Assembly: GCF_009695745.1 (NCBI RefSeq)
Contig: NZ_VUNH01000003.1
Coordinates: forward strand, 62,001 to 126,000
Reading direction: 5' to 3'
DNA length: 64,000 nucleotides
Origin: Pyramidobacter porci
GTDB lineage: Bacteria; Synergistota; Synergistia; Synergistales; Dethiosulfovibrionaceae
Under the pieces are notes generated by a model. The model saw only the letters and a list, made by a program, of their open reading frames with translations. It was not told the origin of the DNA and ran no database searches. Position 1 is the first letter of the stretch. Each line of letters opens with the position of its first letter. Position numbers and translations under genes: made by a program. This document shows positions 1-64,000 of this stretch, piece after piece.

Positions 1-149
1 GCCGACGCGTCCGATTCGAGGTTGTAGCCTTCGGGCACATGAATGATCGGATCGGCGTTCCACCGCGTCGCGACAATGGCCGCCTCGTGCCTGGTCAGTT
101 CCCACAGCGGCGGGAGCGGCAGTTTCTCTTTTTCTGCATATGTTGCCAT
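1..149 (-). CDS. Hypothetical protein, N-terminal 49 residues only
   Basis: The window cuts this gene; only its 5' end is present, read leftward. The start ATG is at 149-147, preceded on the minus strand by a GAGGAGG ribosome-binding site about 9 bases upstream. The visible protein begins MATYAEKEKLPLPPLW and continues through a Trp- and His-containing stretch (ELTRHEAAIVATRWN, then DPIIHVPEGY). No signal peptide or membrane segment is visible. I do not recognise the family and assign no function. It is divergent from fumC, so the space to 331 probably carries both promoters. Confidence 0.6.
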   Translation of the reverse strand, partial: MATYAEKEKLPLPPLWELTRHEAAIVATRWNADPIIHVPEGYNLESDAS

Positions 150-331
150 CGACGCATTCCTCCTCTGGCAAATAAGAGCGTACGGCATAATTTCTTATTT
201 TAACGCAAAGAACGCCGTTCGTGGCGGATGATTTGAGCGGAAAACAAAAATCGTTCTGCGCCGGCGCGGCCGTTTCGTGGTACACTTTGCGCAGAGAATC
301 TTTTCTTAAGATGGAAAGGAGCGAATTATCC

Positions 332-1747
<1,416 letters not shown>

Positions 1748-1754
1748 CCGCCCG

Positions 1755-2585
1755 ATGAGAATTTTTATCAGCGCCGACATGGAAGGCGCTACGGGCGTCA
1801 CGTCCATCGCGCAGTGCGACAGCCGCCGCCCGGAATACGCCTTCGGCTGCAAGATGCAGCAGCGCGACGTGCTCGCGGCGGTGCGCGGCGCCCTGGACGG
1901 CGGCGCCGACGAGGTGATCGTCAACGACGCTCACAGTCACATGACCAATCTGGACATCGGCGAGTGGCCGAAGGGGGCGCGGCTGACCAGCGGTTCGCCC
2001 AAAACGCTGGGGATGATGGAAGGCTTCGACGAGTGCGACGGCATCTTCTTCCTCTGTTACCACGCCATGGCCGGCACGCAGTGCGCGGTGCTGGATCACA
2101 CCATCGATCCGAACGTGGTTTACAGCGTGAAACTGAACGGCCTTGAAGTGGGCGAGATCGGCATCAACGCCGCGGCCGCTGCCGGCAAAAAAATCCCCGT
2201 GGCGTTGGTGACCGGCGACGACGCCGCCTGCCGCGAAGCCCGCGCCCTGTGGGGCGACACAGTCGTCACCGCCGCGGTGAAAAAGGCTCGCGGGCGCTTG
2301 GCCGCGACCTGCCTGGGGCCGGAAGAGACCTACAAGGTCATTTACGACGCGGCCATCAAGGCGGCGCAGCTGGTGCGCGGCAAAAAAGCGTCTGTGATGG
2401 ATTTCGCTCCGTCCTGGACCGCCGAGATCGCTTTTCTCAAGACCGCTCAATGCGATGTCGCCGCAACGCTGCCGTTCGTCGAACGCCTCGACGGCCGCCG
2501 AGTCCGCTTCGGCGGCTCCGACCCCGTGGGAATGCGCTGTTGCGTCAGCGCCGTGCTCGATCTGGCGGGGACCGCGCCGTTCTAA
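1755..2585 (+). CDS. M55 family D-aminopeptidase (DppA-like)
   Basis: A 276-residue zinc peptidase of family M55, which in Bacillus DppA releases N-terminal D-amino acids from peptides. The metal-binding residues of the family are in place: Asp8 and Glu10 in SADMEGATG, His60 in NDAHSHMTN, His103 in HAMAGT, and a Glu near 134. The family forms cytosolic rings of barrels. It follows fumC by 7 bases, but the reaction is not linked to fumarase; a role in recycling wall or dietary D-peptides fits an amino-acid fermenter (inference). A GC-rich hairpin with a short T run follows the stop codon. Confidence 0.88.
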   Translation: MRIFISADMEGATGVTSIAQCDSRRPEYAFGCKMQQRDVLAAVRGALDGGADEVIVNDAHSHMTNLDIGEWPKGARLTSGSPKTLGMMEGFDECDGIFFLCYHAMAGTQCAVLDHTIDPNVVYSVKLNGLEVGEIGINAAAAAGKKIPVALVTGDDAACREARALWGDTVVTAAVKKARGRLAATCLGPEETYKVIYDAAIKAAQLVRGKKASVMDFAPSWTAEIAFLKTAQCDVAATLPFVERLDGRRVRFGGSDPVGMRCCVSAVLDLAGTAPF

Positions 2586-2599
2586 CGCTGAAAGTATGG

Positions 2600-2634
2600 G
2601 CCGATTCCGTCTGCGGCGACGGGATCGGCTTTTA
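2600..2634 (+). terminator. Intrinsic terminator after the M55 peptidase
   Basis: A 12-bp stem with one G-T wobble (2600-2611 with 2618-2629), loop of six, followed by TTTT at 2630-2633. It ends the fumC-peptidase unit. Confidence 0.65.
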
Positions 2635-2703
2635 TTCGTCGCGGCGCCTTGTGTTCGGATTTTTGATGAGGAAATAGCGCGACAATCTTTGGGGGGATGG
2701 CAA

Positions 2704-4188
2704 TTGAAGACGGACTATGACGTAGTCGTCGTCGGAGGCGGCGTGGTGGGGTGCGCCGTGGCGCGGGGACTGGCGCAGTATCGCATCGACGCCTGTCTCG
2801 TCGAACGCGAGCTTGACGTATCGCTCGGCACGAGCTGCCGCAACAGCGGCGTGCTCCACTCGGGCATCAACTACAAGCCGGGCACGCTCCGCGCCGAACT
2901 GGCCGTGCGCGGCAACGCCATGATGGATGATTTGTGCCGCGACTTGAAGGTGAAGATCCGGCGCATTGGCAAGCTGACAGTCGCCCTTGACAGAGACGAT
3001 TTGCCCGGCATCGAACGCCTTCACGCTCAGGGGCAGGCCAACGGCGTGCCAGGGCTGGAAATTATCGGTCCGGCGCGCATGCGTCAGATCCAGCCCGACG
3101 TGCGGGGGATCGCGGCGCTGTGGTCGCCGACCAGCGCGATCATCTCGCCTTACGGACTGACGATCGCCCTCGCCGAAAGCGCCAAGGCCAATGGCGTCGA
3201 CATCCGACTCGATTGGCCGGTGGCGAACGTGAACGTGCTGCCGCAGGGGCGCGGCTTTGAAGTGAGAAACGATCGTGGCGACATGCTCACCTGCCGAGTG
3301 CTGGTGAACGCGGCGGGACTTTTCGCGGCGAAAATCTGCGAGATGGCGGGCGTCGGAGATTATCGCATTTATCCCTGCCGCGGCGAGTACTATGTGCTCG
3401 ACAAGCGCCTCGACGGTTCGCTGCGCACGCTGATCTATCCCACGCCGAACCCGAAGGACCCCGGCCTGGGCATTCACCTGACGCCGACGGTGGACGGCAA
3501 TATCCTTATCGGGCCGAGCGCCGACTATCAGGATTCGCCCCGCGGGACCGGCAACAGAGCGCCGGTCATGGCGTCGCTGCGCGACGAAGGGCTCAAACTG
3601 CTGCCTGACATCCGCGTGTCCGACTACATTCGCACGTTCGCCGGCCTGCGCGCCAAACGGACGCCGCCGGAAGTCGGCGGCAACGCCGATTTCGTGATCG
3701 AGGACCGCCCTGACGTGAAAGGCTTCATCAACGTGCTCGGCATCGAGAGCCCGGGGCTGACCAGTTCTCCAGCGATCGCGGAGATGGTACTCGGTTTTGT
3801 GGGAAATCATCTGGAACTGCGGCGTAACCCGGATTTCAACGGCGTACGTCCTGGCAGCGCTCTGTCGTTCAGCGAGCGCAGTCCCGAGGAACGCGCCGAC
3901 ATGATCGCTGCGGATCCGGACTACGGCGAAATGATCTGCCGCTGCGAGGCCGTCAGCAAACGCGAAGTGCTGGACGCGCTCGACAATCCGCTGGGCGCGC
4001 GGGCCTTCGTCAGCCTCAAGTACCGTTCCCGCGTCTCCATGGGGCGATGCCAGGGCGGGTTCTGTCTTCCCCGCATCGTTCGCCTGCTGCGCGAGGAATT
4101 CGATTGGGAGTGGGCGGACTTTGTTGATCACAGCGTCGCGTCCAACATGTTTGCAGGCTGTGCGGTCGACGGGGGTGAAGGCCGATGA
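2704..4188 (+). CDS. GlpA-like FAD-dependent dehydrogenase with C-terminal [2Fe-2S] BFD-type domain
   Basis: A 494-residue flavoprotein of the glycerol-3-phosphate dehydrogenase / L-2-hydroxyglutarate oxidase family. The FAD dinucleotide motif is GGGVVG at residues 11-16; TSCRNSGVLHSGINY near 47-61 is typical of the family. A C-terminal BFD-like domain carries ICRCE near 412 and GRCQGGFC near 446-453, four cysteines suited to bind a [2Fe-2S] cluster. The TTG start at 2704 follows a GGGGGG tract; an ATG at 2697 is out of frame. It overlaps the next gene by ATGA. With the following FAD/NAD oxidoreductase and DUF1667 protein it forms a module known from Thermotoga and many Firmicutes, often annotated as anaerobic glycerol-3-phosphate dehydrogenase. 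No glycerol kinase or facilitator is adjacent, so the substrate is not certain. Confidence 0.85.
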   Translation: MKTDYDVVVVGGGVVGCAVARGLAQYRIDACLVERELDVSLGTSCRNSGVLHSGINYKPGTLRAELAVRGNAMMDDLCRDLKVKIRRIGKLTVALDRDDLPGIERLHAQGQANGVPGLEIIGPARMRQIQPDVRGIAALWSPTSAIISPYGLTIALAESAKANGVDIRLDWPVANVNVLPQGRGFEVRNDRGDMLTCRVLVNAAGLFAAKICEMAGVGDYRIYPCRGEYYVLDKRLDGSLRTLIYPTPNPKDPGLGIHLTPTVDGNILIGPSADYQDSPRGTGNRAPVMASLRDEGLKLLPDIRVSDYIRTFAGLRAKRTPPEVGGNADFVIEDRPDVKGFINVLGIESPGLTSSPAIAEMVLGFVGNHLELRRNPDFNGVRPGSALSFSERSPEERADMIAADPDYGEMICRCEAVSKREVLDALDNPLGARAFVSLKYRSRVSMGRCQGGFCLPRIVRLLREEFDWEWADFVDHSVASNMFAGCAVDGGEGR

Positions 4189-5426
4189 TCGGGGAAAGAC
4201 GCTGCGGCGTCGCCGTGATCGGCGGCGGTCCCGCCGGTCTGGCGGCGGCCATCTCGGCCTGCGAGGCCGGCTGCCGGAACGTGGTGCTGGTCGAGCGCGA
4301 TCGACTTTTGGGCGGCATTCTCAACCAGTGTATCCATGACGGTTTCGGCCTGCATCGTTTCGGCGAGGCCATGACCGGTCCCGAGTACGCCCAGCGCGAC
4401 ATCGACCGCTTCGGCGAGTTGGGGCTCGAGGCCATGACCGGGTCGATGGTATTGGAACTTTCGAAGGAGCGCGAGCTGCTCGTCAGCCGTCGCGGCGAGA
4501 TGGTCCGTCTCAGAGCGGACGCCGTCGTGCTGGCCATGGGGTGCCGCGAGCGCCCGCGCGGCGCTCTGTCGATCCCCGGCACGCGTCCGTCGGGCATTTA
4601 CACGGCCGGGGCCGCGCAGAATCTTGTCAATCTCGAAAACATGATGCCCGGCAAAAAGATCTGCATCCTCGGCTCCGGCGACATCGGCCTGATCATGGCA
4701 CGCCGCATGACCTTGGAGGGCGCCGGCGTCGAGGCGGTTTTCGAGCTGCTGCCCTACTCAAGCGGCCTGCCGCGCAACATTCAGCAATGTCTGAACGATT
4801 ACGGCATTCCCCTTTATCTGAGCACCACCGTGACCGATATCGTCGGCGACGACCGCCTCGAAGCCGTGCAGGTGTCGCGGGTGGACGAAAGACGCCGCCC
4901 CATCCCCGGCACGGAGAGGATTTTCGAGTGCGATACGCTATTGCTGTCCGTCGGGTTGATCCCCGAAAACGAACTGACGCGCATGGCCGGTATCGAAATG
5001 AATCCTGCGACCGGCGGCGCGGCGGTGGATGACAACTTCATGACCAGCGTCCCCGGCATTTTCTCGTGCGGTAACGTGCTACACGTGCACGATCTGGTGG
5101 ATTGGGTCTCTCTGGAGGCGGCCGAAGCGGGCGCCCGCGCGGCGGCTTATGCTCTCGGACAAGTCCCTCGCAGAGAGAGCATCGTCGTTCGTCCCGGCGC
5201 CGGCGTGCGTTACACTACGCCTTCGCGGCTCAGCGGCGAAAAAAACGTGTCCATTGCGTTCCGTCTCGTCTCTCCCGGTCGTGACCGCTGTCTCGTCGTG
5301 AGCGCCGATGGCCGTGAGATCCTGCGCGAAAAACGGGTGCGCCTTCATCCGGCCGTGATGGAACATCTCAGAGTCAAGGCCGCTGATCTGAAGGGCTGCT
5401 GCAGTTTGGAGGTGTCGGTGCAGTGA
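4185..5426 (+). CDS. FAD/NAD-dependent oxidoreductase of the GlpA-like module
   Basis: A 413-residue two-dinucleotide-fold flavoprotein. The FAD-binding GGGPAG is at residues 13-18 and the second Rossmann motif (LGSGDIGLIMAR) near 159-170. The segment NQCIHDGFGLHRFGE near 45 is characteristic of the group paired with GlpA-like dehydrogenases. It lacks the redox-active CxxC of thioredoxin reductases. It starts at the ATG of an ATGA overlap with the upstream gene and ends in a GTGA overlap with the downstream DUF1667 gene, so the three proteins are translationally coupled and probably form one complex, passing electrons between the GlpA-like flavin and an unknown carrier (inference). Confidence 0.85.
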   Translation: MIGERRCGVAVIGGGPAGLAAAISACEAGCRNVVLVERDRLLGGILNQCIHDGFGLHRFGEAMTGPEYAQRDIDRFGELGLEAMTGSMVLELSKERELLVSRRGEMVRLRADAVVLAMGCRERPRGALSIPGTRPSGIYTAGAAQNLVNLENMMPGKKICILGSGDIGLIMARRMTLEGAGVEAVFELLPYSSGLPRNIQQCLNDYGIPLYLSTTVTDIVGDDRLEAVQVSRVDERRRPIPGTERIFECDTLLLSVGLIPENELTRMAGIEMNPATGGAAVDDNFMTSVPGIFSCGNVLHVHDLVDWVSLEAAEAGARAAAYALGQVPRRESIVVRPGAGVRYTTPSRLSGEKNVSIAFRLVSPGRDRCLVVSADGREILREKRVRLHPAVMEHLRVKAADLKGCCSLEVSVQ

Positions 5427-5803
5427 GCGAACGCCGCGAATATACTTGTATCGTCTGTCCCAATGGCTGTCCGTTGCAAGCGGAGACGAGCGGCGGCGAA
5501 AAAGTGAAGCTTGTTTCGGTGACGGGCAATCTGTGTCCGCGCGGTGCCAGATGGGCGAAGCAGGAAGTGGAGGACCCGCGCCGTACCATTGCCACGAACG
5601 TGCTGGTCGAGGGCGGCGCGCTGCCCGTGGCGAGCGTGCGCACGCTTGATGCCGTCCCGTTGAAGGACCTCGTGGCCGTGCGCGAAAGCCTGAAAGGAAT
5701 CGTACTCCATGCGCCGGTCCGGGCGGGCGACATCGTGGCCGATCATCCGGCCGGCGTCCCCTGCCGCGTCGCCGTTACGCGCCATGTGCCTCGCAAGGGC
5801 TGA
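5423..5803 (+). CDS. DUF1667 domain protein, cysteine-rich partner of the GlpA-like module
   Basis: A 126-residue protein with Cys9, Cys12 and Cys16 in CIVCPNGC and Cys38 in GNLCPRGARWAK, a four-cysteine arrangement suited to a metal or Fe-S site. These motifs and the position third in the GlpA-like cluster identify DUF1667. The GTG start is inside a GTGA overlap with the previous stop; GGAGGTG lies about ten bases upstream. The family's biochemical role is not established; an electron-transfer or assembly role in the complex is inference. A strong terminator follows. Confidence 0.85.
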   Translation: MSERREYTCIVCPNGCPLQAETSGGEKVKLVSVTGNLCPRGARWAKQEVEDPRRTIATNVLVEGGALPVASVRTLDAVPLKDLVAVRESLKGIVLHAPVRAGDIVADHPAGVPCRVAVTRHVPRKG

Positions 5804-5835
5804 TTTTTCGCAATGAAATAGAATCTATGAAGTAA

Positions 5836-5877
5836 GGGGCTCGCGAAAATTCCGAATGGATTTCGCGAGCCCCTTTG
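5836..5877 (+). terminator. Intrinsic terminator after the DUF1667 gene
   Basis: Perfect 13-bp stem (5836-5848 with 5861-5873), 12-base loop, followed by TTTGTATT. It closes the GlpA-like operon. Confidence 0.8.
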
Positions 5878-6476
5878 TATTCGGGACGGTTGATACTGAC
5901 TCGTGATAAAAAACATTGACATGGCTCGCTGTACGGATTTCGCTTGAGACGCTCTCGCTGTCCAGCGTTTCAATCAAGAAAAAGTACAAGATTTTTGGAA
6001 GCCGAGGCGGTAGATTGATCATTGAACAGAGCGCAAGAAATTCCATTCTTATTGACAGGAAAGAAATCAGTTGTTAGAATCTCGGTAAGTTGTGTATAAC
6101 TAACTCATGTCGGATTCCTGATGCTCCCGGGAAGCGGCAGATGCTTTGTGCCGAATTCACCTGATCATCAACGGCGCGGTCAAGCAAGCGATTGACGCAG
6201 AACGAAAAAATTCATCGAACGTAAGCTCGTTGCGCGGAACGGGATCGTGCTTCCGTGACACTGATGCGTCTGTCTTCAGCAGAAAAATTCATTGGCTCTG
6301 AAGCATTACATCGCGAGAAGGCAGAAAAAAGACAAAGAACAAGAGATCTGCCGTTGATAAGTTCCATTAAGAATTCAGTAAGAATACGAATGCGCGCATT
6401 CGGAGTCCCATCGCAGGATCCCGGGCGGGAAGGTCTCACCGAAAAACGAATGCCGCGCAGTCTCAGGAGGTATCTC
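5878..6476. other. A+T-richer gap with no convincing gene; holds the feo promoter
   Basis: About 600 bases with visibly more A+T than the flanks. Short open frames exist on both strands but none has a good ribosome-binding site with a recognisable product. A consensus promoter at 6052-6080 implies a leader of roughly 390 bases ahead of the first feoA. I found no riboswitch I can name. The composition shift suggests decayed or imported DNA. Confidence 0.5.
6052..6080 (+). promoter_or_regulatory. Sigma-70-type promoter upstream of the feo cluster
   Basis: TTGACA at 6052-6057 and TAGAAT at 6075-6080 with a 17-base spacer. No other gene lies between it and feoA, so it probably drives the iron cluster with a long leader. 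Confidence 0.6.
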
Positions 6477-6710
6477 ATGTTCCCTCTCTCCTCGGCGCCG
6501 CTGAACGTCGACCTGAAAATCGTAAATCCCGGCGGCGGCGCAAGAATGTCCAAACGCCTCGAAAGCCTGGGATTGAGCGAAGGCAGCATCCTCACCCTCT
6601 TGCAGGAACGGGACGGCGACGTCATCGTCCGGCCGGCGGGAGGCGCGAGCTGCCTGGCGCTGGACCAAAACGTCGCCGCGCGCCTGATGGTGACCGTGAA
6701 CGATTCGTAA
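6477..6710 (+). CDS. FeoA domain protein, first copy
   Basis: A 77-residue protein with the small SH3-like FeoA fold: an N-terminal strand, an RLESLGLSEGSILTLL segment typical of FeoA around residues 27-42, and a C-terminal strand ending in MVTVND. FeoA proteins bind the cytoplasmic part of FeoB and modulate ferrous-iron uptake. The ATG at 6477 follows AGGAGG (6465-6470) by six bases; the open frame upstream to 6255 is ignored. It precedes a second feoA and feoB. The two FeoA copies are clearly diverged from one another. Confidence 0.8.
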   Translation: MFPLSSAPLNVDLKIVNPGGGARMSKRLESLGLSEGSILTLLQERDGDVIVRPAGGASCLALDQNVAARLMVTVNDS

Positions 6711-6800
6711 ATTCTTTCGCGCTCCCGGCGCAAAGATGAACCGCGTGCGCGGTGGAAATTCCGAACGCACGCTTTTACTGTTTCGAGAGAGGTGCAGACG

Positions 6801-7034
6801 ATGAACGAAACGACGTTGGCAGACCTGGCTCCGGGAGAATCGGGGCAAATCGTGGAAATCGAGGGGAGAGGGATCCTCGCCCAGAGGCTGGTCGACATGG
6901 GCCTGTATCCCGGCGTCGCGGCCAAGGTCGTCCGCCGCGCGCCGCTCGGCGACCCGATCGAGGTGGACGCGGAAGGAACGTTCGTCAATCTGCGCCATGA
7001 AGAAGCGCGTTTCGTGAAAGTGAAAAAACTCTGA
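6801..7034 (+). CDS. feoA: FeoA domain protein, second copy
   Basis: A 77-residue FeoA: LADLAPGESGQIVEIEG, then LAQRLVDMGLYPG near residues 26-38 (the conserved loop of the family) and a C-terminal VNLRHEEARFVKV strand. The ATG at 6801 is preferred over the GTG at 6792 because GAGAGG sits eight bases upstream of it. Its TGA overlaps the feoB ATG (TGATG), the usual coupling of the cytoplasmic modulator with its transporter. Confidence 0.88.
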   Translation: MNETTLADLAPGESGQIVEIEGRGILAQRLVDMGLYPGVAAKVVRRAPLGDPIEVDAEGTFVNLRHEEARFVKVKKL

Positions 7035-9538
7035 TGTCAAAGAAGACCATAGCCCTCGCGGGACAGCCCAATTGCGGAAAGTCCACCGTCTTCAACAGCC
7101 TGACGGGAGCGAAACAGTTCGTGGCCAACTATCCCGGCGTCACCGTCGACAAAATGATGGGCTGGTATAAACGGAACGGCGAAGACGTGGAAGTCATCGA
7201 CCTTCCCGGCACGTACAGCCTGACATCCTACTCTCCCGAAGAGCGCGTCACGCGCGACGTGCTCCTCTGCGAGCCGCTTTCCGCGGTCGTGAACGTCATA
7301 GACGCCGCCAACCTGAAGCGCAGCCTGTACCTGACGCTCCAGCTTCTGGAGATGGAGATCCCCCTCATTCTTGACCTGAACATGATGGACGTGGCCGAAA
7401 AACTGGGCGTATCCATCGACGTTCCGGGACTTTCCAGGGAACTCGGCGCGCCGGTCGTGACGACGGCCATCACCCAGGGACGCGGCCGCGAAGATCTGCT
7501 GCAGGCCATCGCCGACATGTCGCAGTCCGGCGTTCGCGCCAGCCTCGCCGTTTGCGAGCTCTATCCCGACCTGAAAGACGCCCTGGACGAGCTGGAAGTC
7601 CTGCTGAACCGCGAAGAGAACCTGAAAGGCGCCTTCCCCATTTCGTGGCTCGCCGTCAAACTGATGGAAGGTGATCCCGCCGTCGCCGCGCTGCTGCGCG
7701 GCAAAGGGAAAGAGAGCGCGTCCGTCCTTGCGCGGGCGGAAGAATGGCGCGCGCGATTCGAGCGGGAGAAGGGCGTTGGCGCGGACATCTACGTTTCGGG
7801 CCAGCGCAGCCGCCGTGCGGCGGCCATCGCCAAACGTTTCGCGGTCAAAAAGGAGTCCGCGAAAGCGCCGCTTTCCGAGCGCATCGACCGGGCCGTCTGC
7901 AACAAATTTTTCGGCCCCGTCTTCCTGCTTTTCGTCATTTACGGATTCTATTACCTTTCCTTTATCCAGGGCTACAATCTCACCCACTACACATGGCCCA
8001 TCCTCGCCGGCATCCGCAGCTTTGCGGAGCGTATCCTTCCCCAGCCCGGGCTCATAGATATGCCCATCGTGCGGGAATTCGTACTCTGGATTGTGGACAA
8101 TCTGAACGCGCTCTTCAACTACATCCCGATCTTCTTCATTCTCTTTGCGCTCATCGCCGTGCTGGAGGACAGCGGCTACATGCCGCGCATCGCCTTCGTG
8201 CTTGACCGCATCCTCAGCCGCTTCGGGCTGCACGGCCAGTCCACGCTGCCGATGATCCTCGGCGGCGTGGTCCTGGGAGGATGCGCCGTTCCGGCGGTCA
8301 TGGCCACCAAGGGAATTCCCGACGAGAAGTCGAAACTGGCGACGATCCTGACGCTTCCCATGCTCAACTGTCAGGCGAAACTGCCGTTGTACTTCCTGCT
8401 CATCGGCATCTACTTCAACGAAACGGTGCGCCTGCCCTTGCTGGGGAACGTCAACCAGCAGAGCATCGTCATCGTCTTCATCCAGACGATCAGCCTGCTC
8501 TTCGTGCTGCCCATCGCCAAGATCCTTTCCATGACAGTGCTGAAGCACAAGGAAACGGCGCCTTTCATCATGGAGATGCCGCCCTACCACATCCCGACGC
8601 TCCGCGGCGTTCTGGGGCGCGCGGCCGAGCGGATCTGGCTGTACATCCGCAAAATCACCACCGTCGTCGCCGCGGTCGCCGTCATCCTCTTCGTCCTGCT
8701 GCGCTTCCCCGGCCTGTCTCCGGAACGCGAAGCCCATTACGAGGCGGAAAAAGACCGCGCCGTCCAGAGCTTCCTCGACAAAGCGAAGGGCAAGAAGCTG
8801 GGAACGGGGCTCAAGAGCGAGAAAGACGTCCTCGATCTGATCCTCTACCAGCAGGGCTACCGGGAATTACTCAAGTCCGGGGCTTCCGCCGAGAAGAAAA
8901 AAGCCTACGGTCTCGAAAATCCCGACTTTTTCGAGATCATCCAGAACAGGAAGGATCCCGAAGCGAAGGCGCTCGAAAAGGAGCTCAAAAAGCTGATCGT
9001 TTTCCGAACAAACGCGCTGACGGCCATCCGCAAAGAGCGCATCGACAACAGCCTGCTCGGCAAAACCGGCCGCGCTCTGGAACCCCTCTCGCGGTACGCC
9101 GGTTTCAACTGGCGCGTCAACGTCGCCGTGCTCAGCACTTTGGCCGCCAAGGAGAACAGCGTCTCCACCCTCGGGGCCCTTTACATCAGGGAAACGGGCG
9201 ACGGCGAATCGAAGAACGCCGACACGCTGGAACAGCGCATGAAACGACAGGAGGAAGACCTCACGCCTTTGCACGCGATGGCGCTGATGCTCTTCATGGT
9301 GCTCTGTCCGCCCTGTCTGCCCACAATCATGGCGATCCGCGTGCAGACCGGCTCCACCAAATGGATGCTCTTCGCCTTTTTCGTGCCGCTCGTCCTCGGG
9401 CTGCTGGCCGCCGTGCTGGTTTTTTCCGGCGGTTCCGCTCTCGGCCTGACCGGATTTGAGGCGATGTGGATTTTCTACCTGATCCCGCTGGCTTTAACGA
9501 TCCTGCTGGGGCTGATCAAAACCAAGAAAACTTATTGA
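7034..9538 (+). CDS. feoB: Ferrous iron transporter FeoB
   Basis: An 834-residue inner-membrane Fe(II) transporter with an N-terminal G domain: G1 GQPNCGKST at residues 10-18, G2 in NYPGVTVDK, G3 DLPGTYSL near 56, G4 NMMD near 115. The helical GDI-like region follows, then the membrane part with two Gate regions, including GGCAVPAVMATKG near 413-425. A hydrophilic insert of about 120 residues (roughly 565-690) lies between membrane segments. The start is coupled to feoA. Downstream are secreted proteins and a FeoB-associated Cys-rich protein, which supports Fe(II) uptake as the cluster's task. Confidence 0.95.
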   Translation: MSKKTIALAGQPNCGKSTVFNSLTGAKQFVANYPGVTVDKMMGWYKRNGEDVEVIDLPGTYSLTSYSPEERVTRDVLLCEPLSAVVNVIDAANLKRSLYLTLQLLEMEIPLILDLNMMDVAEKLGVSIDVPGLSRELGAPVVTTAITQGRGREDLLQAIADMSQSGVRASLAVCELYPDLKDALDELEVLLNREENLKGAFPISWLAVKLMEGDPAVAALLRGKGKESASVLARAEEWRARFEREKGVGADIYVSGQRSRRAAAIAKRFAVKKESAKAPLSERIDRAVCNKFFGPVFLLFVIYGFYYLSFIQGYNLTHYTWPILAGIRSFAERILPQPGLIDMPIVREFVLWIVDNLNALFNYIPIFFILFALIAVLEDSGYMPRIAFVLDRILSRFGLHGQSTLPMILGGVVLGGCAVPAVMATKGIPDEKSKLATILTLPMLNCQAKLPLYFLLIGIYFNETVRLPLLGNVNQQSIVIVFIQTISLLFVLPIAKILSMTVLKHKETAPFIMEMPPYHIPTLRGVLGRAAERIWLYIRKITTVVAAVAVILFVLLRFPGLSPEREAHYEAEKDRAVQSFLDKAKGKKLGTGLKSEKDVLDLILYQQGYRELLKSGASAEKKKAYGLENPDFFEIIQNRKDPEAKALEKELKKLIVFRTNALTAIRKERIDNSLLGKTGRALEPLSRYAGFNWRVNVAVLSTLAAKENSVSTLGALYIRETGDGESKNADTLEQRMKRQEEDLTPLHAMALMLFMVLCPPCLPTIMAIRVQTGSTKWMLFAFFVPLVLGLLAAVLVFSGGSALGLTGFEAMWIFYLIPLALTILLGLIKTKKTY

Positions 9539-9628
9539 CCCGCCCCCCAATGAATCGCAACCGTTTACGCTTCGGCAGACGGCGGTCTTCGGACCGTTGA
9601 CCTGACATACAATTACGGAGGTTTTAGG

Positions 9629-9949
9629 ATGAACAGAAAGTTGTGGACTGGCGTGATCACGGCCGTCTTCGTCGCGGCGCTTGCCGGCGCCGCCCTGGCC
9701 CACACCCCGCTCTTTTCGTGCTGGGACAACGGCGACGGCACGCTCTCGTGCGAGGGCGGCTTTTCCGACGGCTCCTCGGCCGCGAACATCCCCATCCGCG
9801 TGACCGACGAGAAGAACGAGGTCGTTTTCGAGGGCAAGCTGGACGAGAGCGGCGAGCTGACGTTCGACAAGCCGCAGGGCGTCTTCTCCGTCACGTTCGA
9901 CGGAGGTCCCGGGCACACGCTCACCGTCAAAAGCGGCGACATCAAGTAA
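9629..9949 (+). CDS. Small secreted protein of the feo cluster with predicted mature N-terminal His
   Basis: A 106-residue exported protein. The signal peptide (MNRKLW, then a hydrophobic core) ends at ALA, followed directly by HTPLFSCWDNGDG, so signal peptidase would leave histidine as residue 1. The remainder is a beta-rich domain resembling CopC/DUF4198-type Ig-like domains, with two cysteines (Cys30 and about Cys40) that could form a disulfide. ACGGAGG lies seven bases upstream of the ATG. It follows feoB by 90 bases. An extracytoplasmic metal-handling role is inference from context and the N-terminal His. Confidence 0.7.
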   Translation: MNRKLWTGVITAVFVAALAGAALAHTPLFSCWDNGDGTLSCEGGFSDGSSAANIPIRVTDEKNEVVFEGKLDESGELTFDKPQGVFSVTFDGGPGHTLTVKSGDIK

Positions 9950-10011
9950 GGCGGCCTGATTGAATCAGGCCGGGATACTGAATTTCAAAAAAGAAAAGGA
10001 GGGTATCGTAC

Positions 10012-10806
10012 GTGAAAAAAGCGGTCCTGTTGTCGATATGCGCGCTGTTTGCCGCGGCTCTTCCCGCAGCGGCGCACTTTCAGATGCTCTATACCCCCGA
10101 GATGATTCTGGACAAAGGCGGCGAGATCTCTCTGAAGTTGGTCTTCACCCACCCCTTTGAGGCGGGGCATACGATGGACATGGAGACCCCGCAGGAGTTC
10201 TTCGTCGTGAACAAGCAAAAGAAGACCGATCTGCTCAAGACGCTGAAGCCCATCACGTGGACGAGCCTGGAGAACAAGGGCAGGGCCTTCGAGACTTCTT
10301 TCAGGCTGAAGGGGATGGGCGATTACGTCTTCTGCCTGGTTCCAGCTCCTTATTTCGAGAAGAGCGAGGATATCTATATCCAACAAATCACCAAAACGAT
10401 CGTGAACAACGGCAGTCTTCCCACGGAATGGGATGCCGACATGGGCCTCAAGGCGGAGATCGTACCCTTGGACAAACCTTATGCGCTCTGGGCCGGAGGG
10501 GTGTTCCGCGGCGTCGTGAAGAGCGCAGGAAAGCCGGTTCCCTTCGCCGAGATCGAGGTGGAGTACATGAACCATCGCCCCGACCTGAAGAAAAACGCCT
10601 TCGAAAGGAAGGGCGCGATCTCCGCTCCGCACGATGCCTTCGTGACTCTGACGATCAAGGCCGACGCCAACGGCACGTTCGTTTTCGCCATGCCCAGGGA
10701 GGGCTGGTGGGGATTTGCCGCTCTGGGCGTCGGCCCCGATACGGAATTCAAGGGCAAGGAGCTCTCGCAGGATGCGGTAATCTGGGTTCAGGCTGCCAAG
10801 ATGTAG
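10012..10806 (+). CDS. DUF4198-type periplasmic protein, first copy
   Basis: A 264-residue exported protein related to DUF4198 (PF10670), a family usually found near nickel or cobalt transporters. The signal peptide ends at AAA, followed by HFQMLYTPEM, giving a predicted mature N-terminal histidine. An N-terminal beta-rich domain contains FTHPFEAGHTMDME with two further His; a C-terminal Ig-like domain begins near residue 160 (GGVFRGVVKSAGKPVPFAEI). The start is GTG at 10012 after AAGGAGGG. Placed between feoB and a FeoB-associated mini-protein, it is probably a periplasmic iron-capture component, but nickel or cobalt cannot be excluded. Confidence 0.78.
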   Translation: MKKAVLLSICALFAAALPAAAHFQMLYTPEMILDKGGEISLKLVFTHPFEAGHTMDMETPQEFFVVNKQKKTDLLKTLKPITWTSLENKGRAFETSFRLKGMGDYVFCLVPAPYFEKSEDIYIQQITKTIVNNGSLPTEWDADMGLKAEIVPLDKPYALWAGGVFRGVVKSAGKPVPFAEIEVEYMNHRPDLKKNAFERKGAISAPHDAFVTLTIKADANGTFVFAMPREGWWGFAALGVGPDTEFKGKELSQDAVIWVQAAKM

Positions 10807-10848
10807 TTCGTTGAGGAGGTTTACGGTAGAGAGAGGAGGTTTCAGGCT

Positions 10849-10998
10849 ATGGGCGCACAGGAACTGATCGTTGTCCTGATCGCGCTTGCCGCCGGAGGAT
10901 ACCTGCTTCGCGGATGGATCGTTTCCGCACGACAGGGACGCTGCGGCGGGTGCGGATGTGGGTGTGGGGGCAGAAAATGCCCTCCGGACGAGGAATAA
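10849..10998 (+). CDS. FeoB-associated Cys-rich membrane mini-protein
   Basis: A 49-residue protein: N-terminal transmembrane helix (about residues 5-22, ELIVVLIALAAGGYLL), a basic turn, then the cysteine cluster CGGCGCGCGGRKC (about 32-44) and an acidic end PPDEE. This architecture is that of the FeoB-associated Cys-rich family (PF12669). AGGAGG at 10834-10839 gives ideal spacing to the ATG at 10849; stop TAA at 10996-10998. The cysteines could bind iron on one face of the membrane; the function is not established for the family. Confidence 0.85.
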   Translation: MGAQELIVVLIALAAGGYLLRGWIVSARQGRCGGCGCGCGGRKCPPDEE

Positions 10999-11067
10999 TC
11001 GAGGGAACTTCGTTCCTCTCGCAGGAATCGACATTCGATGCATATACGCACAAGGAGGAGAATTTTC

Positions 11068-11883
11068 ATGCGCAAAATTTTTTCCGTTCTGCTCGCAGGG
11101 GCGTTTTTTGCGGCTTCTTTCGGCGTTTCCGCCGAGGCTCACGAGTTCTGGGTGAACGCCGAGTATAAGGACGGCCTTCTCAAAGCCGATTTGGGCTACG
11201 GACACGAGTATCCCGACCCCGAACCCATTGCCGCGGACCGTACGCATCTCTTCGAGCCCCTGAAGCTCATTACCGCCGAAGGCGCGACGGAGATGGCCCA
11301 GACCGGTGCCGACAACTTCCACTACGAGGCGGCGGCCGACCTGAAGAAAGGCGACTACCTGGTGATCGGCAACTACAAGCCCACCTTCTGGGCCAAGGGA
11401 GCGGAAGGATGGAAACAGGCGGACAAGGCCAAGTACAAGGAACTGACGAAGGCCGACGCGACTTATGCCGAGGAAGCGGCGATGTACGCCAAGCTCGTCC
11501 TGAATCTTGACGGCGCCGAGGGGATGGACGTCATCGCCAAGCCGGTGGGGCAGCGCCTGGAGATGGTGCCGCAGGTGAATCCGGCGACGGTGAAGCCGGG
11601 ACAGTTCTTCCCCGTTCAGGTCCTCGTCGACGGCAAACCGGCCAAGACGGCGGAAGTGAAAGCCGTTTACGCAGGTTTTGCCGGCGACGCGAAGGACGGC
11701 GATCCCGCCAACGAGTACAAGGCGTTCTATGGGCGTACCGACCTGAAAGGCATTATCAACATCATTCCCTCGAAAGCCGGCTATTGGAACGCCTCCGTGG
11801 AAGTGAAAGTGCCTTATGCCGACAAGGCCGTCGCCGACGAGTCCGTCCTGGTATCCCGTCTGACGTTCATGATCGCGGAGTGA
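11068..11883 (+). CDS. DUF4198-type periplasmic protein, second copy
   Basis: A 271-residue exported protein. The signal peptide ends AEA, followed by HEFWVNAEYKDG; the mature N-terminal HEFW is typical of DUF4198 and its nickel-linked relatives. Further His/Asp/Glu-rich stretches follow (YGHEYPDPEP near 48-57). A second Ig-like domain occupies the C-terminal third (QFFPVQVLVDGKPAKTAEVKA near 178). The ATG at 11068 follows AAGGAGGAG; an open frame from 11038 is ignored. It closes the feo cluster before a strong terminator. It is only distantly similar to the copy at 10012. Confidence 0.8.
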   Translation: MRKIFSVLLAGAFFAASFGVSAEAHEFWVNAEYKDGLLKADLGYGHEYPDPEPIAADRTHLFEPLKLITAEGATEMAQTGADNFHYEAAADLKKGDYLVIGNYKPTFWAKGAEGWKQADKAKYKELTKADATYAEEAAMYAKLVLNLDGAEGMDVIAKPVGQRLEMVPQVNPATVKPGQFFPVQVLVDGKPAKTAEVKAVYAGFAGDAKDGDPANEYKAFYGRTDLKGIINIIPSKAGYWNASVEVKVPYADKAVADESVLVSRLTFMIAE

Positions 11884-11929
11884 TTCCGGTTTCACGAGAA
11901 CGACAAATTTTTGATCTTGCCGCAAACGA

Positions 11930-11968
11930 GCGGCCCCGCCATTTTTCTTTCAAGGCGGGGCCGCTTTT
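11930..11968 (+). terminator. Intrinsic terminator ending the feo cluster
   Basis: Perfect 11-bp G+C-rich stem (11930-11940 with 11954-11964) followed by TTTT. Confidence 0.8.
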
Positions 11969-12025
11969 CAATCACCGATGGTTTGGGAAGCGTTCGATGA
12001 GTCGCGATTTCCGACGCGAAAACAA

Positions 12026-12054
12026 TTGACGAAGCAGAGCGGGACTGCTAAAAT
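12026..12054 (+). promoter_or_regulatory. Strong sigma-70-type promoter of the ileS leader
   Basis: TTGACG at 12026-12031 and TAAAAT at 12049-12054, spacer exactly 17. Initiation is expected near 12061, about 30 bases before the leader-peptide ATG and about 250 before ileS. Confidence 0.8.
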
Positions 12055-12089
12055 CACATTCAACACTACTTATTATGGAGGTGGAGAAG

Positions 12090-12179
12090 ATGTATGCGGC
12101 TGAGTGTCAGTACAAAGGCGTCATTATTATTATAGCGGCGGCCGATGCATCGTGTTCTCTTCCTCTGGCGACGCTATAA
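12090..12179 (+). CDS. Candidate ileS leader peptide (29 residues, four consecutive Ile codons)
   Basis: A short reading frame, 29 codons plus TAA, with a good ribosome-binding site (GGAGGTGGAG ending three bases before the ATG at 12090). Codons 12-15 are ATT ATT ATT ATA at 12123-12134, read within GVIIIIAAADA; ATA is usually read by a special tRNA-Ile. It lies between a consensus promoter and an intrinsic terminator just upstream of ileS. The Ile codons overlap 12129-12137, which pairs perfectly over nine bases with 12172-12180. A ribosome stalled for lack of charged tRNA-Ile would break that stem and could prevent the terminator. This is the logic of classical amino-acid attenuation; the regulatory role is inference. 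Confidence 0.72.
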   Translation: MYAAECQYKGVIIIIAAADASCSLPLATL

Positions 12180-12195
12180 TTTGTCGTGGAGCAAT

Positions 12196-12236
12196 ACAGG
12201 GAGGACGGGGCGCGGCTCTTTCCTCCCTGTTTTTTT
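12196..12236 (+). terminator. Attenuator: intrinsic terminator in the ileS leader
   Basis: Perfect 10-bp stem 12196-12205 with 12221-12230, G+C-rich loop, then seven T (12230-12236). It lies after the leader peptide and 76 bases before ileS, so it must be read through for ileS to be made. An alternative pairing of 12161-12166 with 12200-12205 (six pairs, one wobble) could serve as antiterminator. Confidence 0.8.
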
Positions 12237-12311
12237 GCGGTGTGTTCTGAAACAGGTTCATGAATTCCGCCTATGATGCGGAGCACAATTTAAATCAAGA
12301 GGTGAGGCATC

Positions 12312-15074
12312 ATGTCGGTTGATTACAAGTCAACGCTTCAACTGCCGGTGACCGAGTTTCCCATGCGCGCCGGCTTGGCGAAGAAAGAACCGGAAACGGT
12401 CAGATTCTGGGAACAGAACGAGATTTACAAAAAAATGCTGGAGAGCAACAAGGACCGCCGCTCCTTCATGTTCCACGACGGCCCGCCCTACGCCAACGGC
12501 GCGATCCACATCGGACACGCGCTCAACAAGTCGCTGAAGGACTTCATCGTCAAGTACAAGTCGATGCGCGGCTACTACGTGCCTTACGTGCCGGGCTGGG
12601 ACACGCACGGCTTGCCCATCGAACTGAAAGTGCTCAAGGACGAGCACCTGAACAAGGACACGACGCCGGCGCTCGAACTCCGCTCCAAGTGTCACAATTA
12701 TGCGCTCAAATGGGTGGACGTGCAGCGCGAGGGCATGAAGCGTCTGGGCTGCTTCTCGCTCTGGGACGAGCCGTATCTGACGCTGAATCCGGAATTCGAA
12801 GCCCGCGAGCTGGAGACGTTGGCCACGATCGTGGAAAAAGGTTTCGTCTACCGCGGCACCAAACCCGTGTACTGGTGTATCGACTGCCAGACCGCCGAAG
12901 CCGCGGCCGAGATCGAGTACGCCGACGTCACGTCGCCCTCGGTGTTCGTCGCCTATCAGATGGACGATGACGCGGCGGAACGATTCCCCGCGCTGAAAGG
13001 CCGCGACGTGAACGTCGTGGTCTGGACGACGACGCCTTGGACGCTGCCCGCCAGTCGCGCCGTGACGCTGAACGCCAATTTCGACTACTCGTTTTTCGAG
13101 GTGGGCGACAAAGTTTACCTGATCGCCGACGGCATGGCCGATTCGGTATCGCGCGACACCGGGCTCGATTTCTCCAGACGCCTGCTGACCGTCGCGGGCA
13201 AAGACCTGGAGTTGCTCGCCGCCAATCATCCCATGTATCCCTGCAAAACGCCGCTCGTGCTGGCTCCGTACGTCACGCTCGACGCCGGCACCGGCTGCGT
13301 TCACACGGCGCCCGCCTACGGCGTCGAGGACTTCGAGACGGGGCAGCGCTATCACATCGAAAATTACAATCCCGTCGACGCCACGGGACATTACAAGCCC
13401 GACACGCCCGTCGTCGCCGGCCTGGATCTGGACAAGGGCGGCCGCAAGGCGCTGGAAGTGATCGAAGCCAACGGCCGTTTGCTCGGCCTGAAGAAGATCT
13501 CGCACTCTTATCCGCACTGCTGGCGCTGTCACAAGCCCGTCATTTTCCGCTCCACGCCGCAGTGGTTCATCGACGTCGCCGCGTTCAAGAAACGCGCGCT
13601 CGACGTGATCGACAACGAAGTGAAATGGATCCCCGGCTGGGGGCACGACCGCATCTACAACATGGTGTCCGAGCGCTCCGATTGGTGCATCAGCCGCCAG
13701 CGCGTGTGGGGCGTGCCGATCCCGGCGTTCGAGTGCGAGGACTGCCATGAGACGATCCTCGATGCCGCCCGTATCCGCCGCGTCGCGGAAAAAGTCGCCG
13801 AGGGCGGTTCCGACGTCTGGTGGGCGAGCACGTCCGAAGAGCTGCTCGGCGATCTGTCGGTCTGCCCTCGCTGCGGCGGTCATCATCTGAAGAAGGGCGA
13901 AGACATTCTCGACGTATGGTTCGATTCCGGCGCGAGCCACTTCTCCGTCATGGACGTGCCCAGCCGTCCCTATCTGAGCTGGCCGACCGACCTTTATCTC
14001 GAGGGGGCCGATCAGCACCGCGGCTGGTTCCAGACTTCGCTGCTCACTTCCGTGGCCGTGGCCGGAAAAGCGCCGTACCGGGCCGTCCTCACGCACGGGT
14101 TCATCGTCGACGAGCAGGGACGCAAGATGTCCAAATCGCTGCAGAACGGCGTCGCCCCCGAGAGGATCACGAATCGCGACGGAGCGGACATCCTGCGCCT
14201 GTGGGTGGCTTCCGCCGACTATCGCAGCGACGTGCACATCTCCGACGGGATCATCAAGAACCTGTCGGAGGAATATCGCCGCATCCGCAACACGGCCCGC
14301 TTCATGCTCGGCAATCTGAACGGCTTCGATCCGGTCAGGGATTCCGTGCCGTTCGACAAGATGCCCGAGTTCGACCGTTGGGCCATGTCGCTGCTGAACC
14401 GCGTTGTCGAGCGCGTGACCGAAGGTTTTGAGGCGTATGATTTCCATATGCCTATCACCGTTATCCATCAGTTCTGCGTGAACGAACTGAGCTCGTTCTA
14501 TCTTGACGCCAGCAAGGATCGTCTTTACGCCGACGCGGCGGACGGCCTGAGCCGCCGCGCCTGCCAGACGGTGATGTGGAAGGCCGTCTGCGCGCTGGCG
14601 CGCATGCTCGCGCCCGTGATCAGCTTCACGGCCGAGGAGATCTGGCAGCAGCTGCGCACGATCGATCCTTCGCTGGCCGAGAGCGTCTTTCTGGGCGGCT
14701 GGCCGGAAGCGGAACCTGCCGAGACGGACGGCAAGCTTGTGGAAAAATGGGAGAAAGTCCAATTCCTGCGCGGTCTCGTCAGCAAGGCTCTGGAAGCCGA
14801 ACGCGCCGCCGGCAAGATCGGCCAGGCGCTCGAAGCCCGCGTCGCCGTGGCCGCGCCCGAGTTCTACAAAAACGCCATGAGCGCCGAGGACTGGGCGATG
14901 GTGTGCATCACGTCGGGTTTCGAGTTCGGCGGGACGGTGGAAAGCGACGACGACATCCGCGTCGAAGTGTTTCCCGCCAAAGGCACGAAGTGCCCGCGCT
15001 GCTGGAAGTACGAAGAGACGTCTCACGTCGATGGGCTGTGCCGCCGCTGCGCGTGCGTCATCGAGCAGAAGTAG
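12312..15074 (+). CDS. ileS: Isoleucyl-tRNA synthetase
   Basis: A 920-residue class I synthetase charging tRNA-Ile. HIGH is at residues 66-69 in PPYANGAIHIGHALNKS and KMSKS near 605-609 in GRKMSKSLQNG. The CP1 editing domain lies between, with WTTTPWTLPAS near 236. The C-terminal zinc ribbon is present (CPRCWKYEE and CRRC near 895-912), as in bacterial-type IleRS. The ATG at 12312 follows AGAGGTGAGG. Expression is probably controlled by the leader peptide and terminator upstream. An unusual palindrome with a parS core follows the stop codon. Confidence 0.97.
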   Translation: MSVDYKSTLQLPVTEFPMRAGLAKKEPETVRFWEQNEIYKKMLESNKDRRSFMFHDGPPYANGAIHIGHALNKSLKDFIVKYKSMRGYYVPYVPGWDTHGLPIELKVLKDEHLNKDTTPALELRSKCHNYALKWVDVQREGMKRLGCFSLWDEPYLTLNPEFEARELETLATIVEKGFVYRGTKPVYWCIDCQTAEAAAEIEYADVTSPSVFVAYQMDDDAAERFPALKGRDVNVVVWTTTPWTLPASRAVTLNANFDYSFFEVGDKVYLIADGMADSVSRDTGLDFSRRLLTVAGKDLELLAANHPMYPCKTPLVLAPYVTLDAGTGCVHTAPAYGVEDFETGQRYHIENYNPVDATGHYKPDTPVVAGLDLDKGGRKALEVIEANGRLLGLKKISHSYPHCWRCHKPVIFRSTPQWFIDVAAFKKRALDVIDNEVKWIPGWGHDRIYNMVSERSDWCISRQRVWGVPIPAFECEDCHETILDAARIRRVAEKVAEGGSDVWWASTSEELLGDLSVCPRCGGHHLKKGEDILDVWFDSGASHFSVMDVPSRPYLSWPTDLYLEGADQHRGWFQTSLLTSVAVAGKAPYRAVLTHGFIVDEQGRKMSKSLQNGVAPERITNRDGADILRLWVASADYRSDVHISDGIIKNLSEEYRRIRNTARFMLGNLNGFDPVRDSVPFDKMPEFDRWAMSLLNRVVERVTEGFEAYDFHMPITVIHQFCVNELSSFYLDASKDRLYADAADGLSRRACQTVMWKAVCALARMLAPVISFTAEEIWQQLRTIDPSLAESVFLGGWPEAEPAETDGKLVEKWEKVQFLRGLVSKALEAERAAGKIGQALEARVAVAAPEFYKNAMSAEDWAMVCITSGFEFGGTVESDDDIRVEVFPAKGTKCPRCWKYEETSHVDGLCRRCACVIEQK

Positions 15075-15091
15075 TCTGAAATAAATCAAAA

Positions 15092-15125
15092 CGCCGAAAA
15101 TGTTCCACGTGGAACATTTTCGGCG
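15092..15125. promoter_or_regulatory. parS-like centromere site inside a 34-bp perfect palindrome
   Basis: The 34 bases are a perfect inverted repeat without a loop. The central 16 (15101-15116) read TGTTCCACGTGGAACA, the symmetrical form of the ParB-binding parS consensus TGTTTCACGTGAAACA and almost identical to Pseudomonas parS. There is no T run, so a terminator role for ileS is less likely, though the RNA would form a hairpin. No parAB genes lie in the window. Confidence 0.72.
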
Positions 15126-15140
15126 GACAGAGTACAATGA

Positions 15141-15169
15141 AGGGAGCGAAGATTCTTCGCTCCCTTTTA
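15141..15169 (+). terminator. Hairpin with short T run upstream of rluD
   Basis: Perfect 12-bp stem (15141-15152 with 15154-15165) followed by TTTT. A TACAAT at 15133-15138 may be a -10 box just before it, in which case the hairpin would be in the rluD leader rather than at the end of ileS. Confidence 0.5.
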
Positions 15170-15191
15170 TGATGGAGTGGTGATCGATCGA

Positions 15192-16148
15192 ATGGAAAAC
15201 GCGAATCGCGAAATTTACGAATTGACCGTTCCCGAAGAGGATTCCGGCACGCGGCTCGACCTTTTTCTCGCCGGCGAACTGTCGCTGTCGCGCAGCCGCG
15301 TCCGAAGCCTGATCGACGGAGGCGCCGTCAGTTCCGAACAGGTGAAAAAGATTCGGCCGGCCTTCAAAACTCAGCCTGGCCAGATTTACCGCGTGGAGAT
15401 TCCCGAGCCCGCGCCGGCGGAGATCGCGGCGCAGGACGTGCCCTTCGGCGTCGTGTACGAAGACGCCGACGTGATCGTGGTGGACAAACCGGCGGGCGTG
15501 GTGGTGCATCCCGGCGCCGGGCGTCCCGACGGCACGCTGGTCAACGGCCTGATGTTCCGCTACCCGGAGATCGGCCGCATCGGCGATTCCGTGCGCCCCG
15601 GCATCGTTCACCGTCTCGACGTGGGCACGTCGGGACTGATGGTCGTGGCTCGCAGCGACGCGGCTTTTCGCGGACTGACGGAGGCGTTCCAGGCGCACGA
15701 AGTGCTCAAGGAATATCTGGGGCTGGGCGTCGGCACGCTGAAAGCGCCCGCGGGCACGGTGGACGCGCCGATCGGCCGCGATCCTCACAATCGCCTGAAG
15801 ATGTGCGTGTCGTGGGACGGGCGCGAGGCCGTGACCGACTACAAAGTCCTCTGGACGCGGGCGCGTTACACTCTGATCAGGGTACGGCTGCACACGGGGC
15901 GCACGCACCAGATCCGCGTTCACATGCGCGCGCTCGGCTGCGCGCTCGACGGCGATACGCTCTACGGTCCCAAGGATCCGGCGCAGCACATCCTCAAAGA
16001 CCGCGTCTTTCTGCATTCCTGGCGGCTGGGGTTCCGCCATCCCGTCGGCGGCGAGCGGCTCGAGTTCCGCGCGCCGCTGCCGCCGGAACTGATCGCGGCG
16101 CTGCGCGTGCCGCTGTCGCAGCCCGCAGACGCGGAGCGGAACGGCTGA
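15192..16148 (+). CDS. RluD-family 23S rRNA pseudouridine synthase
   Basis: A 318-residue protein with an N-terminal S4 RNA-binding domain (TRLDLFLAGELSLSRSRVRSL) and a catalytic domain with the RluA-family motif HRLDVGTSGLM near 139-149, whose Asp is the catalytic residue. GRTHQIRVHM near 236 is the other conserved block. It isomerises uridines in 23S rRNA. Start choice is uncertain: the ATG at 15192 gives the family-like N-terminus, but GTG codons at 15177 and 15180 are in frame and the nearest GGAG is 14 bases away. RluD is the closest family match by order of domains, but RluC cannot be excluded. Confidence 0.88.
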   Translation: MENANREIYELTVPEEDSGTRLDLFLAGELSLSRSRVRSLIDGGAVSSEQVKKIRPAFKTQPGQIYRVEIPEPAPAEIAAQDVPFGVVYEDADVIVVDKPAGVVVHPGAGRPDGTLVNGLMFRYPEIGRIGDSVRPGIVHRLDVGTSGLMVVARSDAAFRGLTEAFQAHEVLKEYLGLGVGTLKAPAGTVDAPIGRDPHNRLKMCVSWDGREAVTDYKVLWTRARYTLIRVRLHTGRTHQIRVHMRALGCALDGDTLYGPKDPAQHILKDRVFLHSWRLGFRHPVGGERLEFRAPLPPELIAALRVPLSQPADAERNG

Positions 16149-16211
16149 AATATTCTATAAACACCGAAAATATTTTTTGTCGTAAAAAACGCGCGCGCTC
16201 TGCCGCGTCGA

Positions 16212-16240
16212 TTGAAAAGTTTATTTTTATATAGTATAGT
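16212..16240 (+). promoter_or_regulatory. Sigma-70-type promoter of the TAXI-TRAP transporter
   Basis: TTGAAA at 16212-16217 and TATAGT at 16235-16240 with a 17-base spacer, in an A+T-rich stretch 64 bases upstream of the receptor gene. Confidence 0.7.
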
Positions 16241-16303
16241 TAGCCTGCTCGTCATTCCGAGACTTCCCCTGGCGGGAGTCTTTCGATCACAAGGAGGAAA
16301 AAA

Positions 16304-17275
16304 ATGAGAAGAAGCATATGGGCAGCATTGGCCGTCGGCGCGGCGTTGAGCGCAGGAGCTGCGGCTTCGTTCGCGGCCGACCGCAAGATCTCCGGCAGTT
16401 TTCTGATGGGAACGGGCAGCGCCACGGGAAATTACTATTCCTTCGGCAGCGTACTCGCGCAGGTCATCAACAGCCATACCGGCGCCAACATTACCGTCAG
16501 CTCCACGGGCGGCTCGGTTGAAAACGTGCGTCTTCTCAAAAAGGGCGAAAACGAGATGGCGCTGGTGCAGACCGACGTGAACAGCTACGCGCTGAACGGC
16601 GTGGAGCAGTTCGCCAGCGGCGCGGTGACGAATTTCTCGGCGGTGACGGCCTGCTATCCTGAAATGGTGCAGATCGTGGCGAGCAAATCCAGCGGCATCA
16701 AGAGCGTGGCGGACATGCGCGGCAAGCGCATCTGCGTGGGCGCGGTCGGTTCGGGATACGAGGTGGCGGCCCGCCAGATCCTCGGCATCTACGGCATGAA
16801 CTACGACGACATCGACGAGCGCTTCCTGAGCCAGTCGGAGGGCAAAAACGCCCTCCAGGACGACCAGATCGACGCGTTCTTCATGTGCTCGGGCTATCCC
16901 AACGCCAACGTGACGGAGCTGTCACTGATGGGCAAGATCGAAGTGATCTCCATCGACGGCGAGCATTTGAAGCTGCTGCAGGAGAAGTACCCGTTCTACG
17001 CGCCGTTCACGACGCCCGACGATCAGTACAATCTCGGCCATCCCGTCACCTCGGTGGCGGTCATGTCGATGCTGGTGGTGCTGAACGAGATCGGCGACGA
17101 CGACGTGTACGCGATGACGGCGGCGATCTACGATCATCTCGACGAGATCCGCGCGCTCAACAAAAAGGGTGAATACATGTCGCTCGAAGGCGCTTTCCGC
17201 GGTATCCCCGGCAACATCCATCCCGGCGCGGCGCGCTTCTACGAGGAGAAGGGGCTCAAGGTTCCCGGCAGGTAA
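16304..17275 (+). CDS. TAXI-family TRAP transporter solute receptor
   Basis: A 323-residue periplasmic binding protein. The signal peptide covers about residues 1-26 (hydrophobic core AALAVGAALSAGAAASF, then AADRK). The family-defining start of the mature domain is LMGTGSATGNYYSFGS at about 34-49, where the TAXI family takes its name from a related motif. Proteins of this group bind glutamate, 2-oxoglutarate or similar acids in the few studied cases; the ligand here is unknown. AAGGAGG precedes the ATG. The fused permease follows after a terminator-like hairpin that may lower permease expression relative to receptor. Confidence 0.92.
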   Translation: MRRSIWAALAVGAALSAGAAASFAADRKISGSFLMGTGSATGNYYSFGSVLAQVINSHTGANITVSSTGGSVENVRLLKKGENEMALVQTDVNSYALNGVEQFASGAVTNFSAVTACYPEMVQIVASKSSGIKSVADMRGKRICVGAVGSGYEVAARQILGIYGMNYDDIDERFLSQSEGKNALQDDQIDAFFMCSGYPNANVTELSLMGKIEVISIDGEHLKLLQEKYPFYAPFTTPDDQYNLGHPVTSVAVMSMLVVLNEIGDDDVYAMTAAIYDHLDEIRALNKKGEYMSLEGAFRGIPGNIHPGAARFYEEKGLKVPGR

Positions 17276-17304
17276 ACGGCGTTTGATTTCGTCGTGAGGC
17301 GATC

Positions 17305-17351
17305 CGGACGGTTCGACAGGCGCAGTGTTCGCTGCGGGCCGTCCGTTTTTT
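17305..17351 (+). terminator. Terminator between TAXI receptor and permease
   Basis: Stem of seven (17305-17311 with 17339-17345) extended by inner pairing, followed by TTTTTT. Because the permease follows immediately, it probably acts as a partial terminator that makes more receptor than permease. Confidence 0.6.
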
Positions 17352-17371
17352 CTTGAAGGGAGAGGCGGCGC

Positions 17372-19321
17372 TTGAGCTTTTTGAGCCGAAAGAAACTGAA
17401 CGAAGTTCCGAGGGACGTCGATCTGTCCGAATTGGAGCGCGATTCGCGCTATCGGATCTTTTCCGGCGGCATGAAAGTCTTTCTGACGGTCGTGCTGACG
17501 TGTTTCGCGCTGTTCCAGCTTTACGCTTCGCTGAGCGGACGGCTGCCGCAGCAGATTTTGCGCTACGGGCATCTGGGGTTCGCCATCAGCCTGGCCTTCA
17601 TCATTTATCCGACGACGAAAAAGTCGAGCCGCCGCACAGTCAACATGCTGGACGTGATCTTTGCGCTGGCGTTCCTGACGGTGATCGGGTATTTTATCGG
17701 CAACTTCAAGGCGCTGCAGCTGCGCGCCGGCGAGTATACGGCACTGGACACGGTCATGGCGGGGCTGGGCGTTTTCCTGGTGCTGCTGGCCTGCTGGCGC
17801 GTGGTCGGCCCGCCGATCGTGATCATCGCCTCGTGCTTCATGATTTACGGTCTGATGGGCGCGCGCGGGCTGTTCGCGGTGCAGATGCCGGGTTTTCTGG
17901 CGCAGCGCGGCTATCAGCTGCCGCGGATCATCACGCATCTTTTCATCACCACGGAGGGCGTGATCGGCAACCCGATCGGCGTGTGCTCGACGTATATTTT
18001 CCTGTTCATCCTGTTCGGTTCCTGTCTCGAGAAGACGGGCATCGGACAATTCTTCATCGACCTCGCCAACGCGCTGGCCGGCTGGGCCGTCGGCGGCCCG
18101 GCCAAGGTGGCGGTGCTTTCGTCGGCGCTGCAGGGCACGGTTTCCGGCTCTTCGGTGGCGAATACCGTCTCGACGGGCTCCTTCACGATCCCGTTGATGA
18201 AGTCGCTGGGTTACGAGCCGGAATTCGCCGGCGCGGTCGAAGCGGCGGCTTCGACGGGCGGGCAGATCATGCCGCCGGTGATGGGTTCGGCGGCGTTCCT
18301 GATCGCCGAATCGGTGGGGATCCCTTATTCGCAGCTGATGCTGGTGGCGCTGATCCCGGCGCTGCTGTACTTCTCGGGCATCTGGATCATGGTGGACTTC
18401 GAGGCGCGCCGCAAGGGACTGAAAGGTCTGCCGCGCGAAAAGCTGCCGCCCGCCAAGCCGCTGCTGCTGCAAAAGGGGCATCTGGTGCTGCCGCTGGCCG
18501 CCATCATCTACTTCATGCTGTCGGGTTTCACGATCACGCGTTCGGCGCTGTGGGGCATCATGATCGCCGCGCTGGTGCCGTTTTTGAGAAAGAGCACCTG
18601 GGTCTCGCCGAAGCAGATTCTCGAAGCGCTGCCGCTGGCGGCGCGCAACATCGTCTCCGTCGCCACGGCCTGCTCGACGGCGGGCATCATCGTCGGCATG
18701 GTGACGCTGACGGGGCTGGGGCAGCGGATCGGCGGCGGCATGTTCCAGGTCGTGGGCGGCAACGTGTTCCTCGGGCTGATGTGCGCGATGATCACGTCGC
18801 TGGTGCTCGGCATGGGCGTTTCGACCACGTCGAACTACATCATCACTTCGACGGTGGCGGCTCCCATCCTCATCCATCTGGGCATCCCGCTGCTGGCGGC
18901 GCACATGTTCTGCTTCTACTTCGGCATCATCGCCGACATCACGCCGCCGGTGGCGCTGGCGGCCTATGCCGGTTCCGCCATCGCCAAGGGCAATCCGTTC
19001 AGGACGGGCGTCAACGCCTCGAAGCTGGCGATCGCGGCCTTCCTCGTGCCCTACATGTTCGCGCTCGACCCGAAGCTGATCATGATCGACGGCACGTTCC
19101 TCGAAGCGCTACCGATGATCCTGACGGCGCTGGTCGGCCTGTTCGGCATCGGCGGCGGGCTGATCGGCTACATCAACGCGCCGATCGAATCCTACTGGCG
19201 CCTGCTGATGATCGCGGGCGGCGTGGGACTGCTGATTCCGGGGATGACCAGCGACCTGATCGGCGCGGCGGTGATCCTGGCGGTTTACTTCTTCACTCGG
19301 CGCAAAAAATCGGGCGAATAA
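17372..19321 (+). CDS. TAXI-TRAP transporter fused permease (DctQ-DctM type)
   Basis: A 649-residue polytopic membrane protein joining the small (4-helix) and large (12-helix) TRAP permease parts, the standard form for TAXI systems. Hydrophobic segments run throughout; the DctM part contains the conserved GTVSGSSVANTVSTGSFTIP (near 250-270) and GGQIMPPVMG motifs. Such carriers are driven by a sodium or proton gradient. The TTG start at 17372 follows GGGAGAGGCGG. It belongs with the receptor gene at 16304. Confidence 0.92.
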   Translation: MSFLSRKKLNEVPRDVDLSELERDSRYRIFSGGMKVFLTVVLTCFALFQLYASLSGRLPQQILRYGHLGFAISLAFIIYPTTKKSSRRTVNMLDVIFALAFLTVIGYFIGNFKALQLRAGEYTALDTVMAGLGVFLVLLACWRVVGPPIVIIASCFMIYGLMGARGLFAVQMPGFLAQRGYQLPRIITHLFITTEGVIGNPIGVCSTYIFLFILFGSCLEKTGIGQFFIDLANALAGWAVGGPAKVAVLSSALQGTVSGSSVANTVSTGSFTIPLMKSLGYEPEFAGAVEAAASTGGQIMPPVMGSAAFLIAESVGIPYSQLMLVALIPALLYFSGIWIMVDFEARRKGLKGLPREKLPPAKPLLLQKGHLVLPLAAIIYFMLSGFTITRSALWGIMIAALVPFLRKSTWVSPKQILEALPLAARNIVSVATACSTAGIIVGMVTLTGLGQRIGGGMFQVVGGNVFLGLMCAMITSLVLGMGVSTTSNYIITSTVAAPILIHLGIPLLAAHMFCFYFGIIADITPPVALAAYAGSAIAKGNPFRTGVNASKLAIAAFLVPYMFALDPKLIMIDGTFLEALPMILTALVGLFGIGGGLIGYINAPIESYWRLLMIAGGVGLLIPGMTSDLIGAAVILAVYFFTRRKKSGE

Positions 19322-19420
19322 AAATCGGGCCGACGACGCGGAACGTCGCCGGCCTGTCTAAAAAAAAACGAACGCGGTTCGCGCGGCGTTTGGCGAAAAA
19401 ACGGAAAGGACCGAACTGAA

Positions 19421-20062
19421 ATGAGACTTTTTATGGTGCGCCACGGCGAGACGAAGTGGAACCGCGAGGGGCGCTTTCAGGGGCAGATGGATATCCCGCT
19501 GAACGAGACGGGATTGGCGCAGGCCGACCGCGCCGCGGAGCGCTTCCGCGGCTTTCCGCTGGAGGCGGTATTCGTCTCGCCGCTGTCGCGCGCCCGCGTC
19601 ACCGGGGAAAAGATCTTCGCCGCGGCGCGGTGCGAAAAACTCGTGACCGATCCGGGGTTCATGGAGATCAATCACGGCGAGTGGGAAGGGTTGACGTTCG
19701 AAGAGGTGTCGGCTCGGTACGGGGCGCTGCTGGAGCGCTGGCGCGCGAACCCCGACGGCGTGAAGATGCCCGGCCCCGGCGGCGAATCGCTGGAAGACGT
19801 GCAGCGGCGCGCCGTCGCCGCGCTGGAGCGCACGGCGCTGAACTGCCGCGGCGACACGCTGCTGGCGACGCACGACGCCGTGCTCAAGACGCTGATCTGT
19901 CATTTCCTCGGCGTGCCGCTGTCTTATTGCTGGCGGCTGAAGATCCCCAACTGCAGCGTTTCCTACGTCGAGTTTTTGGACGGGACGCCGCAGGTCGGGC
20001 TGCTGGGCGACGTCAGCCACCTCGGCAGCGGTTTCGACAGCTTCGTCTCGAAGAGCCTGTAA
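19421..20062 (+). CDS. Histidine phosphatase family protein (phosphoglycerate mutase-like)
   Basis: A 213-residue cytosolic phosphatase or mutase. The catalytic RHGET is at residues 7-11 with the phospho-acceptor His8; a second Arg (SPLSRARVTG near 54) and the C-terminal catalytic His (LLATHDAVLKT near 148-157, replacing the usual VSHG) complete the site. The group includes cofactor-dependent mutases, CobC-type phosphatases and broad-specificity phosphatases, and sequence alone does not decide between them. AAAGGA lies upstream of the ATG. It is convergent with rqcH across a bidirectional terminator. Confidence 0.85.
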   Translation: MRLFMVRHGETKWNREGRFQGQMDIPLNETGLAQADRAAERFRGFPLEAVFVSPLSRARVTGEKIFAAARCEKLVTDPGFMEINHGEWEGLTFEEVSARYGALLERWRANPDGVKMPGPGGESLEDVQRRAVAALERTALNCRGDTLLATHDAVLKTLICHFLGVPLSYCWRLKIPNCSVSYVEFLDGTPQVGLLGDVSHLGSGFDSFVSKSL

Positions 20063-20123
20063 GGGCGTTTGCGGCGAAAAATTTGCGGCGGGAATGCGGC
20101 CGCGTTCGAAAAGAGCGAAAACA

Positions 20124-20159
20124 AAAAAGCTCGGCGATCTTTGGATCGCCGAGCTTTTT
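20124..20159. terminator. Bidirectional terminator between the phosphatase gene and rqcH
   Basis: Perfect 16-bp stem (20124-20139 with 20144-20159) with A and T tracts on the two sides, so it can stop transcription from both convergent genes. Confidence 0.85.
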
Positions 20160-20217
20160 ACGTCGTTGCGCTTTTCTTCCGCGGCTTTGCGCCCCGGCGT
20201 CTTTTGTTTGAGCGCGG

Positions 20218-21867
20218 TCAGCGGCGTTCGAGAATCTCTTTCCAATCGTCGGGGCCGACGAGGACGGTTCCGGGGCGCTTGTAGGTGACGTTGGCGGGGC
20301 CGCCGCCCTGAATGTGCCGGACCTGCTTCTTTTCGGCGTAATCGACGACTGCGCTGCGTCCGGCGCACTCGCTGTAACACAGAGCCAGCGACGCGGCGGC
20401 GCGCACGGCGCGCTCCCGTTCCGCCGCGTCGGCGGGGGGATTCTTGAGGATCACGTGCGAGCCGGGGAACTCGTGCACGTGGAACCAGAGGTCGTTGGGG
20501 CCCGCCTCCTGAAACGTGACGTAACGGTTGCCGCGCTCGTTCATGCCCGCCAGGATGAGGCTGTTGCCGAACGTAAAGCGCAGATGGGGCGGCAGCGGCT
20601 TTTTCGCTTTGCGCGAGCGAGCGTCTTTTTCTTTTTTGCGGCCGTCGTCGTACTGCTGGGCGATCTGTTCGCACAGTTCCGCCAGTTTTTCCGCGCTGGC
20701 GACGCGCTTCAGATTCGCTTCCAGCGCGGCGAGGTCGTCCAGCTCCGCCTGCAGCGCGGCGACCTGTTCCCTGACGGCGGCAACGTCGGCGCGGAACTTC
20801 TGGTATTTTTTGAAATAGAGTTTGGCGTTGCCCTGCAGGTCGCGCGCGGGGTCCAGCTTTACGTCCAGCGTTTTTTCCCCGTCCGCGTCCCAGTAATTCA
20901 GCGTGACAAGATCCTGATGTTCTTTGACCTTGCCGAGGTTCTGCAGGATCGCTTCGCCGGCGGCGCGATAGGCGTCGCAGTTTTCGGCCTTTTGGATCTG
21001 GCTGAGCAGATCGGCGACGTGTTTGGCGCGCCGTCCGCGCTGGCGCTCGAGGATCTTCAGCGCTTGGGCGGCGAGTTTTTTCAGCGCGCGCCGCTCGATC
21101 TCGCCGGCGATGTAGGAACGGCAGAAGTCCAGCCCGCCGCCGTCGTAAACTTCGGCGCCCGGCAGCGCGGCGCCGAGGGCGGTCAGATATTTGCCGAAGC
21201 GCTGAAAGATTTTCGGCTCGCCGAACAGCGCCGCGCGGACCATTTCTTTGCAGCCGTTTTCCCAGAGCCGCGTCAGTTCGTTCGCCAGCGGCCGGCCGAT
21301 GCCGCGCGGCGCTTTCAGGAACGCCGTCAGCTCGGCGTCGCTCATGCCGGGACGGGACAGCTCTCCCGGGACGGGCGGCGGAGGCGTGTACGGCGAGCCG
21401 GGGACGACGGAACGGTAGCGGTTCACCTCCGGGTACACGTGTTTGGCCGCTTCGAGGATGACGCCGTTCTCGTCGGTGAAAAGCGCGTTGCTCATGCGTC
21501 CCGTGAGTTCCAGCACCAGCGTCAGTTCCTTGCTGACGCCGCCGCCGACGAAGCGCTGGAATCCCATGAGCAGCACGCGGTCGCCGGGGACGCATTTCGC
21601 GTCCGTCATCGAGCCGCCGCCGAGGTGCCGCTGCAGCCCCATGACGAACGGGGTCTTCACGCTTTGGCTGCGCAGTTCGCGCAGTTCGTCGGAGCCGATC
21701 CGGCAGATGCCGAAAGTTTCCGGGTTCCACGTGAAAAAAATCGAGCCGGCGTTTTTGAAGGTCAAAGCGCACCAGTCGCTCCCCGCTTCGATGCGCTGCA
21801 GCTGGCAGCCGACGCAGCGTCGGAGCTCAGGCGCCAGCGCGCCGACAAGTTCCGGTCCGTAATTCAT
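20218..21867 (-). CDS. rqcH: NFACT family protein, RqcH-like (ribosome quality control)
   Basis: A 549-residue protein with an N-terminal NFACT-N domain, central coiled coil (about residues 280-390) and C-terminal NFACT-R domain (about 420-530, containing NDLWFHVHEFPGSH and a final PANVTYKRPGTVLVGP). Bacterial RqcH binds stalled 50S subunits and adds C-terminal alanine tails; many entries are misnamed fibronectin-binding proteins. The start is the ATG at 21867-21865 with GGAG nine bases before it; an upstream in-frame start at 21891 is less well supported. The tRNA-Ala gene lies just beyond it on the other strand, a suggestive but probably accidental neighbour given that RqcH uses tRNA-Ala. 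Confidence 0.88.
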   Translation of the reverse strand: MNYGPELVGALAPELRRCVGCQLQRIEAGSDWCALTFKNAGSIFFTWNPETFGICRIGSDELRELRSQSVKTPFVMGLQRHLGGGSMTDAKCVPGDRVLLMGFQRFVGGGVSKELTLVLELTGRMSNALFTDENGVILEAAKHVYPEVNRYRSVVPGSPYTPPPPVPGELSRPGMSDAELTAFLKAPRGIGRPLANELTRLWENGCKEMVRAALFGEPKIFQRFGKYLTALGAALPGAEVYDGGGLDFCRSYIAGEIERRALKKLAAQALKILERQRGRRAKHVADLLSQIQKAENCDAYRAAGEAILQNLGKVKEHQDLVTLNYWDADGEKTLDVKLDPARDLQGNAKLYFKKYQKFRADVAAVREQVAALQAELDDLAALEANLKRVASAEKLAELCEQIAQQYDDGRKKEKDARSRKAKKPLPPHLRFTFGNSLILAGMNERGNRYVTFQEAGPNDLWFHVHEFPGSHVILKNPPADAAERERAVRAAASLALCYSECAGRSAVVDYAEKKQVRHIQGGGPANVTYKRPGTVLVGPDDWKEILERR

Positions 21868-21932
21868 GACAGAGTTCTCCTTGAATGGCAAAATCCTGTT
21901 CCCGCAAGGTAGATTATCTCAAAAAACCCCCC

Positions 21933-21961
21933 TTGACAAGAACAGGCTTTGAGTCTAAAAT
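21933..21961 (+). promoter_or_regulatory. Consensus promoter of the tRNA cluster
   Basis: TTGACA at 21933-21938 and TAAAAT at 21956-21961, spacer 17. The first tRNA starts at 21980. Confidence 0.85.
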
Positions 21962-21979
21962 GCGACCTGTTGGTTCTGA

Positions 21980-22055
21980 GGGGCTGTGGCGCAGTTGGGA
22001 GCGCGATTCGTTCGCAACGAATAGGTCGAGGGTTCGAATCCCTTCAGCTCCACCA
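21980..22055 (+). tRNA. tRNA-Ala (anticodon CGC)
   Basis: A 76-base cloverleaf with encoded CCA. Acceptor GGGGCTG pairs with CAGCTCC, discriminator A; the anticodon loop TTCGCAA is closed by ATTCG/CGAAT, giving CGC at 22013-22015. Confidence 0.93.
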
Positions 22056-22068
22056 TATTCTCTCAATT

Positions 22069-22146
22069 CGGGGTGTAGCGCAGTCTGGTTAGCGCACCTG
22101 CTTTGGGAGCAGGGGGCCGAAGGTTCGAATCCTTTCACCCCGACCA
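22069..22146 (+). tRNA. tRNA-Pro (anticodon TGG)
   Basis: A 78-base cloverleaf with encoded CCA. Acceptor CGGGGTG pairs with CACCCCG; the anticodon stem CCTGC/GCAGG closes loop TTTGGGA, anticodon TGG at 22104-22106. Confidence 0.93.
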
Positions 22147-22161
22147 GTGGATGAGGTTCGT

Positions 22162-22237
22162 GCGGAAATAGCTCAATTGGTAGAGCACTAGCCTTCCAAG
22201 CTGGGGGTTGCGGGTTCGAGTCCCGTTTTCCGCTCCA
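22162..22237 (+). tRNA. tRNA-Gly (anticodon TCC)
   Basis: A 76-base cloverleaf with encoded CCA. Acceptor GCGGAAA pairs with TTTCCGC; anticodon loop CTTCCAA gives TCC. Confidence 0.93.
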
Positions 22238-22244
22238 TTACCGT

Positions 22245-22321
22245 GCGCCGGTAGCTCAGTTGGATAGAGCAACGGCCTTCTAAGCCGTGGGCCACGGGTT
22301 CGAATCCTGTCCGGCGCGCCA
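22245..22321 (+). tRNA. tRNA-Arg (anticodon TCT)
   Basis: A 77-base cloverleaf with encoded CCA, discriminator G. Acceptor GCGCCGG pairs with CCGGCGC; the anticodon loop CTTCTAA is closed by ACGGC/GCCGT. Confidence 0.93.
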
Positions 22322-22351
22322 TTCTCGTTCGCGCATTGTGCAAGGCAATAC

Positions 22352-22429
22352 GGTGGGTGTAGCTCAGTTGGTTAGAGCGGAGGATTGTGGATCCTCAGGC
22401 CGAGAGTTCGAATCTCTTTACCCACCCCA
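22352..22429 (+). tRNA. tRNA-His (anticodon GTG)
   Basis: A 78-base gene including G-1 at 22352, which faces C73 as expected for tRNA-His. The anticodon loop TTGTGGA is closed by GAGGA/TCCTC. CCA is encoded. Confidence 0.93.
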
Positions 22430-22437
22430 ATTCATAT

Positions 22438-22513
22438 GGATCGTTAGCTCAACTGGCAGAGCATCTGACTCTTAATCAGAGGGTTACAGGTTCAAGTCCT
22501 GTACGATCCACCA
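22438..22513 (+). tRNA. tRNA-Lys (anticodon CTT)
   Basis: A 76-base cloverleaf with encoded CCA. Acceptor GGATCGT pairs with ACGATCC; the anticodon loop CTCTTAA is closed by TCTGA/TCAGA. Confidence 0.93.
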
Positions 22514-22530
22514 AGTCCAGTAAATTCAAG

Positions 22531-22584
22531 GCGTCGAAGCGTTTCACGCATATCCTGCGTGATTTTTGTTTCGGCGCTTTTTTT
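22531..22584 (+). terminator. Terminator of the six-tRNA cluster
   Basis: Nested hairpin: inner 7-bp stem 22544-22550 with 22556-22562 followed by TTTTT, and an outer 8-base stem (22531-22538 with 22570-22577, one mismatch) followed by seven T. Confidence 0.75.
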
Positions 22585-22613
22585 GTGGCTCTTAGTCAAA
22601 TGTTGGGAGCAAT

Positions 22614-22725
22614 GCTATTTCTTAATAAAAAGCTGAACGCAAGGGCGCTGCGAGGGAGTTCAGTCGCTCAGGGCTGCCTCGCCGCGCCCGACAAACTATG
22701 TCAATGCTTTTTATCAAGAAATAGT
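22614..22725. repeat. Long imperfect inverted-repeat element
   Basis: Outer arms of 20 bases (22614-22633 with 22706-22725, two mismatches) and inner arms of 13 (22643-22655 with 22677-22689, one mismatch) around a 21-base centre. The right arm end (AAGAAATAGTATG, 22716-22728) is repeated directly at 22756-22768. No gene lies inside. It could be a MITE- or REP-like element or a structured RNA; copy number elsewhere is unknown. Confidence 0.6.
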
Positions 22726-22788
22726 ATGAGTTACGGACGCCTGGGCTGGATTGTAAAGAAATAGTATGGAATATTTGCTGACTGTGAG

Positions 22789-22804
22789 TGTTCCACGTAG
22801 AACA
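22789..22804. promoter_or_regulatory. parS-like site with one changed base
   Basis: TGTTCCACGTAGAACA differs from the perfect palindrome at 15101-15116 in one position (G to A in the second half of CACGTG). It lies in the intergenic region between the tRNA cluster and cysS. Confidence 0.5.
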
Positions 22805-22813
22805 TTCTGAATG

Positions 22814-22851
22814 GAGAAGTCCCGATGATCAAGTGACCATCGGGACTTCTC
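22814..22851 (-). terminator. Hairpin downstream of cysS
   Basis: Perfect 14-bp stem (22814-22827 with 22838-22851) and a 10-base loop, 13 bases past the cysS stop on the minus strand. No T run follows on either strand, so it may protect the 3' end or terminate only weakly. Confidence 0.5.
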
Positions 22852-22864
22852 GTTATCGAGCGGG

Positions 22865-24289
22865 CTAGATTTTTTTCTTCCACTTGGTGCCCTGCGGCGT
22901 GTCTTCGAGGATGACGCCCTGGGCGCCCAGTTCGTCGCGGATGGCGTCGGAACGTTTGAAGTCCTTGGCCTCACGGGCGGCGTTGCGTTCGGCGATCAGG
23001 GCTTCGATCCGGGCGGCTTCGTCGCCGCTTTCTTCTTTCTTTTCCTGTTCGAGGCCGATGATGCCCATGACGCTGTCGATGTCGCCGAAGAACTTTTCAG
23101 CGGCTTCAACGGCGGCGGGGTCGAGCTTTTCGTTGCCTTTCAGGTACTTGTTGACCTCGGTGACGGCTTCGAAGATCACGCCGATCGCGGCGGCGGTGTT
23201 GAAATCGTCGTCCATGGCGGCGATGAAGTCCGCGCGGGACGAGCCCAGCGCGGCTGCAAGCGCGGCGCCGGCTGCGGATGTTTCGCCGAGGCGGCCGCTC
23301 TTGGCGAACTGCAGGTCGCTCCAGCAGTTGCGCAGGCGTTCTACGGCCGCGACGGCCTGTTCGAGGCCTTCGGGGGCGAAGTTGATGGGCGAGCGGTAAT
23401 GGGCGCCGAGCATGAACATGCGGATGGCCAGCGGCGGGAACTTCTGGCGCGCGGCGCGGGCGGTGAGGAAGTTGCCCAGCGACTTGGACATTTTTTCGGC
23501 GTTGATGAGGATGTATTCGTTGTGCAGCCAGTATTTGACGAACGGCTTGCCCGTGGCCGCCTCGCTCTGGGCGATTTCGTTCTCGTGATGGGGGAAGACC
23601 AGGTCGATGCCGCCGGTGTGGATGTCGACGGTGTCGCCAAGCAGATCGGTGGACATGGCGCTGCACTCGATGTGCCAGCCCGGGCGGCCGAGGCCCCACG
23701 GGCTTTCCCAGGCGGGCTCGCCGGGCTTCTGCGGCTTCCAAAGCACAAAGTCGAGCGGGCTGCGCTTGACGTCGTCCACTTCGATGCGCGCGCCCGACTG
23801 CAGGTCGTCGAGGTTCTGATGGCTGAGCTTGCCGTAGGCGGGGAAGCTTTTCACGTCGAAAAACACGGTGCCGTCGACCACGTAGGCGTGGCCGTTGTCG
23901 ATGACGCGCTGGATCAGCGTGATGATCTTGGGGACGTATTCGGTGGCGCGGGGATAGAAGGACGCGCGCTTGATGCCGAGCGCGTCGGCATCCTCGTAAT
24001 AATCGGCGATGGTCTTTTCGGCCAGCTGCTGTACGGTGACGCCGTCGCGGTTGGCGCGGGCGATCATCTTGTCGTCGATATCGGTGAAGTTTTGCACGAA
24101 CGTGACTTCGTAGCCGCGGAACTCGAGATAGCGGCGCAGCACGTCGAAGACGATGAAGGGGCGCGCGTTGCCGATGTGAAAATAGTCGTATACGGTGGGG
24201 CCGCAGCTGTAAAAGGTGACCTTTCCTTCGTGCAGCGGGACAAAGGGCTCCTTTTTACGCGTCAAATCGTTATAAAGCGCAAGTGCCAT
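22865..24289 (-). CDS. cysS: Cysteinyl-tRNA synthetase
   Basis: A 474-residue class I synthetase charging tRNA-Cys. HIGH appears as HIGN at residues 38-41 in the family context; KMSKS is near 265 in AEKMSKSLGNF. Zinc ligands include Cys29 (SCGPTVYD) and the CSAMSTD and GGIDLVFPHHENE blocks near 210-235. Length is normal. GGAGG precedes the ATG on the minus strand. It is convergent with the tRNA cluster and divergent from uvrC. Confidence 0.96.
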   Translation of the reverse strand: MALALYNDLTRKKEPFVPLHEGKVTFYSCGPTVYDYFHIGNARPFIVFDVLRRYLEFRGYEVTFVQNFTDIDDKMIARANRDGVTVQQLAEKTIADYYEDADALGIKRASFYPRATEYVPKIITLIQRVIDNGHAYVVDGTVFFDVKSFPAYGKLSHQNLDDLQSGARIEVDDVKRSPLDFVLWKPQKPGEPAWESPWGLGRPGWHIECSAMSTDLLGDTVDIHTGGIDLVFPHHENEIAQSEAATGKPFVKYWLHNEYILINAEKMSKSLGNFLTARAARQKFPPLAIRMFMLGAHYRSPINFAPEGLEQAVAAVERLRNCWSDLQFAKSGRLGETSAAGAALAAALGSSRADFIAAMDDDFNTAAAIGVIFEAVTEVNKYLKGNEKLDPAAVEAAEKFFGDIDSVMGIIGLEQEKKEESGDEAARIEALIAERNAAREAKDFKRSDAIRDELGAQGVILEDTPQGTKWKKKI

Positions 24290-24441
24290 AAACAGTTCCT
24301 CCGTTCTGGTGTAAAATTGTGCCGATCCAGTCGCTCTATTATAGCCGAGAAAACGAGAAAAGAAACTCCGAAAACGGCCATGGAATTAAGGGGTTCAAAA
24401 GGGGTTCAAATTGAAAAATCATGACGAAGGGGGCGCGGCGA

Positions 24442-26118
24442 ATGGATGAACAGGAACGCATGGGGCGGATCCGCGCCATCCTCAGGACTCTGCCGCTCAA
24501 ACCGGGCGTCTACCTGATGCACGATGAGACGGGCAAGGTGATCTACGTCGGCAAGGCGAAAAAGCTGAAGCGCCGCGTTTCGTCCTATTTCAACCATCGG
24601 GATTTTGCCATCCCGCGCCTGCGCAAGCTGGTACAGACGGTGCAGGATATCAGTTTCATCCGTACGGAAACGGAAGCGGAGGCGTTTATCGTCGAAAGTC
24701 GCCTGATCAAGGCGATCCAGCCGTTCTTCAACGTGGAACTGAAAATGGGTTCGCGTTATCCGTTCATCGTCGTCACGGCCGAAAAATTTCCGCGCGTGCT
24801 GGTCACCCACACGCGCCCGAAGGCGGGGCGGGTGTTCGGCCCCTACACCAGCGCCGGCACGATGCGCAGCATGCTGAACCTGATCAAGAATTTCTTTCCG
24901 GCGCGGAACTGTTCGATGAATCTGGAACGGGAAAAGCTGGCGCGCCCGTGTATAATGTACGATATCGGCAAGTGCCTCGGCCCCTGCGCGGGCAAGTGCA
25001 CCGAAAAAGAGTACAACGAGACCGTCGACGACATCCTCATGCTGCTGAGCGGGCAGACCGCCGATCTGGTGTCGCGCCTGCGGACGCGCATGGAGCGTCT
25101 GGCGAAGGAGATGCGCTTCGAAGAAGCGGCCAAGGCGCGCGACACGATCCGCGACCTGTGGAAGTTTTCGCGCCAGAAACTGTCGGTGACGCTTACCGAC
25201 GACCTCGACGAGGATACGTGGTTCGCGATGACGCGCCTGCGCGACCTCTGCGGCTTGTCCGTGGTGCCGTGGCGCATCGACGGCTTCGACATCTCCCATT
25301 CGGCGGGGCGCGAGACGTACGGCGTGGCCGTAGTCTTCGAACAGGGCTATCCCAATCAGTCGCTGTACCGCCGTTACTCTATCAAAACGGTGGACGGCAT
25401 CGACGATTTCCGCTCCATGCGCGAGACGGTGCTGCGGCGTTACCGCGGCATGATCGAAAACCAGCTGCCGCTGCCGCAGCTGATCCTTGTCGACGGCGGC
25501 CCCGAACAGCTGGCGTTCGCCCGCCAGGCGCTGGCCGAAGTGCCCGTGAAAATCCACACGATCGCGCTGGCCAAACGCGACGAACTGATCTTTACCGAGC
25601 CGGATAAGCCGCCGCTGCGGCTCGACTGGAACGATCCGGCGCTGCGACTTTTGCAGCGCGTGCGCGACGAGTCGCACCGCTTTGCCATCACCACGCACCG
25701 CCGCAAGCGCGTTTCGCGCCTCAGCCGTTCGGCGCTGGAGGACGTTCCCGGCATCGGCAAGCACAAGGCGGCGCTGTTGCTGTCAACGTTCGGCAGCGTG
25801 CAGCGTATCGCTTCGCTCTCCGCGGAAGAACTGCAAAAAGCTCCCGGCATCGGCCCCGTCCAAGCCGCGAAGATCCTCAAATTCCTGACCGAGACGCCCG
25901 TGCCGGAAGCGCCGGCGCCCAAAAACACGGTGGAACTGGTGCGCGTGGAGCGCCCGCTAGGGATCCCAGTGCCGGAGACGGCTAAATATCGTTGGGACGA
26001 GACCATCGACGTGCCCTATCGCGAAACGCCGCCGGCGACCAATGAAGAACGGAGCGCCACTCGCGCGGTGCGCCGGACGTACGATCCCAAACGAAAGCGA
26101 GGCATCCATCGCGCATGA
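24442..26118 (+). CDS. uvrC: Excinuclease ABC subunit C, internally shortened
   Basis: A 558-residue dual-incision nuclease of nucleotide excision repair. The N-terminal GIY-YIG domain (GVYLMHDETGKVIYVGKAKK) is followed by a cysteine cluster (CSMNLE, CIMYD, CLGPCAGKC) that matches the Fe-S ligands of the family, a UVR UvrB-binding motif near 216-243, and the RNase H-like domain with FDISH near 280 and LVDGGPEQL near 350. Helix-hairpin-helix repeats (VPGIGKHKAA, APGIGPVQAA) come next, then a Pro-rich tail of about 80 residues. UVR and FDISH are only about 40 residues apart instead of roughly 155, so a block of the C-terminal half is missing. The ATG at 24442 is preferred over 24421 because of the AAGGGGG 10 bases upstream. 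Confidence 0.93.
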   Translation: MDEQERMGRIRAILRTLPLKPGVYLMHDETGKVIYVGKAKKLKRRVSSYFNHRDFAIPRLRKLVQTVQDISFIRTETEAEAFIVESRLIKAIQPFFNVELKMGSRYPFIVVTAEKFPRVLVTHTRPKAGRVFGPYTSAGTMRSMLNLIKNFFPARNCSMNLEREKLARPCIMYDIGKCLGPCAGKCTEKEYNETVDDILMLLSGQTADLVSRLRTRMERLAKEMRFEEAAKARDTIRDLWKFSRQKLSVTLTDDLDEDTWFAMTRLRDLCGLSVVPWRIDGFDISHSAGRETYGVAVVFEQGYPNQSLYRRYSIKTVDGIDDFRSMRETVLRRYRGMIENQLPLPQLILVDGGPEQLAFARQALAEVPVKIHTIALAKRDELIFTEPDKPPLRLDWNDPALRLLQRVRDESHRFAITTHRRKRVSRLSRSALEDVPGIGKHKAALLLSTFGSVQRIASLSAEELQKAPGIGPVQAAKILKFLTETPVPEAPAPKNTVELVRVERPLGIPVPETAKYRWDETIDVPYRETPPATNEERSATRAVRRTYDPKRKRGIHRA

Positions 26119-27209
26119 GACAGCAATGGAGCGACGAGTATTACATGCGGCAGGCCCTCGACTTGGCGCTGCGCGGCATGGGCAAAACGACGCCCAACCC
26201 CATGGTTGGCTGCGTGATCGTCAAAGACGGCGCAGTGGTCGGCCGCGGCTGGCACGACCATCTCGGCGGGCTTCACGCCGAGGCGGCGGCTCTGCGCGAC
26301 GCTGGGGACAAGGCGCGCGGCGCCACCGCCTATGTGACGCTGGAACCATGCAGCCATCAGGGCCGTCAGCCGCCCTGCGCGCCAGCGCTGGCAGCGGCCG
26401 GCATCGCCCGCTGTGTGTGCGCCGTCGGCGATCCCAATCCGAAAGTCAGCGGCCGCGGCTTGAAGATCTTGAGCGACGCCGGCGTCGAAACCGTCTGCGG
26501 CGTGCTCGAAAAGGAGGCGTCGTGGCTGAACCGTGGCTTTTTGTCCCTGCAGACGCGCCGCCGCCCTTGGGTGACGCTCAAAGCGGCCCTGTCGCTGGAC
26601 GGTTCCATGGCCTTGGCTGACGGGACCAGCCAGTGGATCACCGGCGAAGCGGCGCGCATCGAGAGCCACCGCCTGCGCGGCGAGAACGACGCGATCCTGA
26701 TCGGTTCGGGAACCCTGCGGCACGACGACCCTGCGCTGACCGTCCGCGCCGTGGAAGGCCCGTCGCCGCGCCCCGTAATCCTCTGTTCCGCCCCTGTCGT
26801 TTTGAGAGAAAACTACAAAGCTCTGCGCCGCGACGCGATCGTCTTCGTTCCCAAAGAAACGGCGGTGCTGCCCGAACGGAGCGGACAAGTTTATGCCGTT
26901 TCCTCGTCTGCGGGCCGTCCCGACCTGAAAGCTGCGCTGGAAAAACTGGCGGAGCTGGGCATCGCCCGCGTGCTGGTGGAAGCGGGGCCGACAATCTGTT
27001 CGGCCTTCATCGCCGCCGGGCTGGCCGACGAGTATCAGCTTTTCGTGGCCCCCGTGTTCATGGGCGAGGGACGAAAAATCACCGATTCGATTCATTTGCA
27101 GCGCATGGACGACGCCATCCCCATGACGCTGCGCGACGTCCGCACCGCGGGGTGCGACCTGTGGCTCGAAGGAGGAAATCCATGTTCACTGGACTGGTTG
27201 AAGCAGTAG
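26115..27209 (+). CDS. ribD: Bifunctional riboflavin deaminase-reductase
   Basis: A 364-residue enzyme for the second and third steps of riboflavin synthesis. The N-terminal deaminase carries zinc ligands His54 (HAEAAAL), Cys79 (EPCSHQGRQ) and Cys88 (PPC); the C-terminal reductase begins near residue 145 (RPWVTLKAALSLDG). It starts in an ATGA overlap with uvrC, so it is translated with a repair gene rather than from its own leader, and no FMN riboswitch precedes it. It overlaps ribE by 28 bases. Confidence 0.95.
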   Translation: MRQQWSDEYYMRQALDLALRGMGKTTPNPMVGCVIVKDGAVVGRGWHDHLGGLHAEAAALRDAGDKARGATAYVTLEPCSHQGRQPPCAPALAAAGIARCVCAVGDPNPKVSGRGLKILSDAGVETVCGVLEKEASWLNRGFLSLQTRRRPWVTLKAALSLDGSMALADGTSQWITGEAARIESHRLRGENDAILIGSGTLRHDDPALTVRAVEGPSPRPVILCSAPVVLRENYKALRRDAIVFVPKETAVLPERSGQVYAVSSSAGRPDLKAALEKLAELGIARVLVEAGPTICSAFIAAGLADEYQLFVAPVFMGEGRKITDSIHLQRMDDAIPMTLRDVRTAGCDLWLEGGNPCSLDWLKQ

Positions 27210-27835
27210 GGACGATCGTCGCCGTCTCCCGCCGTTGGGACGTGACCGTGTTTCACGTCGGCTCTCCGTTCGCCGGCGAACTGAAACGCGGCGAATCGGT
27301 GGCCGTCAGCGGCGTCTGCACGACCGTGACCGAGTGCGACGGCGCTTCGTTCGCCGTGGAACTGACCGGCGAGACCATGAACGTGTCGCGATTTTCCTTC
27401 GTGACCATGGGCGAGCGCGTCAATCTCGAACGAGCGTTGCCGGCCGACGGCCGGCTGGACGGCCATTTCGTGGCCGGGCATGTGGACGGCACCGCCCTGG
27501 TGATGTCGCTGCGTCGCGGCCGCCGCGCGGCCGAGCTGTGGCTGAACCTGCCGCAGGGGCTGATGCGCTACATCGTGCGCAAGGGCTCGCTCTGCGTCGA
27601 CGGCGTCAGTCTGACCGTCGCAGCGGTGGAGGGCAACGCCTGTTCCGTAGCCGTGATTCCGGAGACGCTGGCCGGCACAACCCTCGGAACTCTGGCGGCC
27701 GGCAAAAGGGTGAACGTCGAGACTGACCTGATCGCCCGCTACGTGGAAAAGCTGATGGGGCTGGAAGCGCCGTGCGGCGCCTCGAAAACGCCGTCTGAAT
27801 TGACGGCGGAACGGTTGGCGCAGATGGGCTGGTAA
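27182..27835 (+). CDS. ribE: Riboflavin synthase, alpha chain
   Basis: A 217-residue enzyme that dismutates two 6,7-dimethyl-8-ribityllumazine to riboflavin. It starts MFTGLVEAVGTI and shows the internal duplication of two barrels, the second starting near residue 98 (GHFVAGHVDGTA). The ATG at 27182 follows GGAGGAAATCC inside the end of ribD. The gene that normally follows, ribBA, is absent; ribH comes next with its own promoter. Confidence 0.95.
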   Translation: MFTGLVEAVGTIVAVSRRWDVTVFHVGSPFAGELKRGESVAVSGVCTTVTECDGASFAVELTGETMNVSRFSFVTMGERVNLERALPADGRLDGHFVAGHVDGTALVMSLRRGRRAAELWLNLPQGLMRYIVRKGSLCVDGVSLTVAAVEGNACSVAVIPETLAGTTLGTLAAGKRVNVETDLIARYVEKLMGLEAPCGASKTPSELTAERLAQMGW

Positions 27836-27865
27836 TTTCGCAGCGGCGATTTTTCGATTTCCGGC

Positions 27866-27893
27866 TTGGATTATGTCTGAAATGATGTAAAAT
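27866..27893 (+). promoter_or_regulatory. Promoter upstream of ribH
   Basis: TTGGAT at 27866-27871 and TAAAAT at 27888-27893, spacer 16, in the 107-base gap between ribE and ribH. Confidence 0.6.
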
Positions 27894-27942
27894 CAACAAG
27901 ACGCCTTTCGTTTTCTATAAAAAGTTTTCAGGAGGATTGTCC

Positions 27943-28419
27943 ATGAAAGTAGTTCAAGGGAATCTAGTCGCTCAGGGCGAGCGCTACGCCATCGTCGTCT
28001 CGCGTTTCAACGAGCTGATCTGCGGCAAGCTGGCGGAGGGAGCCAAAGACGCTCTCGCCCGTCACGGCGTGAAAATGAACGAGTTCGACGTTTATTGGGT
28101 GCCCGGAGCGTGGGAACTGCCGCTGACCGTGAAAGAGCTGGCCCTTTCCGGCCGTTACGACGCCGTGATCGCACTTGGCGCGGTGATCCGCGGCGATACG
28201 CCTCACTTTGAGTACGTCTCCGCCGAAATGTCGAAGGGACTGGCCTCGGTCGGGCTGGATCAGCGCGTGCCCGTCGCCTTTGGCGTGCTGACCACCGAGA
28301 ATCTGGAGCAGGCCCTGCTCCGCGCCGGCAGCAAGGCCGGCAACAAAGGAGCCGAAGCGGCGTTGGCCGCGCTGGAGATGGTGTCGCTGCTGAGGCAGAT
28401 CCGCGAGAACAAAGAATAA
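27943..28419 (+). CDS. ribH: 6,7-dimethyl-8-ribityllumazine synthase
   Basis: A 158-residue lumazine synthase joining the ribityl-aminouracil with the 3,4-dihydroxybutanone phosphate. Family blocks: IVVSRFNELI near 18, WVPGAWELPL near 54, ALGAVIRGDTPHFEYV near 78-93 (His in the active site) and FGVLTTEN near 112. Such proteins form pentamers or 60-mer shells. The ATG at 27943 follows AGGAGG by seven bases. serS starts 31 bases downstream and may share its transcript. Confidence 0.95.
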   Translation: MKVVQGNLVAQGERYAIVVSRFNELICGKLAEGAKDALARHGVKMNEFDVYWVPGAWELPLTVKELALSGRYDAVIALGAVIRGDTPHFEYVSAEMSKGLASVGLDQRVPVAFGVLTTENLEQALLRAGSKAGNKGAEAALAALEMVSLLRQIRENKE

Positions 28420-28450
28420 ATTTTGGTAACTGAGGAAGGAGACTCCTGCC

Positions 28451-29737
28451 ATGCTCGATATACGTATGATTCGCGAGGACACGGAGACCGTCAAGGCCTA
28501 TCTGAAAGCGAGAAACAACGACTTCGACGTCGACAAAGTACTGGCGCTCGACGACGAGCGCAAGAAACTGCTGGCCTCCGTTGAGGAAGTCAAGGCCCGG
28601 CGCAACGCCGGCTCCAAGGAAGTCGGCCGGATCAAGGCGGCTGGAGGCGACGCCGCCGCCGTCATGGAAGAGATGAAAAAACTCGGCGAGCAGATCAAGG
28701 TCGACGACGCCCGCGTCGTTGAGATCGACGAAGAACTTCGTCAGCTTATGCTGCAGATCCCCAACCGTCCCGACGCCACCGTGCCCATCGGCAAAGACGA
28801 GACCGAGAACGTGGAAGTGCGCCGCTGGGGCACGCCGCGCCAATTCGATTTCGAGCCCAAAGCTCATTGGGACGTGGCCGAAGCCTGTGGACTGCTCGAC
28901 TTCGAGCGCGGTCCCCGCATGGCCCAGAGCCGCTTTACCGTCTTCAAGGGATTGGGGGCCCGACTTGAGCGCGCCATCATGAACTACATGCTCGATATGC
29001 ATACCCAGAAGCACGGCTACACCGAGTTCAACGTCCCCGTGATGGTCAACTCCGAGTCGATGCTCGGCACCGGTCAGCTGCCCAAGTTCGCCGAGGACCT
29101 CTACAAAGTCGAGAAGGACGATCTGTGGATGATTCCCACCGCCGAAGTGCCGCTGACCAACATGCACCACGACGAGATGCTCGGCGAGAGCGAACTGCCC
29201 AAATATTACACGGCCTACACGCCTTGCTTTCGCCGCGAGTCCGGCAGCTATGGGCGCGACGTGCGCGGCATCATGCGCCTGCACCAGTTCGACAAGGTCG
29301 AGATGGTGAAGATCTGCACGCCCGAAAGCAGCTGGGACGAACTCGAAAAGCTGACCGCCAACGCCGAAGACGTTCTGCAAGGACTCGGCCTGCCGTATCG
29401 CGTCATCGTGCTCTGCACCGGCGATATGGGCTTCGGTTCCGCCAAGACCTACGACGTGGAAGTCTGGCTGCCCAGCCAGAACTGCTACCGCGAGATCAGC
29501 TCGTGCAGCAACTGCGTCGATTTCCAGGCCCGCCGCATGAACACGCGCTATCGTCCCGCCGACGGCGGCAAGCCCCGCTACGTGCACACGCTGAACGGCT
29601 CCGGTCTGGCGATCGGGCGCACGCTGATCGCCGTGCTGGAAAACTGCCAGAACGCCGACGGCTCCATCGACCTGCCCGACGCGCTGGTTCCCTACATGGG
29701 AGGCGTCAAGCACATCGATCCGCTCGACAAAAAGTAA
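28451..29737 (+). CDS. serS: Seryl-tRNA synthetase
   Basis: A 428-residue class II synthetase for tRNA-Ser. It has an N-terminal antiparallel coiled-coil arm (about residues 25-105) that grips the long variable arm, and catalytic motifs 2 (FRRESGSYGRDVRG near 262-275) and 3 (GSGLAIGRTLIAVLEN near 380-395). The ATG at 28451 follows GAAGGAG. It ends at a strong terminator shared with no other gene. Confidence 0.97.
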   Translation: MLDIRMIREDTETVKAYLKARNNDFDVDKVLALDDERKKLLASVEEVKARRNAGSKEVGRIKAAGGDAAAVMEEMKKLGEQIKVDDARVVEIDEELRQLMLQIPNRPDATVPIGKDETENVEVRRWGTPRQFDFEPKAHWDVAEACGLLDFERGPRMAQSRFTVFKGLGARLERAIMNYMLDMHTQKHGYTEFNVPVMVNSESMLGTGQLPKFAEDLYKVEKDDLWMIPTAEVPLTNMHHDEMLGESELPKYYTAYTPCFRRESGSYGRDVRGIMRLHQFDKVEMVKICTPESSWDELEKLTANAEDVLQGLGLPYRVIVLCTGDMGFGSAKTYDVEVWLPSQNCYREISSCSNCVDFQARRMNTRYRPADGGKPRYVHTLNGSGLAIGRTLIAVLENCQNADGSIDLPDALVPYMGGVKHIDPLDKK

Positions 29738-29771
29738 ACGATCGCCTCCACAAAAAATCAGTACGGTCTCC

Positions 29772-29814
29772 AAAAAAGGACGGTTCGGCGCACTATGGCC
29801 GGCCGTCCTTTTTT
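29772..29814 (+). terminator. Terminator after serS
   Basis: Perfect 12-bp stem (29772-29783 with 29803-29814) whose outer part is an A6/T6 tract, so it works as an intrinsic terminator. Confidence 0.85.
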
Positions 29815-29982
29815 GCTGCGGAATTTTTCGCTGGCCGTAAATTTGGGGGGAAACGTCTGCCGCCGTGTCACGTTCGCTTCGAAAGGAACGGGCGCTTTTG
29901 TCTTGACGGCTTGTCCGCAGGCATGTTTCCCGACGTCTTCTGAGCCGATGACGCAAAAAGGGATTTTTTTTTATCAATAACT

Positions 29983-29992
29983 CTGATACAAT
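29983..29992 (+). promoter_or_regulatory. Extended -10 element upstream of the GT26 fusion gene
   Basis: TGATACAAT: TACAAT at 29987-29992 with TG one base upstream, preceded by a T-rich stretch rather than a clear -35. It is the best promoter candidate in the 270-base gap 29815-30086, where I see nothing else. Confidence 0.45.
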
Positions 29993-30086
29993 GTTTAAGA
30001 CTAGCCGAGACGAGCGTTCTCGTCTGTTCTCGAGAGTGCAGACTGATAAAATTTTTCGGGTGAAACTATAAAGGGAGGAACCGGCT

Positions 30087-31826
30087 ATGGCGTTGCCGTT
30101 CACCGCTGACGCGATCGTGCCGCTGCTTCTGGTGGCGGCCGGCTGCGTGGCGCTTCAGCGTTTTTTCAGGAAAAAACTGAGCCGAGATCAATATTTTTAT
30201 ATGAGGGACCTTTCGCTGATGACGGTAATGATGCTGCTGGCATTGTGGAGCGGCAGCGACCGCATCGAGGCGCTGGTGGCCTGTTCGCTGCTGTCCATGG
30301 TGGTGGGGCTGGCGGAGCGGGCTCGCCCGGGAAAAGGTTTCTTCGCTTTTATCATTCTGCCCGGGTTGATCTTCGCCCTGACGGGACAGCCGATTTCGTT
30401 CGTCTCTTCCAGCGGTTCCGCGTTTCTTTACCTGTCCTCATGGCAGTCCATTCTGCTGACCACGGCGTGGATGACGCTGTTTCCCGTGTTGTTCCGGCGG
30501 CTCGACCAGGTGCCGGGGCTGGCGGGACATCTGCTGGGCGTGAGCTTGTCGCTGATGGTCGCGGTGACGTATTTCTCGCGCCAAAATCTGAGCGAGGCGT
30601 TTTTGGTCTCGGTCGTGTCTCTGGTGCTGGTCGGCGCGTACTGGAGTCGGCTCGGCCATCAATTCCGCCAGTTGGGAACGCCGCTGGCGTCCTTGTGGGG
30701 CACGCTGGTGGCGGGGATTTCCATCATCGGCGTCAGCAAGGGGATCACGCTCACGGCGCTGATGGTGATTCCGCTGGGATTTTACGCCGTGCCCCTGGTG
30801 GAGCTGTCGCTGGGGCTGGTCAGTCATGCGTTCACGCACGGGCAGACTCGCGCGGCCCCCGACCTTTACGGCCGCGTGATCGAGCGCGGCGTGGACCATC
30901 CGGCGGCGGTGCGTCTGGTGACGGAGATCTGCCTGTTGGTTGGCGCTTCGGTGGCGCTGATGCAGCTGATCCCCGATTCCGCCGCGCTGAAAATGGCGGT
31001 GCCGGCCATGGCCGGCGTGCTGCTGCTGGTGCTGTGGGGGGTGCACGGCGGCCGCCGCGCGCGCGCCGACGATCATTCGCTGTGGGGCGTGCGGATCGAC
31101 GGGATCTCCATGAACTACGCGCTGTCGAAGAGCCTGGCTTGGCTCAAGAGCGTCGAGCCGCGCTTCCGCATGGTGGTGACGATGAACGCGCTGGGGCTGA
31201 ACGAGACGCGCTCCGACGCAGAGTTCCGCCGCATCGCCAACGCGGCCGATCTGAACCTTCCCGACGGCGCGGGGCTGGTCTGGGCGTTGAGAAAGCTGAA
31301 AGTGCCCGTGGTGGAACGCATCGCCGGCATCGATTACATGGATCGTCTCTGCCGTCTGGCGGCGTCCGAATCGCTGCCCGTGTACCTGCTGGGCGGCCGT
31401 CCGGGCATCGCCCGCCGTGCCGCGGAACGCCTGCAAAAGGAATATCCCGGTCTGGTCGTTTCCGGTTGTTACGACGGCTATTTCGACCGCGCTTTTTCCG
31501 GCGAAGTTGCCGGCAACGTGCGCAACAGCGGCGCCAAGATCCTTTTTGCGGCGCTGGGCATGCCGGCGCAGGAAAAATGGCTCGACTCGCAGCGCGCCAA
31601 TCTGGACGGGATCCTTTGCGTGGGCGTGGGCGGCAGTTTCGACGTTTACGCCGGCGTTTTGAGGCGAGCGCCCCGTTTCTGGCAGAAAGTCGGCTGCGAA
31701 TGGCTCTATCGCCTGTTCCAGGAACCGTGGCGGCTGAAGCGCGATTTCCAGCTGCTGGCCTTTGTGCTGGCGGTGTTTCGCGAGCGGCTCAACGTCTTTC
31801 CGTGGAGAGAAAAAGATCATGCGTAG
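30087..31826 (+). CDS. WecG/TagA/CpsF glycosyltransferase fused to a degenerate WecA/MraY-like membrane domain
   Basis: A 579-residue membrane protein. Residues 1-330 have about ten hydrophobic segments that follow the WecA/MraY pattern (for example GISIIGVSKGITLTAL near 211-226), but its catalytic signatures are replaced: the DD pair by GLAERAR near 73, the GDSGS loop by LGTPLAS near 197 and the C-terminal HHH by residues without His. Residues about 340-575 form a GT26 domain that keeps LNLPDGAGLVW near 389 and GVGGSFDVYAG near 512-522. GT26 enzymes add ManNAc(A) or similar sugars to lipid-linked GlcNAc. The fused half is probably a lipid-substrate holder or anchor (inference). The downstream CBS gene overlaps by 8 bases. 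Confidence 0.8.
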   Translation: MALPFTADAIVPLLLVAAGCVALQRFFRKKLSRDQYFYMRDLSLMTVMMLLALWSGSDRIEALVACSLLSMVVGLAERARPGKGFFAFIILPGLIFALTGQPISFVSSSGSAFLYLSSWQSILLTTAWMTLFPVLFRRLDQVPGLAGHLLGVSLSLMVAVTYFSRQNLSEAFLVSVVSLVLVGAYWSRLGHQFRQLGTPLASLWGTLVAGISIIGVSKGITLTALMVIPLGFYAVPLVELSLGLVSHAFTHGQTRAAPDLYGRVIERGVDHPAAVRLVTEICLLVGASVALMQLIPDSAALKMAVPAMAGVLLLVLWGVHGGRRARADDHSLWGVRIDGISMNYALSKSLAWLKSVEPRFRMVVTMNALGLNETRSDAEFRRIANAADLNLPDGAGLVWALRKLKVPVVERIAGIDYMDRLCRLAASESLPVYLLGGRPGIARRAAERLQKEYPGLVVSGCYDGYFDRAFSGEVAGNVRNSGAKILFAALGMPAQEKWLDSQRANLDGILCVGVGGSFDVYAGVLRRAPRFWQKVGCEWLYRLFQEPWRLKRDFQLLAFVLAVFRERLNVFPWREKDHA

Positions 31827-32286
31827 CGGGATGGTGACCGCCGAGCAGCTGATGAAGCGCGACCTGACCGCCGTCATGGCAGAAGACACCGTCGAAGACG
31901 CCATGCACGTGCTGCACAGCCACAGCCTGAGCGGCGTTCCGGTCGTGGACGAGCGGTGGCGTCTGGTGGGCTTTCTTTCGGAATCGGACATCCTCCGCTC
32001 CGTGCTGCCGTCGTATCTGGAGATCCTTGCGCGGGATTCTTTCCTCTACGGCGAGCACGAACTGCTGGTAAAAAATTTTTCGCAGGTCCGCGCCGGCGTC
32101 GTGCGCGATTACATGCAGGCACGCTGTCAGGCGGTGCAGCCGGAGACGAATATCATGAACGTGGCCGATTTGATGCTGCGTCTCAAAGTTAAGCGTCTGC
32201 CCGTCGTCGACGGCCGGTTGCTGATGGGGATCATCGACCGAGGCGACCTGTGCGAGTATCTGATGAATTCCGGAGGAACCTCATGA
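31819..32286 (+). CDS. CBS-domain pair protein coupled to the V-ATPase-like operon
   Basis: A 155-residue protein of two CBS motifs: residues about 6-60 (TAEQLMKRDLTAVMAEDTVE, then LSGVPVVDERWRLVGFLSESDI) and about 95-150 (VVRDYMQARC, then KRLPVVDGRLLMGIIDRGDL). CBS pairs bind adenosine nucleotides and usually report energy charge. The start overlaps the previous stop by 8 bases, and its stop overlaps the next start (ATGA), so it is made together with the rotary-ATPase-like proteins. A role in sensing nucleotide state for that complex is inference. Confidence 0.85.
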   Translation: MRSGMVTAEQLMKRDLTAVMAEDTVEDAMHVLHSHSLSGVPVVDERWRLVGFLSESDILRSVLPSYLEILARDSFLYGEHELLVKNFSQVRAGVVRDYMQARCQAVQPETNIMNVADLMLRLKVKRLPVVDGRLLMGIIDRGDLCEYLMNSGGTS

Positions 32287-32615
32287 CGCCGAAGGAAAGC
32301 GAATCGCGCTGGAAAGAGCGATTGCACCAACTCGCTGTGGCTCAGCGGGCGCAGACGCTTGATCTGGAGCGGGAGCTCGAAGCGCGCGTCCGCGAGGCGG
32401 AACGGCGGACGCGACTGATGCTGGAGAACACGCTGAAACGCTGCGACGCGATCCAAAAGGCCAGAATTGCCGCTTATGAGCGCGAAACTCAGCAGCTTCT
32501 TGGCCGAATGCGCGGAGAATCGGAACGCCGCTGCGCCGAGGCCTCCTGTGCGCCGATGGATGCGGAGCTGGACCGCGCCTGGGCGGCGATAAGCGGAGAG
32601 GAGGAAACGCGCTGA
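32283..32615 (+). CDS. Peripheral-stalk coiled-coil protein, V/A-ATPase subunit G/H-like
   Basis: A 110-residue, highly charged, almost entirely helical protein (heptads through LDLERELEARVREAERRTR and onward). Size, coiled-coil nature and position directly before subunit I match the G/H peripheral-stalk subunit of A/V-ATPases; sequence alone would not prove this. The ATG sits in an ATGA overlap and GGAGG lies six bases upstream. The stop overlaps the next start. Confidence 0.65.
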   Translation: MTPKESESRWKERLHQLAVAQRAQTLDLERELEARVREAERRTRLMLENTLKRCDAIQKARIAAYERETQQLLGRMRGESERRCAEASCAPMDAELDRAWAAISGEEETR

Positions 32616-34510
32616 TGATCGAAAAAATGTGTCGGCTCTCGATGGCAGTTCCCGAATCTTTAGGAATGGATTTTATCGATTTCTTGCAGGCCGACGGGCG
32701 CGTTCATTTGATCCTGCCTTTTGAAGAACAGCACAACGTCGATCTGGCAGATCGTCTCCTGGTATTGCGCGAGAAGCTGCGCGCCATGGTGGAAACGCTG
32801 GAAGGCATTGCCGTCTCCGCTTCGGAGGAAGGCGTTCCCGCTGCGGCCGACGCCGAGGTGGAGCGGATCCTGTCCGAATCCCTCGCTCTGACCGTTCCCG
32901 AACTGGAGAAAAGCGTGGAAAAATTTCAGGCCGATCTTGCCCGCATCATGAAAGGGCATGAACGTCTCGCCGATGAAAAGAGGCTGCTCGAACGTATCCT
33001 CGCGCAGTTGGGAACGCTCGCTTTCAGGGATTCGTCAGGGCGGCGGTGCCTGCTCTGGTGGGCGGCGAAAGACCTTTGGCCGCTGGCGCAGAGGCAGATC
33101 GAACGTCTGGGCGCCGACGGCGAGAAAACGCTGTTCCACGTGCACGATACCGCCAAAGAGGGGCAGCTGCTGGTCGAGCTTTCGGCGCCGACGGCGCAGA
33201 TCCCCGCCGTGACGGAAATCCTGCACGGCATCAGCGCCGCGCTGTGGACGCCGCCGCCTCAGTGCGCCGGCAAAAATTACGCCGAAAGTGTGGAACTGAT
33301 GAAACGCCGTCTGTCGGAGATCCAGTCATTTCTCAAGGCGGAGCAGTCTGCCCTTGTCGCCATGAGAAAGCAGTGGGGCCTCGGGCAGAAGGCGTTTTTT
33401 TTGCTGATCGACCGCAAGGTCGACCAGTATCAGGTCTTCAGCCGCTGCGACCGCGTCGGCGGCGCGCTGCTGGTCGAAGGCTGGATGCCTCAGAGCGGGC
33501 TGGAAGATTTTCGCGCCCGCGTTGACGAAAAATTTGCCGGGCGTGCCGCGCTTCACGTTCGCGCGCCCGAACCCGACGAATATGGTCAAGTGCCGACCGC
33601 GCTGCGCCACGGCCGATTTTTCGCGCCCTTTGAAGTTTTTCTCAAACTCGTGCAGCCGCCGGCCTACGGCACAGCGGATCCCACCGGCCTGATCGGCGTG
33701 TTTTTTCCGTTTTTTGCGGGCTGTATCATCGGCGACGCAGGCTACGGGCTGGTCATGCTGATTTTGATGTGGTTCGTGCGACGCCGCGCCAAAAACGGAA
33801 CGGCGCGCGATGTGGCCTTCGTCCTCATGAACATGTGCGTCTGGAGCATTCTCTGGGGCGCGGCCTTCGGCGAGTTCTTCGGCGATCTCGCCCACCGGAT
33901 GTTCCACGTGGAACCGCTCTGGGTGGAACGTTCCCAGGCGGTCATGCCGGTGCTGATGTTTTCTGTGGCGCTCGGCCTGGGGCACGTGATGCTCGGTCTG
34001 GCAGTGGGACTGATTCACGGCCTGAAAGCCCGCCATAGAAAGCACGCTATGGAGAAGCTGGGCGGCATGCTGGTGATCGTGTCCTTGGTGGCGGCGCTCA
34101 TGTCCGTGCGCCGGCTTTTGCCGCCGCAGGCTCTTCCCGGAGGCATGGTGGCGCTCGTCGTCGGTCTGGTGCTGCTGACGGCGGGGGGCGGCATCGGCGG
34201 CCTGATCGAATCGATGAGTTCTTTCGGGCACATCCTCAGCTACGTGCGCATCGGCGCCATCGGCCTGTCGTCGGCTATCCTCGCGGTAGCGGCTTCGAAG
34301 TTCGTTGACGTCCTCGGCGTTTCGGCGCTGGGGCTTTTCGTCGCGCTGGCCATCCATCTGCTCAATTTCGTGCTGGCTTTCGCCGAGTCGGGACTGCACG
34401 CGGCGCGTCTCCATTATGTGGAGTTCATGGGCAATTTTTATGTCGCCCAGGGCAAAGACTACCATCCCTTTGCATACAGGAGGAATTTACCGTGGAAAAA
34501 GGACTCGTAG
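32615..34510 (+). CDS. V/A-type ATPase subunit I (membrane stator, a-subunit homologue)
   Basis: A 631-residue protein: soluble coiled-coil N-terminal half (about 1-340) and C-terminal membrane domain with about seven to eight helices. The conserved FFPFFAGCIIGDAGYGL lies near 363-380. The two arginines of the ion path are kept: in LSYVRIGAIGLSS near 545 and in GLHAARLHYVEF near 595. The membrane motor therefore looks functional. The start overlaps the previous stop (TGATG) after GAGGAGG. A parS core sits within this gene at 33900-33915. The K-subunit start lies inside its 3' end. Confidence 0.9.
   Translation: MIEKMCRLSMAVPESLGMDFIDFLQADGRVHLILPFEEQHNVDLADRLLVLREKLRAMVETLEGIAVSASEEGVPAAADAEVERILSESLALTVPELEKSVEKFQADLARIMKGHERLADEKRLLERILAQLGTLAFRDSSGRRCLLWWAAKDLWPLAQRQIERLGADGEKTLFHVHDTAKEGQLLVELSAPTAQIPAVTEILHGISAALWTPPPQCAGKNYAESVELMKRRLSEIQSFLKAEQSALVAMRKQWGLGQKAFFLLIDRKVDQYQVFSRCDRVGGALLVEGWMPQSGLEDFRARVDEKFAGRAALHVRAPEPDEYGQVPTALRHGRFFAPFEVFLKLVQPPAYGTADPTGLIGVFFPFFAGCIIGDAGYGLVMLILMWFVRRRAKNGTARDVAFVLMNMCVWSILWGAAFGEFFGDLAHRMFHVEPLWVERSQAVMPVLMFSVALGLGHVMLGLAVGLIHGLKARHRKHAMEKLGGMLVIVSLVAALMSVRRLLPPQALPGGMVALVVGLVLLTAGGGIGGLIESMSSFGHILSYVRIGAIGLSSAILAVAASKFVDVLGVSALGLFVALAIHLLNFVLAFAESGLHAARLHYVEFMGNFYVAQGKDYHPFAYRRNLPWKKDS
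33900..33915. promoter_or_regulatory. parS-like site inside the subunit I gene
   Basis: TGTTCCACGTGGAACC: 15 of 16 bases equal the palindromic site at 15101-15116. It encodes part of a soluble loop of subunit I (FHVEPLWVE), so it is kept within coding sequence. Intragenic parS sites are normal in other bacteria. Confidence 0.65.
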
Positions 34511-34710
34511 CATTGGCGGCGGCGTTGGCCGTGGGAATCCCCGCGCTCGCGACCGCTTTCGCCCAGGCCAGGATCGGCAGCGTAGCGGCCGGCAGCGTGG
34601 CGGAAAAACCGGAAACGGCCGGCACGATGATCATTCTCGAAGCGATCCCGGAAACGATGGTCATTCTCGGTTTCGTCGTGGCCATCATGTTGATCTTGCA
34701 GTTCGCCTAG
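34492..34710 (+). CDS. V/A-type ATPase subunit K (c-ring proteolipid), sodium-type signature
   Basis: A 72-residue two-helix proteolipid. Helix 1 carries Gln25, the loop reads EKPE (38-41), and helix 2 has the ion-binding Glu54 followed by Thr55 in AIPETMVIL. Gln in helix 1 with Glu-Thr/Ser in helix 2 is the Na+-binding signature of sodium-coupled c-rings (established for Ilyobacter-type rings), so Na+ is the likely ion. It is the single-hairpin form, not the duplicated NtpK form. The start is GTG at 34492, AGGAGG eight bases upstream, inside the end of subunit I. Confidence 0.9.
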   Translation: MEKGLVALAAALAVGIPALATAFAQARIGSVAAGSVAEKPETAGTMIILEAIPETMVILGFVVAIMLILQFA

Positions 34711-34720
34711 GAGTTTTCCG

Positions 34721-35293
34721 TTGACGGGCGAAGAGCTTCTGCCCCCGGCGTTTCTGCGCGCCATGGAGGCGGAACTTGCGGCGCGGCATGAGGCGATGCG
34801 GGAGTCTGCGGACGGCCGCGTCGGCGAGATGATCGCCGCTTGCCGCGACGAGGCGGCCGCGGCCGTGAAAAAACGCGCTGCCGCCTGTGAAGAGGCGCTG
34901 GAGCGCTTAAGCATGCGCCGTCGCCGCTTGCTGCGCGCGCTGGAGAATACTGTGCAGAAAGAGCTCGAAGCGCAGCATCTGCGGCGGCTCGAACGGGAGC
35001 TGCGGCAAAGGGTCGAACTTTTCCGAAGCAGCGAGAGCTATGGGGCGTTCCTGACAAGAATGGTGGAGCACTGCCGCCGCGCCGGTTTTTCCGACACAGG
35101 AACGTTCCAGGCGGCGGATCGCGAGGCCGGGCTGCTTCGCGCCGCCGGATTCTGCGTGGAAGAAAAAGATCCCGGGCGCTGGGGGGGCTTTATCCTGATC
35201 GAGGAGGGAGGCGCTCTCTTTGACTGTACTTTTCAGACCCGCTGGGAGCAATACTGCTGCGAACGTGTCGTCCACAGCCAGGGAAGAGCCTAA
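34721..35293 (+). CDS. V/A-type ATPase subunit E-like (peripheral stalk)
   Basis: A 190-residue protein with a long N-terminal charged helix (about 10-100, rich in Ala/Glu/Arg) and a small C-terminal alpha-beta domain, the layout of stalk subunit E. Position between K and C is canonical. Sequence is diverged. The TTG start at 34721 follows TAGGAG by seven bases. Its 3' end overlaps the start of the C-subunit gene by about 74 bases if that start is right. Confidence 0.75.
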   Translation: MTGEELLPPAFLRAMEAELAARHEAMRESADGRVGEMIAACRDEAAAAVKKRAAACEEALERLSMRRRRLLRALENTVQKELEAQHLRRLERELRQRVELFRSSESYGAFLTRMVEHCRRAGFSDTGTFQAADREAGLLRAAGFCVEEKDPGRWGGFILIEEGGALFDCTFQTRWEQYCCERVVHSQGRA

Positions 35294-36293
35294 TTACGAA
35301 TACGTTAACGGCCGTCTGCGCGCCCGCATGCGGGATTTTCTCCCGGCCCAGGTTTTCGCCGAACTTGCGTGTGCGGATTTGCAAGGCGTGGAACGATATT
35401 TGCTCAATACAGTTTACGGTCCGTTGTACCGCCGGGATTTTATGCTCTCGGACATGCCTTTGACGCTGAAGCTGGAGAGCCTGCTCTCCGCTTCCGCCCG
35501 ACAGCGTTTCGGCGAACTGAAAAGTTGGGGCAAAGGCACGGCGCGCTTGCTGACGTCGGTGCTTTCGATCCAGTCGGATCTGGAAAACGGCCAGCTCTTT
35601 TTGCGCGCGCTCCAATCGGGGCGGAACGATTACGAACCAGCTATGCCCGGTTGCGGTGAACTGAGCCCTGAATTCTGGCGACAGCTGGCCGGTGCCGGCG
35701 GCAACCGGGAGCAGATCGACGAACTGTGCCGCTACGATCCGACGGAACTGTCCAATGTGCTCAGCACGGCAGTGAAATTGCTTGACGAGTCGGGACGGCT
35801 CTGGGAGGCCGAGTGGTTCTACATGAAGAGCTCTTTCGACTGGGCCGGCGGCGTGCTGAAACGCTGTCGCGGCTCGAATGGAGCGGTCGTTTCGCAATGT
35901 CTCGGCTATCTGATCGACTTGTGGAATCTGCGCGTTTGGCTGAGTGTTCATTACGGTTCTGGCGCGCCGGTCGAAGCGGCTCATTTTCTCAAAGGCGGTT
36001 CGTTGCCGTTGGAGCGGCTGTTCTTCACCAAAAGTTACAAGGCGCTGCTGCGCGGCACGTTTTGGCGCTCCCGTGGGACGGACCCCGACGAACGTTCATT
36101 GTTCGAACTGGAGCGGCAGTATCTGCTCTGGCAGATGACGCTGCGCCGCGAAGACCCGCTTGGCGTGCAGGTGATCATCTCCTATCGGGCGCGCCTGTTC
36201 TGTGAGTGGCGCAACCTGATGACCATCGTTTCCGGACTGCAGAGCGGCTTGGACCGGGCGGCGCTGCAAAGCGTGCTGCTCATCGACCGTTAG
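35220..36293 (+). CDS. V/A-type ATPase subunit C-like (central stalk socket)
   Basis: A 357-residue helical protein like subunit C of A/V-ATPases (eukaryotic d), which sits on the c-ring and holds the rotor axle. EYVNGRLRARMRDFLP near 27-42 corresponds to the usual N-terminal Tyr-x-Asn-x-Arg motif. The start is uncertain: TTG at 35220 has GAGGGAGG upstream, while a GTG at 35265 gives a shorter N-terminus but no clear ribosome-binding site. Followed directly by the F-like gene. Confidence 0.78.
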   Translation: MTVLFRPAGSNTAANVSSTAREEPNYEYVNGRLRARMRDFLPAQVFAELACADLQGVERYLLNTVYGPLYRRDFMLSDMPLTLKLESLLSASARQRFGELKSWGKGTARLLTSVLSIQSDLENGQLFLRALQSGRNDYEPAMPGCGELSPEFWRQLAGAGGNREQIDELCRYDPTELSNVLSTAVKLLDESGRLWEAEWFYMKSSFDWAGGVLKRCRGSNGAVVSQCLGYLIDLWNLRVWLSVHYGSGAPVEAAHFLKGGSLPLERLFFTKSYKALLRGTFWRSRGTDPDERSLFELERQYLLWQMTLRREDPLGVQVIISYRARLFCEWRNLMTIVSGLQSGLDRAALQSVLLIDR

Positions 36294-36301
36294 GTGAAAA
36301 C

Positions 36302-36562
36302 ATGAAAAATCACGCGCTTTTGATCGGCTCGGCGTCGTTCCTGCGTTTTTGGTCAGTGCTGGGCTGCATGGAAAAAATTGTTCCCGCTCGATCCGGATTT
36401 CAGGAGCTGAAAGAAGCCGGACTCGCCTCCGGAGCGGAGGCTGTCTTGTACGAGGAAACGCTTGCGGAGAGCTTTTCCTTGTGGGAGAAAAAGTACTTTC
36501 AGGAGTCGGTCGCCCCTTACTGGATCCCTTTGCCTGCGGTGGAAGGAGGCGAGTTGAAATAG
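36302..36562 (+). CDS. Small V/A-ATPase subunit F-like protein
   Basis: An 86-residue protein starting MKNHALLIGSASFLRFWSVLG and ending in PAVEGGELK. Subunit F is a small Rossmann-like protein of about 100 residues that begins with a short strand and occupies the position between C and A; position and size fit, but sequence similarity is weak. ATG at 36302, nine bases after the C-subunit stop. Its TAG stop overlaps the proposed AUA start of the next gene. Confidence 0.6.
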   Translation: MKNHALLIGSASFLRFWSVLGCMEKIVPARSGFQELKEAGLASGAEAVLYEETLAESFSLWEKKYFQESVAPYWIPLPAVEGGELK

Positions 36563-37878
36563 ACGGACGTTTTGCGCCGGTTCAGTCGGTTTGTGCCGAA
36601 AGCGTTTGCATCGAAGCCGAATTTCCGGTCGTGCTGGGCGAATTCGCCTGCACCGAAGACAACTTGTGGTATGGGCAGGTGCAGAGTCATAACGGACGGA
36701 ACGTGCGCATCCTGCCGCTGGATCTTCCGGAAAAGATCCGTCCGGGCGAACTGCTGCGTCTGAGCGGCGAGACGCTGGAAGACCGCTTTGCCCGCACGGA
36801 ACCGGGCGTCGTGCTCGATCCGCTGGGACGATCGGTTATAAGAATCGGTGACGTGTCAATGGGCAATCTCGACTTTTTCGCGGCTCCGCAGGAGACGGAG
36901 GGCGGCAGTTTCTGGGGGCTGAAAACGTTGGGAGAGTTCATGAATCTGCACGATGGCGAGGGCGTGGTGCTACTCGGCACACCGCCGGGCGGATTTGCCT
37001 TGCTGTTCAGTCAGATCGCCGCGGCGCAGCGGGCGGATTTTCTGTATATTTTCTGCCAAGGCGGTTACCGCGAGCTGTATCGTTACTGCCGAGCCGTACA
37101 GATGGCCGGCAGTGCGGAAAGATGCGTGATCCTCTGGACGCCGCCGTGGAACGTGCCGGCGATGAAGACGCTGGTGCCGCGGGCGCTCACGTATCTGACG
37201 GGGCGTCCTCATGCTGCCCGGCGGCGTCTGGTCCTGATCGACGATCTGCATTATTGGTTGGAATCGGCGCGTGAATACGGCGAAAGCTCGGGCGAACTGC
37301 CGCTCCCCGACGGCTATCCTTATACGGCCCGGCGCCAGCTGGGCGAACTGCTGGATCTCAAATCGCTGCCCGATGAAGAGGGGCGTTCCACGTCGCTGCT
37401 TGTCGGCTGGCGCTATGAGGAAGGCTTTTCGCCTCTTGCTGAGCATCCTTATATGGGGCGTTTGCCGCGGTTCATGCGCACGGGCATTATCCTTGAGGAA
37501 TCGTCGGAATACCTTGTGCCGTCGAAAGATTCCTGGGGCGAACTGTCGCCGGCCGGACGCTGCTGGCGGCAGCTGTCCCGCCTGACCGGGGAATGCGACG
37601 AGGATCTTCGCCCCGCAGTGGAAGCGCTGACGGGGCTTTTCGGCTCGCTCTTTGTGGAGTATTCTCCGCTCAGCTTTGTGACGGCGCCTGAGAATCGCGT
37701 GCAGTGGAGCGATGCCGACGGAAAGACACTTCTAAAACTGGCCTCTCGCCCCGGTCCGGCGCTGCTGGCGTCGGTGCTGAAAATCCGCGCCGAACTGCAG
37801 CTGAACTTTCGCGAATGGCCCGACGTGCGCCGCCGCAGCTTTATCGACTGGCTGCGCGCGCAGGAGGGACGGCCATGA
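36559..37878 (+). CDS. Degenerate V/A-ATPase A-subunit-like protein without P-loop; candidate AUA start
   Basis: A 439-residue rotary-ATPase alpha/beta-family protein in the A position. An N-terminal barrel is recognisable (RPGELLRLSGETLEDRF near 72, then LDPLGR). The P-loop position reads GTPPGGFA (140-147) instead of GPFGSGKT, and the GERGNE catalytic Glu position reads CQGGYREL (166-173). A Walker-B-like LVLIDDLHYW (224-233) and the following DGYPYTARRQLGELL are kept. The large non-homologous insert of real A subunits (about 590 residues) is missing. No ATG, GTG or TTG lies at the right place: the best start is ATA at 36559, nine bases after AAGGAGG (36543-36549) and overlapping the previous TAG. 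The next in-frame GTG (36631) would remove a barrel strand. Confidence 0.75.
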   Translation: MDGRFAPVQSVCAESVCIEAEFPVVLGEFACTEDNLWYGQVQSHNGRNVRILPLDLPEKIRPGELLRLSGETLEDRFARTEPGVVLDPLGRSVIRIGDVSMGNLDFFAAPQETEGGSFWGLKTLGEFMNLHDGEGVVLLGTPPGGFALLFSQIAAAQRADFLYIFCQGGYRELYRYCRAVQMAGSAERCVILWTPPWNVPAMKTLVPRALTYLTGRPHAARRRLVLIDDLHYWLESAREYGESSGELPLPDGYPYTARRQLGELLDLKSLPDEEGRSTSLLVGWRYEEGFSPLAEHPYMGRLPRFMRTGIILEESSEYLVPSKDSWGELSPAGRCWRQLSRLTGECDEDLRPAVEALTGLFGSLFVEYSPLSFVTAPENRVQWSDADGKTLLKLASRPGPALLASVLKIRAELQLNFREWPDVRRRSFIDWLRAQEGRP

Positions 37879-39086
37879 AACTGCTTCGCCGCGGTTCGAA
37901 CAACGTCAGTTTTCTCTCTGCTTCGTCGCTTTGGGTCGAGCGTCTCGCCGGCGCGGCGCTGAACGATCTGGTGACGATCCAGGACGACTCGGGCGACAGC
38001 TTTGTGGGGCGCGTCGTCGAAGTCCAAAACGACCGCTGTCATGTGCGCATCTGCGACGGCGAACATTCTCTCTGCCGCGATTCGCTGCGGGTCTGGCTGG
38101 GCAGCAGCGAACTGGAACTGCCGGCCGAACCTCCGCTGGTCGTTTCGCGGCTAACGCGCCGCTCCGTCTTCAAAACGGGGATCGCGCCGGTGGACACGCT
38201 TTTCCCTTTGCAGCACGGCCATTCGATCTTTGTGGCTGGAGTGTCGTTTTATCGGTCGCTGGATTTCTTTTCCGCGCTGCTGCACGGCGCGCTTTCGGAT
38301 CGTCAGTGGCCGTGCCTGATCTCGCTCGACACCTCGAAAAACGAGGCGCGGGAGGTCCGCCGCATCTGGAACCATTACGGTCTGGAAGACGAGGGACTGT
38401 TCATTTCCGACAGCCGCGATCAGCTCTATCAGAGCATGACACCGCTGCGCCTGGGCTGGGAGGCGGCGATCGGGCGCGCCAATGAAGGGCGCGACGTGTT
38501 CATGATGGTGCTCGACCTCGAATCGTGGGCGCGTTTTTATCAGGAAGATCTGGCGCTGCGCGGCTATTACCGCAGCCGCGCCGGAGCGCTGAACGGCTTC
38601 AAAAACGCGCTGAGCACCCACATGCAGCTGTTGTACGGGCATAAAGGGCGCATCACCGTGGCGATGCTGCTTTCCGAGCGCAAGGTGGCCGGGCTGCCCT
38701 CGGAACTGCTGGCGCTGCGCGATCTTTTTGACGGCGTTCTGATCCTGCGCGGCGATGGCTCGCTGTCGCTGAACGGCTACACGCCGCAGCTTCCGCGGGG
38801 GATGGACCGTTCGGTCGAATACGCCCGTCTGCTGCGCCGCCAGTGCAAAGAGCTGAGAGCGGAATTGAAACGCCGGCGCATGGACGAATATCCGCTGGGC
38901 GATGAAGAGCGAGCGTTCGAACGCGCCCTGCATGAATTCATGAGCGACTTGGAGCCGCGCGCTGACGCTTCGCCGCAGCGCATCTGGCAGATCCTTGCCC
39001 TGATGCCGGAAAGCCGCATCGGACGCGTGCCGTTGTCGCTGCTGCGGGAGTACAGCCGCAACGACGTCGGGGAGGCGTCCCGATGA
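37875..39086 (+). CDS. Degenerate V/A-ATPase B-subunit-like protein
   Basis: A 403-residue member of the alpha/beta family in the B position (normal B is about 460). The block SVFKTGIAPVDTLFPLQHG near 95-113 matches the B/alpha segment before the nucleotide pocket (TGI-AID-L---RGQ), but the residues after it (HSIFVAGVSFYRS) contain no P-loop or pocket-like pattern. TSKNEAREVRRIWNHYG near 152 and ILRGDGSLSLNGYTPQLPR near 291 correspond to conserved B blocks. It starts in an ATGA overlap with the A-like gene, and its stop overlaps the D-like start. Real B subunits are non-catalytic; here both head proteins seem unable to bind ATP in the normal way. Confidence 0.75.
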   Translation: MKLLRRGSNNVSFLSASSLWVERLAGAALNDLVTIQDDSGDSFVGRVVEVQNDRCHVRICDGEHSLCRDSLRVWLGSSELELPAEPPLVVSRLTRRSVFKTGIAPVDTLFPLQHGHSIFVAGVSFYRSLDFFSALLHGALSDRQWPCLISLDTSKNEAREVRRIWNHYGLEDEGLFISDSRDQLYQSMTPLRLGWEAAIGRANEGRDVFMMVLDLESWARFYQEDLALRGYYRSRAGALNGFKNALSTHMQLLYGHKGRITVAMLLSERKVAGLPSELLALRDLFDGVLILRGDGSLSLNGYTPQLPRGMDRSVEYARLLRRQCKELRAELKRRRMDEYPLGDEERAFERALHEFMSDLEPRADASPQRIWQILALMPESRIGRVPLSLLREYSRNDVGEASR

Positions 39087-39649
39087 ACGGAACGGACGTC
39101 CGTTCTCTGCCGGAGAGGCTGCGCCAGCGCATCCATCGCCTGACCGTCAGCCGGGAACGTCTCGGCGCCCGGAGCCTCGAACGAAAACGGCGGTTGGACG
39201 AACTGACGGCGCGGACCGCTTACGCCCTGGCGATGCTGAACATTTACAGCGGGCCGCAAAGCGCCGAGCTGTTCCGGCTCAGTTTTTTGCCGATCGCCGT
39301 CGAATCGAGAAAGGAAATTCGTTCCGGCGTGGAGTGTCTGCAGTTTTACCGTGCGGACGCCATCGTGCGGCACGGCCTGCTGCCGCGCTACACGTCGCTG
39401 CTTACCTCGCCGCAGGCGGAGAGTGCCTCGCTTCAAGTCGAAGAACTGATCTGCGCGCTGTGGGACTACATCAACGGTATGATGGAGCTGCGCTCGGCGG
39501 ACCGTTTGATCCGCCGCCTGCGCCGTAGCCTGAAACAAGCGGAGCGGGAGAGCGGACAGACGGCGCGGTCTTTTGCGGCGCAGCGCGCCGCGCGTGAGCA
39601 TGCCTTCGAAACGGAACGGCATCGTCGGAAAGTGGTTGAAGACCGATGA
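39083..39649 (+). CDS. V/A-ATPase subunit D-like (central axle)
   Basis: A 188-residue, mainly helical protein with long N- and C-terminal coiled-coil arms, the shape of the rotor axle subunit D. The N-terminal RLRQRIHRLTVSRERLGARSLERKR region occupies the place of the usual L-x-L-K-x-x-L-x-x-A-x-x-G-x-x-L-L-K-x-K-R motif but is strongly diverged. It follows B by an ATGA overlap, as in canonical operons, and overlaps rlmH by another. Identification rests on order, size and helicity. Confidence 0.65.
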   Translation: MNGTDVRSLPERLRQRIHRLTVSRERLGARSLERKRRLDELTARTAYALAMLNIYSGPQSAELFRLSFLPIAVESRKEIRSGVECLQFYRADAIVRHGLLPRYTSLLTSPQAESASLQVEELICALWDYINGMMELRSADRLIRRLRRSLKQAERESGQTARSFAAQRAAREHAFETERHRRKVVEDR

Positions 39650-40116
39650 AAATTCGGGTGCTGACCATGGGACGTCCGCGCGAGCCGTTTATCGTCAAAG
39701 GGCTGGAACACTATCAGACGCGTTTGAAGCCGTTGCTGCCGGTGGAGTGGACTTTTCTGCCCGAACCGGGCAAGGGGAAAAATCTGACCGTCGAGCAGCG
39801 CAAAGAGCTGGAAGGGCAGGAGTTCCTCAAGCGCGTCGGTCGGGAGGACGTTCTTTTTCTGTTGGACGAGCGCGGCCGGCAGCTGGGCAGCGAGGAGTTT
39901 GCGGCTGAAATTTTCGAGCGGCTGGGCGGCGGCCGGGGCACATTGATTTTTTTGGTCGGCGGCCCCTACGGCACCTCGGCGGCGCTGCAGAAACGCGGAA
40001 ACGTGATAATATCTTTGTCGAAAATGACCTTCACGCACGAGATGGCGCTGCTGCTTCTCAGCGAGCAGATCTATCGCGCGGCCATGATCCACGAAGGCTC
40101 GAAATATCATCATTGA
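39646..40116 (+). CDS. rlmH: 23S rRNA (pseudouridine1915-N3)-methyltransferase
   Basis: A 156-residue SPOUT-family methyltransferase that modifies helix 69 of 23S rRNA. It shows the knot-forming motif FLVGGPYGTSAAL near 104-116 and the C-terminal LLLLSEQIYRAAMIHEGSKYHH, the family's signature end. The gene is tied to the D-like gene by an ATGA overlap although functionally unrelated. Confidence 0.93.
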   Translation: MKIRVLTMGRPREPFIVKGLEHYQTRLKPLLPVEWTFLPEPGKGKNLTVEQRKELEGQEFLKRVGREDVLFLLDERGRQLGSEEFAAEIFERLGGGRGTLIFLVGGPYGTSAALQKRGNVIISLSKMTFTHEMALLLLSEQIYRAAMIHEGSKYHH

Positions 40117-40145
40117 ATCGTATTTTGCGAAAGGATTGAAGAAAA

Positions 40146-40475
40146 ATGAATTTTGGCGGCAGAGGCGGTGTGGGCAACATGAACCAGATGCTCAAGCAGG
40201 CTCAGGCGATGCAGGCGAAGATGATGAAGGCGCAGGAAGAGCTGAAGGAGGCCCGCGTGGAGGGCAACGCCGGCGGCGGCATGGTCAGTGCCACGGTCAA
40301 CGGGCAGGGCGAACTGGTCGGCGTGAAGCTTTCCAAAGAAGTGGTCGATCCCGAAGACGTGGAGATGCTCGAAGACCTGATCCTCGCGGCGGTGTCCGAC
40401 GCGGCCAACAAAGCCCGGGAAATGATGGAACAGCGCATGGGCTTGCTGACCGGCGGCATGAAGCTGCCGTTTTAG
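40146..40475 (+). CDS. YbaB/EbfC nucleoid-associated protein
   Basis: A 109-residue DNA-binding protein with N-terminal Gly/Met-rich start (MNFGGRGGVGNMNQMLKQAQ), a helix and the central VSATVNGQGELVGVKLSKEVV strand block of the family. Found directly before recR in many bacteria, as here (10 bases between), where it is thought to act with recombination or nucleoid organisation. The upstream AAGGATTGAAGAAA gives the ribosome-binding site. Confidence 0.93.
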   Translation: MNFGGRGGVGNMNQMLKQAQAMQAKMMKAQEELKEARVEGNAGGGMVSATVNGQGELVGVKLSKEVVDPEDVEMLEDLILAAVSDAANKAREMMEQRMGLLTGGMKLPF

Positions 40476-40484
40476 TGACCGGCA

Positions 40485-41090
40485 ATGGCTCTGCCTGAAC
40501 CAATCGAACGCCTGATCTCGCTGCTGAAAAAGTTTCCTGGCGTGGGCGAAAAGAGCGCCCGGCGCATGGCCTTTTACGTGCTTCAGGAGGGCGAGAGCTT
40601 CGGCGCCGACTTGGCGCGTTCCGTCGGCGAGCTGAACCGGCGCCTGACGACCTGCGAGAAGTGCGGCAACCTGACCGAGACGCAACCCTGTCCCATCTGC
40701 GGCGACCCGCTGCGCGACCGGTCGCTGCTCTGCGTCACCGAGACCATCGAGGACCTTGTCAGCATCGAGCAGTCGGGGCTTTTCAACGGTCTGTACTTTG
40801 TGCTCGGCACGTCGCTTTCGCCGCTTGAAGACCGCGAATCGCTCCCCGAAGAGACGGTGCGCCTGCTGCGCAAACGCTTCGAGGAGTACCCTATCCGCGA
40901 GGCGATCATCGCCACGAATCCGCGCATCGAAGGCGACATGACCTTTTACGCGCTGCTGGACGCACTGCGGGACGTTCCCGTGAAAAAATCGCGCTTGGCG
41001 TACGGCCTGCCGGTCGGCGGCTCCATCGAGTTCGCCGACCGCGTCACGCTTCACGCGGCGCTGGAGAGCCGGCAAGAGGTCAGGGAGTAG
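40485..41090 (+). CDS. recR: Recombination protein RecR
   Basis: A 201-residue member of the RecFOR pathway. It carries the N-terminal helix-hairpin-helix (LLKKFPGVGEKSARRMA), a zinc finger (CEKCGNLTETQPCPIC near 57-72), a Toprim domain (LLCVTETIEDLVSIEQSG) and a Walker-B-like C-terminal segment. Length is typical. It sits behind ybaB and ends before a weak hairpin at about 41104-41127. Confidence 0.95.
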   Translation: MALPEPIERLISLLKKFPGVGEKSARRMAFYVLQEGESFGADLARSVGELNRRLTTCEKCGNLTETQPCPICGDPLRDRSLLCVTETIEDLVSIEQSGLFNGLYFVLGTSLSPLEDRESLPEETVRLLRKRFEEYPIREAIIATNPRIEGDMTFYALLDALRDVPVKKSRLAYGLPVGGSIEFADRVTLHAALESRQEVRE

Positions 41091-41156
41091 CCGGCGGAAT
41101 TTCGGGAGCGCTTTTCGGGCGCTCTCGTTTCGTTCAAAGGAGGTGGGAATCCAATC

Positions 41157-42302
41157 ATGACCGACGGACTGAAAAAAATCGTCAGGTACAGCTGCGGCGC
41201 TCTGCTCGGACTGCTGGGGGCCCTGGCCGGTTACCAGACGGGCGCGCCCGTTCTCAGGACGTATCTTCCGGATACGCTTCTTTTCCATGGACTGGCGATC
41301 GTTCTTTCCACTGCTGTTTTCGGCTTTATTGGCGTCCTTCTGGCGCCGTATTTCATGAAATTGCTTCACGACGTGGGGCTGCTTTTCGAACGCCAGCTGC
41401 GCAGTACGGCCTGGCCCGAGATCGTCGCCGCACTGACGGGCATGATCGTCGGGCTCGTGCTGGCCAACCTGCTGGTGTTGCCCTTTTCCGGCACGCCCTT
41501 CGGCCCGTACCTGACGGTACTGCTGAACGTGCTAATTGGCTTCGTCATGGCCTGGATCTTCGTGACTCGCCAGGCAGACATCCGCAGCGCCATGGCCTCG
41601 GTGAGGGAACGTCTCAGCCAGAAGCGGAAGGGCCGCGCCGGAAAAATTCAGACGGAAGAAGCCGAAGACCCCGAGCCGGCGGCCGATCCGGTGCCGCGCA
41701 AGATTCTCGACACCAGCGTGATCATCGACGGGCGCATCCTCGACATCGCGAAAACGGGGTTCCTTCAGGGCACTCTGATCCTGCCGTCGTTCGTTCTGCT
41801 CGAGTTGCAGACCGTGGCCGACTCGAAGGATCAGAACCGGCGCGCCCACGGCCGCATGGGACTGGACGTCGTCAAGGAGCTGCAGAAACTTCAGCAGGTG
41901 AAACTGGCGCTGACCGAGGCGTCGCTGGACGATTACCACACCGAATTCGTGGATTCGGCGGTGGTGTCCATGGCCAAAAAATTCGGCTGCGACGTGCTCA
42001 CGACCGACTACAACCTGAACAAGGTCGCACAGATCCAAAACGTGCGCGTGCTGAACGTCAACGATCTGGCCAACGCGATGAAGCCCACCCTGCTGCCCGG
42101 CGACGAGGTGACGGTGCGCCTGATCAAGGAAGGCAAGGATGCGCGTCAGGGGATCGGCTACCTCGACAACGGCACAATGCTCGTCGTCGAAGACGGCGGA
42201 CCCTTTATCGGCAAGACGGTGGAGGTGACGCTCTCGTCGCTGCTGCAAACCTCGGCCGGGCGCATGGTCTTCGGGCGCGTCAAACGCGAGGTGAAAAGTT
42301 GA
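41157..42302 (+). CDS. PIN-TRAM domain membrane protein (YacL-like)
   Basis: A 381-residue protein: four N-terminal membrane helices (about residues 10-140), then a PIN nuclease-like domain (about 180-300) starting ILDTSVIIDGRILDIAKTG with the expected Asp residues, and a C-terminal TRAM domain. This is the YacL architecture; the PIN part suggests RNase activity at the membrane, not established here. AAAGGAGGTGGG lies before the ATG. The stop overlaps the TTG of ispDF, matching the common neighbourhood of yacL and ispD. Confidence 0.9.
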   Translation: MTDGLKKIVRYSCGALLGLLGALAGYQTGAPVLRTYLPDTLLFHGLAIVLSTAVFGFIGVLLAPYFMKLLHDVGLLFERQLRSTAWPEIVAALTGMIVGLVLANLLVLPFSGTPFGPYLTVLLNVLIGFVMAWIFVTRQADIRSAMASVRERLSQKRKGRAGKIQTEEAEDPEPAADPVPRKILDTSVIIDGRILDIAKTGFLQGTLILPSFVLLELQTVADSKDQNRRAHGRMGLDVVKELQKLQQVKLALTEASLDDYHTEFVDSAVVSMAKKFGCDVLTTDYNLNKVAQIQNVRVLNVNDLANAMKPTLLPGDEVTVRLIKEGKDARQGIGYLDNGTMLVVEDGGPFIGKTVEVTLSSLLQTSAGRMVFGRVKREVKS

Positions 42303-43411
42303 GCCGCGCTTTCGTCATCCTCGCGGCGGGAAAGGGAACGCGCCTCGGCGGCGAACCCAAACAATTCCGCCTTTTGGGCGGACGCTCCGTCTGGCACTGG
42401 AGCTTGGAAACGGCGCGGAGGCTGCGGCGGGAAAAGCTGGTCGACCGGATCGTGCTCGTCCTGCCGCCGCAGATGACGCCGGCGCTGCCCAACGGAGCGA
42501 TCGTCGTGGTTGGCGGCGCGTCGCGCGCGCTTTCCGTGCTTTCGGCCCTGCGTGCCTGCGATGAGGACGAAGTGCTTCTGCACGACGCCGCTCGCCCTTT
42601 TGCGAGCGTGCCTTTGTGCCGGCGTCTGATCGCCGCCTCGACGGGGAAAAACGCTGTGGCACCGCTGTTGCCGGAAGCGAACGCGCTGAAAAAGATCGAA
42701 GACGGGCGCATCGAACCGCTCGACCGCGACGGCGTTTACATCACCCAGACGCCGCAGCTTTTTCCCCGCGCGGCGTTGCGGGAACTGCTCGAGAACGCCG
42801 CCCCCCGCGCCGAGTTCAAAGACGAGGCCGAGTTGTGGCTGCAGCGGGGCGGAACTCTTGATTGGGTGGCGGGCGAGAGCGTGAACTTCAAAGTGACGGA
42901 AGGCGGCGATTGGGAGATGGCGCAGAAGATTGCCGGCGAAGGCGAGATCCGCACGGGCCTCGGCTACGACGTGCATCCGCTCGTGCCGGGACGGAAACTG
43001 ATCCTCGGCGGCGTCTCCATAGACTCGGCGCTGGGGCTTGACGGTCATTCCGACGCCGACGCGCTCGCTCATGCCGCGGCCGACGCCGTGCTCAGCGCTG
43101 CGGGGCTGCCGGACATTGGCACGCTGTATCCCGCCGGCGACGAAAAGTTCAAAGATGCCGACAGCATGGCGCTGCTGCGCGACGCGCTCGCCAAAGTTAA
43201 CGCCGAAGGCTGGCGGCTCGAATGGCTGAGCGCGGTGCTGACTTTGCAGACGCCGCGGCTGGCGTCGTGGAAAGAGGCGATCGTCCGTTCGCTGGAGACG
43301 GTTCTCGGCGGCGGAAGGCTGAGCGTGACTTTCAAATCGGGCGAACGCGTCGGCCCGGCCGGCGACGCGCAGGCCGTCTTCGTCTGGGCGTCGGCGACGC
43401 TGCGCCGCTGA
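42299..43411 (+). CDS. ispDF: Bifunctional IspD-IspF isoprenoid enzyme
   Basis: A 370-residue fusion for steps three and five of the MEP pathway. IspD (residues 1 to about 215) has the nucleotide motif LAAGKGTRLGGEPKQ and HDAARPF near 99. IspF (about 220-370) begins RTGLGYDVHPL with zinc ligands Asp and His in DVH, then DGHSDADALAHAAADA and LPDIGTLYP. The start is TTG in a TTGA overlap with the PIN-TRAM gene. The MEP pathway is thus used for isoprenoids. Confidence 0.95.
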   Translation: MSRAFVILAAGKGTRLGGEPKQFRLLGGRSVWHWSLETARRLRREKLVDRIVLVLPPQMTPALPNGAIVVVGGASRALSVLSALRACDEDEVLLHDAARPFASVPLCRRLIAASTGKNAVAPLLPEANALKKIEDGRIEPLDRDGVYITQTPQLFPRAALRELLENAAPRAEFKDEAELWLQRGGTLDWVAGESVNFKVTEGGDWEMAQKIAGEGEIRTGLGYDVHPLVPGRKLILGGVSIDSALGLDGHSDADALAHAAADAVLSAAGLPDIGTLYPAGDEKFKDADSMALLRDALAKVNAEGWRLEWLSAVLTLQTPRLASWKEAIVRSLETVLGGGRLSVTFKSGERVGPAGDAQAVFVWASATLRR

Positions 43412-43476
43412 CGCCCAGACGGCGTTGGACGGAGGGGACGGAGGGGAACGAAGAGAATTTTTCTGTACGAAACAGG

Positions 43477-43505
43477 TTGCTAACTGAAAACTTTCATGTT
43501 ACAAT
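43477..43505 (+). promoter_or_regulatory. Promoter of the rimP-nusA-infB operon
   Basis: TTGCTA at 43477-43482 and TACAAT at 43500-43505 with a 17-base spacer. Transcription would begin near 43512, just before the terminator at 43532. Confidence 0.7.
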
Positions 43506-43531
43506 GCGTGAAGAATTTGGAGGCTGGGAGT

Positions 43532-43563
43532 GAAGAGTGGGCTGCGCCCACTCTTCGTTTTTT
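43532..43563 (+). terminator. Attenuator-like terminator in the rimP leader
   Basis: Perfect 11-bp stem (43532-43542 with 43546-43556), three-base loop, then GTTTTTTT. It lies between the promoter and rimP, so it must be read through for the operon to be expressed. Control by NusA, encoded downstream, is a natural hypothesis. Confidence 0.8.
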
Positions 43564-43596
43564 ATAAATCGGCCAATCGTAAAGCGAGGTATCGTC

Positions 43597-44094
43597 GTGG
43601 ATATGGAAAAAATTTTTGAGCAGCTGAAAGCGCTCGTCGAATCGCTGGGCTATGAATTCGTCGGCGCGGAAACCGTCAAGGAAGCCGGCTCGCAGATCCT
43701 GCGCGTGTACATCGACCGCGACGGCGGCGTCGGTCTCGACGACTGCGAACGAAGCGCCAAGGAGATCGGCGGCCTGCTCGATAGTGCGGAAGACGCCTTC
43801 GAGGACAATTATCTGCTCGAGGTCAGTTCCCCCGGGCTGGAACGTCCGCTGTTCAAAGCGGAGGATTACGCGCGTTTTGCGGGACGCTCCGTGAGCGTCC
43901 GCCTGAAAGGCGTTTACGAAGGGAGACGGCGCGTCACGGCCGTGATCGAGGGGGTAAAGGACGGCTCGGTCCTTTTGGACTGCGGCGGCGAACCGCTGGA
44001 TCTCCCGCTGGCGGAGATCCAGCGGGCGCATTTGGTTTACGTGGAAGAGAAGGGGCAGAAGAAGACCTTCAAGAAAAGGGGAGGAAAAAGTTAG
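43597..44094 (+). CDS. rimP: Ribosome maturation factor RimP
   Basis: A 165-residue factor for 30S assembly. The N-terminal domain has the ESLGYEFVGAETVKEAG and LRVYIDRDGGVGLDDC blocks, and YLLEVSSPGLERPL near 82-95 is the family signature. The GTG at 43597 is preferred (AAGCGAGG six bases upstream); ATG at 43603 is possible. First gene of the conserved rimP-nusA-ylxR-infB-rbfA order. Confidence 0.95.
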   Translation: MDMEKIFEQLKALVESLGYEFVGAETVKEAGSQILRVYIDRDGGVGLDDCERSAKEIGGLLDSAEDAFEDNYLLEVSSPGLERPLFKAEDYARFAGRSVSVRLKGVYEGRRRVTAVIEGVKDGSVLLDCGGEPLDLPLAEIQRAHLVYVEEKGQKKTFKKRGGKS

Positions 44095-44095
44095 A

Positions 44096-45190
44096 ATGGA
44101 ACTGGGTGTTGATTTTCTGGGGGCTCTCAAACAGCTGGGCGAGGAGCGGGGCCTCTCCGAAGAAGTGATCCTCGCCAGCATCGAGGCGGCGCTGGCGCTG
44201 GCCTATCGAAAATTCAAGGATGGCAAATTCGATCCCGTCGTCGCCATCGACCGCACGACCGGCAGCGTGTCCATTTTCGACGTGCGCCGGGCGGTCGATT
44301 CCGAGGCGCACAGCGACAGCGAGATCAGTCTTGGCGAGGCGCGCGCCCTCGGCTACCCCGACGTTCAGGAGGGAGACAGCGTCAAGGTGCCCGTGCTGGA
44401 GCACCCCAAGAGTTTCGGGCGCATCGCCGCGCAGACCGCCCGTCAGGTGATCACGCAGCGCCTCAAGGACGCCGAGCGCGAAATCGTATATAATGAGTTC
44501 AACGACAAGATCGGCGACCTGATCACGGCCACCATCTTCAAGGCCGAAAACGACCAGATCCTTGTCCGCCTGAGCGAACGCAGCGAAGCCGTACTTCCAA
44601 GGGAAGAGCGCATCGCCGGCGAAGTTTACACGCCCGGCGAGAGCAAGAAGTTCTTTCTGCTCGACGTGCGCCAGACCGGGCGCGGCCCGCGCATCGTCGT
44701 TTCGCGCACGCACCCCGGCCTGCTGAGGAAATTGCTCGAACTGGAAATTCCCGAGATCCACGACGGCACCGTCGAGATCAAAGGCATCGTGCGCGAGGCC
44801 GGCGCCCGCGCCAAAGTCGCCGTGGCCTCCACCGACCCCGCCGTCGATTCCGTGGGCGCCTGCGTCGGCAACAGCGGCGCCCGCATCAGGAGCATCAGTG
44901 CCGATCTCTGCGACGAAAAGATCGACATCATCGTCTGGAACGAAGATCCTCTCGAGTTCATCAGAAACGCGCTCTCGCCCGCCCGCGTGACCAGCGTCGA
45001 GGCCGTCGAAGGGCAGGACCGCACCGCCAAAGTGTACGCTCCGGCTGATCAGCTCTCGCTGGCCATCGGCAAAGCCGGACAAAACGTGCGCCTCGCCGCC
45101 CGCCTGACAGGCTGGAAAGTGGACATCAACACCGACACCGGCGACGCGCCCGCCGGCAAGCCCGAGACCGAAGAGAGGGAGCGAGCTTGA
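44096..45190 (+). CDS. nusA: Transcription factor NusA
   Basis: A 364-residue RNA-polymerase-binding protein: N-terminal domain (about 1-125), S1 (about 130-200, starting GDLITATIFKAENDQ), KH1 and KH2 (about 205-345). It lacks the C-terminal acidic repeats of proteobacterial NusA, as expected outside that group. NusA promotes pausing and intrinsic termination and may act on the terminator in its own leader. One base separates it from rimP. Confidence 0.95.
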   Translation: MELGVDFLGALKQLGEERGLSEEVILASIEAALALAYRKFKDGKFDPVVAIDRTTGSVSIFDVRRAVDSEAHSDSEISLGEARALGYPDVQEGDSVKVPVLEHPKSFGRIAAQTARQVITQRLKDAEREIVYNEFNDKIGDLITATIFKAENDQILVRLSERSEAVLPREERIAGEVYTPGESKKFFLLDVRQTGRGPRIVVSRTHPGLLRKLLELEIPEIHDGTVEIKGIVREAGARAKVAVASTDPAVDSVGACVGNSGARIRSISADLCDEKIDIIVWNEDPLEFIRNALSPARVTSVEAVEGQDRTAKVYAPADQLSLAIGKAGQNVRLAARLTGWKVDINTDTGDAPAGKPETEERERA

Positions 45191-45795
45191 GGCGATCCGT
45201 GAATCCCCGCAGCTGCGTGGCCTGCCGTCGCGAGCGCGCTCCTCGCGATATGCTGCGCGTGGTACGCCGGCCCGACGGACAGGTCGTGCTGGATGAACAG
45301 GGAAAAACCTCGGGACGGGGCGCGTACGTCTGTCCCGAGCCCCAGTGCGTGGCCCTCTGCCTGAAGAGGCGGCTGCTGGAAAAATCCCTCAAATGTTCCG
45401 TCCCCGCGGAGGTGCAGGCCAAACTGCGCGCCGCGGTGAACCTCGGGGAGAGCGACGCGCTTCCCGACGCGGCGGAACTCTTTGAGGAAATCAAGGGAAC
45501 TTTGGGGCTGGCGCGCCGCGCCGGCGAGCTGATCGTCGGTCAGGACCGCGTGCTGAACAGCCTTTCCGCCGGGCAGAACCTGTCCGTTCTGCTGACGCGC
45601 GATCATTCCGAGACGCTGAAAAGAGCCATTGACGCCAAAGCTGCCGACGTGCACGTTTTGGCGGGAGTAAGCCGTTTAGAACTTGGACAACTCCTGGGAC
45701 TGCGACAGGCTCAGATAGTCGCCCTTCCGCTCCGGAGCGGCTTTGCAGAGAAAATAAAAGGACTGCTTCCAGAAGGAGGAAATGCCGTTGAGTAA
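45187..45795 (+). CDS. YlxR domain fused to an L7Ae-like domain
   Basis: A 202-residue fusion. Residues 1 to about 85 are YlxR (DUF448) with PRSCVACRRERAPRDMLR and GRGAYVC; residues about 100-195 are an L7Ae/YlxQ-type RNA-binding domain (LGLARRAGELIVGQDRVL). In Bacillus these are two adjacent genes, ylxR and ylxQ, in the same operon place; here they form one protein. YlxR has been linked to RNase P and gene regulation. Start TTG in a TTGA overlap with nusA; it overlaps infB. Confidence 0.9.
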   Translation: MRRSVNPRSCVACRRERAPRDMLRVVRRPDGQVVLDEQGKTSGRGAYVCPEPQCVALCLKRRLLEKSLKCSVPAEVQAKLRAAVNLGESDALPDAAELFEEIKGTLGLARRAGELIVGQDRVLNSLSAGQNLSVLLTRDHSETLKRAIDAKAADVHVLAGVSRLELGQLLGLRQAQIVALPLRSGFAEKIKGLLPEGGNAVE

Positions 45796-47869
45796 AATGA
45801 GAGTTTATGAACTCGCAAAGCTGCTGGAAATGAACAACAAGGATCTGCTGGCTTTGCTGGAAAAGGTGAATGTCTCCGTCAAGTCCCACATGAGCACGAT
45901 CGACGACGACGCGATCCAGCTTGTCGAAGAGGAAATCGAAAAGAGCAAAAAGAAGAAAGGGCCCTCCGGAAAGAGCGCGCCCGCCGAGGCCGGGCCTGAA
46001 AAGAAGGCTCTCGCGCCGAAAGCCGAGAAGGCCGGAGGCAAAACGCCCGCTCCGGCGGCGGAAGAGAAGACGCCCGTTCCCGCAAAGAAGACCGTGAAAG
46101 TCAAACACGGCGGCTGTGTGAAAGACCTGGCCGACGCGCTCGGACTTTCCGCCGGCGAGGCCGTGAAGAAGCTGATGGGAGCCGGAATGATGGTTCCCGC
46201 ATCCGCGTCCTTGAACGACGACATCCTGCTCACTCTCGGAGACGTCTGCGGCGTCGACGTCGACTGGAGCGACGAAGCTCCCGCCGCGGAAGAGAAAGAA
46301 GCGGCCGAGCCGAAAGCGCCCGCCGGCGGCAAAGCGGCGCCGCGCGGCTTGCATCTCAAACCGCGCTCTCCCATCGTCACCGTCATGGGGCACGTTGACC
46401 ACGGCAAGACCTCGCTGCTCGACGCGATCCGCAAAACTCACGTGACAGCCCGCGAAGCCGGCGGCATCACCCAGCACATCGGCGCTTCGCACGTCACGTA
46501 CAACGGCAAGGAGATTGTCTTCCTCGACACGCCCGGGCACGAAGCCTTTACCTCCATGCGCGCCCGCGGCGCCCAGTGCACCGACATCGCCGTGCTGGTC
46601 GTCGCCGCGGACGACGGCGTCATGCCTCAGACCATCGAAGCCATCAATCACGCCAAGGCCGCCGGCGTTCCCATCATCGTCGCCATCAACAAGATGGACA
46701 AGCCTACCGCCAACCCGCAGCAGGTCATGCAGGAGCTGAGCGGTTACGGCCTCGTGTCCGAAGCGTGGGGCGGCGACACCGTCATGGTGGAAATATCCGC
46801 CAAGTCCGGCAAAGGCGTGGATCAGCTGCTGGAAATGATTTCGCTTGTGGCCGAGATGCAGGATCTCAAGGCCGATCCCGCCGTCGCTCCCGAAGGCGTC
46901 GTCATCGAAGCGCGACTCGACAAGGGGCAGGGGGCCGTCGCCTCCGTGATCGTGCAGCAGGGAACGCTGTGCCGGGGCGATCTGATTCTGTTCGATTCCT
47001 GTTGGGGCAAAGTGCGCGCCATGTTCAACGATGCCGGCAAAAACGTCAAGCAGGCCGGTCCCAGCACCGCCGTCGAAATCATCGGCCTGAACGGCGTGCC
47101 GCAGCCGGGCGAACACTTTCACCAGATCGGCTCCGAGAAAGAGGCCCGCGACTACTTCGCCAACCTCGAAGCCGAACGCCGCAACGCTCAGAACAACATG
47201 GCCGTCAAGCGCATGACGCTGGAAGACCTCTACAGTCAGGTGCAGGACGGCGAAAAACCCGTGCTGAACCTGGTCATCAAGTGCGACGTGCAGGGCACCA
47301 TCGAAGCGATCGTCGGCTCGCTGGAGAAACTCGGCACCGAGGACGTGGGCATCAACATCGTGCACACAGCCGTGGGGCGCATCTCCGAATCGGACATCAT
47401 GCTGGCCACGGCGTCCAACGCCATCGTGGTGGGCTTCAACGTCCGCCCCGAGAACAGCGCCAGCAAACTCGCCGAGAAAGAAAACGTGCAGATCCGCCTG
47501 TACAGCATCATCTACGAGATCATCGACGACGTGAAGGCGGCCATGGAAGGTCTGCTGACGCCGACGATCAAGGAGAACTCGCTGGGCGAAGCGGAGATCC
47601 GCAAGATCTTCAAGGCGCCCAAGGTCGGCAAGATCGCCGGCTGCCGGGTCATGAAGGGAGCGATCAAACGCGGCAGCAAGGTGCGTCTGGTCCGCGACGG
47701 CATCGTGATCTGGGAAGGTTCGGTGGCCTCGCTGCGCCGCGAGAAGGACGAAGCCAGCGAAGTGCGCGAGGGCTTCGAATGCGGCATGACCTTCACCAAC
47801 TATCAGGATTTCCGCGAGGGCGACGTGGTCGAAGCCTACGAGCTCGTGGAAGAGAAGAGAACTCTGTAA
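45788..47869 (+). CDS. infB: Translation initiation factor IF-2
   Basis: A 693-residue GTPase that places initiator tRNA on the 30S subunit. N-terminal IF2N domains ([20 protein letters not shown] and a second near 115) flank a Lys/Ala/Pro-rich linker. The G domain has GHVDHGKTS near 203, DTPGHEAF near 248 and NKMD near 302. Start: AGGAGG (45774-45779) fits TTG at 45788 (eight bases) better than ATG at 45782 (two bases). Confidence 0.96.
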
Positions 47870-47971
47870 AAATTTGTGAAAGAACCGTTCGCGCGCCGGC
47901 AGACTGAAGTGACATCTCAGCGCCGGCGCGTCGAGCAGGAAGGACCGGTTCGCAAGAGAGGAAGGAAACGG

Positions 47972-48367
47972 ATGCCTCGTTTCAGAATGGGAAGAATCAA
48001 CAGCCAGCTTCAGCGCGAGATCTCGCTGATCCTCTCGCGCGAAGTGCGCGACGAGAAACTGGCCGAAGTGATCGTCACCTCGGTGGAGTGTTCGAAAGAT
48101 TTGAAGTACGCCAAGGTCTATTACACCACGCTCCGCGAGGAAGGACGCGCCGAGATTGCCAAACTGCTCGAGAAAGTTTCTGGCTACGTGCGTTCGTCGC
48201 TGGGGCGCGTGCTGTCGTACCGTACCGTGCCGGAACTGACGTTCAGATTCGACGACAGCGAAGAGCTGGCGCGCGAGATGGACCGCGTGCTCGACCGGAT
48301 CAGCGCCGAGCTGCCGCCGGAAACGCCCGTGGAGGCGGAAGACGCGCCGGAGGAACCCGATGACTGA
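47972..48367 (+). CDS. rbfA: Ribosome-binding factor A
   Basis: A 131-residue 30S maturation factor of KH-like fold: RMGRINSQLQREISLIL at the start, VTSVECSKDLKYAKVYYT near 34-51, then RYR-like LSYRTVPELTFRFDDS. An acidic C-terminal tail follows. AGAGGAAGGAAACGG precedes the ATG. It overlaps nrnA by 8 bases. The gap before it (47870-47971) holds a G+C-rich hairpin at about 47900-47940 but no gene. Confidence 0.93.
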   Translation: MPRFRMGRINSQLQREISLILSREVRDEKLAEVIVTSVECSKDLKYAKVYYTTLREEGRAEIAKLLEKVSGYVRSSLGRVLSYRTVPELTFRFDDSEELAREMDRVLDRISAELPPETPVEAEDAPEEPDD

Positions 48368-49295
48368 AGCCGAGAAGATCGCGCGCATCCTTCTGGCCGA
48401 GCCGAAGTGGCGCATCGTCTGCCACGTCAAGCCCGACGGCGATACGCTCGGCTGCGGCAGCGCCCTTGTTTCGGCCGGGAAAAAACTGGGACACGACGTG
48501 ATCTGGGGCGGCGTCGATTCGCTGCCGCCGCTGTACTCTTTTTTGCCCCACAGCGGCGAGTACCGGGCCGGCGCTTCCGCGTCCGAGGACGGACGCTGCG
48601 TGATTGCCGTCGACGTCAGCGCCCGTGATCGCGGCGTTCCCGGTCTGGAGCCGCGCATCAGCATCGATCATCACGAAAGCAACGAACGGTTCGGCGCCGA
48701 GGTGAACTGGGTCGATCCGCAGGCCGCAGCGACCGGCGAGATGGTCTACGAGGTTGTTCTCGCTCTCGGCTGCGCGATCGACGCGGACATCGCCGAAGCG
48801 CTCTACGTGTCGATCGCGACGGACTGCGGCTGGTTCAAGTTTTCCAACACCACCGCCGACACCATGCGGATCGCGACGGAGCTGGTCAAGGCTGGCGCGG
48901 TTCCCGCCAAACTGGACGAACGGCTGCATTTCAACGATACGCCGGCGAAACTGCGCCTGTGGGGACGCTGCATGGCGCGCGTCGGGCCGGTCGGCGCGCG
49001 CGCCGCGCTCTCGTGGATCACTCGCGACGATTTCCGCGAGACGGGGGCGCTCGAAAGCGACACCGAGGGGCTTATCAATATGTTGACGCATATGAAAGGC
49101 GCCGACGTCACCGTGATGGTCAGCGAGGTCGAAGGCTGTCTGCGTTGCAGCGTTCGTTCCCGCGGCCCCGTTTCCGCTCAGGCGATCGCCGCGAAGTGGA
49201 ACGGCGGCGGGCATCGGTACGCGGCCGGCTGCAAGATCTATCTGCCCCTCGAAGAGGGGCTGAAAGCTTTGGAAGAGGAACTGAGCCGTGTATAA
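48360..49295 (+). CDS. nrnA: DHH-family NanoRNase/pAp phosphatase
   Basis: A 311-residue DHH-DHHA1 phosphodiesterase that degrades short oligonucleotides and 3'-phosphoadenosine 5'-phosphate. Metal-binding motifs: HVKPDGDTLGCGSAL near 20, VDVSARD near 84, DHHESN near 103-108. The C-terminal DHHA1 domain ends with WNGGGHRYAAGCKI (GGGH motif). Position after rbfA and before truB is typical. Confidence 0.93.
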   Translation: MTEAEKIARILLAEPKWRIVCHVKPDGDTLGCGSALVSAGKKLGHDVIWGGVDSLPPLYSFLPHSGEYRAGASASEDGRCVIAVDVSARDRGVPGLEPRISIDHHESNERFGAEVNWVDPQAAATGEMVYEVVLALGCAIDADIAEALYVSIATDCGWFKFSNTTADTMRIATELVKAGAVPAKLDERLHFNDTPAKLRLWGRCMARVGPVGARAALSWITRDDFRETGALESDTEGLINMLTHMKGADVTVMVSEVEGCLRCSVRSRGPVSAQAIAAKWNGGGHRYAAGCKIYLPLEEGLKALEEELSRV

Positions 49296-50214
49296 CGGGA
49301 TCCTCGTTCTCGACAAGATTTACGGCGCGCCCAGCCGCGGCTGCGTCACCGCGGTGTCGAAGGCGCTCGGCGGGCGGAAGCAGAAGATCGGGCACGCCGG
49401 CACGCTGGACACGTCGGCGTCGGGAACGCTCGTGCTGCTGGCCGGCAGCGCCACGCGCCTGAGCGAAGCGGTGATGAATCTGCCGAAAAGTTATCTGGCG
49501 CGCGTGACATTCGGCTGGGAGACCAGCACCGACGACGCGACCGGCGAGCCGCTGAGCGAACCGACGCCGGTCTTTTACGACGAGGCGGCGCTGCGCGGCG
49601 CGTTGCCGGCTTTTCAGGGCGTGCGGCTGCAAACGCCGCCGCGCGTCTCCGCGGTAAAAGTGGACGGCACGCGCGCTCACAAGCTGGCGCGTTCCGGCCG
49701 GGAGCCGGACATCCGGCCCCGGCCTGTGAACGTCACTTCGATCCGCTATCTCGGCCGCGACGAAACTGGCGCGGCCAGCCTGCTGGTGCGCTGCCACCGC
49801 GGCACGTACGTGCGCAGCTTGGCCCGCGACCTTGGGCGCGCTCTGGGAGCGGGCGCGCACCTCTCGGGACTTCGCCGCTTGTGCGTCGGCTGTTACCGCG
49901 CCGAAGAGGCGCTGCCTTACAATCCGCAGGCTCCCGCGGGCGGAGCGGAACTTGCCGGGCGGATTCAGTCCGTCGAATCGCTGGCTTCCCAGTATTACAG
50001 TTACGACGCCAACGCTTTCTGCGAGAAACGGCTGGGCAACGGCCTTGGCGTGTACGTGAGCTTCATGCGGTTCCGCAATCCCGGCGTGGTGCCGGTGGAC
50101 GAGGGCGTGATGGTCGTGGGGAAGGACTGTCTTTGCCTCGGCGCGCTGAGAGTCGAAAACGACCGCGCGGTGGTCTACCCGCAAGCCAACATCCCCAAGG
50201 CGGTACGCCTGTGA
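49288..50214 (+). CDS. truB: tRNA pseudouridine-55 synthase
   Basis: A 308-residue enzyme. The catalytic Asp lies in GHAGTLDTSASGTLVL near 35-50; RGTYVRSLARDLG near 171-183 is the other conserved block. It modifies U55 in the T-loop of tRNAs. The start is GTG at 49288 within the nrnA end. The C-terminal part is longer than in the minimal enzyme and lacks an obvious PUA motif that I can name. Confidence 0.94.
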   Translation: MYNGILVLDKIYGAPSRGCVTAVSKALGGRKQKIGHAGTLDTSASGTLVLLAGSATRLSEAVMNLPKSYLARVTFGWETSTDDATGEPLSEPTPVFYDEAALRGALPAFQGVRLQTPPRVSAVKVDGTRAHKLARSGREPDIRPRPVNVTSIRYLGRDETGAASLLVRCHRGTYVRSLARDLGRALGAGAHLSGLRRLCVGCYRAEEALPYNPQAPAGGAELAGRIQSVESLASQYYSYDANAFCEKRLGNGLGVYVSFMRFRNPGVVPVDEGVMVVGKDCLCLGALRVENDRAVVYPQANIPKAVRL

Positions 50215-51131
50215 TCGTCTGCATCGGGGCCTTCGACGGCTATCATCGCGGCCATTTTTCCCTGTTTCGCCAGGCGCGGGAAATGGCCGCGCGCGCTCAT
50301 ACCGAATGGAACGTCGTGACCTTTTCGCCGCATCCCCGTTACGTGCTGGGCGGCCTGAAGGCACGGCTTTTCACGCGCGAGGACACCGCGTTCCTGCGAC
50401 GTAATTTCGACATTCCCGAGCCGCTGGAGATTCCTTTTACTCGAGAATTCGCCTCGACGGAGCCGCGTCTGTTCCTCGACGAACTGCGCGCGCGTCTGGA
50501 TGTGACGGGGATCGTCGTCGGGCGTGAGTTCCGCTTCGGGCGCGAGCGTTCCGGCGACGGCGAATTTCTTCTCCGTTACTGTGCCGAACACGGCCTGGAG
50601 CTGGCGCTGATGCCGCAGCTGGTCATGGACGACGGCATCGTCGTCAGCAGCACGCGCATCCGCGATATGGTGCAGGCGGGCAACGTGGATCAGGCGGCCG
50701 AACTGCTCGGTTATCCGTGGTTCCTCTTTTCCCGGGTGGTGAGCGGCGATCGGCGCGGACGCGCCATGGGCTATCCCACGGCCAACATGCTTCCCGACGA
50801 AAAAAAACTGACGCCCGGCGAGGGCGTGTACGCCGGCGCGATGTGGCACGGCGGCTGCTGGCGGCCAGCGGCCATCTCGGTCGGGCGCAATCCGACGTTT
50901 CTCGTTCAGGGCAGCCTGCGCATCGAAACGCACGTAATCGGTTTTCACGGCGATCTGTACGGCCGCCGGCCGTTGCTGGCCTTTTTGAAGCGGCTGCGTC
51001 TGATGACGCGCTTCAGCGGGCGCATGAGCCTGATGAAACAGCTGGCGCTCGACTGCGAGGAAACGCAGCGCGTTTTCGGCGTTTCGCAGCCGCTGTTGAA
51101 AGTTTTTCATTGTTTGCCGTCGTTCGATTGA
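50211..51131 (+). CDS. ribF: Bifunctional riboflavin kinase / FAD synthetase
   Basis: A 306-residue enzyme converting riboflavin to FMN and FAD. N-terminal adenylyltransferase: VCIGAFDGYHRGHFSLF (the usual G-x-F-D-G-V-H-x-G-H with Tyr for Val) and SSTRIRD near 144. C-terminal kinase: RGRAMGYPTANM near 182-193. It starts in a GTGA overlap with truB. Riboflavin uptake gene ribU follows about 270 bases later. Confidence 0.93.
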   Translation: MIVCIGAFDGYHRGHFSLFRQAREMAARAHTEWNVVTFSPHPRYVLGGLKARLFTREDTAFLRRNFDIPEPLEIPFTREFASTEPRLFLDELRARLDVTGIVVGREFRFGRERSGDGEFLLRYCAEHGLELALMPQLVMDDGIVVSSTRIRDMVQAGNVDQAAELLGYPWFLFSRVVSGDRRGRAMGYPTANMLPDEKKLTPGEGVYAGAMWHGGCWRPAAISVGRNPTFLVQGSLRIETHVIGFHGDLYGRRPLLAFLKRLRLMTRFSGRMSLMKQLALDCEETQRVFGVSQPLLKVFHCLPSFD

Positions 51132-51254
51132 TACTCGTTTTCAACTGAAAGGGCTTAGTGAAAATACAGTTTTTTGAAATATTCTGAAGGTCCTGTGCCG
51201 CGTTGCCTTTCATCCTGATATTTTCTATCAGAAATCAGTATCGGCATGGACGCG

Positions 51255-51297
51255 AAAAAATTCGGAACGCCCGGTAAGAGGCGTTCCGAATTTTTTT
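51255..51297 (+). terminator. Terminator ending the rimP-ribF operon
   Basis: Perfect stem 51255-51271 with 51280-51296 including an A6/T7 tract at the base, loop of eight. Confidence 0.85.
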
Positions 51298-51328
51298 ATG
51301 ATCTCGACCGAGATGGAAAAACTGACGA

Positions 51329-51357
51329 TTGGTAAATTGAGCGGGACGGAGTATGAT
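51329..51357 (+). promoter_or_regulatory. Promoter of ribU
   Basis: TTGGTA at 51329-51334 and TATGAT at 51352-51357, spacer 17. The short leader leaves no room for an FMN riboswitch. Confidence 0.65.
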
Positions 51358-51398
51358 ATTCGCAAGAAAATCATTTCGGTATTCTGCGGAGGACTTGG

Positions 51399-52034
51399 AT
51401 GAAGGATGACAACATGCCGCTGGCGTACTGCCGGCGTTTTTCACTGCATTCGCTTGTTCTGACGGGTATGCTCGGGGCGATCGGCGCGCTGCTGATGGTT
51501 CTCGAATTTCCGGCGCCCTTTGTGCCGCCGTTTGTGAAGTTCGATCTTTCCGAGCTGCCGGTGGTCCTCGGCGGCTGCATGGTGGGCCCCGGCGCCGGGG
51601 CTTTTGCGGCGGCCGTCAAGGTGACGCTCAATTTTCTGTTCAACGGCACGACGACCATGGGCGTCGGCGAGCTGGCAAACCTGTGGGGCAGTCTGTGCTA
51701 CGTCGTGCCCGCGGCGCTTTTTTACGGCCGCCGGCGTACGAAACGCGCCGCGGCGCAGGCGCTGCTTTGGGGCACGCTGTGCGCTTCGTCGCTGATCGTA
51801 CTGGGCAACTTTTTCGTTTTCTTTCCCGCTTACGCGCGGCTGCTGGGACTGAAAATGGAGACGGTAATCGGCATGGGGCACGCCGTCAATGCCGCGGTGA
51901 CGGATCTTTATACGCTGATGGTCTACGCGCTGCTGCCGTTCAACCTGTTCAAATACGGCGTCACGTCGCTGCTGGCGTTTGTGATGTACAAGCGGCTGAG
52001 GCGGTTCCTGCGCTTTTCCGGCGAGGAACGTTAA
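51399..52034 (+). CDS. ribU: Riboflavin ECF transporter substrate-binding component
   Basis: A 211-residue membrane protein with about six hydrophobic segments. The RibU-like block FPAPFVPPFVKFDLSELP near 38-55 and GGCMVGPGAGAFAAAVK near 58-74 identify an S component of the energy-coupling factor group. It needs the ECF ATPases and EcfT, not found in this window. CGGAGGA precedes the ATG at 51399. It adds import to the incomplete riboflavin synthesis set at 26-28 kb. Confidence 0.85.
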   Translation: MKDDNMPLAYCRRFSLHSLVLTGMLGAIGALLMVLEFPAPFVPPFVKFDLSELPVVLGGCMVGPGAGAFAAAVKVTLNFLFNGTTTMGVGELANLWGSLCYVVPAALFYGRRRTKRAAAQALLWGTLCASSLIVLGNFFVFFPAYARLLGLKMETVIGMGHAVNAAVTDLYTLMVYALLPFNLFKYGVTSLLAFVMYKRLRRFLRFSGEER

Positions 52035-52056
52035 AAGAAAAATAGGAGCGCTGTGA

Positions 52057-52683
52057 ATGATTTTGACAGAAAGACGCTGTCTTTGGTGCGCCGCCGAGCC
52101 ACTGCTGAGAAAATATCACGACGAAGAATGGGGTGTGCCGCAACACGACGACCGCATCCTCTTCGAACATTTGCTGATGGAGTCCATGAGCTGCGGGCTG
52201 AGCTGGCTGCTGATGCTGCGCAAGCGCCGGTGCTTCGCGCGCAATTTCAGCCGGTTCGATTACGCTCAGGTGGCCGGATACGACGACGAAGAAACCGCCC
52301 GCATCATGGCCGATCCCGAGATGATCCACGCCGAACGCAAAGTGCGCGCCGTCGTGAACAACGCCCGGCGCTTTCTCGACGTGCGCCGGGAATTCGGCAG
52401 CTTCGCCGCGTACGTCTGGAGCTTTACGAACGGGCGCACCGTGATCTATCCCGCCTATCAGAAACAGCGCCTGACGCGCAGCGCCCTTTCCGATACGTTC
52501 AGCGCCGACCTGCGCCGGCGCGGCTTCAAATTCGTCGGCACGGTGAGCATGTTCTCGTTCCTCGAAGCCTGCGGCGTGATCAACGACCATCTGCACGGCT
52601 GCTTTCGCTGCGGCGAAACGCGCGCGCTGAATAAAACCGTGATCGTGGCGGATCCCGACGCGTCGTGGATCGCTGGGAAGTAA
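52057..52683 (+). CDS. tag: DNA-3-methyladenine glycosylase I
   Basis: A 208-residue DNA repair glycosylase removing 3-methyladenine. The N-terminus RRCLWCAAEPLLRKYHDEEWG provides the zinc ligands Cys8 (or Cys11) and His21; the matching C-terminal His and Cys lie in NDHLHGCFRCG near 180-190. The C-terminal block FKFVGTVSMFSFLEACGVIN is diagnostic. AATAGGAG precedes the ATG. It may be cotranscribed with ribU (22-base gap). Confidence 0.95.
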   Translation: MILTERRCLWCAAEPLLRKYHDEEWGVPQHDDRILFEHLLMESMSCGLSWLLMLRKRRCFARNFSRFDYAQVAGYDDEETARIMADPEMIHAERKVRAVVNNARRFLDVRREFGSFAAYVWSFTNGRTVIYPAYQKQRLTRSALSDTFSADLRRRGFKFVGTVSMFSFLEACGVINDHLHGCFRCGETRALNKTVIVADPDASWIAGK

Positions 52684-52702
52684 GGAAGTCGGCGTTCATT
52701 TC

Positions 52703-52731
52703 TTGCGGCTTTGAAGCGCTTGTGTTATGAT
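52703..52731 (+). promoter_or_regulatory. Promoter of the tRNA-Arg gene
   Basis: TTGCGG at 52703-52708 and TATGAT at 52726-52731, spacer 17, with the tRNA starting 19 bases after the -10. Confidence 0.65.
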
Positions 52732-52749
52732 GAACCCGCTTTTGGAAAC

Positions 52750-52826
<77 letters not shown>

Positions 52827-52865
52827 GGTTGCAACGACAGAGTCGTAGTGATAAAGCGTTCGCGA

Positions 52866-52920
52866 AAAAAGTCCCCTGTATCAGACGCCGTTTGGACGGC
52901 AGCTGGCGCAGGGGCTTTTT
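52866..52920 (+). terminator. Terminator of tRNA-Arg
   Basis: Outer stem around 52870-52878 and 52909-52916 with flanking A and T tracts, inner hairpin 52887-52900, T5 at 52916-52920. Confidence 0.6.
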
Positions 52921-53344
52921 GTGAAGAATGCTTCATAAATTTGAATGCCTGCCCCATATATCCCGGCAGAGAACTTCCGACGGCGCTTTGCCGGTCGGCG
53001 GCTCCGTCGGGATCGGCGTGTCGACGATGCTCTGTTGACGAAATTTTGTTCTGCAAGGTAACACTGATTCTTGATAGGCAGTATCGCCATCGTTTGCTGG
53101 CGCGGCGAGAAAATGCCGGCGTTCGGGACAAGCTCGACTGCTGTGCAGCCCGCTTTGTGAATCTTGCTGGCAGCGCCCAGTATTCGCCCTTTTAATTGAG
53201 AAACGGTGTAAGAAAGAGTTGGCGTGAGGGGGGAGACGTAGCGTGAAAAATTGTTTTTTGAAGAGACACTGTCATTTTTGAGTTCTTTGGGATAGAATGT
53301 CAGGAGTTTTCGAGCGGAAAGCTCGGACCTGGGAGGCGTGGAAA
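52921..53344. other. Region without a recognisable gene
   Basis: About 420 bases between the tRNA terminator and the TRAP operon. Open frames on both strands lack good ribosome-binding sites and recognisable products. A possible -10 TAGAAT lies at 53293-53298 with a weak -35 (CTGTCA at 53269-53274), likely the TRAP promoter. Confidence 0.5.
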
Positions 53345-54388
53345 ATGAAAAGATCTGTGATCGGGAAAGTGGCGCTGGCCTGTGCGCTGGCACTGGGGCT
53401 GAACGGCGCGGCGGGCGCGGCGAGGGTGGTGAAGATGTCGCACATCGGCCCGGCGAACGTCGAGAACAACGTGGTGCATTACTTCGTCAAGGAGTTCGCC
53501 TCGCGCGTCGCGGAATGCACGCAGGGGAACATCACGTTCGAACTGTATCCCGACGAGCAGCTGGGCAGCGAAGAGCAGCGCATGGAGCTGATGATGAAGG
53601 ACGGGCTGAATCAGCCGGTGGCCGACGTCTCCTCGTTCGCCGCCATGGGCACGGTGCTGCCGGAGCTGTATCCCTCGTCGGTGCCGTTCATGTTCAACAG
53701 CTACGAGGCAGCGCACGTTTTCTTCGACGAGAGCGAATACTGGGCCAATTTGAAGAAGCTGTTCCGCGAGCGCACGGGCTGTGTACTGATCGAAGCGGTG
53801 GAGGAGGGCGGCTTCCTCGCTTTCACCAACTCCAAGCGCGAGATCCGCAGCCCCGCCGATTTCCCCGGCCTGAAGTTCCGCGGCATGGACGAGGGGCAGG
53901 TGGCAATCTTCAAGGCGTTCGGCGCCAGCGGTACGCCTATCCCCTGGGGCGAACTCTACATGGCGCTGAAAACGGGCGTCGTCGACGGGCAGATGAACCC
54001 CGCCTTCTACGTGCTTCTGGGCAGCCTGACGGAAGTGCAGAAGTACATGACGCTGGCGAACATCCAGTACTCCGACCAGTTTCTGGTCATGAACGGCGAT
54101 CTGTTCGACAGCTTCAGCGACGAAGAGCGCGCCGTCATCCTCGAAGCGGCGAAGGAAGCCAACCGCCTTACCCGTGCCCGCATCGAGGCGGAGGATTCGC
54201 AGCAGGTGGAAAAGTGCCGCCGGCTGGGCATGCAGGTTTACGCGCCTACGCCCGCGGAGATGGAGCAGTTCCGCAACGTCGGCCAGCCGGCTTACATCGA
54301 GTGGCTGAAGAGCAAAGTTCCCGCCGAGTGGCTCGAAGCGGCTCTGCGCGACGCCAAGGCGGCCAACGAAAAAGCCTCTGCGAAGTGA
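53345..54388 (+). CDS. TRAP transporter solute-binding protein (DctP family)
   Basis: A 347-residue periplasmic receptor. Signal peptide about residues 1-26 (KRSVIG, hydrophobic core, AAGA-ARV). Family features: VVKMSHIGPANVENNVVHY at the mature start, FELYPDEQLGSEEQRME near 60, and the carboxylate-binding region GLKFRGMDEGQVAIFKAFGA near 170-190 with its Arg. The ligand is probably an organic acid. GGGAGGCG precedes the ATG. First gene of a complete P-Q-M operon. Confidence 0.93.
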   Translation: MKRSVIGKVALACALALGLNGAAGAARVVKMSHIGPANVENNVVHYFVKEFASRVAECTQGNITFELYPDEQLGSEEQRMELMMKDGLNQPVADVSSFAAMGTVLPELYPSSVPFMFNSYEAAHVFFDESEYWANLKKLFRERTGCVLIEAVEEGGFLAFTNSKREIRSPADFPGLKFRGMDEGQVAIFKAFGASGTPIPWGELYMALKTGVVDGQMNPAFYVLLGSLTEVQKYMTLANIQYSDQFLVMNGDLFDSFSDEERAVILEAAKEANRLTRARIEAEDSQQVEKCRRLGMQVYAPTPAEMEQFRNVGQPAYIEWLKSKVPAEWLEAALRDAKAANEKASAK

Positions 54389-54401
54389 GGCCCGGCAGCG
54401 C

Positions 54402-54887
54402 ATGAATTCTCTCGAACGGCTGAGCCGTTGGGTGGGGCTCTTCAGTCTCTGGTTTGGCGGGCTGCTGCTGATGATCAACATCGGCGACATCGTCATGGGC
54501 GTGGTGCTGCGCTATTTATGTCACGCCGCCCCCATCTGGACGGAGGAACTGGCGCGCTTTTCGCTGGTGTGGATGGTGCTGATCGGCGCGGCGGCGGCCT
54601 TTCTCAACGGCGATCAGATGTCGATCGATTTCGTGGTGAACGTCCTGCCGCCGCGCGGCAAGGCGTTCTGCCGCTTCCTGTCGGCGGCGGTCCAAGTCGC
54701 GGTCCTCGGCGTGATGGTCTGGTTCGGCGCTCAAAACGTGATGGGCGGCTGGAAGATGAAGACCATGGCGCTCGGCGTGCCCAAGGCGGTGCCTCTGACG
54801 GCGGTGCCGGTCGGCATGGCCATGCTGATGGCCGTCGTCGTCGGCAAGTATCTGCATGACTCCGGAAGCGGGCGCGAAAAACGATGA
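54402..54887 (+). CDS. TRAP transporter small permease (DctQ family)
   Basis: A 161-residue, four-helix membrane protein. The conserved WTEELARFSLVWMVLIGAA block lies near 46-64. Works with the DctM subunit. Starts 14 bases after the receptor gene and overlaps the DctM start by ATGA. Confidence 0.92.
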   Translation: MNSLERLSRWVGLFSLWFGGLLLMINIGDIVMGVVLRYLCHAAPIWTEELARFSLVWMVLIGAAAAFLNGDQMSIDFVVNVLPPRGKAFCRFLSAAVQVAVLGVMVWFGAQNVMGGWKMKTMALGVPKAVPLTAVPVGMAMLMAVVVGKYLHDSGSGREKR

Positions 54888-56176
54888 GCGGCATTTTTCT
54901 GCTGGCGGCGTTTTTTGCGCTGATGCTTTTCGGCGTGCCGCTCTACGCTTCGCTGACGATGGCGGGGCTGCTCGGCATTCTCGGCGCGGGCGGCCTGACG
55001 CTGCTGCGCGTCGTACCGCAGCAGTTTTTCGGCGGCATGGATTCTTTCTCGCTGATGGCGATTCCCTTTTTTATCCTCACGGGCACGCTGATGAACCGTT
55101 CCGGACTCACCGACCGCCTCATCGACTTCAGCCGGCTGGCGGTCGGCTCGGTGCGCGGCGGACTGGGCTACGTCAACGTGTTGGGCAGCGTGATCTTCGC
55201 CGGCGTCAACGGCAGCGCTGCGGCCGACGCTTCGGCGCTGGGCTCGATCCTGATCCCGGCCATGGTGAAGGAAGGCTTTCCCGCCTCCTACGCGGCGGGA
55301 ATCACGGCGGGCAGTTCGCTGATCGGGCCGATCATTCCGCCGAGCATCTTCATGATCATTTACGCGTCGATGACGAACACGTCCATCGGCGGGCTCTTTG
55401 CCGCGGGAATGGCGCCGGGGGTCGCGCTCGGGCTGGCCTACATGGTCATGAACTGGTACTACGTGCGCAAGTACGACGTGCCGAAGACCGATCTGACGGG
55501 CGTGTACGCGCAGAAATGGCGGATCCTGTCCCGTTCGTTTCTGGCCCTGCTGGCGCCGTGCATCATCATGTGCGGCATCATGTCGGGGATCGTCACGCCG
55601 ACGGAGTCGGGCGCGCTGGCCGCGGGCTACTGCGTTTTCGCCGGCGCGGCGGTGACGCGCCGGCTGACGCTGCGCGGTTTCGCCGCAGCGGTCGGCGAGA
55701 CGGTGCGCCTGACCAGCGCGATCTTTCTGATCATGGGCGCGGCTTCGGTGGTCGGCTGGTACCTCAAGTGGGAGCGCGTCACTCAGGCGTTCAGCCAGGT
55801 CATCGTGGACGCCGGCCTGCTGGGACATCCCTGGCTGCTGATGGTCGTGCTCAGCCTGATCGTCTTCGTGATCGGCATGTTCATGGAGGAGATCTCGGTG
55901 ATGACGCTGCTGACGCCGGTGTTCGCGCCGCTGGCGGCCAAGGCCGGCATCGACCCGTTTCATTTCGGCGTGGTAATGACGCTGAACGTGACGATCGCGT
56001 TGATCACGCCGCCGGTGGGAGCGTGCAACTATATCGTCGCCGCGGTGGGCAAGGTGCCGCTGGGCGAGATGTTCCGCCGGATCTGGCCGTTCGTGCTCGT
56101 GGCGTTGGCCGTGCAGCTGATCATCGTGACGTTTCCGGTTTTCACGACTTATATTCCCCGCGTCATGGGGCTGTAG
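54884..56176 (+). CDS. TRAP transporter large permease (DctM family)
   Basis: A 430-residue membrane protein of about 12 helices, the transport subunit. Motifs: FSLMAIPFFILTGTLMNRSG near 49-68, NGSAAADASALGSILIPAM near 108-126 and SLIGPIIPPSIFMIIYA near 144-160. Energised by a Na+ or H+ gradient. Followed by a terminator. Confidence 0.94.
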   Translation: MSGIFLLAAFFALMLFGVPLYASLTMAGLLGILGAGGLTLLRVVPQQFFGGMDSFSLMAIPFFILTGTLMNRSGLTDRLIDFSRLAVGSVRGGLGYVNVLGSVIFAGVNGSAAADASALGSILIPAMVKEGFPASYAAGITAGSSLIGPIIPPSIFMIIYASMTNTSIGGLFAAGMAPGVALGLAYMVMNWYYVRKYDVPKTDLTGVYAQKWRILSRSFLALLAPCIIMCGIMSGIVTPTESGALAAGYCVFAGAAVTRRLTLRGFAAAVGETVRLTSAIFLIMGAASVVGWYLKWERVTQAFSQVIVDAGLLGHPWLLMVVLSLIVFVIGMFMEEISVMTLLTPVFAPLAAKAGIDPFHFGVVMTLNVTIALITPPVGACNYIVAAVGKVPLGEMFRRIWPFVLVALAVQLIIVTFPVFTTYIPRVMGL

Positions 56177-56190
56177 AAAAATATTATAAG

Positions 56191-56222
56191 ACAGGCTGGC
56201 CGACGCGCCGGCCTGTTTTTTT
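56191..56222 (+). terminator. Terminator of the DctPQM operon
   Basis: Stem ACAGGC/GCCTGT (56191-56196 with 56211-56216) extended by GGC/GCC, followed by seven T. Confidence 0.75.
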
Positions 56223-56273
56223 GCGGCCGGCGTTCTTTTCGTGAAAAATATAAACAAAATTGCAATTTTCATC

Positions 56274-56302
56274 TGGCAATAAACTGATAGTTGATTTATA
56301 AT
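56274..56302 (+). promoter_or_regulatory. Promoter of the amino-acid ABC genes
   Basis: TATAAT at 56297-56302 is a perfect -10; TGGCAA at 56274-56279 is a fair -35 with 17 bases between. Confidence 0.65.
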
Positions 56303-56330
56303 GAACGCATTTCAATGGAGGTGAGCGAAT

Positions 56331-57098
56331 GTGACTCACGCGATAGAAGTGAAGGATCTGCACAAGTCGTTCGGCTCTCTCGACGTACTCAACGGAGTCT
56401 CGCTGACTGTCGACGAGGGCGAAGTGATCACGGTCATCGGCCCGAGCGGTTCGGGCAAGAGCACTCTGGCGCGCTGCATCGCCCGTCTGGAGAAGATCGA
56501 TTCCGGCGAGATCTCCGTCTACGGCCGCCGCATGGACGGCGGGAAGATATCCAACGCCAGGGAGTCCGAGCTGCTGGGCATGATCTTTCAGCAGTTCAAC
56601 CTGTTCCCGCATCTGAGCGTGCTGGAGAACGTGGCGATCGCGCCGATGAAGGTGCGCGGCAAATCCCGCGCCGAGGCGGAAAAGACCGCACGGGAGCTGC
56701 TGGACCGCGTCGGTCTCGGCGACAAGTTCGAGGCGTTCCCGGCGCAGCTTTCCGGCGGCCAGCAGCAGCGCGTGGCTATTGCCCGCGCGCTGGCCATGGA
56801 CCCGAAGGTGATGCTTTTCGACGAGCCGACTTCGGCGCTCGATCCCGAGCTGGTCGGCGATGTGCTCAACGTCATCGCCGACCTGGCCAGAAGCGGCATG
56901 ACGATGATGATCATCACGCACGAGATGCTTTTCGCCAAGGATGTGTCGGATCGCGTCATCTTCATGGCCGACGGGCGCATCGTCGAGCAGGGCGCGCCGG
57001 ACGACATTTTCGTGCGTCCGCGGAAGGAGCGCACGCGCGCGTTCCTGCAGCGCGTGCTTTCCCATTACGGCACGGCCGTAGCAGAGGAGGCGGAGTAA
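56331..57098 (+). CDS. Polar amino-acid ABC transporter ATPase (GlnQ/HisP type)
   Basis: A 255-residue ABC ATPase. Walker [10 protein letters not shown] near 37-45, Q-loop in [16 protein letters not shown] near 84, signature [15 protein letters not shown] near 137-151, Walker [15 protein letters not shown] near 157-170, switch His in IITHEM near 195. The start is GTG at 56331 after GGAGGTGAG; an ATG two bases earlier is out of frame. The permease follows without a gap. Confidence 0.94.
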
Positions 57099-57752
57099 AT
57101 GGAACTGGACTTTTCCGTGCTGATCCCGTACATGCACATGTTCTGGAAGGGCGTGTGCGTGACCATTCAGGCTTCGTTCCTCGGCGTGCTGTTCGGCTCG
57201 GCGCTGGGCATCTTCATCGGCTCGTTCCGCGTCATGCCGTTCAAGCCGCTGCGCTATCTGATGGCGACGTACATTTACGTGCTGCGCGGCACGCCGCTGA
57301 TGATTCAACTCTTTTTGATCTACTTCGGACTGCCGGCGCTGGGCGTCAATCTCGACGCGGCCACGGCGGGCATCCTCGGCATCGGCATCAACTCGTCCGG
57401 TTACGTGGGCGAGATCGTGCGCGGCGGCATCGAAGGCGTGCCGAAGGGGCAGTGGGAAGCGGCCAAGATGCTGGGGCTGTCCTACTGGCAGACGATGAAG
57501 AGCATCATCCTGCCGCAGGCGATCCGTCACATGCTGCCGGCCATCGGCAACGAGTTCGTGACGCTGATCAAGGAATCGTCGCTGCTCTCCGTGCTCGCCA
57601 TCAGCGACCTGACCATGGTCGGCCAGCAGGTGCGCAGCGTCACCTACGCCTCGTTCGAGACGTTCATCTTCGTCGCGCTGGTCTATCTGGTGCTGACCAG
57701 CGTCACCTCGGGGGCCTTGCAGCTGCTGGAGAATCGCTGGAAGGTGAAATAG
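57099..57752 (+). CDS. Polar amino-acid ABC transporter permease (HisM/GlnP type)
   Basis: A 217-residue membrane protein with about five helices and the EAA loop GQWEAAKMLGLSYWQTMKSI near 124-143 that contacts the ATPase. RGTPLMIQLFLIYFGLP near 63-79 is typical of amino-acid permeases. No periplasmic binding protein gene lies next to it, so the receptor must be encoded elsewhere. Ends before a very long palindrome. Confidence 0.93.
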   Translation: MELDFSVLIPYMHMFWKGVCVTIQASFLGVLFGSALGIFIGSFRVMPFKPLRYLMATYIYVLRGTPLMIQLFLIYFGLPALGVNLDAATAGILGIGINSSGYVGEIVRGGIEGVPKGQWEAAKMLGLSYWQTMKSIILPQAIRHMLPAIGNEFVTLIKESSLLSVLAISDLTMVGQQVRSVTYASFETFIFVALVYLVLTSVTSGALQLLENRWKVK

Positions 57753-57770
57753 CGCGGCTGGATTGAGCTG

Positions 57771-57834
57771 AACAAAAACATCCCGCGCCGGCGGGCCGAA
57801 AATTTTCGGCCCGCCGGCGCGGGATGTTTTTGTT
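57771..57834. terminator. 64-bp perfect palindrome acting as bidirectional terminator
   Basis: The 32 bases 57771-57802 are the exact reverse complement of 57803-57834, with A and T tracts at the outer ends. It lies between the convergent permease gene and lpxL-like gene, so it can terminate both. Confidence 0.85.
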
Positions 57835-57859
57835 GCGAAGTCCGCGGAAGCGGAAAAGG

Positions 57860-58747
57860 TCACTGCATTTTCACGCCGGGACGGTCGGGGTCGGTCTTCC
57901 AGCGGCGGTGGAACCAGAACCACTGCTCGGGAGCGAGGCGCACCATGTCTTCGAGCACGGCGTTGGCTTTTTGCGTCAGGGCGGCGATGTTTTCGCGGCT
58001 GCGCCCGGAGAATCCGGCGGCGAGGTCCGGCAGGAAGACGACGCGGTACTTGAACGGGGCCAGACGCAGCGAGTAAATGGCGAGCAGCGGCAGCTTGGCC
58101 GTCAGCGCCAGCGCGGCGGGGCCTTCCACCATGGTGGTGCGGCGGTTCAGAAACGTGACGGGCACGGCGCCGGGGCCGGCGTCCTGATCGGCCAGCAGGG
58201 CGATCCATTGGCCGGACTGCGCGAGACGGAGCATATGGCGCACGTTCATGGCCCCCTTGCGCAGCGTGGTCTCGCCGAGGTTGGCGCGGTAGCGTTCGAT
58301 CAGCGCCGCGAACTCGGGGTTGTCGGCGTCGCGCGCGGCAGCCTGCACGGGATAACCGTTCTGCGGAAACCATGCGCCGCAGATCTCCCAGTTGGAAAAG
58401 TGCCCCGAGAGGATAAAGCATCCCTGTCCGGAGGCTTTCAGCGCGTCGGCGTGCTCGCGTCCTTCCACTTCGACGACCATTTTCGTGACCAGCGACGGAT
58501 CGTTCTGGCAGGCGAGGAACTCCACGATCATCCAGGAGAAGTGGCGGTACATGCCGCGCAGCGTGCTTTTGCGCCACGCCTCGTCCTTTTCGGGAAACGA
58601 GGCTTTGAGCGCGTCGAGCATCAGCCGCCGGCGGATGGGCGCGAGGGCGAAAACGCTTCGGAAGAGGCCGTAGAGCGCGCGTCCGCGCCAGCCGGGGTAG
58701 GCGAACGTTTTGCGCAGGAATTCTACGGCCGAAACGGCGAAGCTCAT
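57860..58747 (-). CDS. Lipid A biosynthesis (lauroyl) acyltransferase, LpxL/HtrB-like
   Basis: A 295-residue inner-membrane acyltransferase with an N-terminal hydrophobic anchor and the HX4D/E-type motif: His116 and Glu121 in SGHFSNWE. LLADQDAGPGAVPVTFLNR near 186-204 and the C-terminal EQWFWFHRRWK near 275-285 are family blocks. It adds secondary acyl chains to lipid A, which implies an outer membrane. The ATG abuts the tyrS stop codon, so the two are cotranscribed from the right. Confidence 0.9.
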   Translation of the reverse strand: MSFAVSAVEFLRKTFAYPGWRGRALYGLFRSVFALAPIRRRLMLDALKASFPEKDEAWRKSTLRGMYRHFSWMIVEFLACQNDPSLVTKMVVEVEGREHADALKASGQGCFILSGHFSNWEICGAWFPQNGYPVQAAARDADNPEFAALIERYRANLGETTLRKGAMNVRHMLRLAQSGQWIALLADQDAGPGAVPVTFLNRRTTMVEGPAALALTAKLPLLAIYSLRLAPFKYRVVFLPDLAAGFSGRSRENIAALTQKANAVLEDMVRLAPEQWFWFHRRWKTDPDRPGVKMQ

Positions 58748-60025
58748 CTACTTGCGGCCGATCATAAAGTATTTCTTTTTGCCGAGGCGGATCAGCGAAA
58801 AGTAGCCGCAAAGCACGTCCCTGTCTTCGAGCTGCGCTCCCTCGTCGGCGCGGACGCCGTTGACGGACACGCCGCCGCCGGCGATCAGGCGCTTGGCCTC
58901 GCCCTTGCTCTTGCACGCGCCCACCTCGGCGAGCGCGTCGGCGAGCGGCACGGGCAGCGAAGCGACTTTGCCGCAGGGCGTCTCGGCCGCCAGCGTGTGG
59001 AGCATGTCTTCCGTCAGGTCTTCGGGCGTATAGGAACCGCCGAAGAGGATCTCGCTGGCGTGCCTGGCGTTGGCCGCCACGTTTTCGCCGTGGACGAGCT
59101 TGGTGATCTCGTAGGCCAGCACGCGCTGCGCTTCACGCTTCTCGGGCGCCTGCATGTGGCGCGCGACCAGCGCGTCGATCTCGTCGAGGGGCAGGAACGT
59201 GAAGTAGCGCAGCGTCTTGGCGATCGTGGCGTCCTCGCTGTTGACCCAGAACTGATAGAACTGGTAGGGCGAGGTCTTGGCGGGATCGAGCCAGACGGCG
59301 CCGCCCTCGGTCTTGCCGAACTTGTGCCCGGCGGAAGTCAGCAGCAGCGGATTGGTGCCGCCGTACACCGCCGCGCCCTCTTCGTGCTTGCGGATGAAGT
59401 CGATGCCGCTGGTGATGTTGCCCTGCTGGTCGTTGCCGCCCAGCTGCAGGCGGCAGCCGTAGGTCGTGTAGAGATGGTAGAAATCGTAGGACTGCAGCAG
59501 CGTGTAGGCGAACTCGGTGAAGGAAAGGCTCTTGGTCGGGTCCTCGATGCGGCTCCTGACGTGTTCCTTGGCGATCATCTTGTTGATCGTGAAGAACTTG
59601 CCCACGTCGCGCAGGAATTCGAGGAAGTTCATGGCGCTCAGCCAGTCGTAATTGTTCACGAGCAGGGCGGAATTCTCCCCGCAGTCGAAGCTGACGAAGT
59701 GCATGAGCTGCTTTTTGACGCCTTCCACGTTGTGGCGGATCTGATCCATCGTCAACAGATTGCGCTCCGCGCTCTTCATGGAAGGATCGCCGATCATGCC
59801 CGTGCCGCCGCCGGCCAGCACGATAGGCCGGTGCCCGAGCCGCTGCAGCCAGGCCAGCCCCATCAGCGGGATCAGATGGCCGACGTGCAGACTGTCCGCG
59901 GTGGGGTCGAAGCCCACGTAGGCGGTAACCATGCCCTTGTCGAACAATTCCCTGACGCCGGCGTCGTCCGTCGTCCAGTCGATGAAGCCGCGTGCGCGAA
60001 GCACCTCAAGCGCATTTTCTGCCAA
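58748..60025 (-). CDS. tyrS: Tyrosyl-tRNA synthetase
   Basis: A 425-residue class I synthetase of the TyrRS type I group. HIGH appears as HVGH at residues 47-50 and KMSKS as KFGKT near 235 in HKFGKTEGGAVW. GGGTGMIGDPS near 72-82 follows. A C-terminal S4 domain (near 360-420) binds the tRNA variable arm. The start is TTG at 60025-60023 with AAAGG about 11 bases upstream. I saw no T-box in the 265-base divergent gap to the CdaR-like gene. Confidence 0.95.
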   Translation of the reverse strand: MAENALEVLRARGFIDWTTDDAGVRELFDKGMVTAYVGFDPTADSLHVGHLIPLMGLAWLQRLGHRPIVLAGGGTGMIGDPSMKSAERNLLTMDQIRHNVEGVKKQLMHFVSFDCGENSALLVNNYDWLSAMNFLEFLRDVGKFFTINKMIAKEHVRSRIEDPTKSLSFTEFAYTLLQSYDFYHLYTTYGCRLQLGGNDQQGNITSGIDFIRKHEEGAAVYGGTNPLLLTSAGHKFGKTEGGAVWLDPAKTSPYQFYQFWVNSEDATIAKTLRYFTFLPLDEIDALVARHMQAPEKREAQRVLAYEITKLVHGENVAANARHASEILFGGSYTPEDLTEDMLHTLAAETPCGKVASLPVPLADALAEVGACKSKGEAKRLIAGGGVSVNGVRADEGAQLEDRDVLCGYFSLIRLGKKKYFMIGRK

Positions 60026-60290
60026 TTAAATCAAATCCTTTCGCGTTCGAAGAATGAAAATTTGCCGATGAACGAGTCAATAAAGTACATCTTAACACAT
60101 TCGGACAGGAATGTTCCATGCGCCGCGGCATGTTTCCCGTTTTTCGTTCGGTCAGGGAAGGCATAAGCGGAACTTGACTGACAACTTTGGAGGATTATTC
60201 GTGAAAGATCACTCAATACGCTATTGCAAAAATATAAAAATTATGGCTAAATATTGACGGTGTTTATACTTTAAGCACAAGGTGAGAAAG

Positions 60291-61559
60291 ATGTATGATC
60301 AGAATTCAGAAGGAAACGTCCTGCTGCGCAAATGCGCCCAGGAGATCGCCGCCGCCGTCGCTTCGGCCATTAATTTCGACGTAATCATCACCGATACGGA
60401 GGGCGTTATCGTCGGTTCCAGCAACAAGGACCGTCTTGAACAGTTTCACGAGGCATCGCTACCCGTCGTCGCCAGCGGACAGAACGCTCGCACCGGCGAA
60501 AGACAGGCGCAGCAGCTCAGAGGCACGCTGCCCGGCGTGACGGCACCCATTCAGAGCATGAACGGGCAGATCGCCGGCACTGTGGCCATCGCCGGAGATC
60601 CTGAAAAAGTGGCTCCTTTCGCTACGATCGTGAAGCGGCAGATCGAACTGCTGCTGCGCGAGCGCGAGCTGTACGCCTATTCGGTCAATCGCGAAAGCAC
60701 GCTGCAGAATCTCGTTCAGGACATCGGCTCCTTCGTCCCCGGCGTCAGCAACGAGGCGCTCCTTTTGTCGCGCGCGTCCGAATACGGTTACGACCGCACC
60801 TGGCACTACATCCCCATTGCCGTCGACCTGTACCAGTTCGGCCGTTTCGCCCTGCAGGTCCGCGAGCAGATGCGCCGCCAGAGCGAGAACGCCGAGACGC
60901 GCATCCTCAACGTGAAAAAAGCCGTGCTCGCTTCGATTCGCAAACTCTTCGCCGAGCCGCGCGATCTTTCGGCCATGCTCGGCAACAACCGCTTCGTGAT
61001 CCTTTTTGCGGCCGGCGGCGAAAAGACGGAGCACGAGAATGCCATGATCGACGAAGCCGCGGCGCGCGCACAAAAGATTCTCCAGGCCATCGAAGCCTTC
61101 GATCTCAAGGCCGCCATCGGCATCGGCTCGCCGGCGCTGGGCATCTCCGCGTTGGCGATAAGCTATCAGGAAGCGTGGAAAGCTTTGTTTCTCGGCAAGA
61201 AATTCCGACAGCAGCCGGGCGTGTACAACATCGCCGATTACCGCCTCGAAGACGTGATCACCACGATCGATTCGCCTGTGCGCACCCGTTTTGTCCAGGC
61301 CGTGACGGGCGCTTTCCGCCGCTACCCCGACTGGGAGCAGATGCGCGAGACCATCCGCGAGTGGTGCGAAAGCGGTTTTTCGCTGGTCGAGGCGGCGCGG
61401 CGCATGCACGTGCACCGCAATACGCTGATTTACCGCCTCGACAAGCTCAACAAGGAATCGGGACTGGACCTGAAGGACTTCCGCACCTGCCTCAATCTCT
61501 ACCTGGCGCTCGTGATGGATCGGTACGTCGGCCCCGCGGTCAAGGAGAAGGATCTGTAA
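60291..61559 (+). CDS. CdaR-family transcriptional regulator
   Basis: A 422-residue protein: N-terminal sugar-diacid recognition domain (about 1-135, with ITDTEGVIVGSSNKDR near 34), a central GGDEF-like domain (about 140-285) and a C-terminal PucR-type helix-turn-helix (VEAARRMHVHRNTLIYRL near 366-383). CdaR activates diacid uptake and use in E. coli; the target here is unknown. ATG at 60291 has AAGGTGAG upstream; GTG at 60282 is an alternative. Divergent from tyrS. Confidence 0.9.
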   Translation: MYDQNSEGNVLLRKCAQEIAAAVASAINFDVIITDTEGVIVGSSNKDRLEQFHEASLPVVASGQNARTGERQAQQLRGTLPGVTAPIQSMNGQIAGTVAIAGDPEKVAPFATIVKRQIELLLRERELYAYSVNRESTLQNLVQDIGSFVPGVSNEALLLSRASEYGYDRTWHYIPIAVDLYQFGRFALQVREQMRRQSENAETRILNVKKAVLASIRKLFAEPRDLSAMLGNNRFVILFAAGGEKTEHENAMIDEAAARAQKILQAIEAFDLKAAIGIGSPALGISALAISYQEAWKALFLGKKFRQQPGVYNIADYRLEDVITTIDSPVRTRFVQAVTGAFRRYPDWEQMRETIREWCESGFSLVEAARRMHVHRNTLIYRLDKLNKESGLDLKDFRTCLNLYLALVMDRYVGPAVKEKDL

Positions 61560-61621
61560 CCCGAGGCGGCCCTCTTTTCCCGTGGAGCGCTAAAAAATTC
61601 GCTTTTCGCTCGACCCCCCTC

Positions 61622-61649
61622 TTGACATCGCGTAAAAATATGATATTTT
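61622..61649 (+). promoter_or_regulatory. Promoter of ahpC
   Basis: TTGACA at 61622-61627; TATTTT at 61644-61649 is the -10 at 16 bases. A 10-bp palindrome GTTAATTAAC at 61658-61667 just downstream could be an operator. Confidence 0.55.
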
Positions 61650-61702
61650 TAGTCAGGGTTAATTAACGCTAATCCGAAAAACATTCAAGGGGGTAATTCC
61701 AT

Positions 61703-62266
61703 ATGTCTCTTATCAACAAGGAAGTTTCCGATTTCAAGGTTTCGGCTTATCAGAACAACGAGTTCAAGACCGTGACCAAGGCCGACATCCTCGGCACGTG
61801 GAGCGTGTTTTTCTTTTATCCCGCGGATTTCACCTTCGTCTGTCCGACCGAGCTCGAGGATCTGGAAAACAATTACGAAAAGTTCAAGGCGGCCGGGTGC
61901 GAGATCTACTCCGTGTCCTGCGATACCCATTTCGTGCACAAGGCCTGGCACGACCATTCCGAGAAGATTTCCAAGCTGACCTATCCGATGCTGGCCGATC
62001 CGACCCAAGCGCTGGCGAAGGATTTCGAAGTCCTCATCGAGGCGGAGGGCATCGCCGAGCGCGGCACGTTCATCGTCAATCCCGAGGGCAAGATTGTCGC
62101 CTACGAGGTCAACTCCGGCAACGTCGGCCGCAACGCCGACGAGCTGCTGCGCAAGCTGCAGGCCTGTCAGTTCGTCGCCGAGCACGGCGACCAGGTCTGC
62201 CCGGCCAAATGGAAGCCCGGCGCGGAGACGCTGAAGCCGAGCCTCGACCTCGTCGGAGCGCTCTAA
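61703..62266 (+). CDS. ahpC: Peroxiredoxin AhpC
   Basis: A 187-residue typical two-cysteine peroxiredoxin that reduces hydrogen peroxide and organic peroxides. Peroxidatic Cys47 is in DFTFVCPTEL, resolving Cys166 in DQVCPAKW. AAGGGGG precedes the ATG. Its reductase follows immediately. Confidence 0.96.
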   Translation: MSLINKEVSDFKVSAYQNNEFKTVTKADILGTWSVFFFYPADFTFVCPTELEDLENNYEKFKAAGCEIYSVSCDTHFVHKAWHDHSEKISKLTYPMLADPTQALAKDFEVLIEAEGIAERGTFIVNPEGKIVAYEVNSGNVGRNADELLRKLQACQFVAEHGDQVCPAKWKPGAETLKPSLDLVGAL

Positions 62267-63907
62267 GTGAGCGCGGGCGAAAATCTCTACGACGCGATCA
62301 TTATCGGCGGCGGTCCGGCAGGACTGACCGCCGCTCTTTATCTGGCGCGGGCGTGCTACCGCGTCCTGGTCGTGGAGAAGGAAAAATTCGGCGGACAGAT
62401 CACGATCACGTCCGAAGTGGTCAATTATCCGGGCGTCGAGCGTGCCAGCGGCGCGGAGCTGACGGAAAAGATGCGCCGCCAGGCGGAAAATTTCGGCGCG
62501 GAGTTCCTGCTGGCCGAGGTCACGGGCATAGATGCCGGCGGAGAGATCCGCAAAGTCTCGACCAGCCGCGGCGTCTTCGAGTGTTTCGGCCTGCTCGTCG
62601 CCACGGGCGCGCATCCGCGCGCGGTCGGATTCGAAGGCGAACTGGATTTCCGCGGGCACGGCGTTGCCCACTGCGCGACCTGCGACGGCGAGTTCTTCAC
62701 CGGCAAGCCGGTCTTCGTCGTCGGCGGCGGTTTCGCGGCGGCGGAGGAGAGCGTTTTCCTTACCAAATACGCTTCGCACGTCACCGTGCTGGTCCGCGGC
62801 GACGACTTTTCCTGCGCCAAGTCGGCGGCCGACGAGGCGCGGCGGAACGAGAAGATCACCGTGCTCACCAACACTTCGGTGGAAAGCGTCTCGGGCGATT
62901 CCGTGCTGCGCCGCTTGGTCTACGTCAACAGCAAGACCGGCGAGCGCACGGTCTTCGAGCCGGAGAACGGCGACACCTTCGGCGTGTTTGTCTTCGCCGG
63001 CTACTCGCCGAGCACGGAACTTTTCAAGGGCATCGTCGAGCTGGACGAGCACGGCTACGTGATCACCGACCGGCAGCAGAAAACTTCGGCGGACGGCGTC
63101 TACGCCGCCGGCGACGTCTGCATCAAAAATCTGCGTCAGGTCGTCACGGCCGTCGGCGACGGAGCTCTGGCGGCGACCGAGCTTGAAAAATACTGCGCGG
63201 GAATGCAGAAGAAGACGGGACTGAAGCCGGAAGTGCCCCACAAGCGGGCGGCCGTGCATCAACCCGTCGATTCCGGCCGCACCGAGAACGCCCCGACGGT
63301 TTCTCCGGACGGCGCGCTCTTCACCGACGACATGGTCCGGCAGCTGAACGACCTGTTCGCCAAGATGGAGTCGCCGCTGATCCTGCGTCTGTCGCTGGAC
63401 GAACGGCCCGTTTCGCGCGAGCTGGAACGTTACATGGACGCGCTGGCGGCCTTGACGGACAAGCTGACCGTGGAAAAATCCGCCGCGGCGGACGACGGCG
63501 CCCCCTGCGTCAGAGTGTGCCGTGCCGACGGGCGCGAGACGGGCGTGGCGTTCCACGGCGTGCCCGGCGGACACGAGTTCACCTCGTTCGTGCTTGGGCT
63601 GTACAACCTCGCCGGTCCCGGACAGCGCATCGACGAGCGAACGAAAACGCAGGCTCAGGCGCTCGATCGCGACGTCCACATGACGATCATGGTCAGCCTG
63701 ACCTGCACGATGTGCCCTGAGCTGGTGACCGCGGCGCAGCGCATCGTCTCGCTGAATCCGCGCGTCTCCGTCGACATCTACGATCTCAACCACTTCCCGG
63801 CGCTGCGCGAGAAGTACAACGTCATGAGCGTTCCCTGCTGCGTCGTCAACGACGGACAGCCGATGTTCGGCAAGAAGACGGTCGAGGAACTGTTGGCGCG
63901 GTTCTGA
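62267..63907 (+). CDS. AhpF-like peroxiredoxin reductase with reversed domain order
   Basis: A 546-residue flavoprotein. The N-terminal part (1 to about 305) is a thioredoxin-reductase module: GGGPAG at 14-19, redox pair CATC at 136-139, second Rossmann motif VVGGGFAAAEES near 151. The C-terminal part (about 345-546) resembles the double thioredoxin-fold domain that stands at the N-terminus of ordinary AhpF, with CxxC as CTMC near 480-483 and MSVPCCVVND near 520. Electrons would run NAD(P)H, FAD, CATC, CTMC, AhpC. GTG start directly after the ahpC stop. Confidence 0.92.
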   Translation: MSAGENLYDAIIIGGGPAGLTAALYLARACYRVLVVEKEKFGGQITITSEVVNYPGVERASGAELTEKMRRQAENFGAEFLLAEVTGIDAGGEIRKVSTSRGVFECFGLLVATGAHPRAVGFEGELDFRGHGVAHCATCDGEFFTGKPVFVVGGGFAAAEESVFLTKYASHVTVLVRGDDFSCAKSAADEARRNEKITVLTNTSVESVSGDSVLRRLVYVNSKTGERTVFEPENGDTFGVFVFAGYSPSTELFKGIVELDEHGYVITDRQQKTSADGVYAAGDVCIKNLRQVVTAVGDGALAATELEKYCAGMQKKTGLKPEVPHKRAAVHQPVDSGRTENAPTVSPDGALFTDDMVRQLNDLFAKMESPLILRLSLDERPVSRELERYMDALAALTDKLTVEKSAAADDGAPCVRVCRADGRETGVAFHGVPGGHEFTSFVLGLYNLAGPGQRIDERTKTQAQALDRDVHMTIMVSLTCTMCPELVTAAQRIVSLNPRVSVDIYDLNHFPALREKYNVMSVPCCVVNDGQPMFGKKTVEELLARF

Positions 63908-63928
63908 AAAATCGTACATAAAGTCAAT

Positions 63929-63974
63929 AACGGCCCGGCGGGAGCTGAAATTTTCCAGCTCCCGCCGGGCCGTT
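63929..63974 (+). terminator. Terminator of the ahpC operon
   Basis: Long perfect stem (63929-63947 with 63956-63974) at 22 bases after the stop; the T run on the + strand is weak (GTTGCCGTT). Confidence 0.65.
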
Positions 63975-64000
63975 GCCGTTATGGGCTGACCGCGTCGAAA

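Follow-up and report, generated by a model that had tools for sequence, protein, structure and literature searches.

The window, a stretch of 64,000 nucleotides of the genome of Pyramidobacter porci, a bacterium of gut or mouth (G000; Synergistota, 2.53 Mb in 22 contigs, 98% complete), carries a full V/A-ATPase operon at positions 32283-39649. The open reading frame coordinates bear out the gene order, the positions and the start/stop coupling proposed in the original prediction: nine genes, all on the forward strand, run in the order stalk-I-K-E-C-F-A-B-D, are tightly packed, with overlaps of 1-29 bases at most of their joints, and contain no internal stop codon. The V/A-type subunit set (G-I-K-E-C-F-A-B-D) is complete within this single operon. 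The closest named record that has the operon is Pyramidobacter sp. C12-8, whose subunit I is 89% identical; this record and genome G010 are treated as a single genome in all counts. Elsewhere in the window, positions 21980-22513 hold six clustered tRNA genes (Ala, Pro, Gly, Arg, His and Lys), an ordinary arrangement.

Family assignments made with Pfam are certain for subunits I, K and C. Subunit I (a; 32615-34510, 631 amino acids) matches V_ATPase_I at 9.9e-20, the 72-residue single-hairpin proteolipid K (c; 34492-34710) matches ATP-synt_C at 2.8e-16, and C (d; about 35265-36293), the socket between ring and shaft, matches vATP-synt_AC39 at 3.9e-24. The A-like product (36559-37878, 439 amino acids) is a marginal member of ATP-synt_ab (3.6e-7), with the B-like (37875-39086, 403 amino acids) and D-like (39083-39649) products falling below threshold. 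The E-like peripheral stalk subunit (34721-35293) and the strongly diverged F-like subunit (36302-36562) gave no meaningful Pfam match by themselves and were recognised through orthologues in other genomes. BLAST returned E=2e-7 both for the former against subunit E of an intact second V/A-ATPase operon found in other Synergistota (see below) and for the latter against F of genome G045. This intact E scores 5e-8 against vATP-synt_E, the WGG and TF-(T/S)R motifs are retained in the E-like subunit, and F of G045 matches ATP-synt_F at 1.2e-4, slightly under the cut-off. The first gene of the operon (32283-32615) likely encodes a G-like, coiled-coil peripheral stalk subunit of 110 amino acids, as suggested by its position, its coiled-coil make-up and a weak match to F-type b (E=0.13); a similar reading frame occurs in most second operons. 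It overlaps by four bases the gene upstream (31819-32286), which encodes a protein with two CBS domains (Pfam CBS, 4.9e-26), the first gene of the cassette and a candidate ligand-sensing regulator.

The closest solved relatives of I and K over their full length are those of the Thermus thermophilus V/A-ATPase (6qum, 5gar and 5y5x). K aligns with Thermus K without gaps (E=2e-13), placing Glu54 on the PET glutamate, and I matches the T. thermophilus I profile from end to end (E=7.5e-65), with R545 and R598 aligned to Arg563 and Arg622. Both Thermus arginines pair with c/Glu63 (PMC7367684). These alignments agree with the original prediction that K keeps its ion-binding glutamate and I the arginines of the ion path; the ion half-channel of I is intact. 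The pathway is also strictly conserved: Q25, E50, E54 and T55 of K are invariant in 58 orthologues, and R545, R598, H595 and E603 of I in 57, K being 69-90% identical among the aligned second operons. A candidate Na+ signature in K (Q25/E54/T55) was dropped, as AQARIG and PET are segments that it has in common with K of Thermus, an H+-type subunit; the sequence cannot discriminate H+ from Na+ coupling.

The A-like protein is strikingly different. Its match to ATP-synt_ab reaches 30.5 bits against a cut-off of 29.5, and its barrel aligns with the profile of intact A subunits at E=3e-5. In the motif columns of an alignment with 42 intact orthologues, the A-like protein has GTPPGGFA, CQGGYREL and IDDLHYW; the genome's canonical A subunit, encoded at locus L004 on contig C11, displays GPFGSGKT, GERGNE and ADSTSRW. 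The first two substitutions had been proposed beforehand and are upheld by this comparison. Neither a GxxGxGKT P-loop nor the catalytic Glu of GERGNE is present in the A-like protein in this alignment, which also rejected a displaced P-loop. The predicted loss of the A-type insert proved correct, since the PF16886 barrel-sandwich, found by Pfam in intact A, is absent. Across Pyramidobacter the former P-loop reads G[TSI]PPGG, and in G008, from a sister genus, the equivalent sequences are GDGSVGIAK and CQGGLREL. Translation of the A-like gene apparently starts at an ATA codon at 36559, which overlaps the F stop (ATAG) and has a good Shine-Dalgarno sequence upstream; the matching position in G008 is ATG.

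V-type B subunits normally have no P-loop, so its absence from the B-like protein, for which the original prediction noted the lack of a nucleotide pocket, carries no weight. The informative loss is that of the SLSRL arginine-finger motif from the corresponding motif columns. The B-like protein matches Pfam ATP-synt_ab only at E=0.018; its identity is given by NCBIfam V-type B (1.7e-5) and a V-type B profile (1.2e-7). AlphaFold models built from two-row alignments had a mean pLDDT of 37 (A-like) and 42 (B-like), too low for the models to be of use. Sequencing error was rejected as a source of these changes, as five genomes agree and one of these is assembled into a single contig of 1.68 Mb. 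The search for a second ATPase that the original prediction called for located a canonical V-ATPase with intact motifs in the same genome. G008 additionally encodes F0F1 alpha and beta subunits (L064, 7140-11020), and carries F-type, canonical V-type and P-loop-less V-type systems together. By descent the complex is a V/A-ATPase, but by definition it is no ATPase, because the four catalytic features (P-loop, GER Glu, insert and SLSRL) are lacking; its proper name is a V/A-ATPase-derived complex.

A search with subunit I over 188 Synergistota genomes revealed the second operon in 61 genomes from 27 genera, mostly between a WecG-type glycosyltransferase gene and rlmH-ybaB-recR where both flanks are present. 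I and K are conserved throughout all head states. Among the 57 genomes with a readable A gene, 42 have an intact head, five (four Pyramidobacter and G008) are P-loop-less, and ten lack C, F and D. The intact systems share the site, gene order, CBS leader and K of the Pyramidobacter operon, and differ from it in possessing G(G/S)FGTGKT, GERGNE and an SLSRL-type motif; joint loss of P-loop, GER Glu, insert and SLSRL is confined to the five genomes. In the tree these five form one clade (support 100) beside members of the same family whose heads are intact (support 88). The ancestor of the P-loop-less clade was therefore most likely ATP-competent, and the operon almost certainly descends, in degenerate form, from a second V/A-ATPase that resembled the Thermus enzyme and was ATP-competent in earlier Synergistota. 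A search of the open literature found no description of a P-loop-less V-ATPase operon, which is not proof of absence.

The ten genomes of the third group (G112, G107, G058, G106, G108, G109, G110, G113, G115 and G116; loci L059, L060, L061, L125-L128 and L130-L132) belong to another family and have a cassette reduced to CBS-stalk-I-K-E-A-B, in which E is followed directly by A, and B by rlmH where rlmH is visible. Their A subunits keep a GxxGxGKT-type loop, GER reads GGRG in five of the genomes and GARG in a sixth, and the A of G058 comprises only 493 amino acids; A and B in this clade are eroding. C and D genes in these genomes occur only in other V-ATPase operons. G111, which does have C, F and D, nests within the clade in the I and B trees and lies outside it in the A tree. 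The reduced cassette represents a rotary ATPase with no axle in its own operon. Additional V-ATPase C and D pairs, separate from both the canonical and the second operons, were observed at G182:C1:1565293-1567264, G106:C62, G110:C60 and G058:C196. ATP coupling may have been lost at least twice in the Synergistota, by erosion of the head in Pyramidobacter and its sister genus and by removal of C, F and D in the other clade.

Divergence within the operon is highly uneven. Between Pyramidobacter and the intact system of G001, identity is 88% for K, 63% for the transmembrane half of I and 89% for the ion path, compared with 20% for B, 20% for D, 23% for the cytosolic arm of I and, across 62 amino acids only, 29% for A. 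A, B, D and the cytosolic arm have thus diverged excessively fast, and E and C at the normal pace of the family. The original prediction of strongly diverged D, E and F therefore holds for D and F but not for E. The D-like protein is homologous to intact D (hhalign probability 95, E=4.3e-8) but far diverged, reaching only 0.0026 against Pfam ATP-synt_D. In G008 it is only 154 amino acids long, which makes a turning shaft doubtful in that genome. Between Pyramidobacter and G008, A and B are only about 30-35% identical.

In comparisons of G000 with three other Pyramidobacter genomes, K has a dN/dS of 0 and I one of 0.14; the head subunits A and B have 0.18-0.20 and 0.10-0.12, and the shaft D has 0.17-0.22 (G000 comparisons only; other pairs, which had over-extended reading frames, and serS were left out). 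For the canonical V-ATPase, compared across these same genomes, the values were 0.034-0.038 for A and 0.04-0.08 for B, and in intact second operons 0.066-0.088 and 0.02-0.055, respectively, the A of G107 (wrong frame) being left out of these comparisons. Selection on the head is thus relaxed, 2-5 fold weaker than on intact heads, yet clearly purifying and far below 1. Of the features of a pseudogene, stops and frameshifts are absent from the operon in all five P-loop-less genomes, and a dN/dS near 1 is absent from the Pyramidobacter comparisons, although selection is relaxed. With the displaced P-loop, sequencing error and a dN/dS near 1 all failing as explanations, the original proposal that ATP hydrolysis was lost and the ion motor preserved is well supported by comparative analysis: the A/B head is predicted to be unable to bind or hydrolyse ATP.

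In 54 of the 55 loci with enough upstream sequence, the CBS gene lies by I, immediately ahead of the stalk gene. Genomes without the operon still contain the WecG gene (20 of 20 genomes searched, one being a positive control) but not this CBS gene beside it, and at eight of the ten operon-less sites fetched wecG is joined to rlmH/ybaB/recR. The presence of the CBS gene with the cassette, and its absence without it, indicate that CBS, stalk and I to D are gained and lost together. Two genomes of the window's own genus, G013 (L175) and G012 (L176), have a clean empty site from which the whole cassette is gone, showing that some close relatives can do without the P-loop-less version. The lack of stop codons had been taken as an argument against decay. 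The dN/dS of 0.10-0.20 lends weight to that argument, which is nevertheless tempered by the weakened constraint and the deletions in two congeners, both also expected for a dying system.

These observations bear on the strongest rival explanation, late decay, according to which the operon is a relic that has lost ATP coupling, remains under some constraint because erosion is slow or because a partly built motor must stay plugged, and makes its safe exit by deletion of the whole cassette. Such decay would account for the empty sites, within the genus and among the operon-less relatives, for the relaxed dN/dS of the head and for the marked shortening of D in G008. It is harder to reconcile with the uninterrupted frames and purifying selection on A and B in these genomes, with conservation of the ion path equal to that of intact systems, or with the retention of nine genes and their coupling over two genera in which A and B have diverged so far, a long time for passive survival. 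Late decay is considered unlikely, albeit a serious alternative.

The reading that best fits the data overall, to which we would assign an even chance of being correct, is a rotary ion pathway uncoupled from ATP that may act as a voltage-relief valve. The parts kept are I and the 72-residue K of the ring, C as a d-type socket, the peripheral stalk, and the CBS-domain partner; D, the shaft, and the arm by which I faces the head have drifted alongside an inert A/B head. Ions would cross at the I/K interface and the ring would turn, with torque no longer tied to ATP because a head with no nucleotide site could not couple, so that ions would probably be moved with ATP neither made nor consumed. 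The inert head, the stalk, C and the CBS protein would then set the opening of the pathway. That the complex assembles, that its ring turns and that it constitutes a regulated leak are inferences. There is precedent in Thermus, where altering the D helix leaves VoV1 completely uncoupled and conducting protons like bare Vo (PMC4355294). Isolated Thermus Vo conducts only above about 120 mV, a threshold that arises because the soluble arm of subunit a interacts with the rotor and hinders its rotation (PMC7367684). With C (d) kept, the arm of I changed and D degenerate, a braked, ATP-independent pathway is the most economical reading, and a mechanically braked rotary uniporter or leak valve is a mechanism we consider plausible at just short of even chances. 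A more specific proposal is also more tentative: that the complex has become a rotary ion channel, dedicated and gated, in which the CBS protein would be the sensor of a voltage-relief valve, and that coupling was lost at least twice in the phylum. The literature search made found no V-ATPase partner of the CBS type.

Rotation could instead serve another output, the ring and shaft driving a conformational change in a partner held by the inert A/B head. The stator and rotor set is complete in Pyramidobacter, and in mycoplasmas F1-like heads have come to serve other outputs (PMC11864180, PMC12994834). However, D, the sole shaft, is among the least conserved subunits, no new gene has been added to the cassette, and the parallel clade without C, F and D drops the shaft altogether, making this explanation improbable. 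Still less probable is a hybrid assembly in which I, K and the stalk combine with A, B, D and F of the canonical V-ATPase to provide a second gear ratio, the pseudo-A/B pair acting as assembly or inhibitory factors. Although the canonical enzyme is available, and in the reduced clade C and D reside only in other V-ATPase operons, the canonical and second-operon I subunits are only 25% identical and in Pyramidobacter selection still maintains the operon's C, D, F, A and B. Finally, the CQGGxREL common to both genera where GERGNE stood might indicate that the A/B interface binds some other ligand, the head acting as a ligand-gated rotor clamp, but the former P-loops are unlike (GTPPGGFAL versus GDGSVGIAK) with no shared pocket loop visible, and this possibility is very remote.

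The complex can be set against known rotary systems. The Thermus V/A-ATPase shares the single-hairpin K, the K glutamate and both I arginines; in contrast to the complex described here, with A deprived of P-loop, GER Glu and insert and B of SLSRL, it makes and splits ATP. The mycoplasma G1-ATPase and the F1-like X0 ATPase likewise put rotary ATPase parts to another use, but are its mirror image, having kept the ATPase head in the absence of the usual F0 motor. A catalytic head is regarded as indispensable to rotary ATPases. Every organism that encodes an ATP synthase was reported, in a survey across life, to possess catalytic subunits, and V-type B provides a precedent for the ancient loss of Walker A from one head subunit (PMC10656485). 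V-type B and F1 alpha are non-catalytic beside a partner that stays catalytic, whereas here neither A nor B is catalytic. A complete, selected complex with its own catalytic subunit dead contrasts with the view that such a head is required. Relatives with a working head make the steps by which ATP coupling was lost readable within one phylum, and the complex offers a naturally occurring means of testing what the membrane motor is capable of by itself. It also follows that an ‘ATP synthase operon’ annotation derived from I, K and C carries no implication of ATP synthesis.
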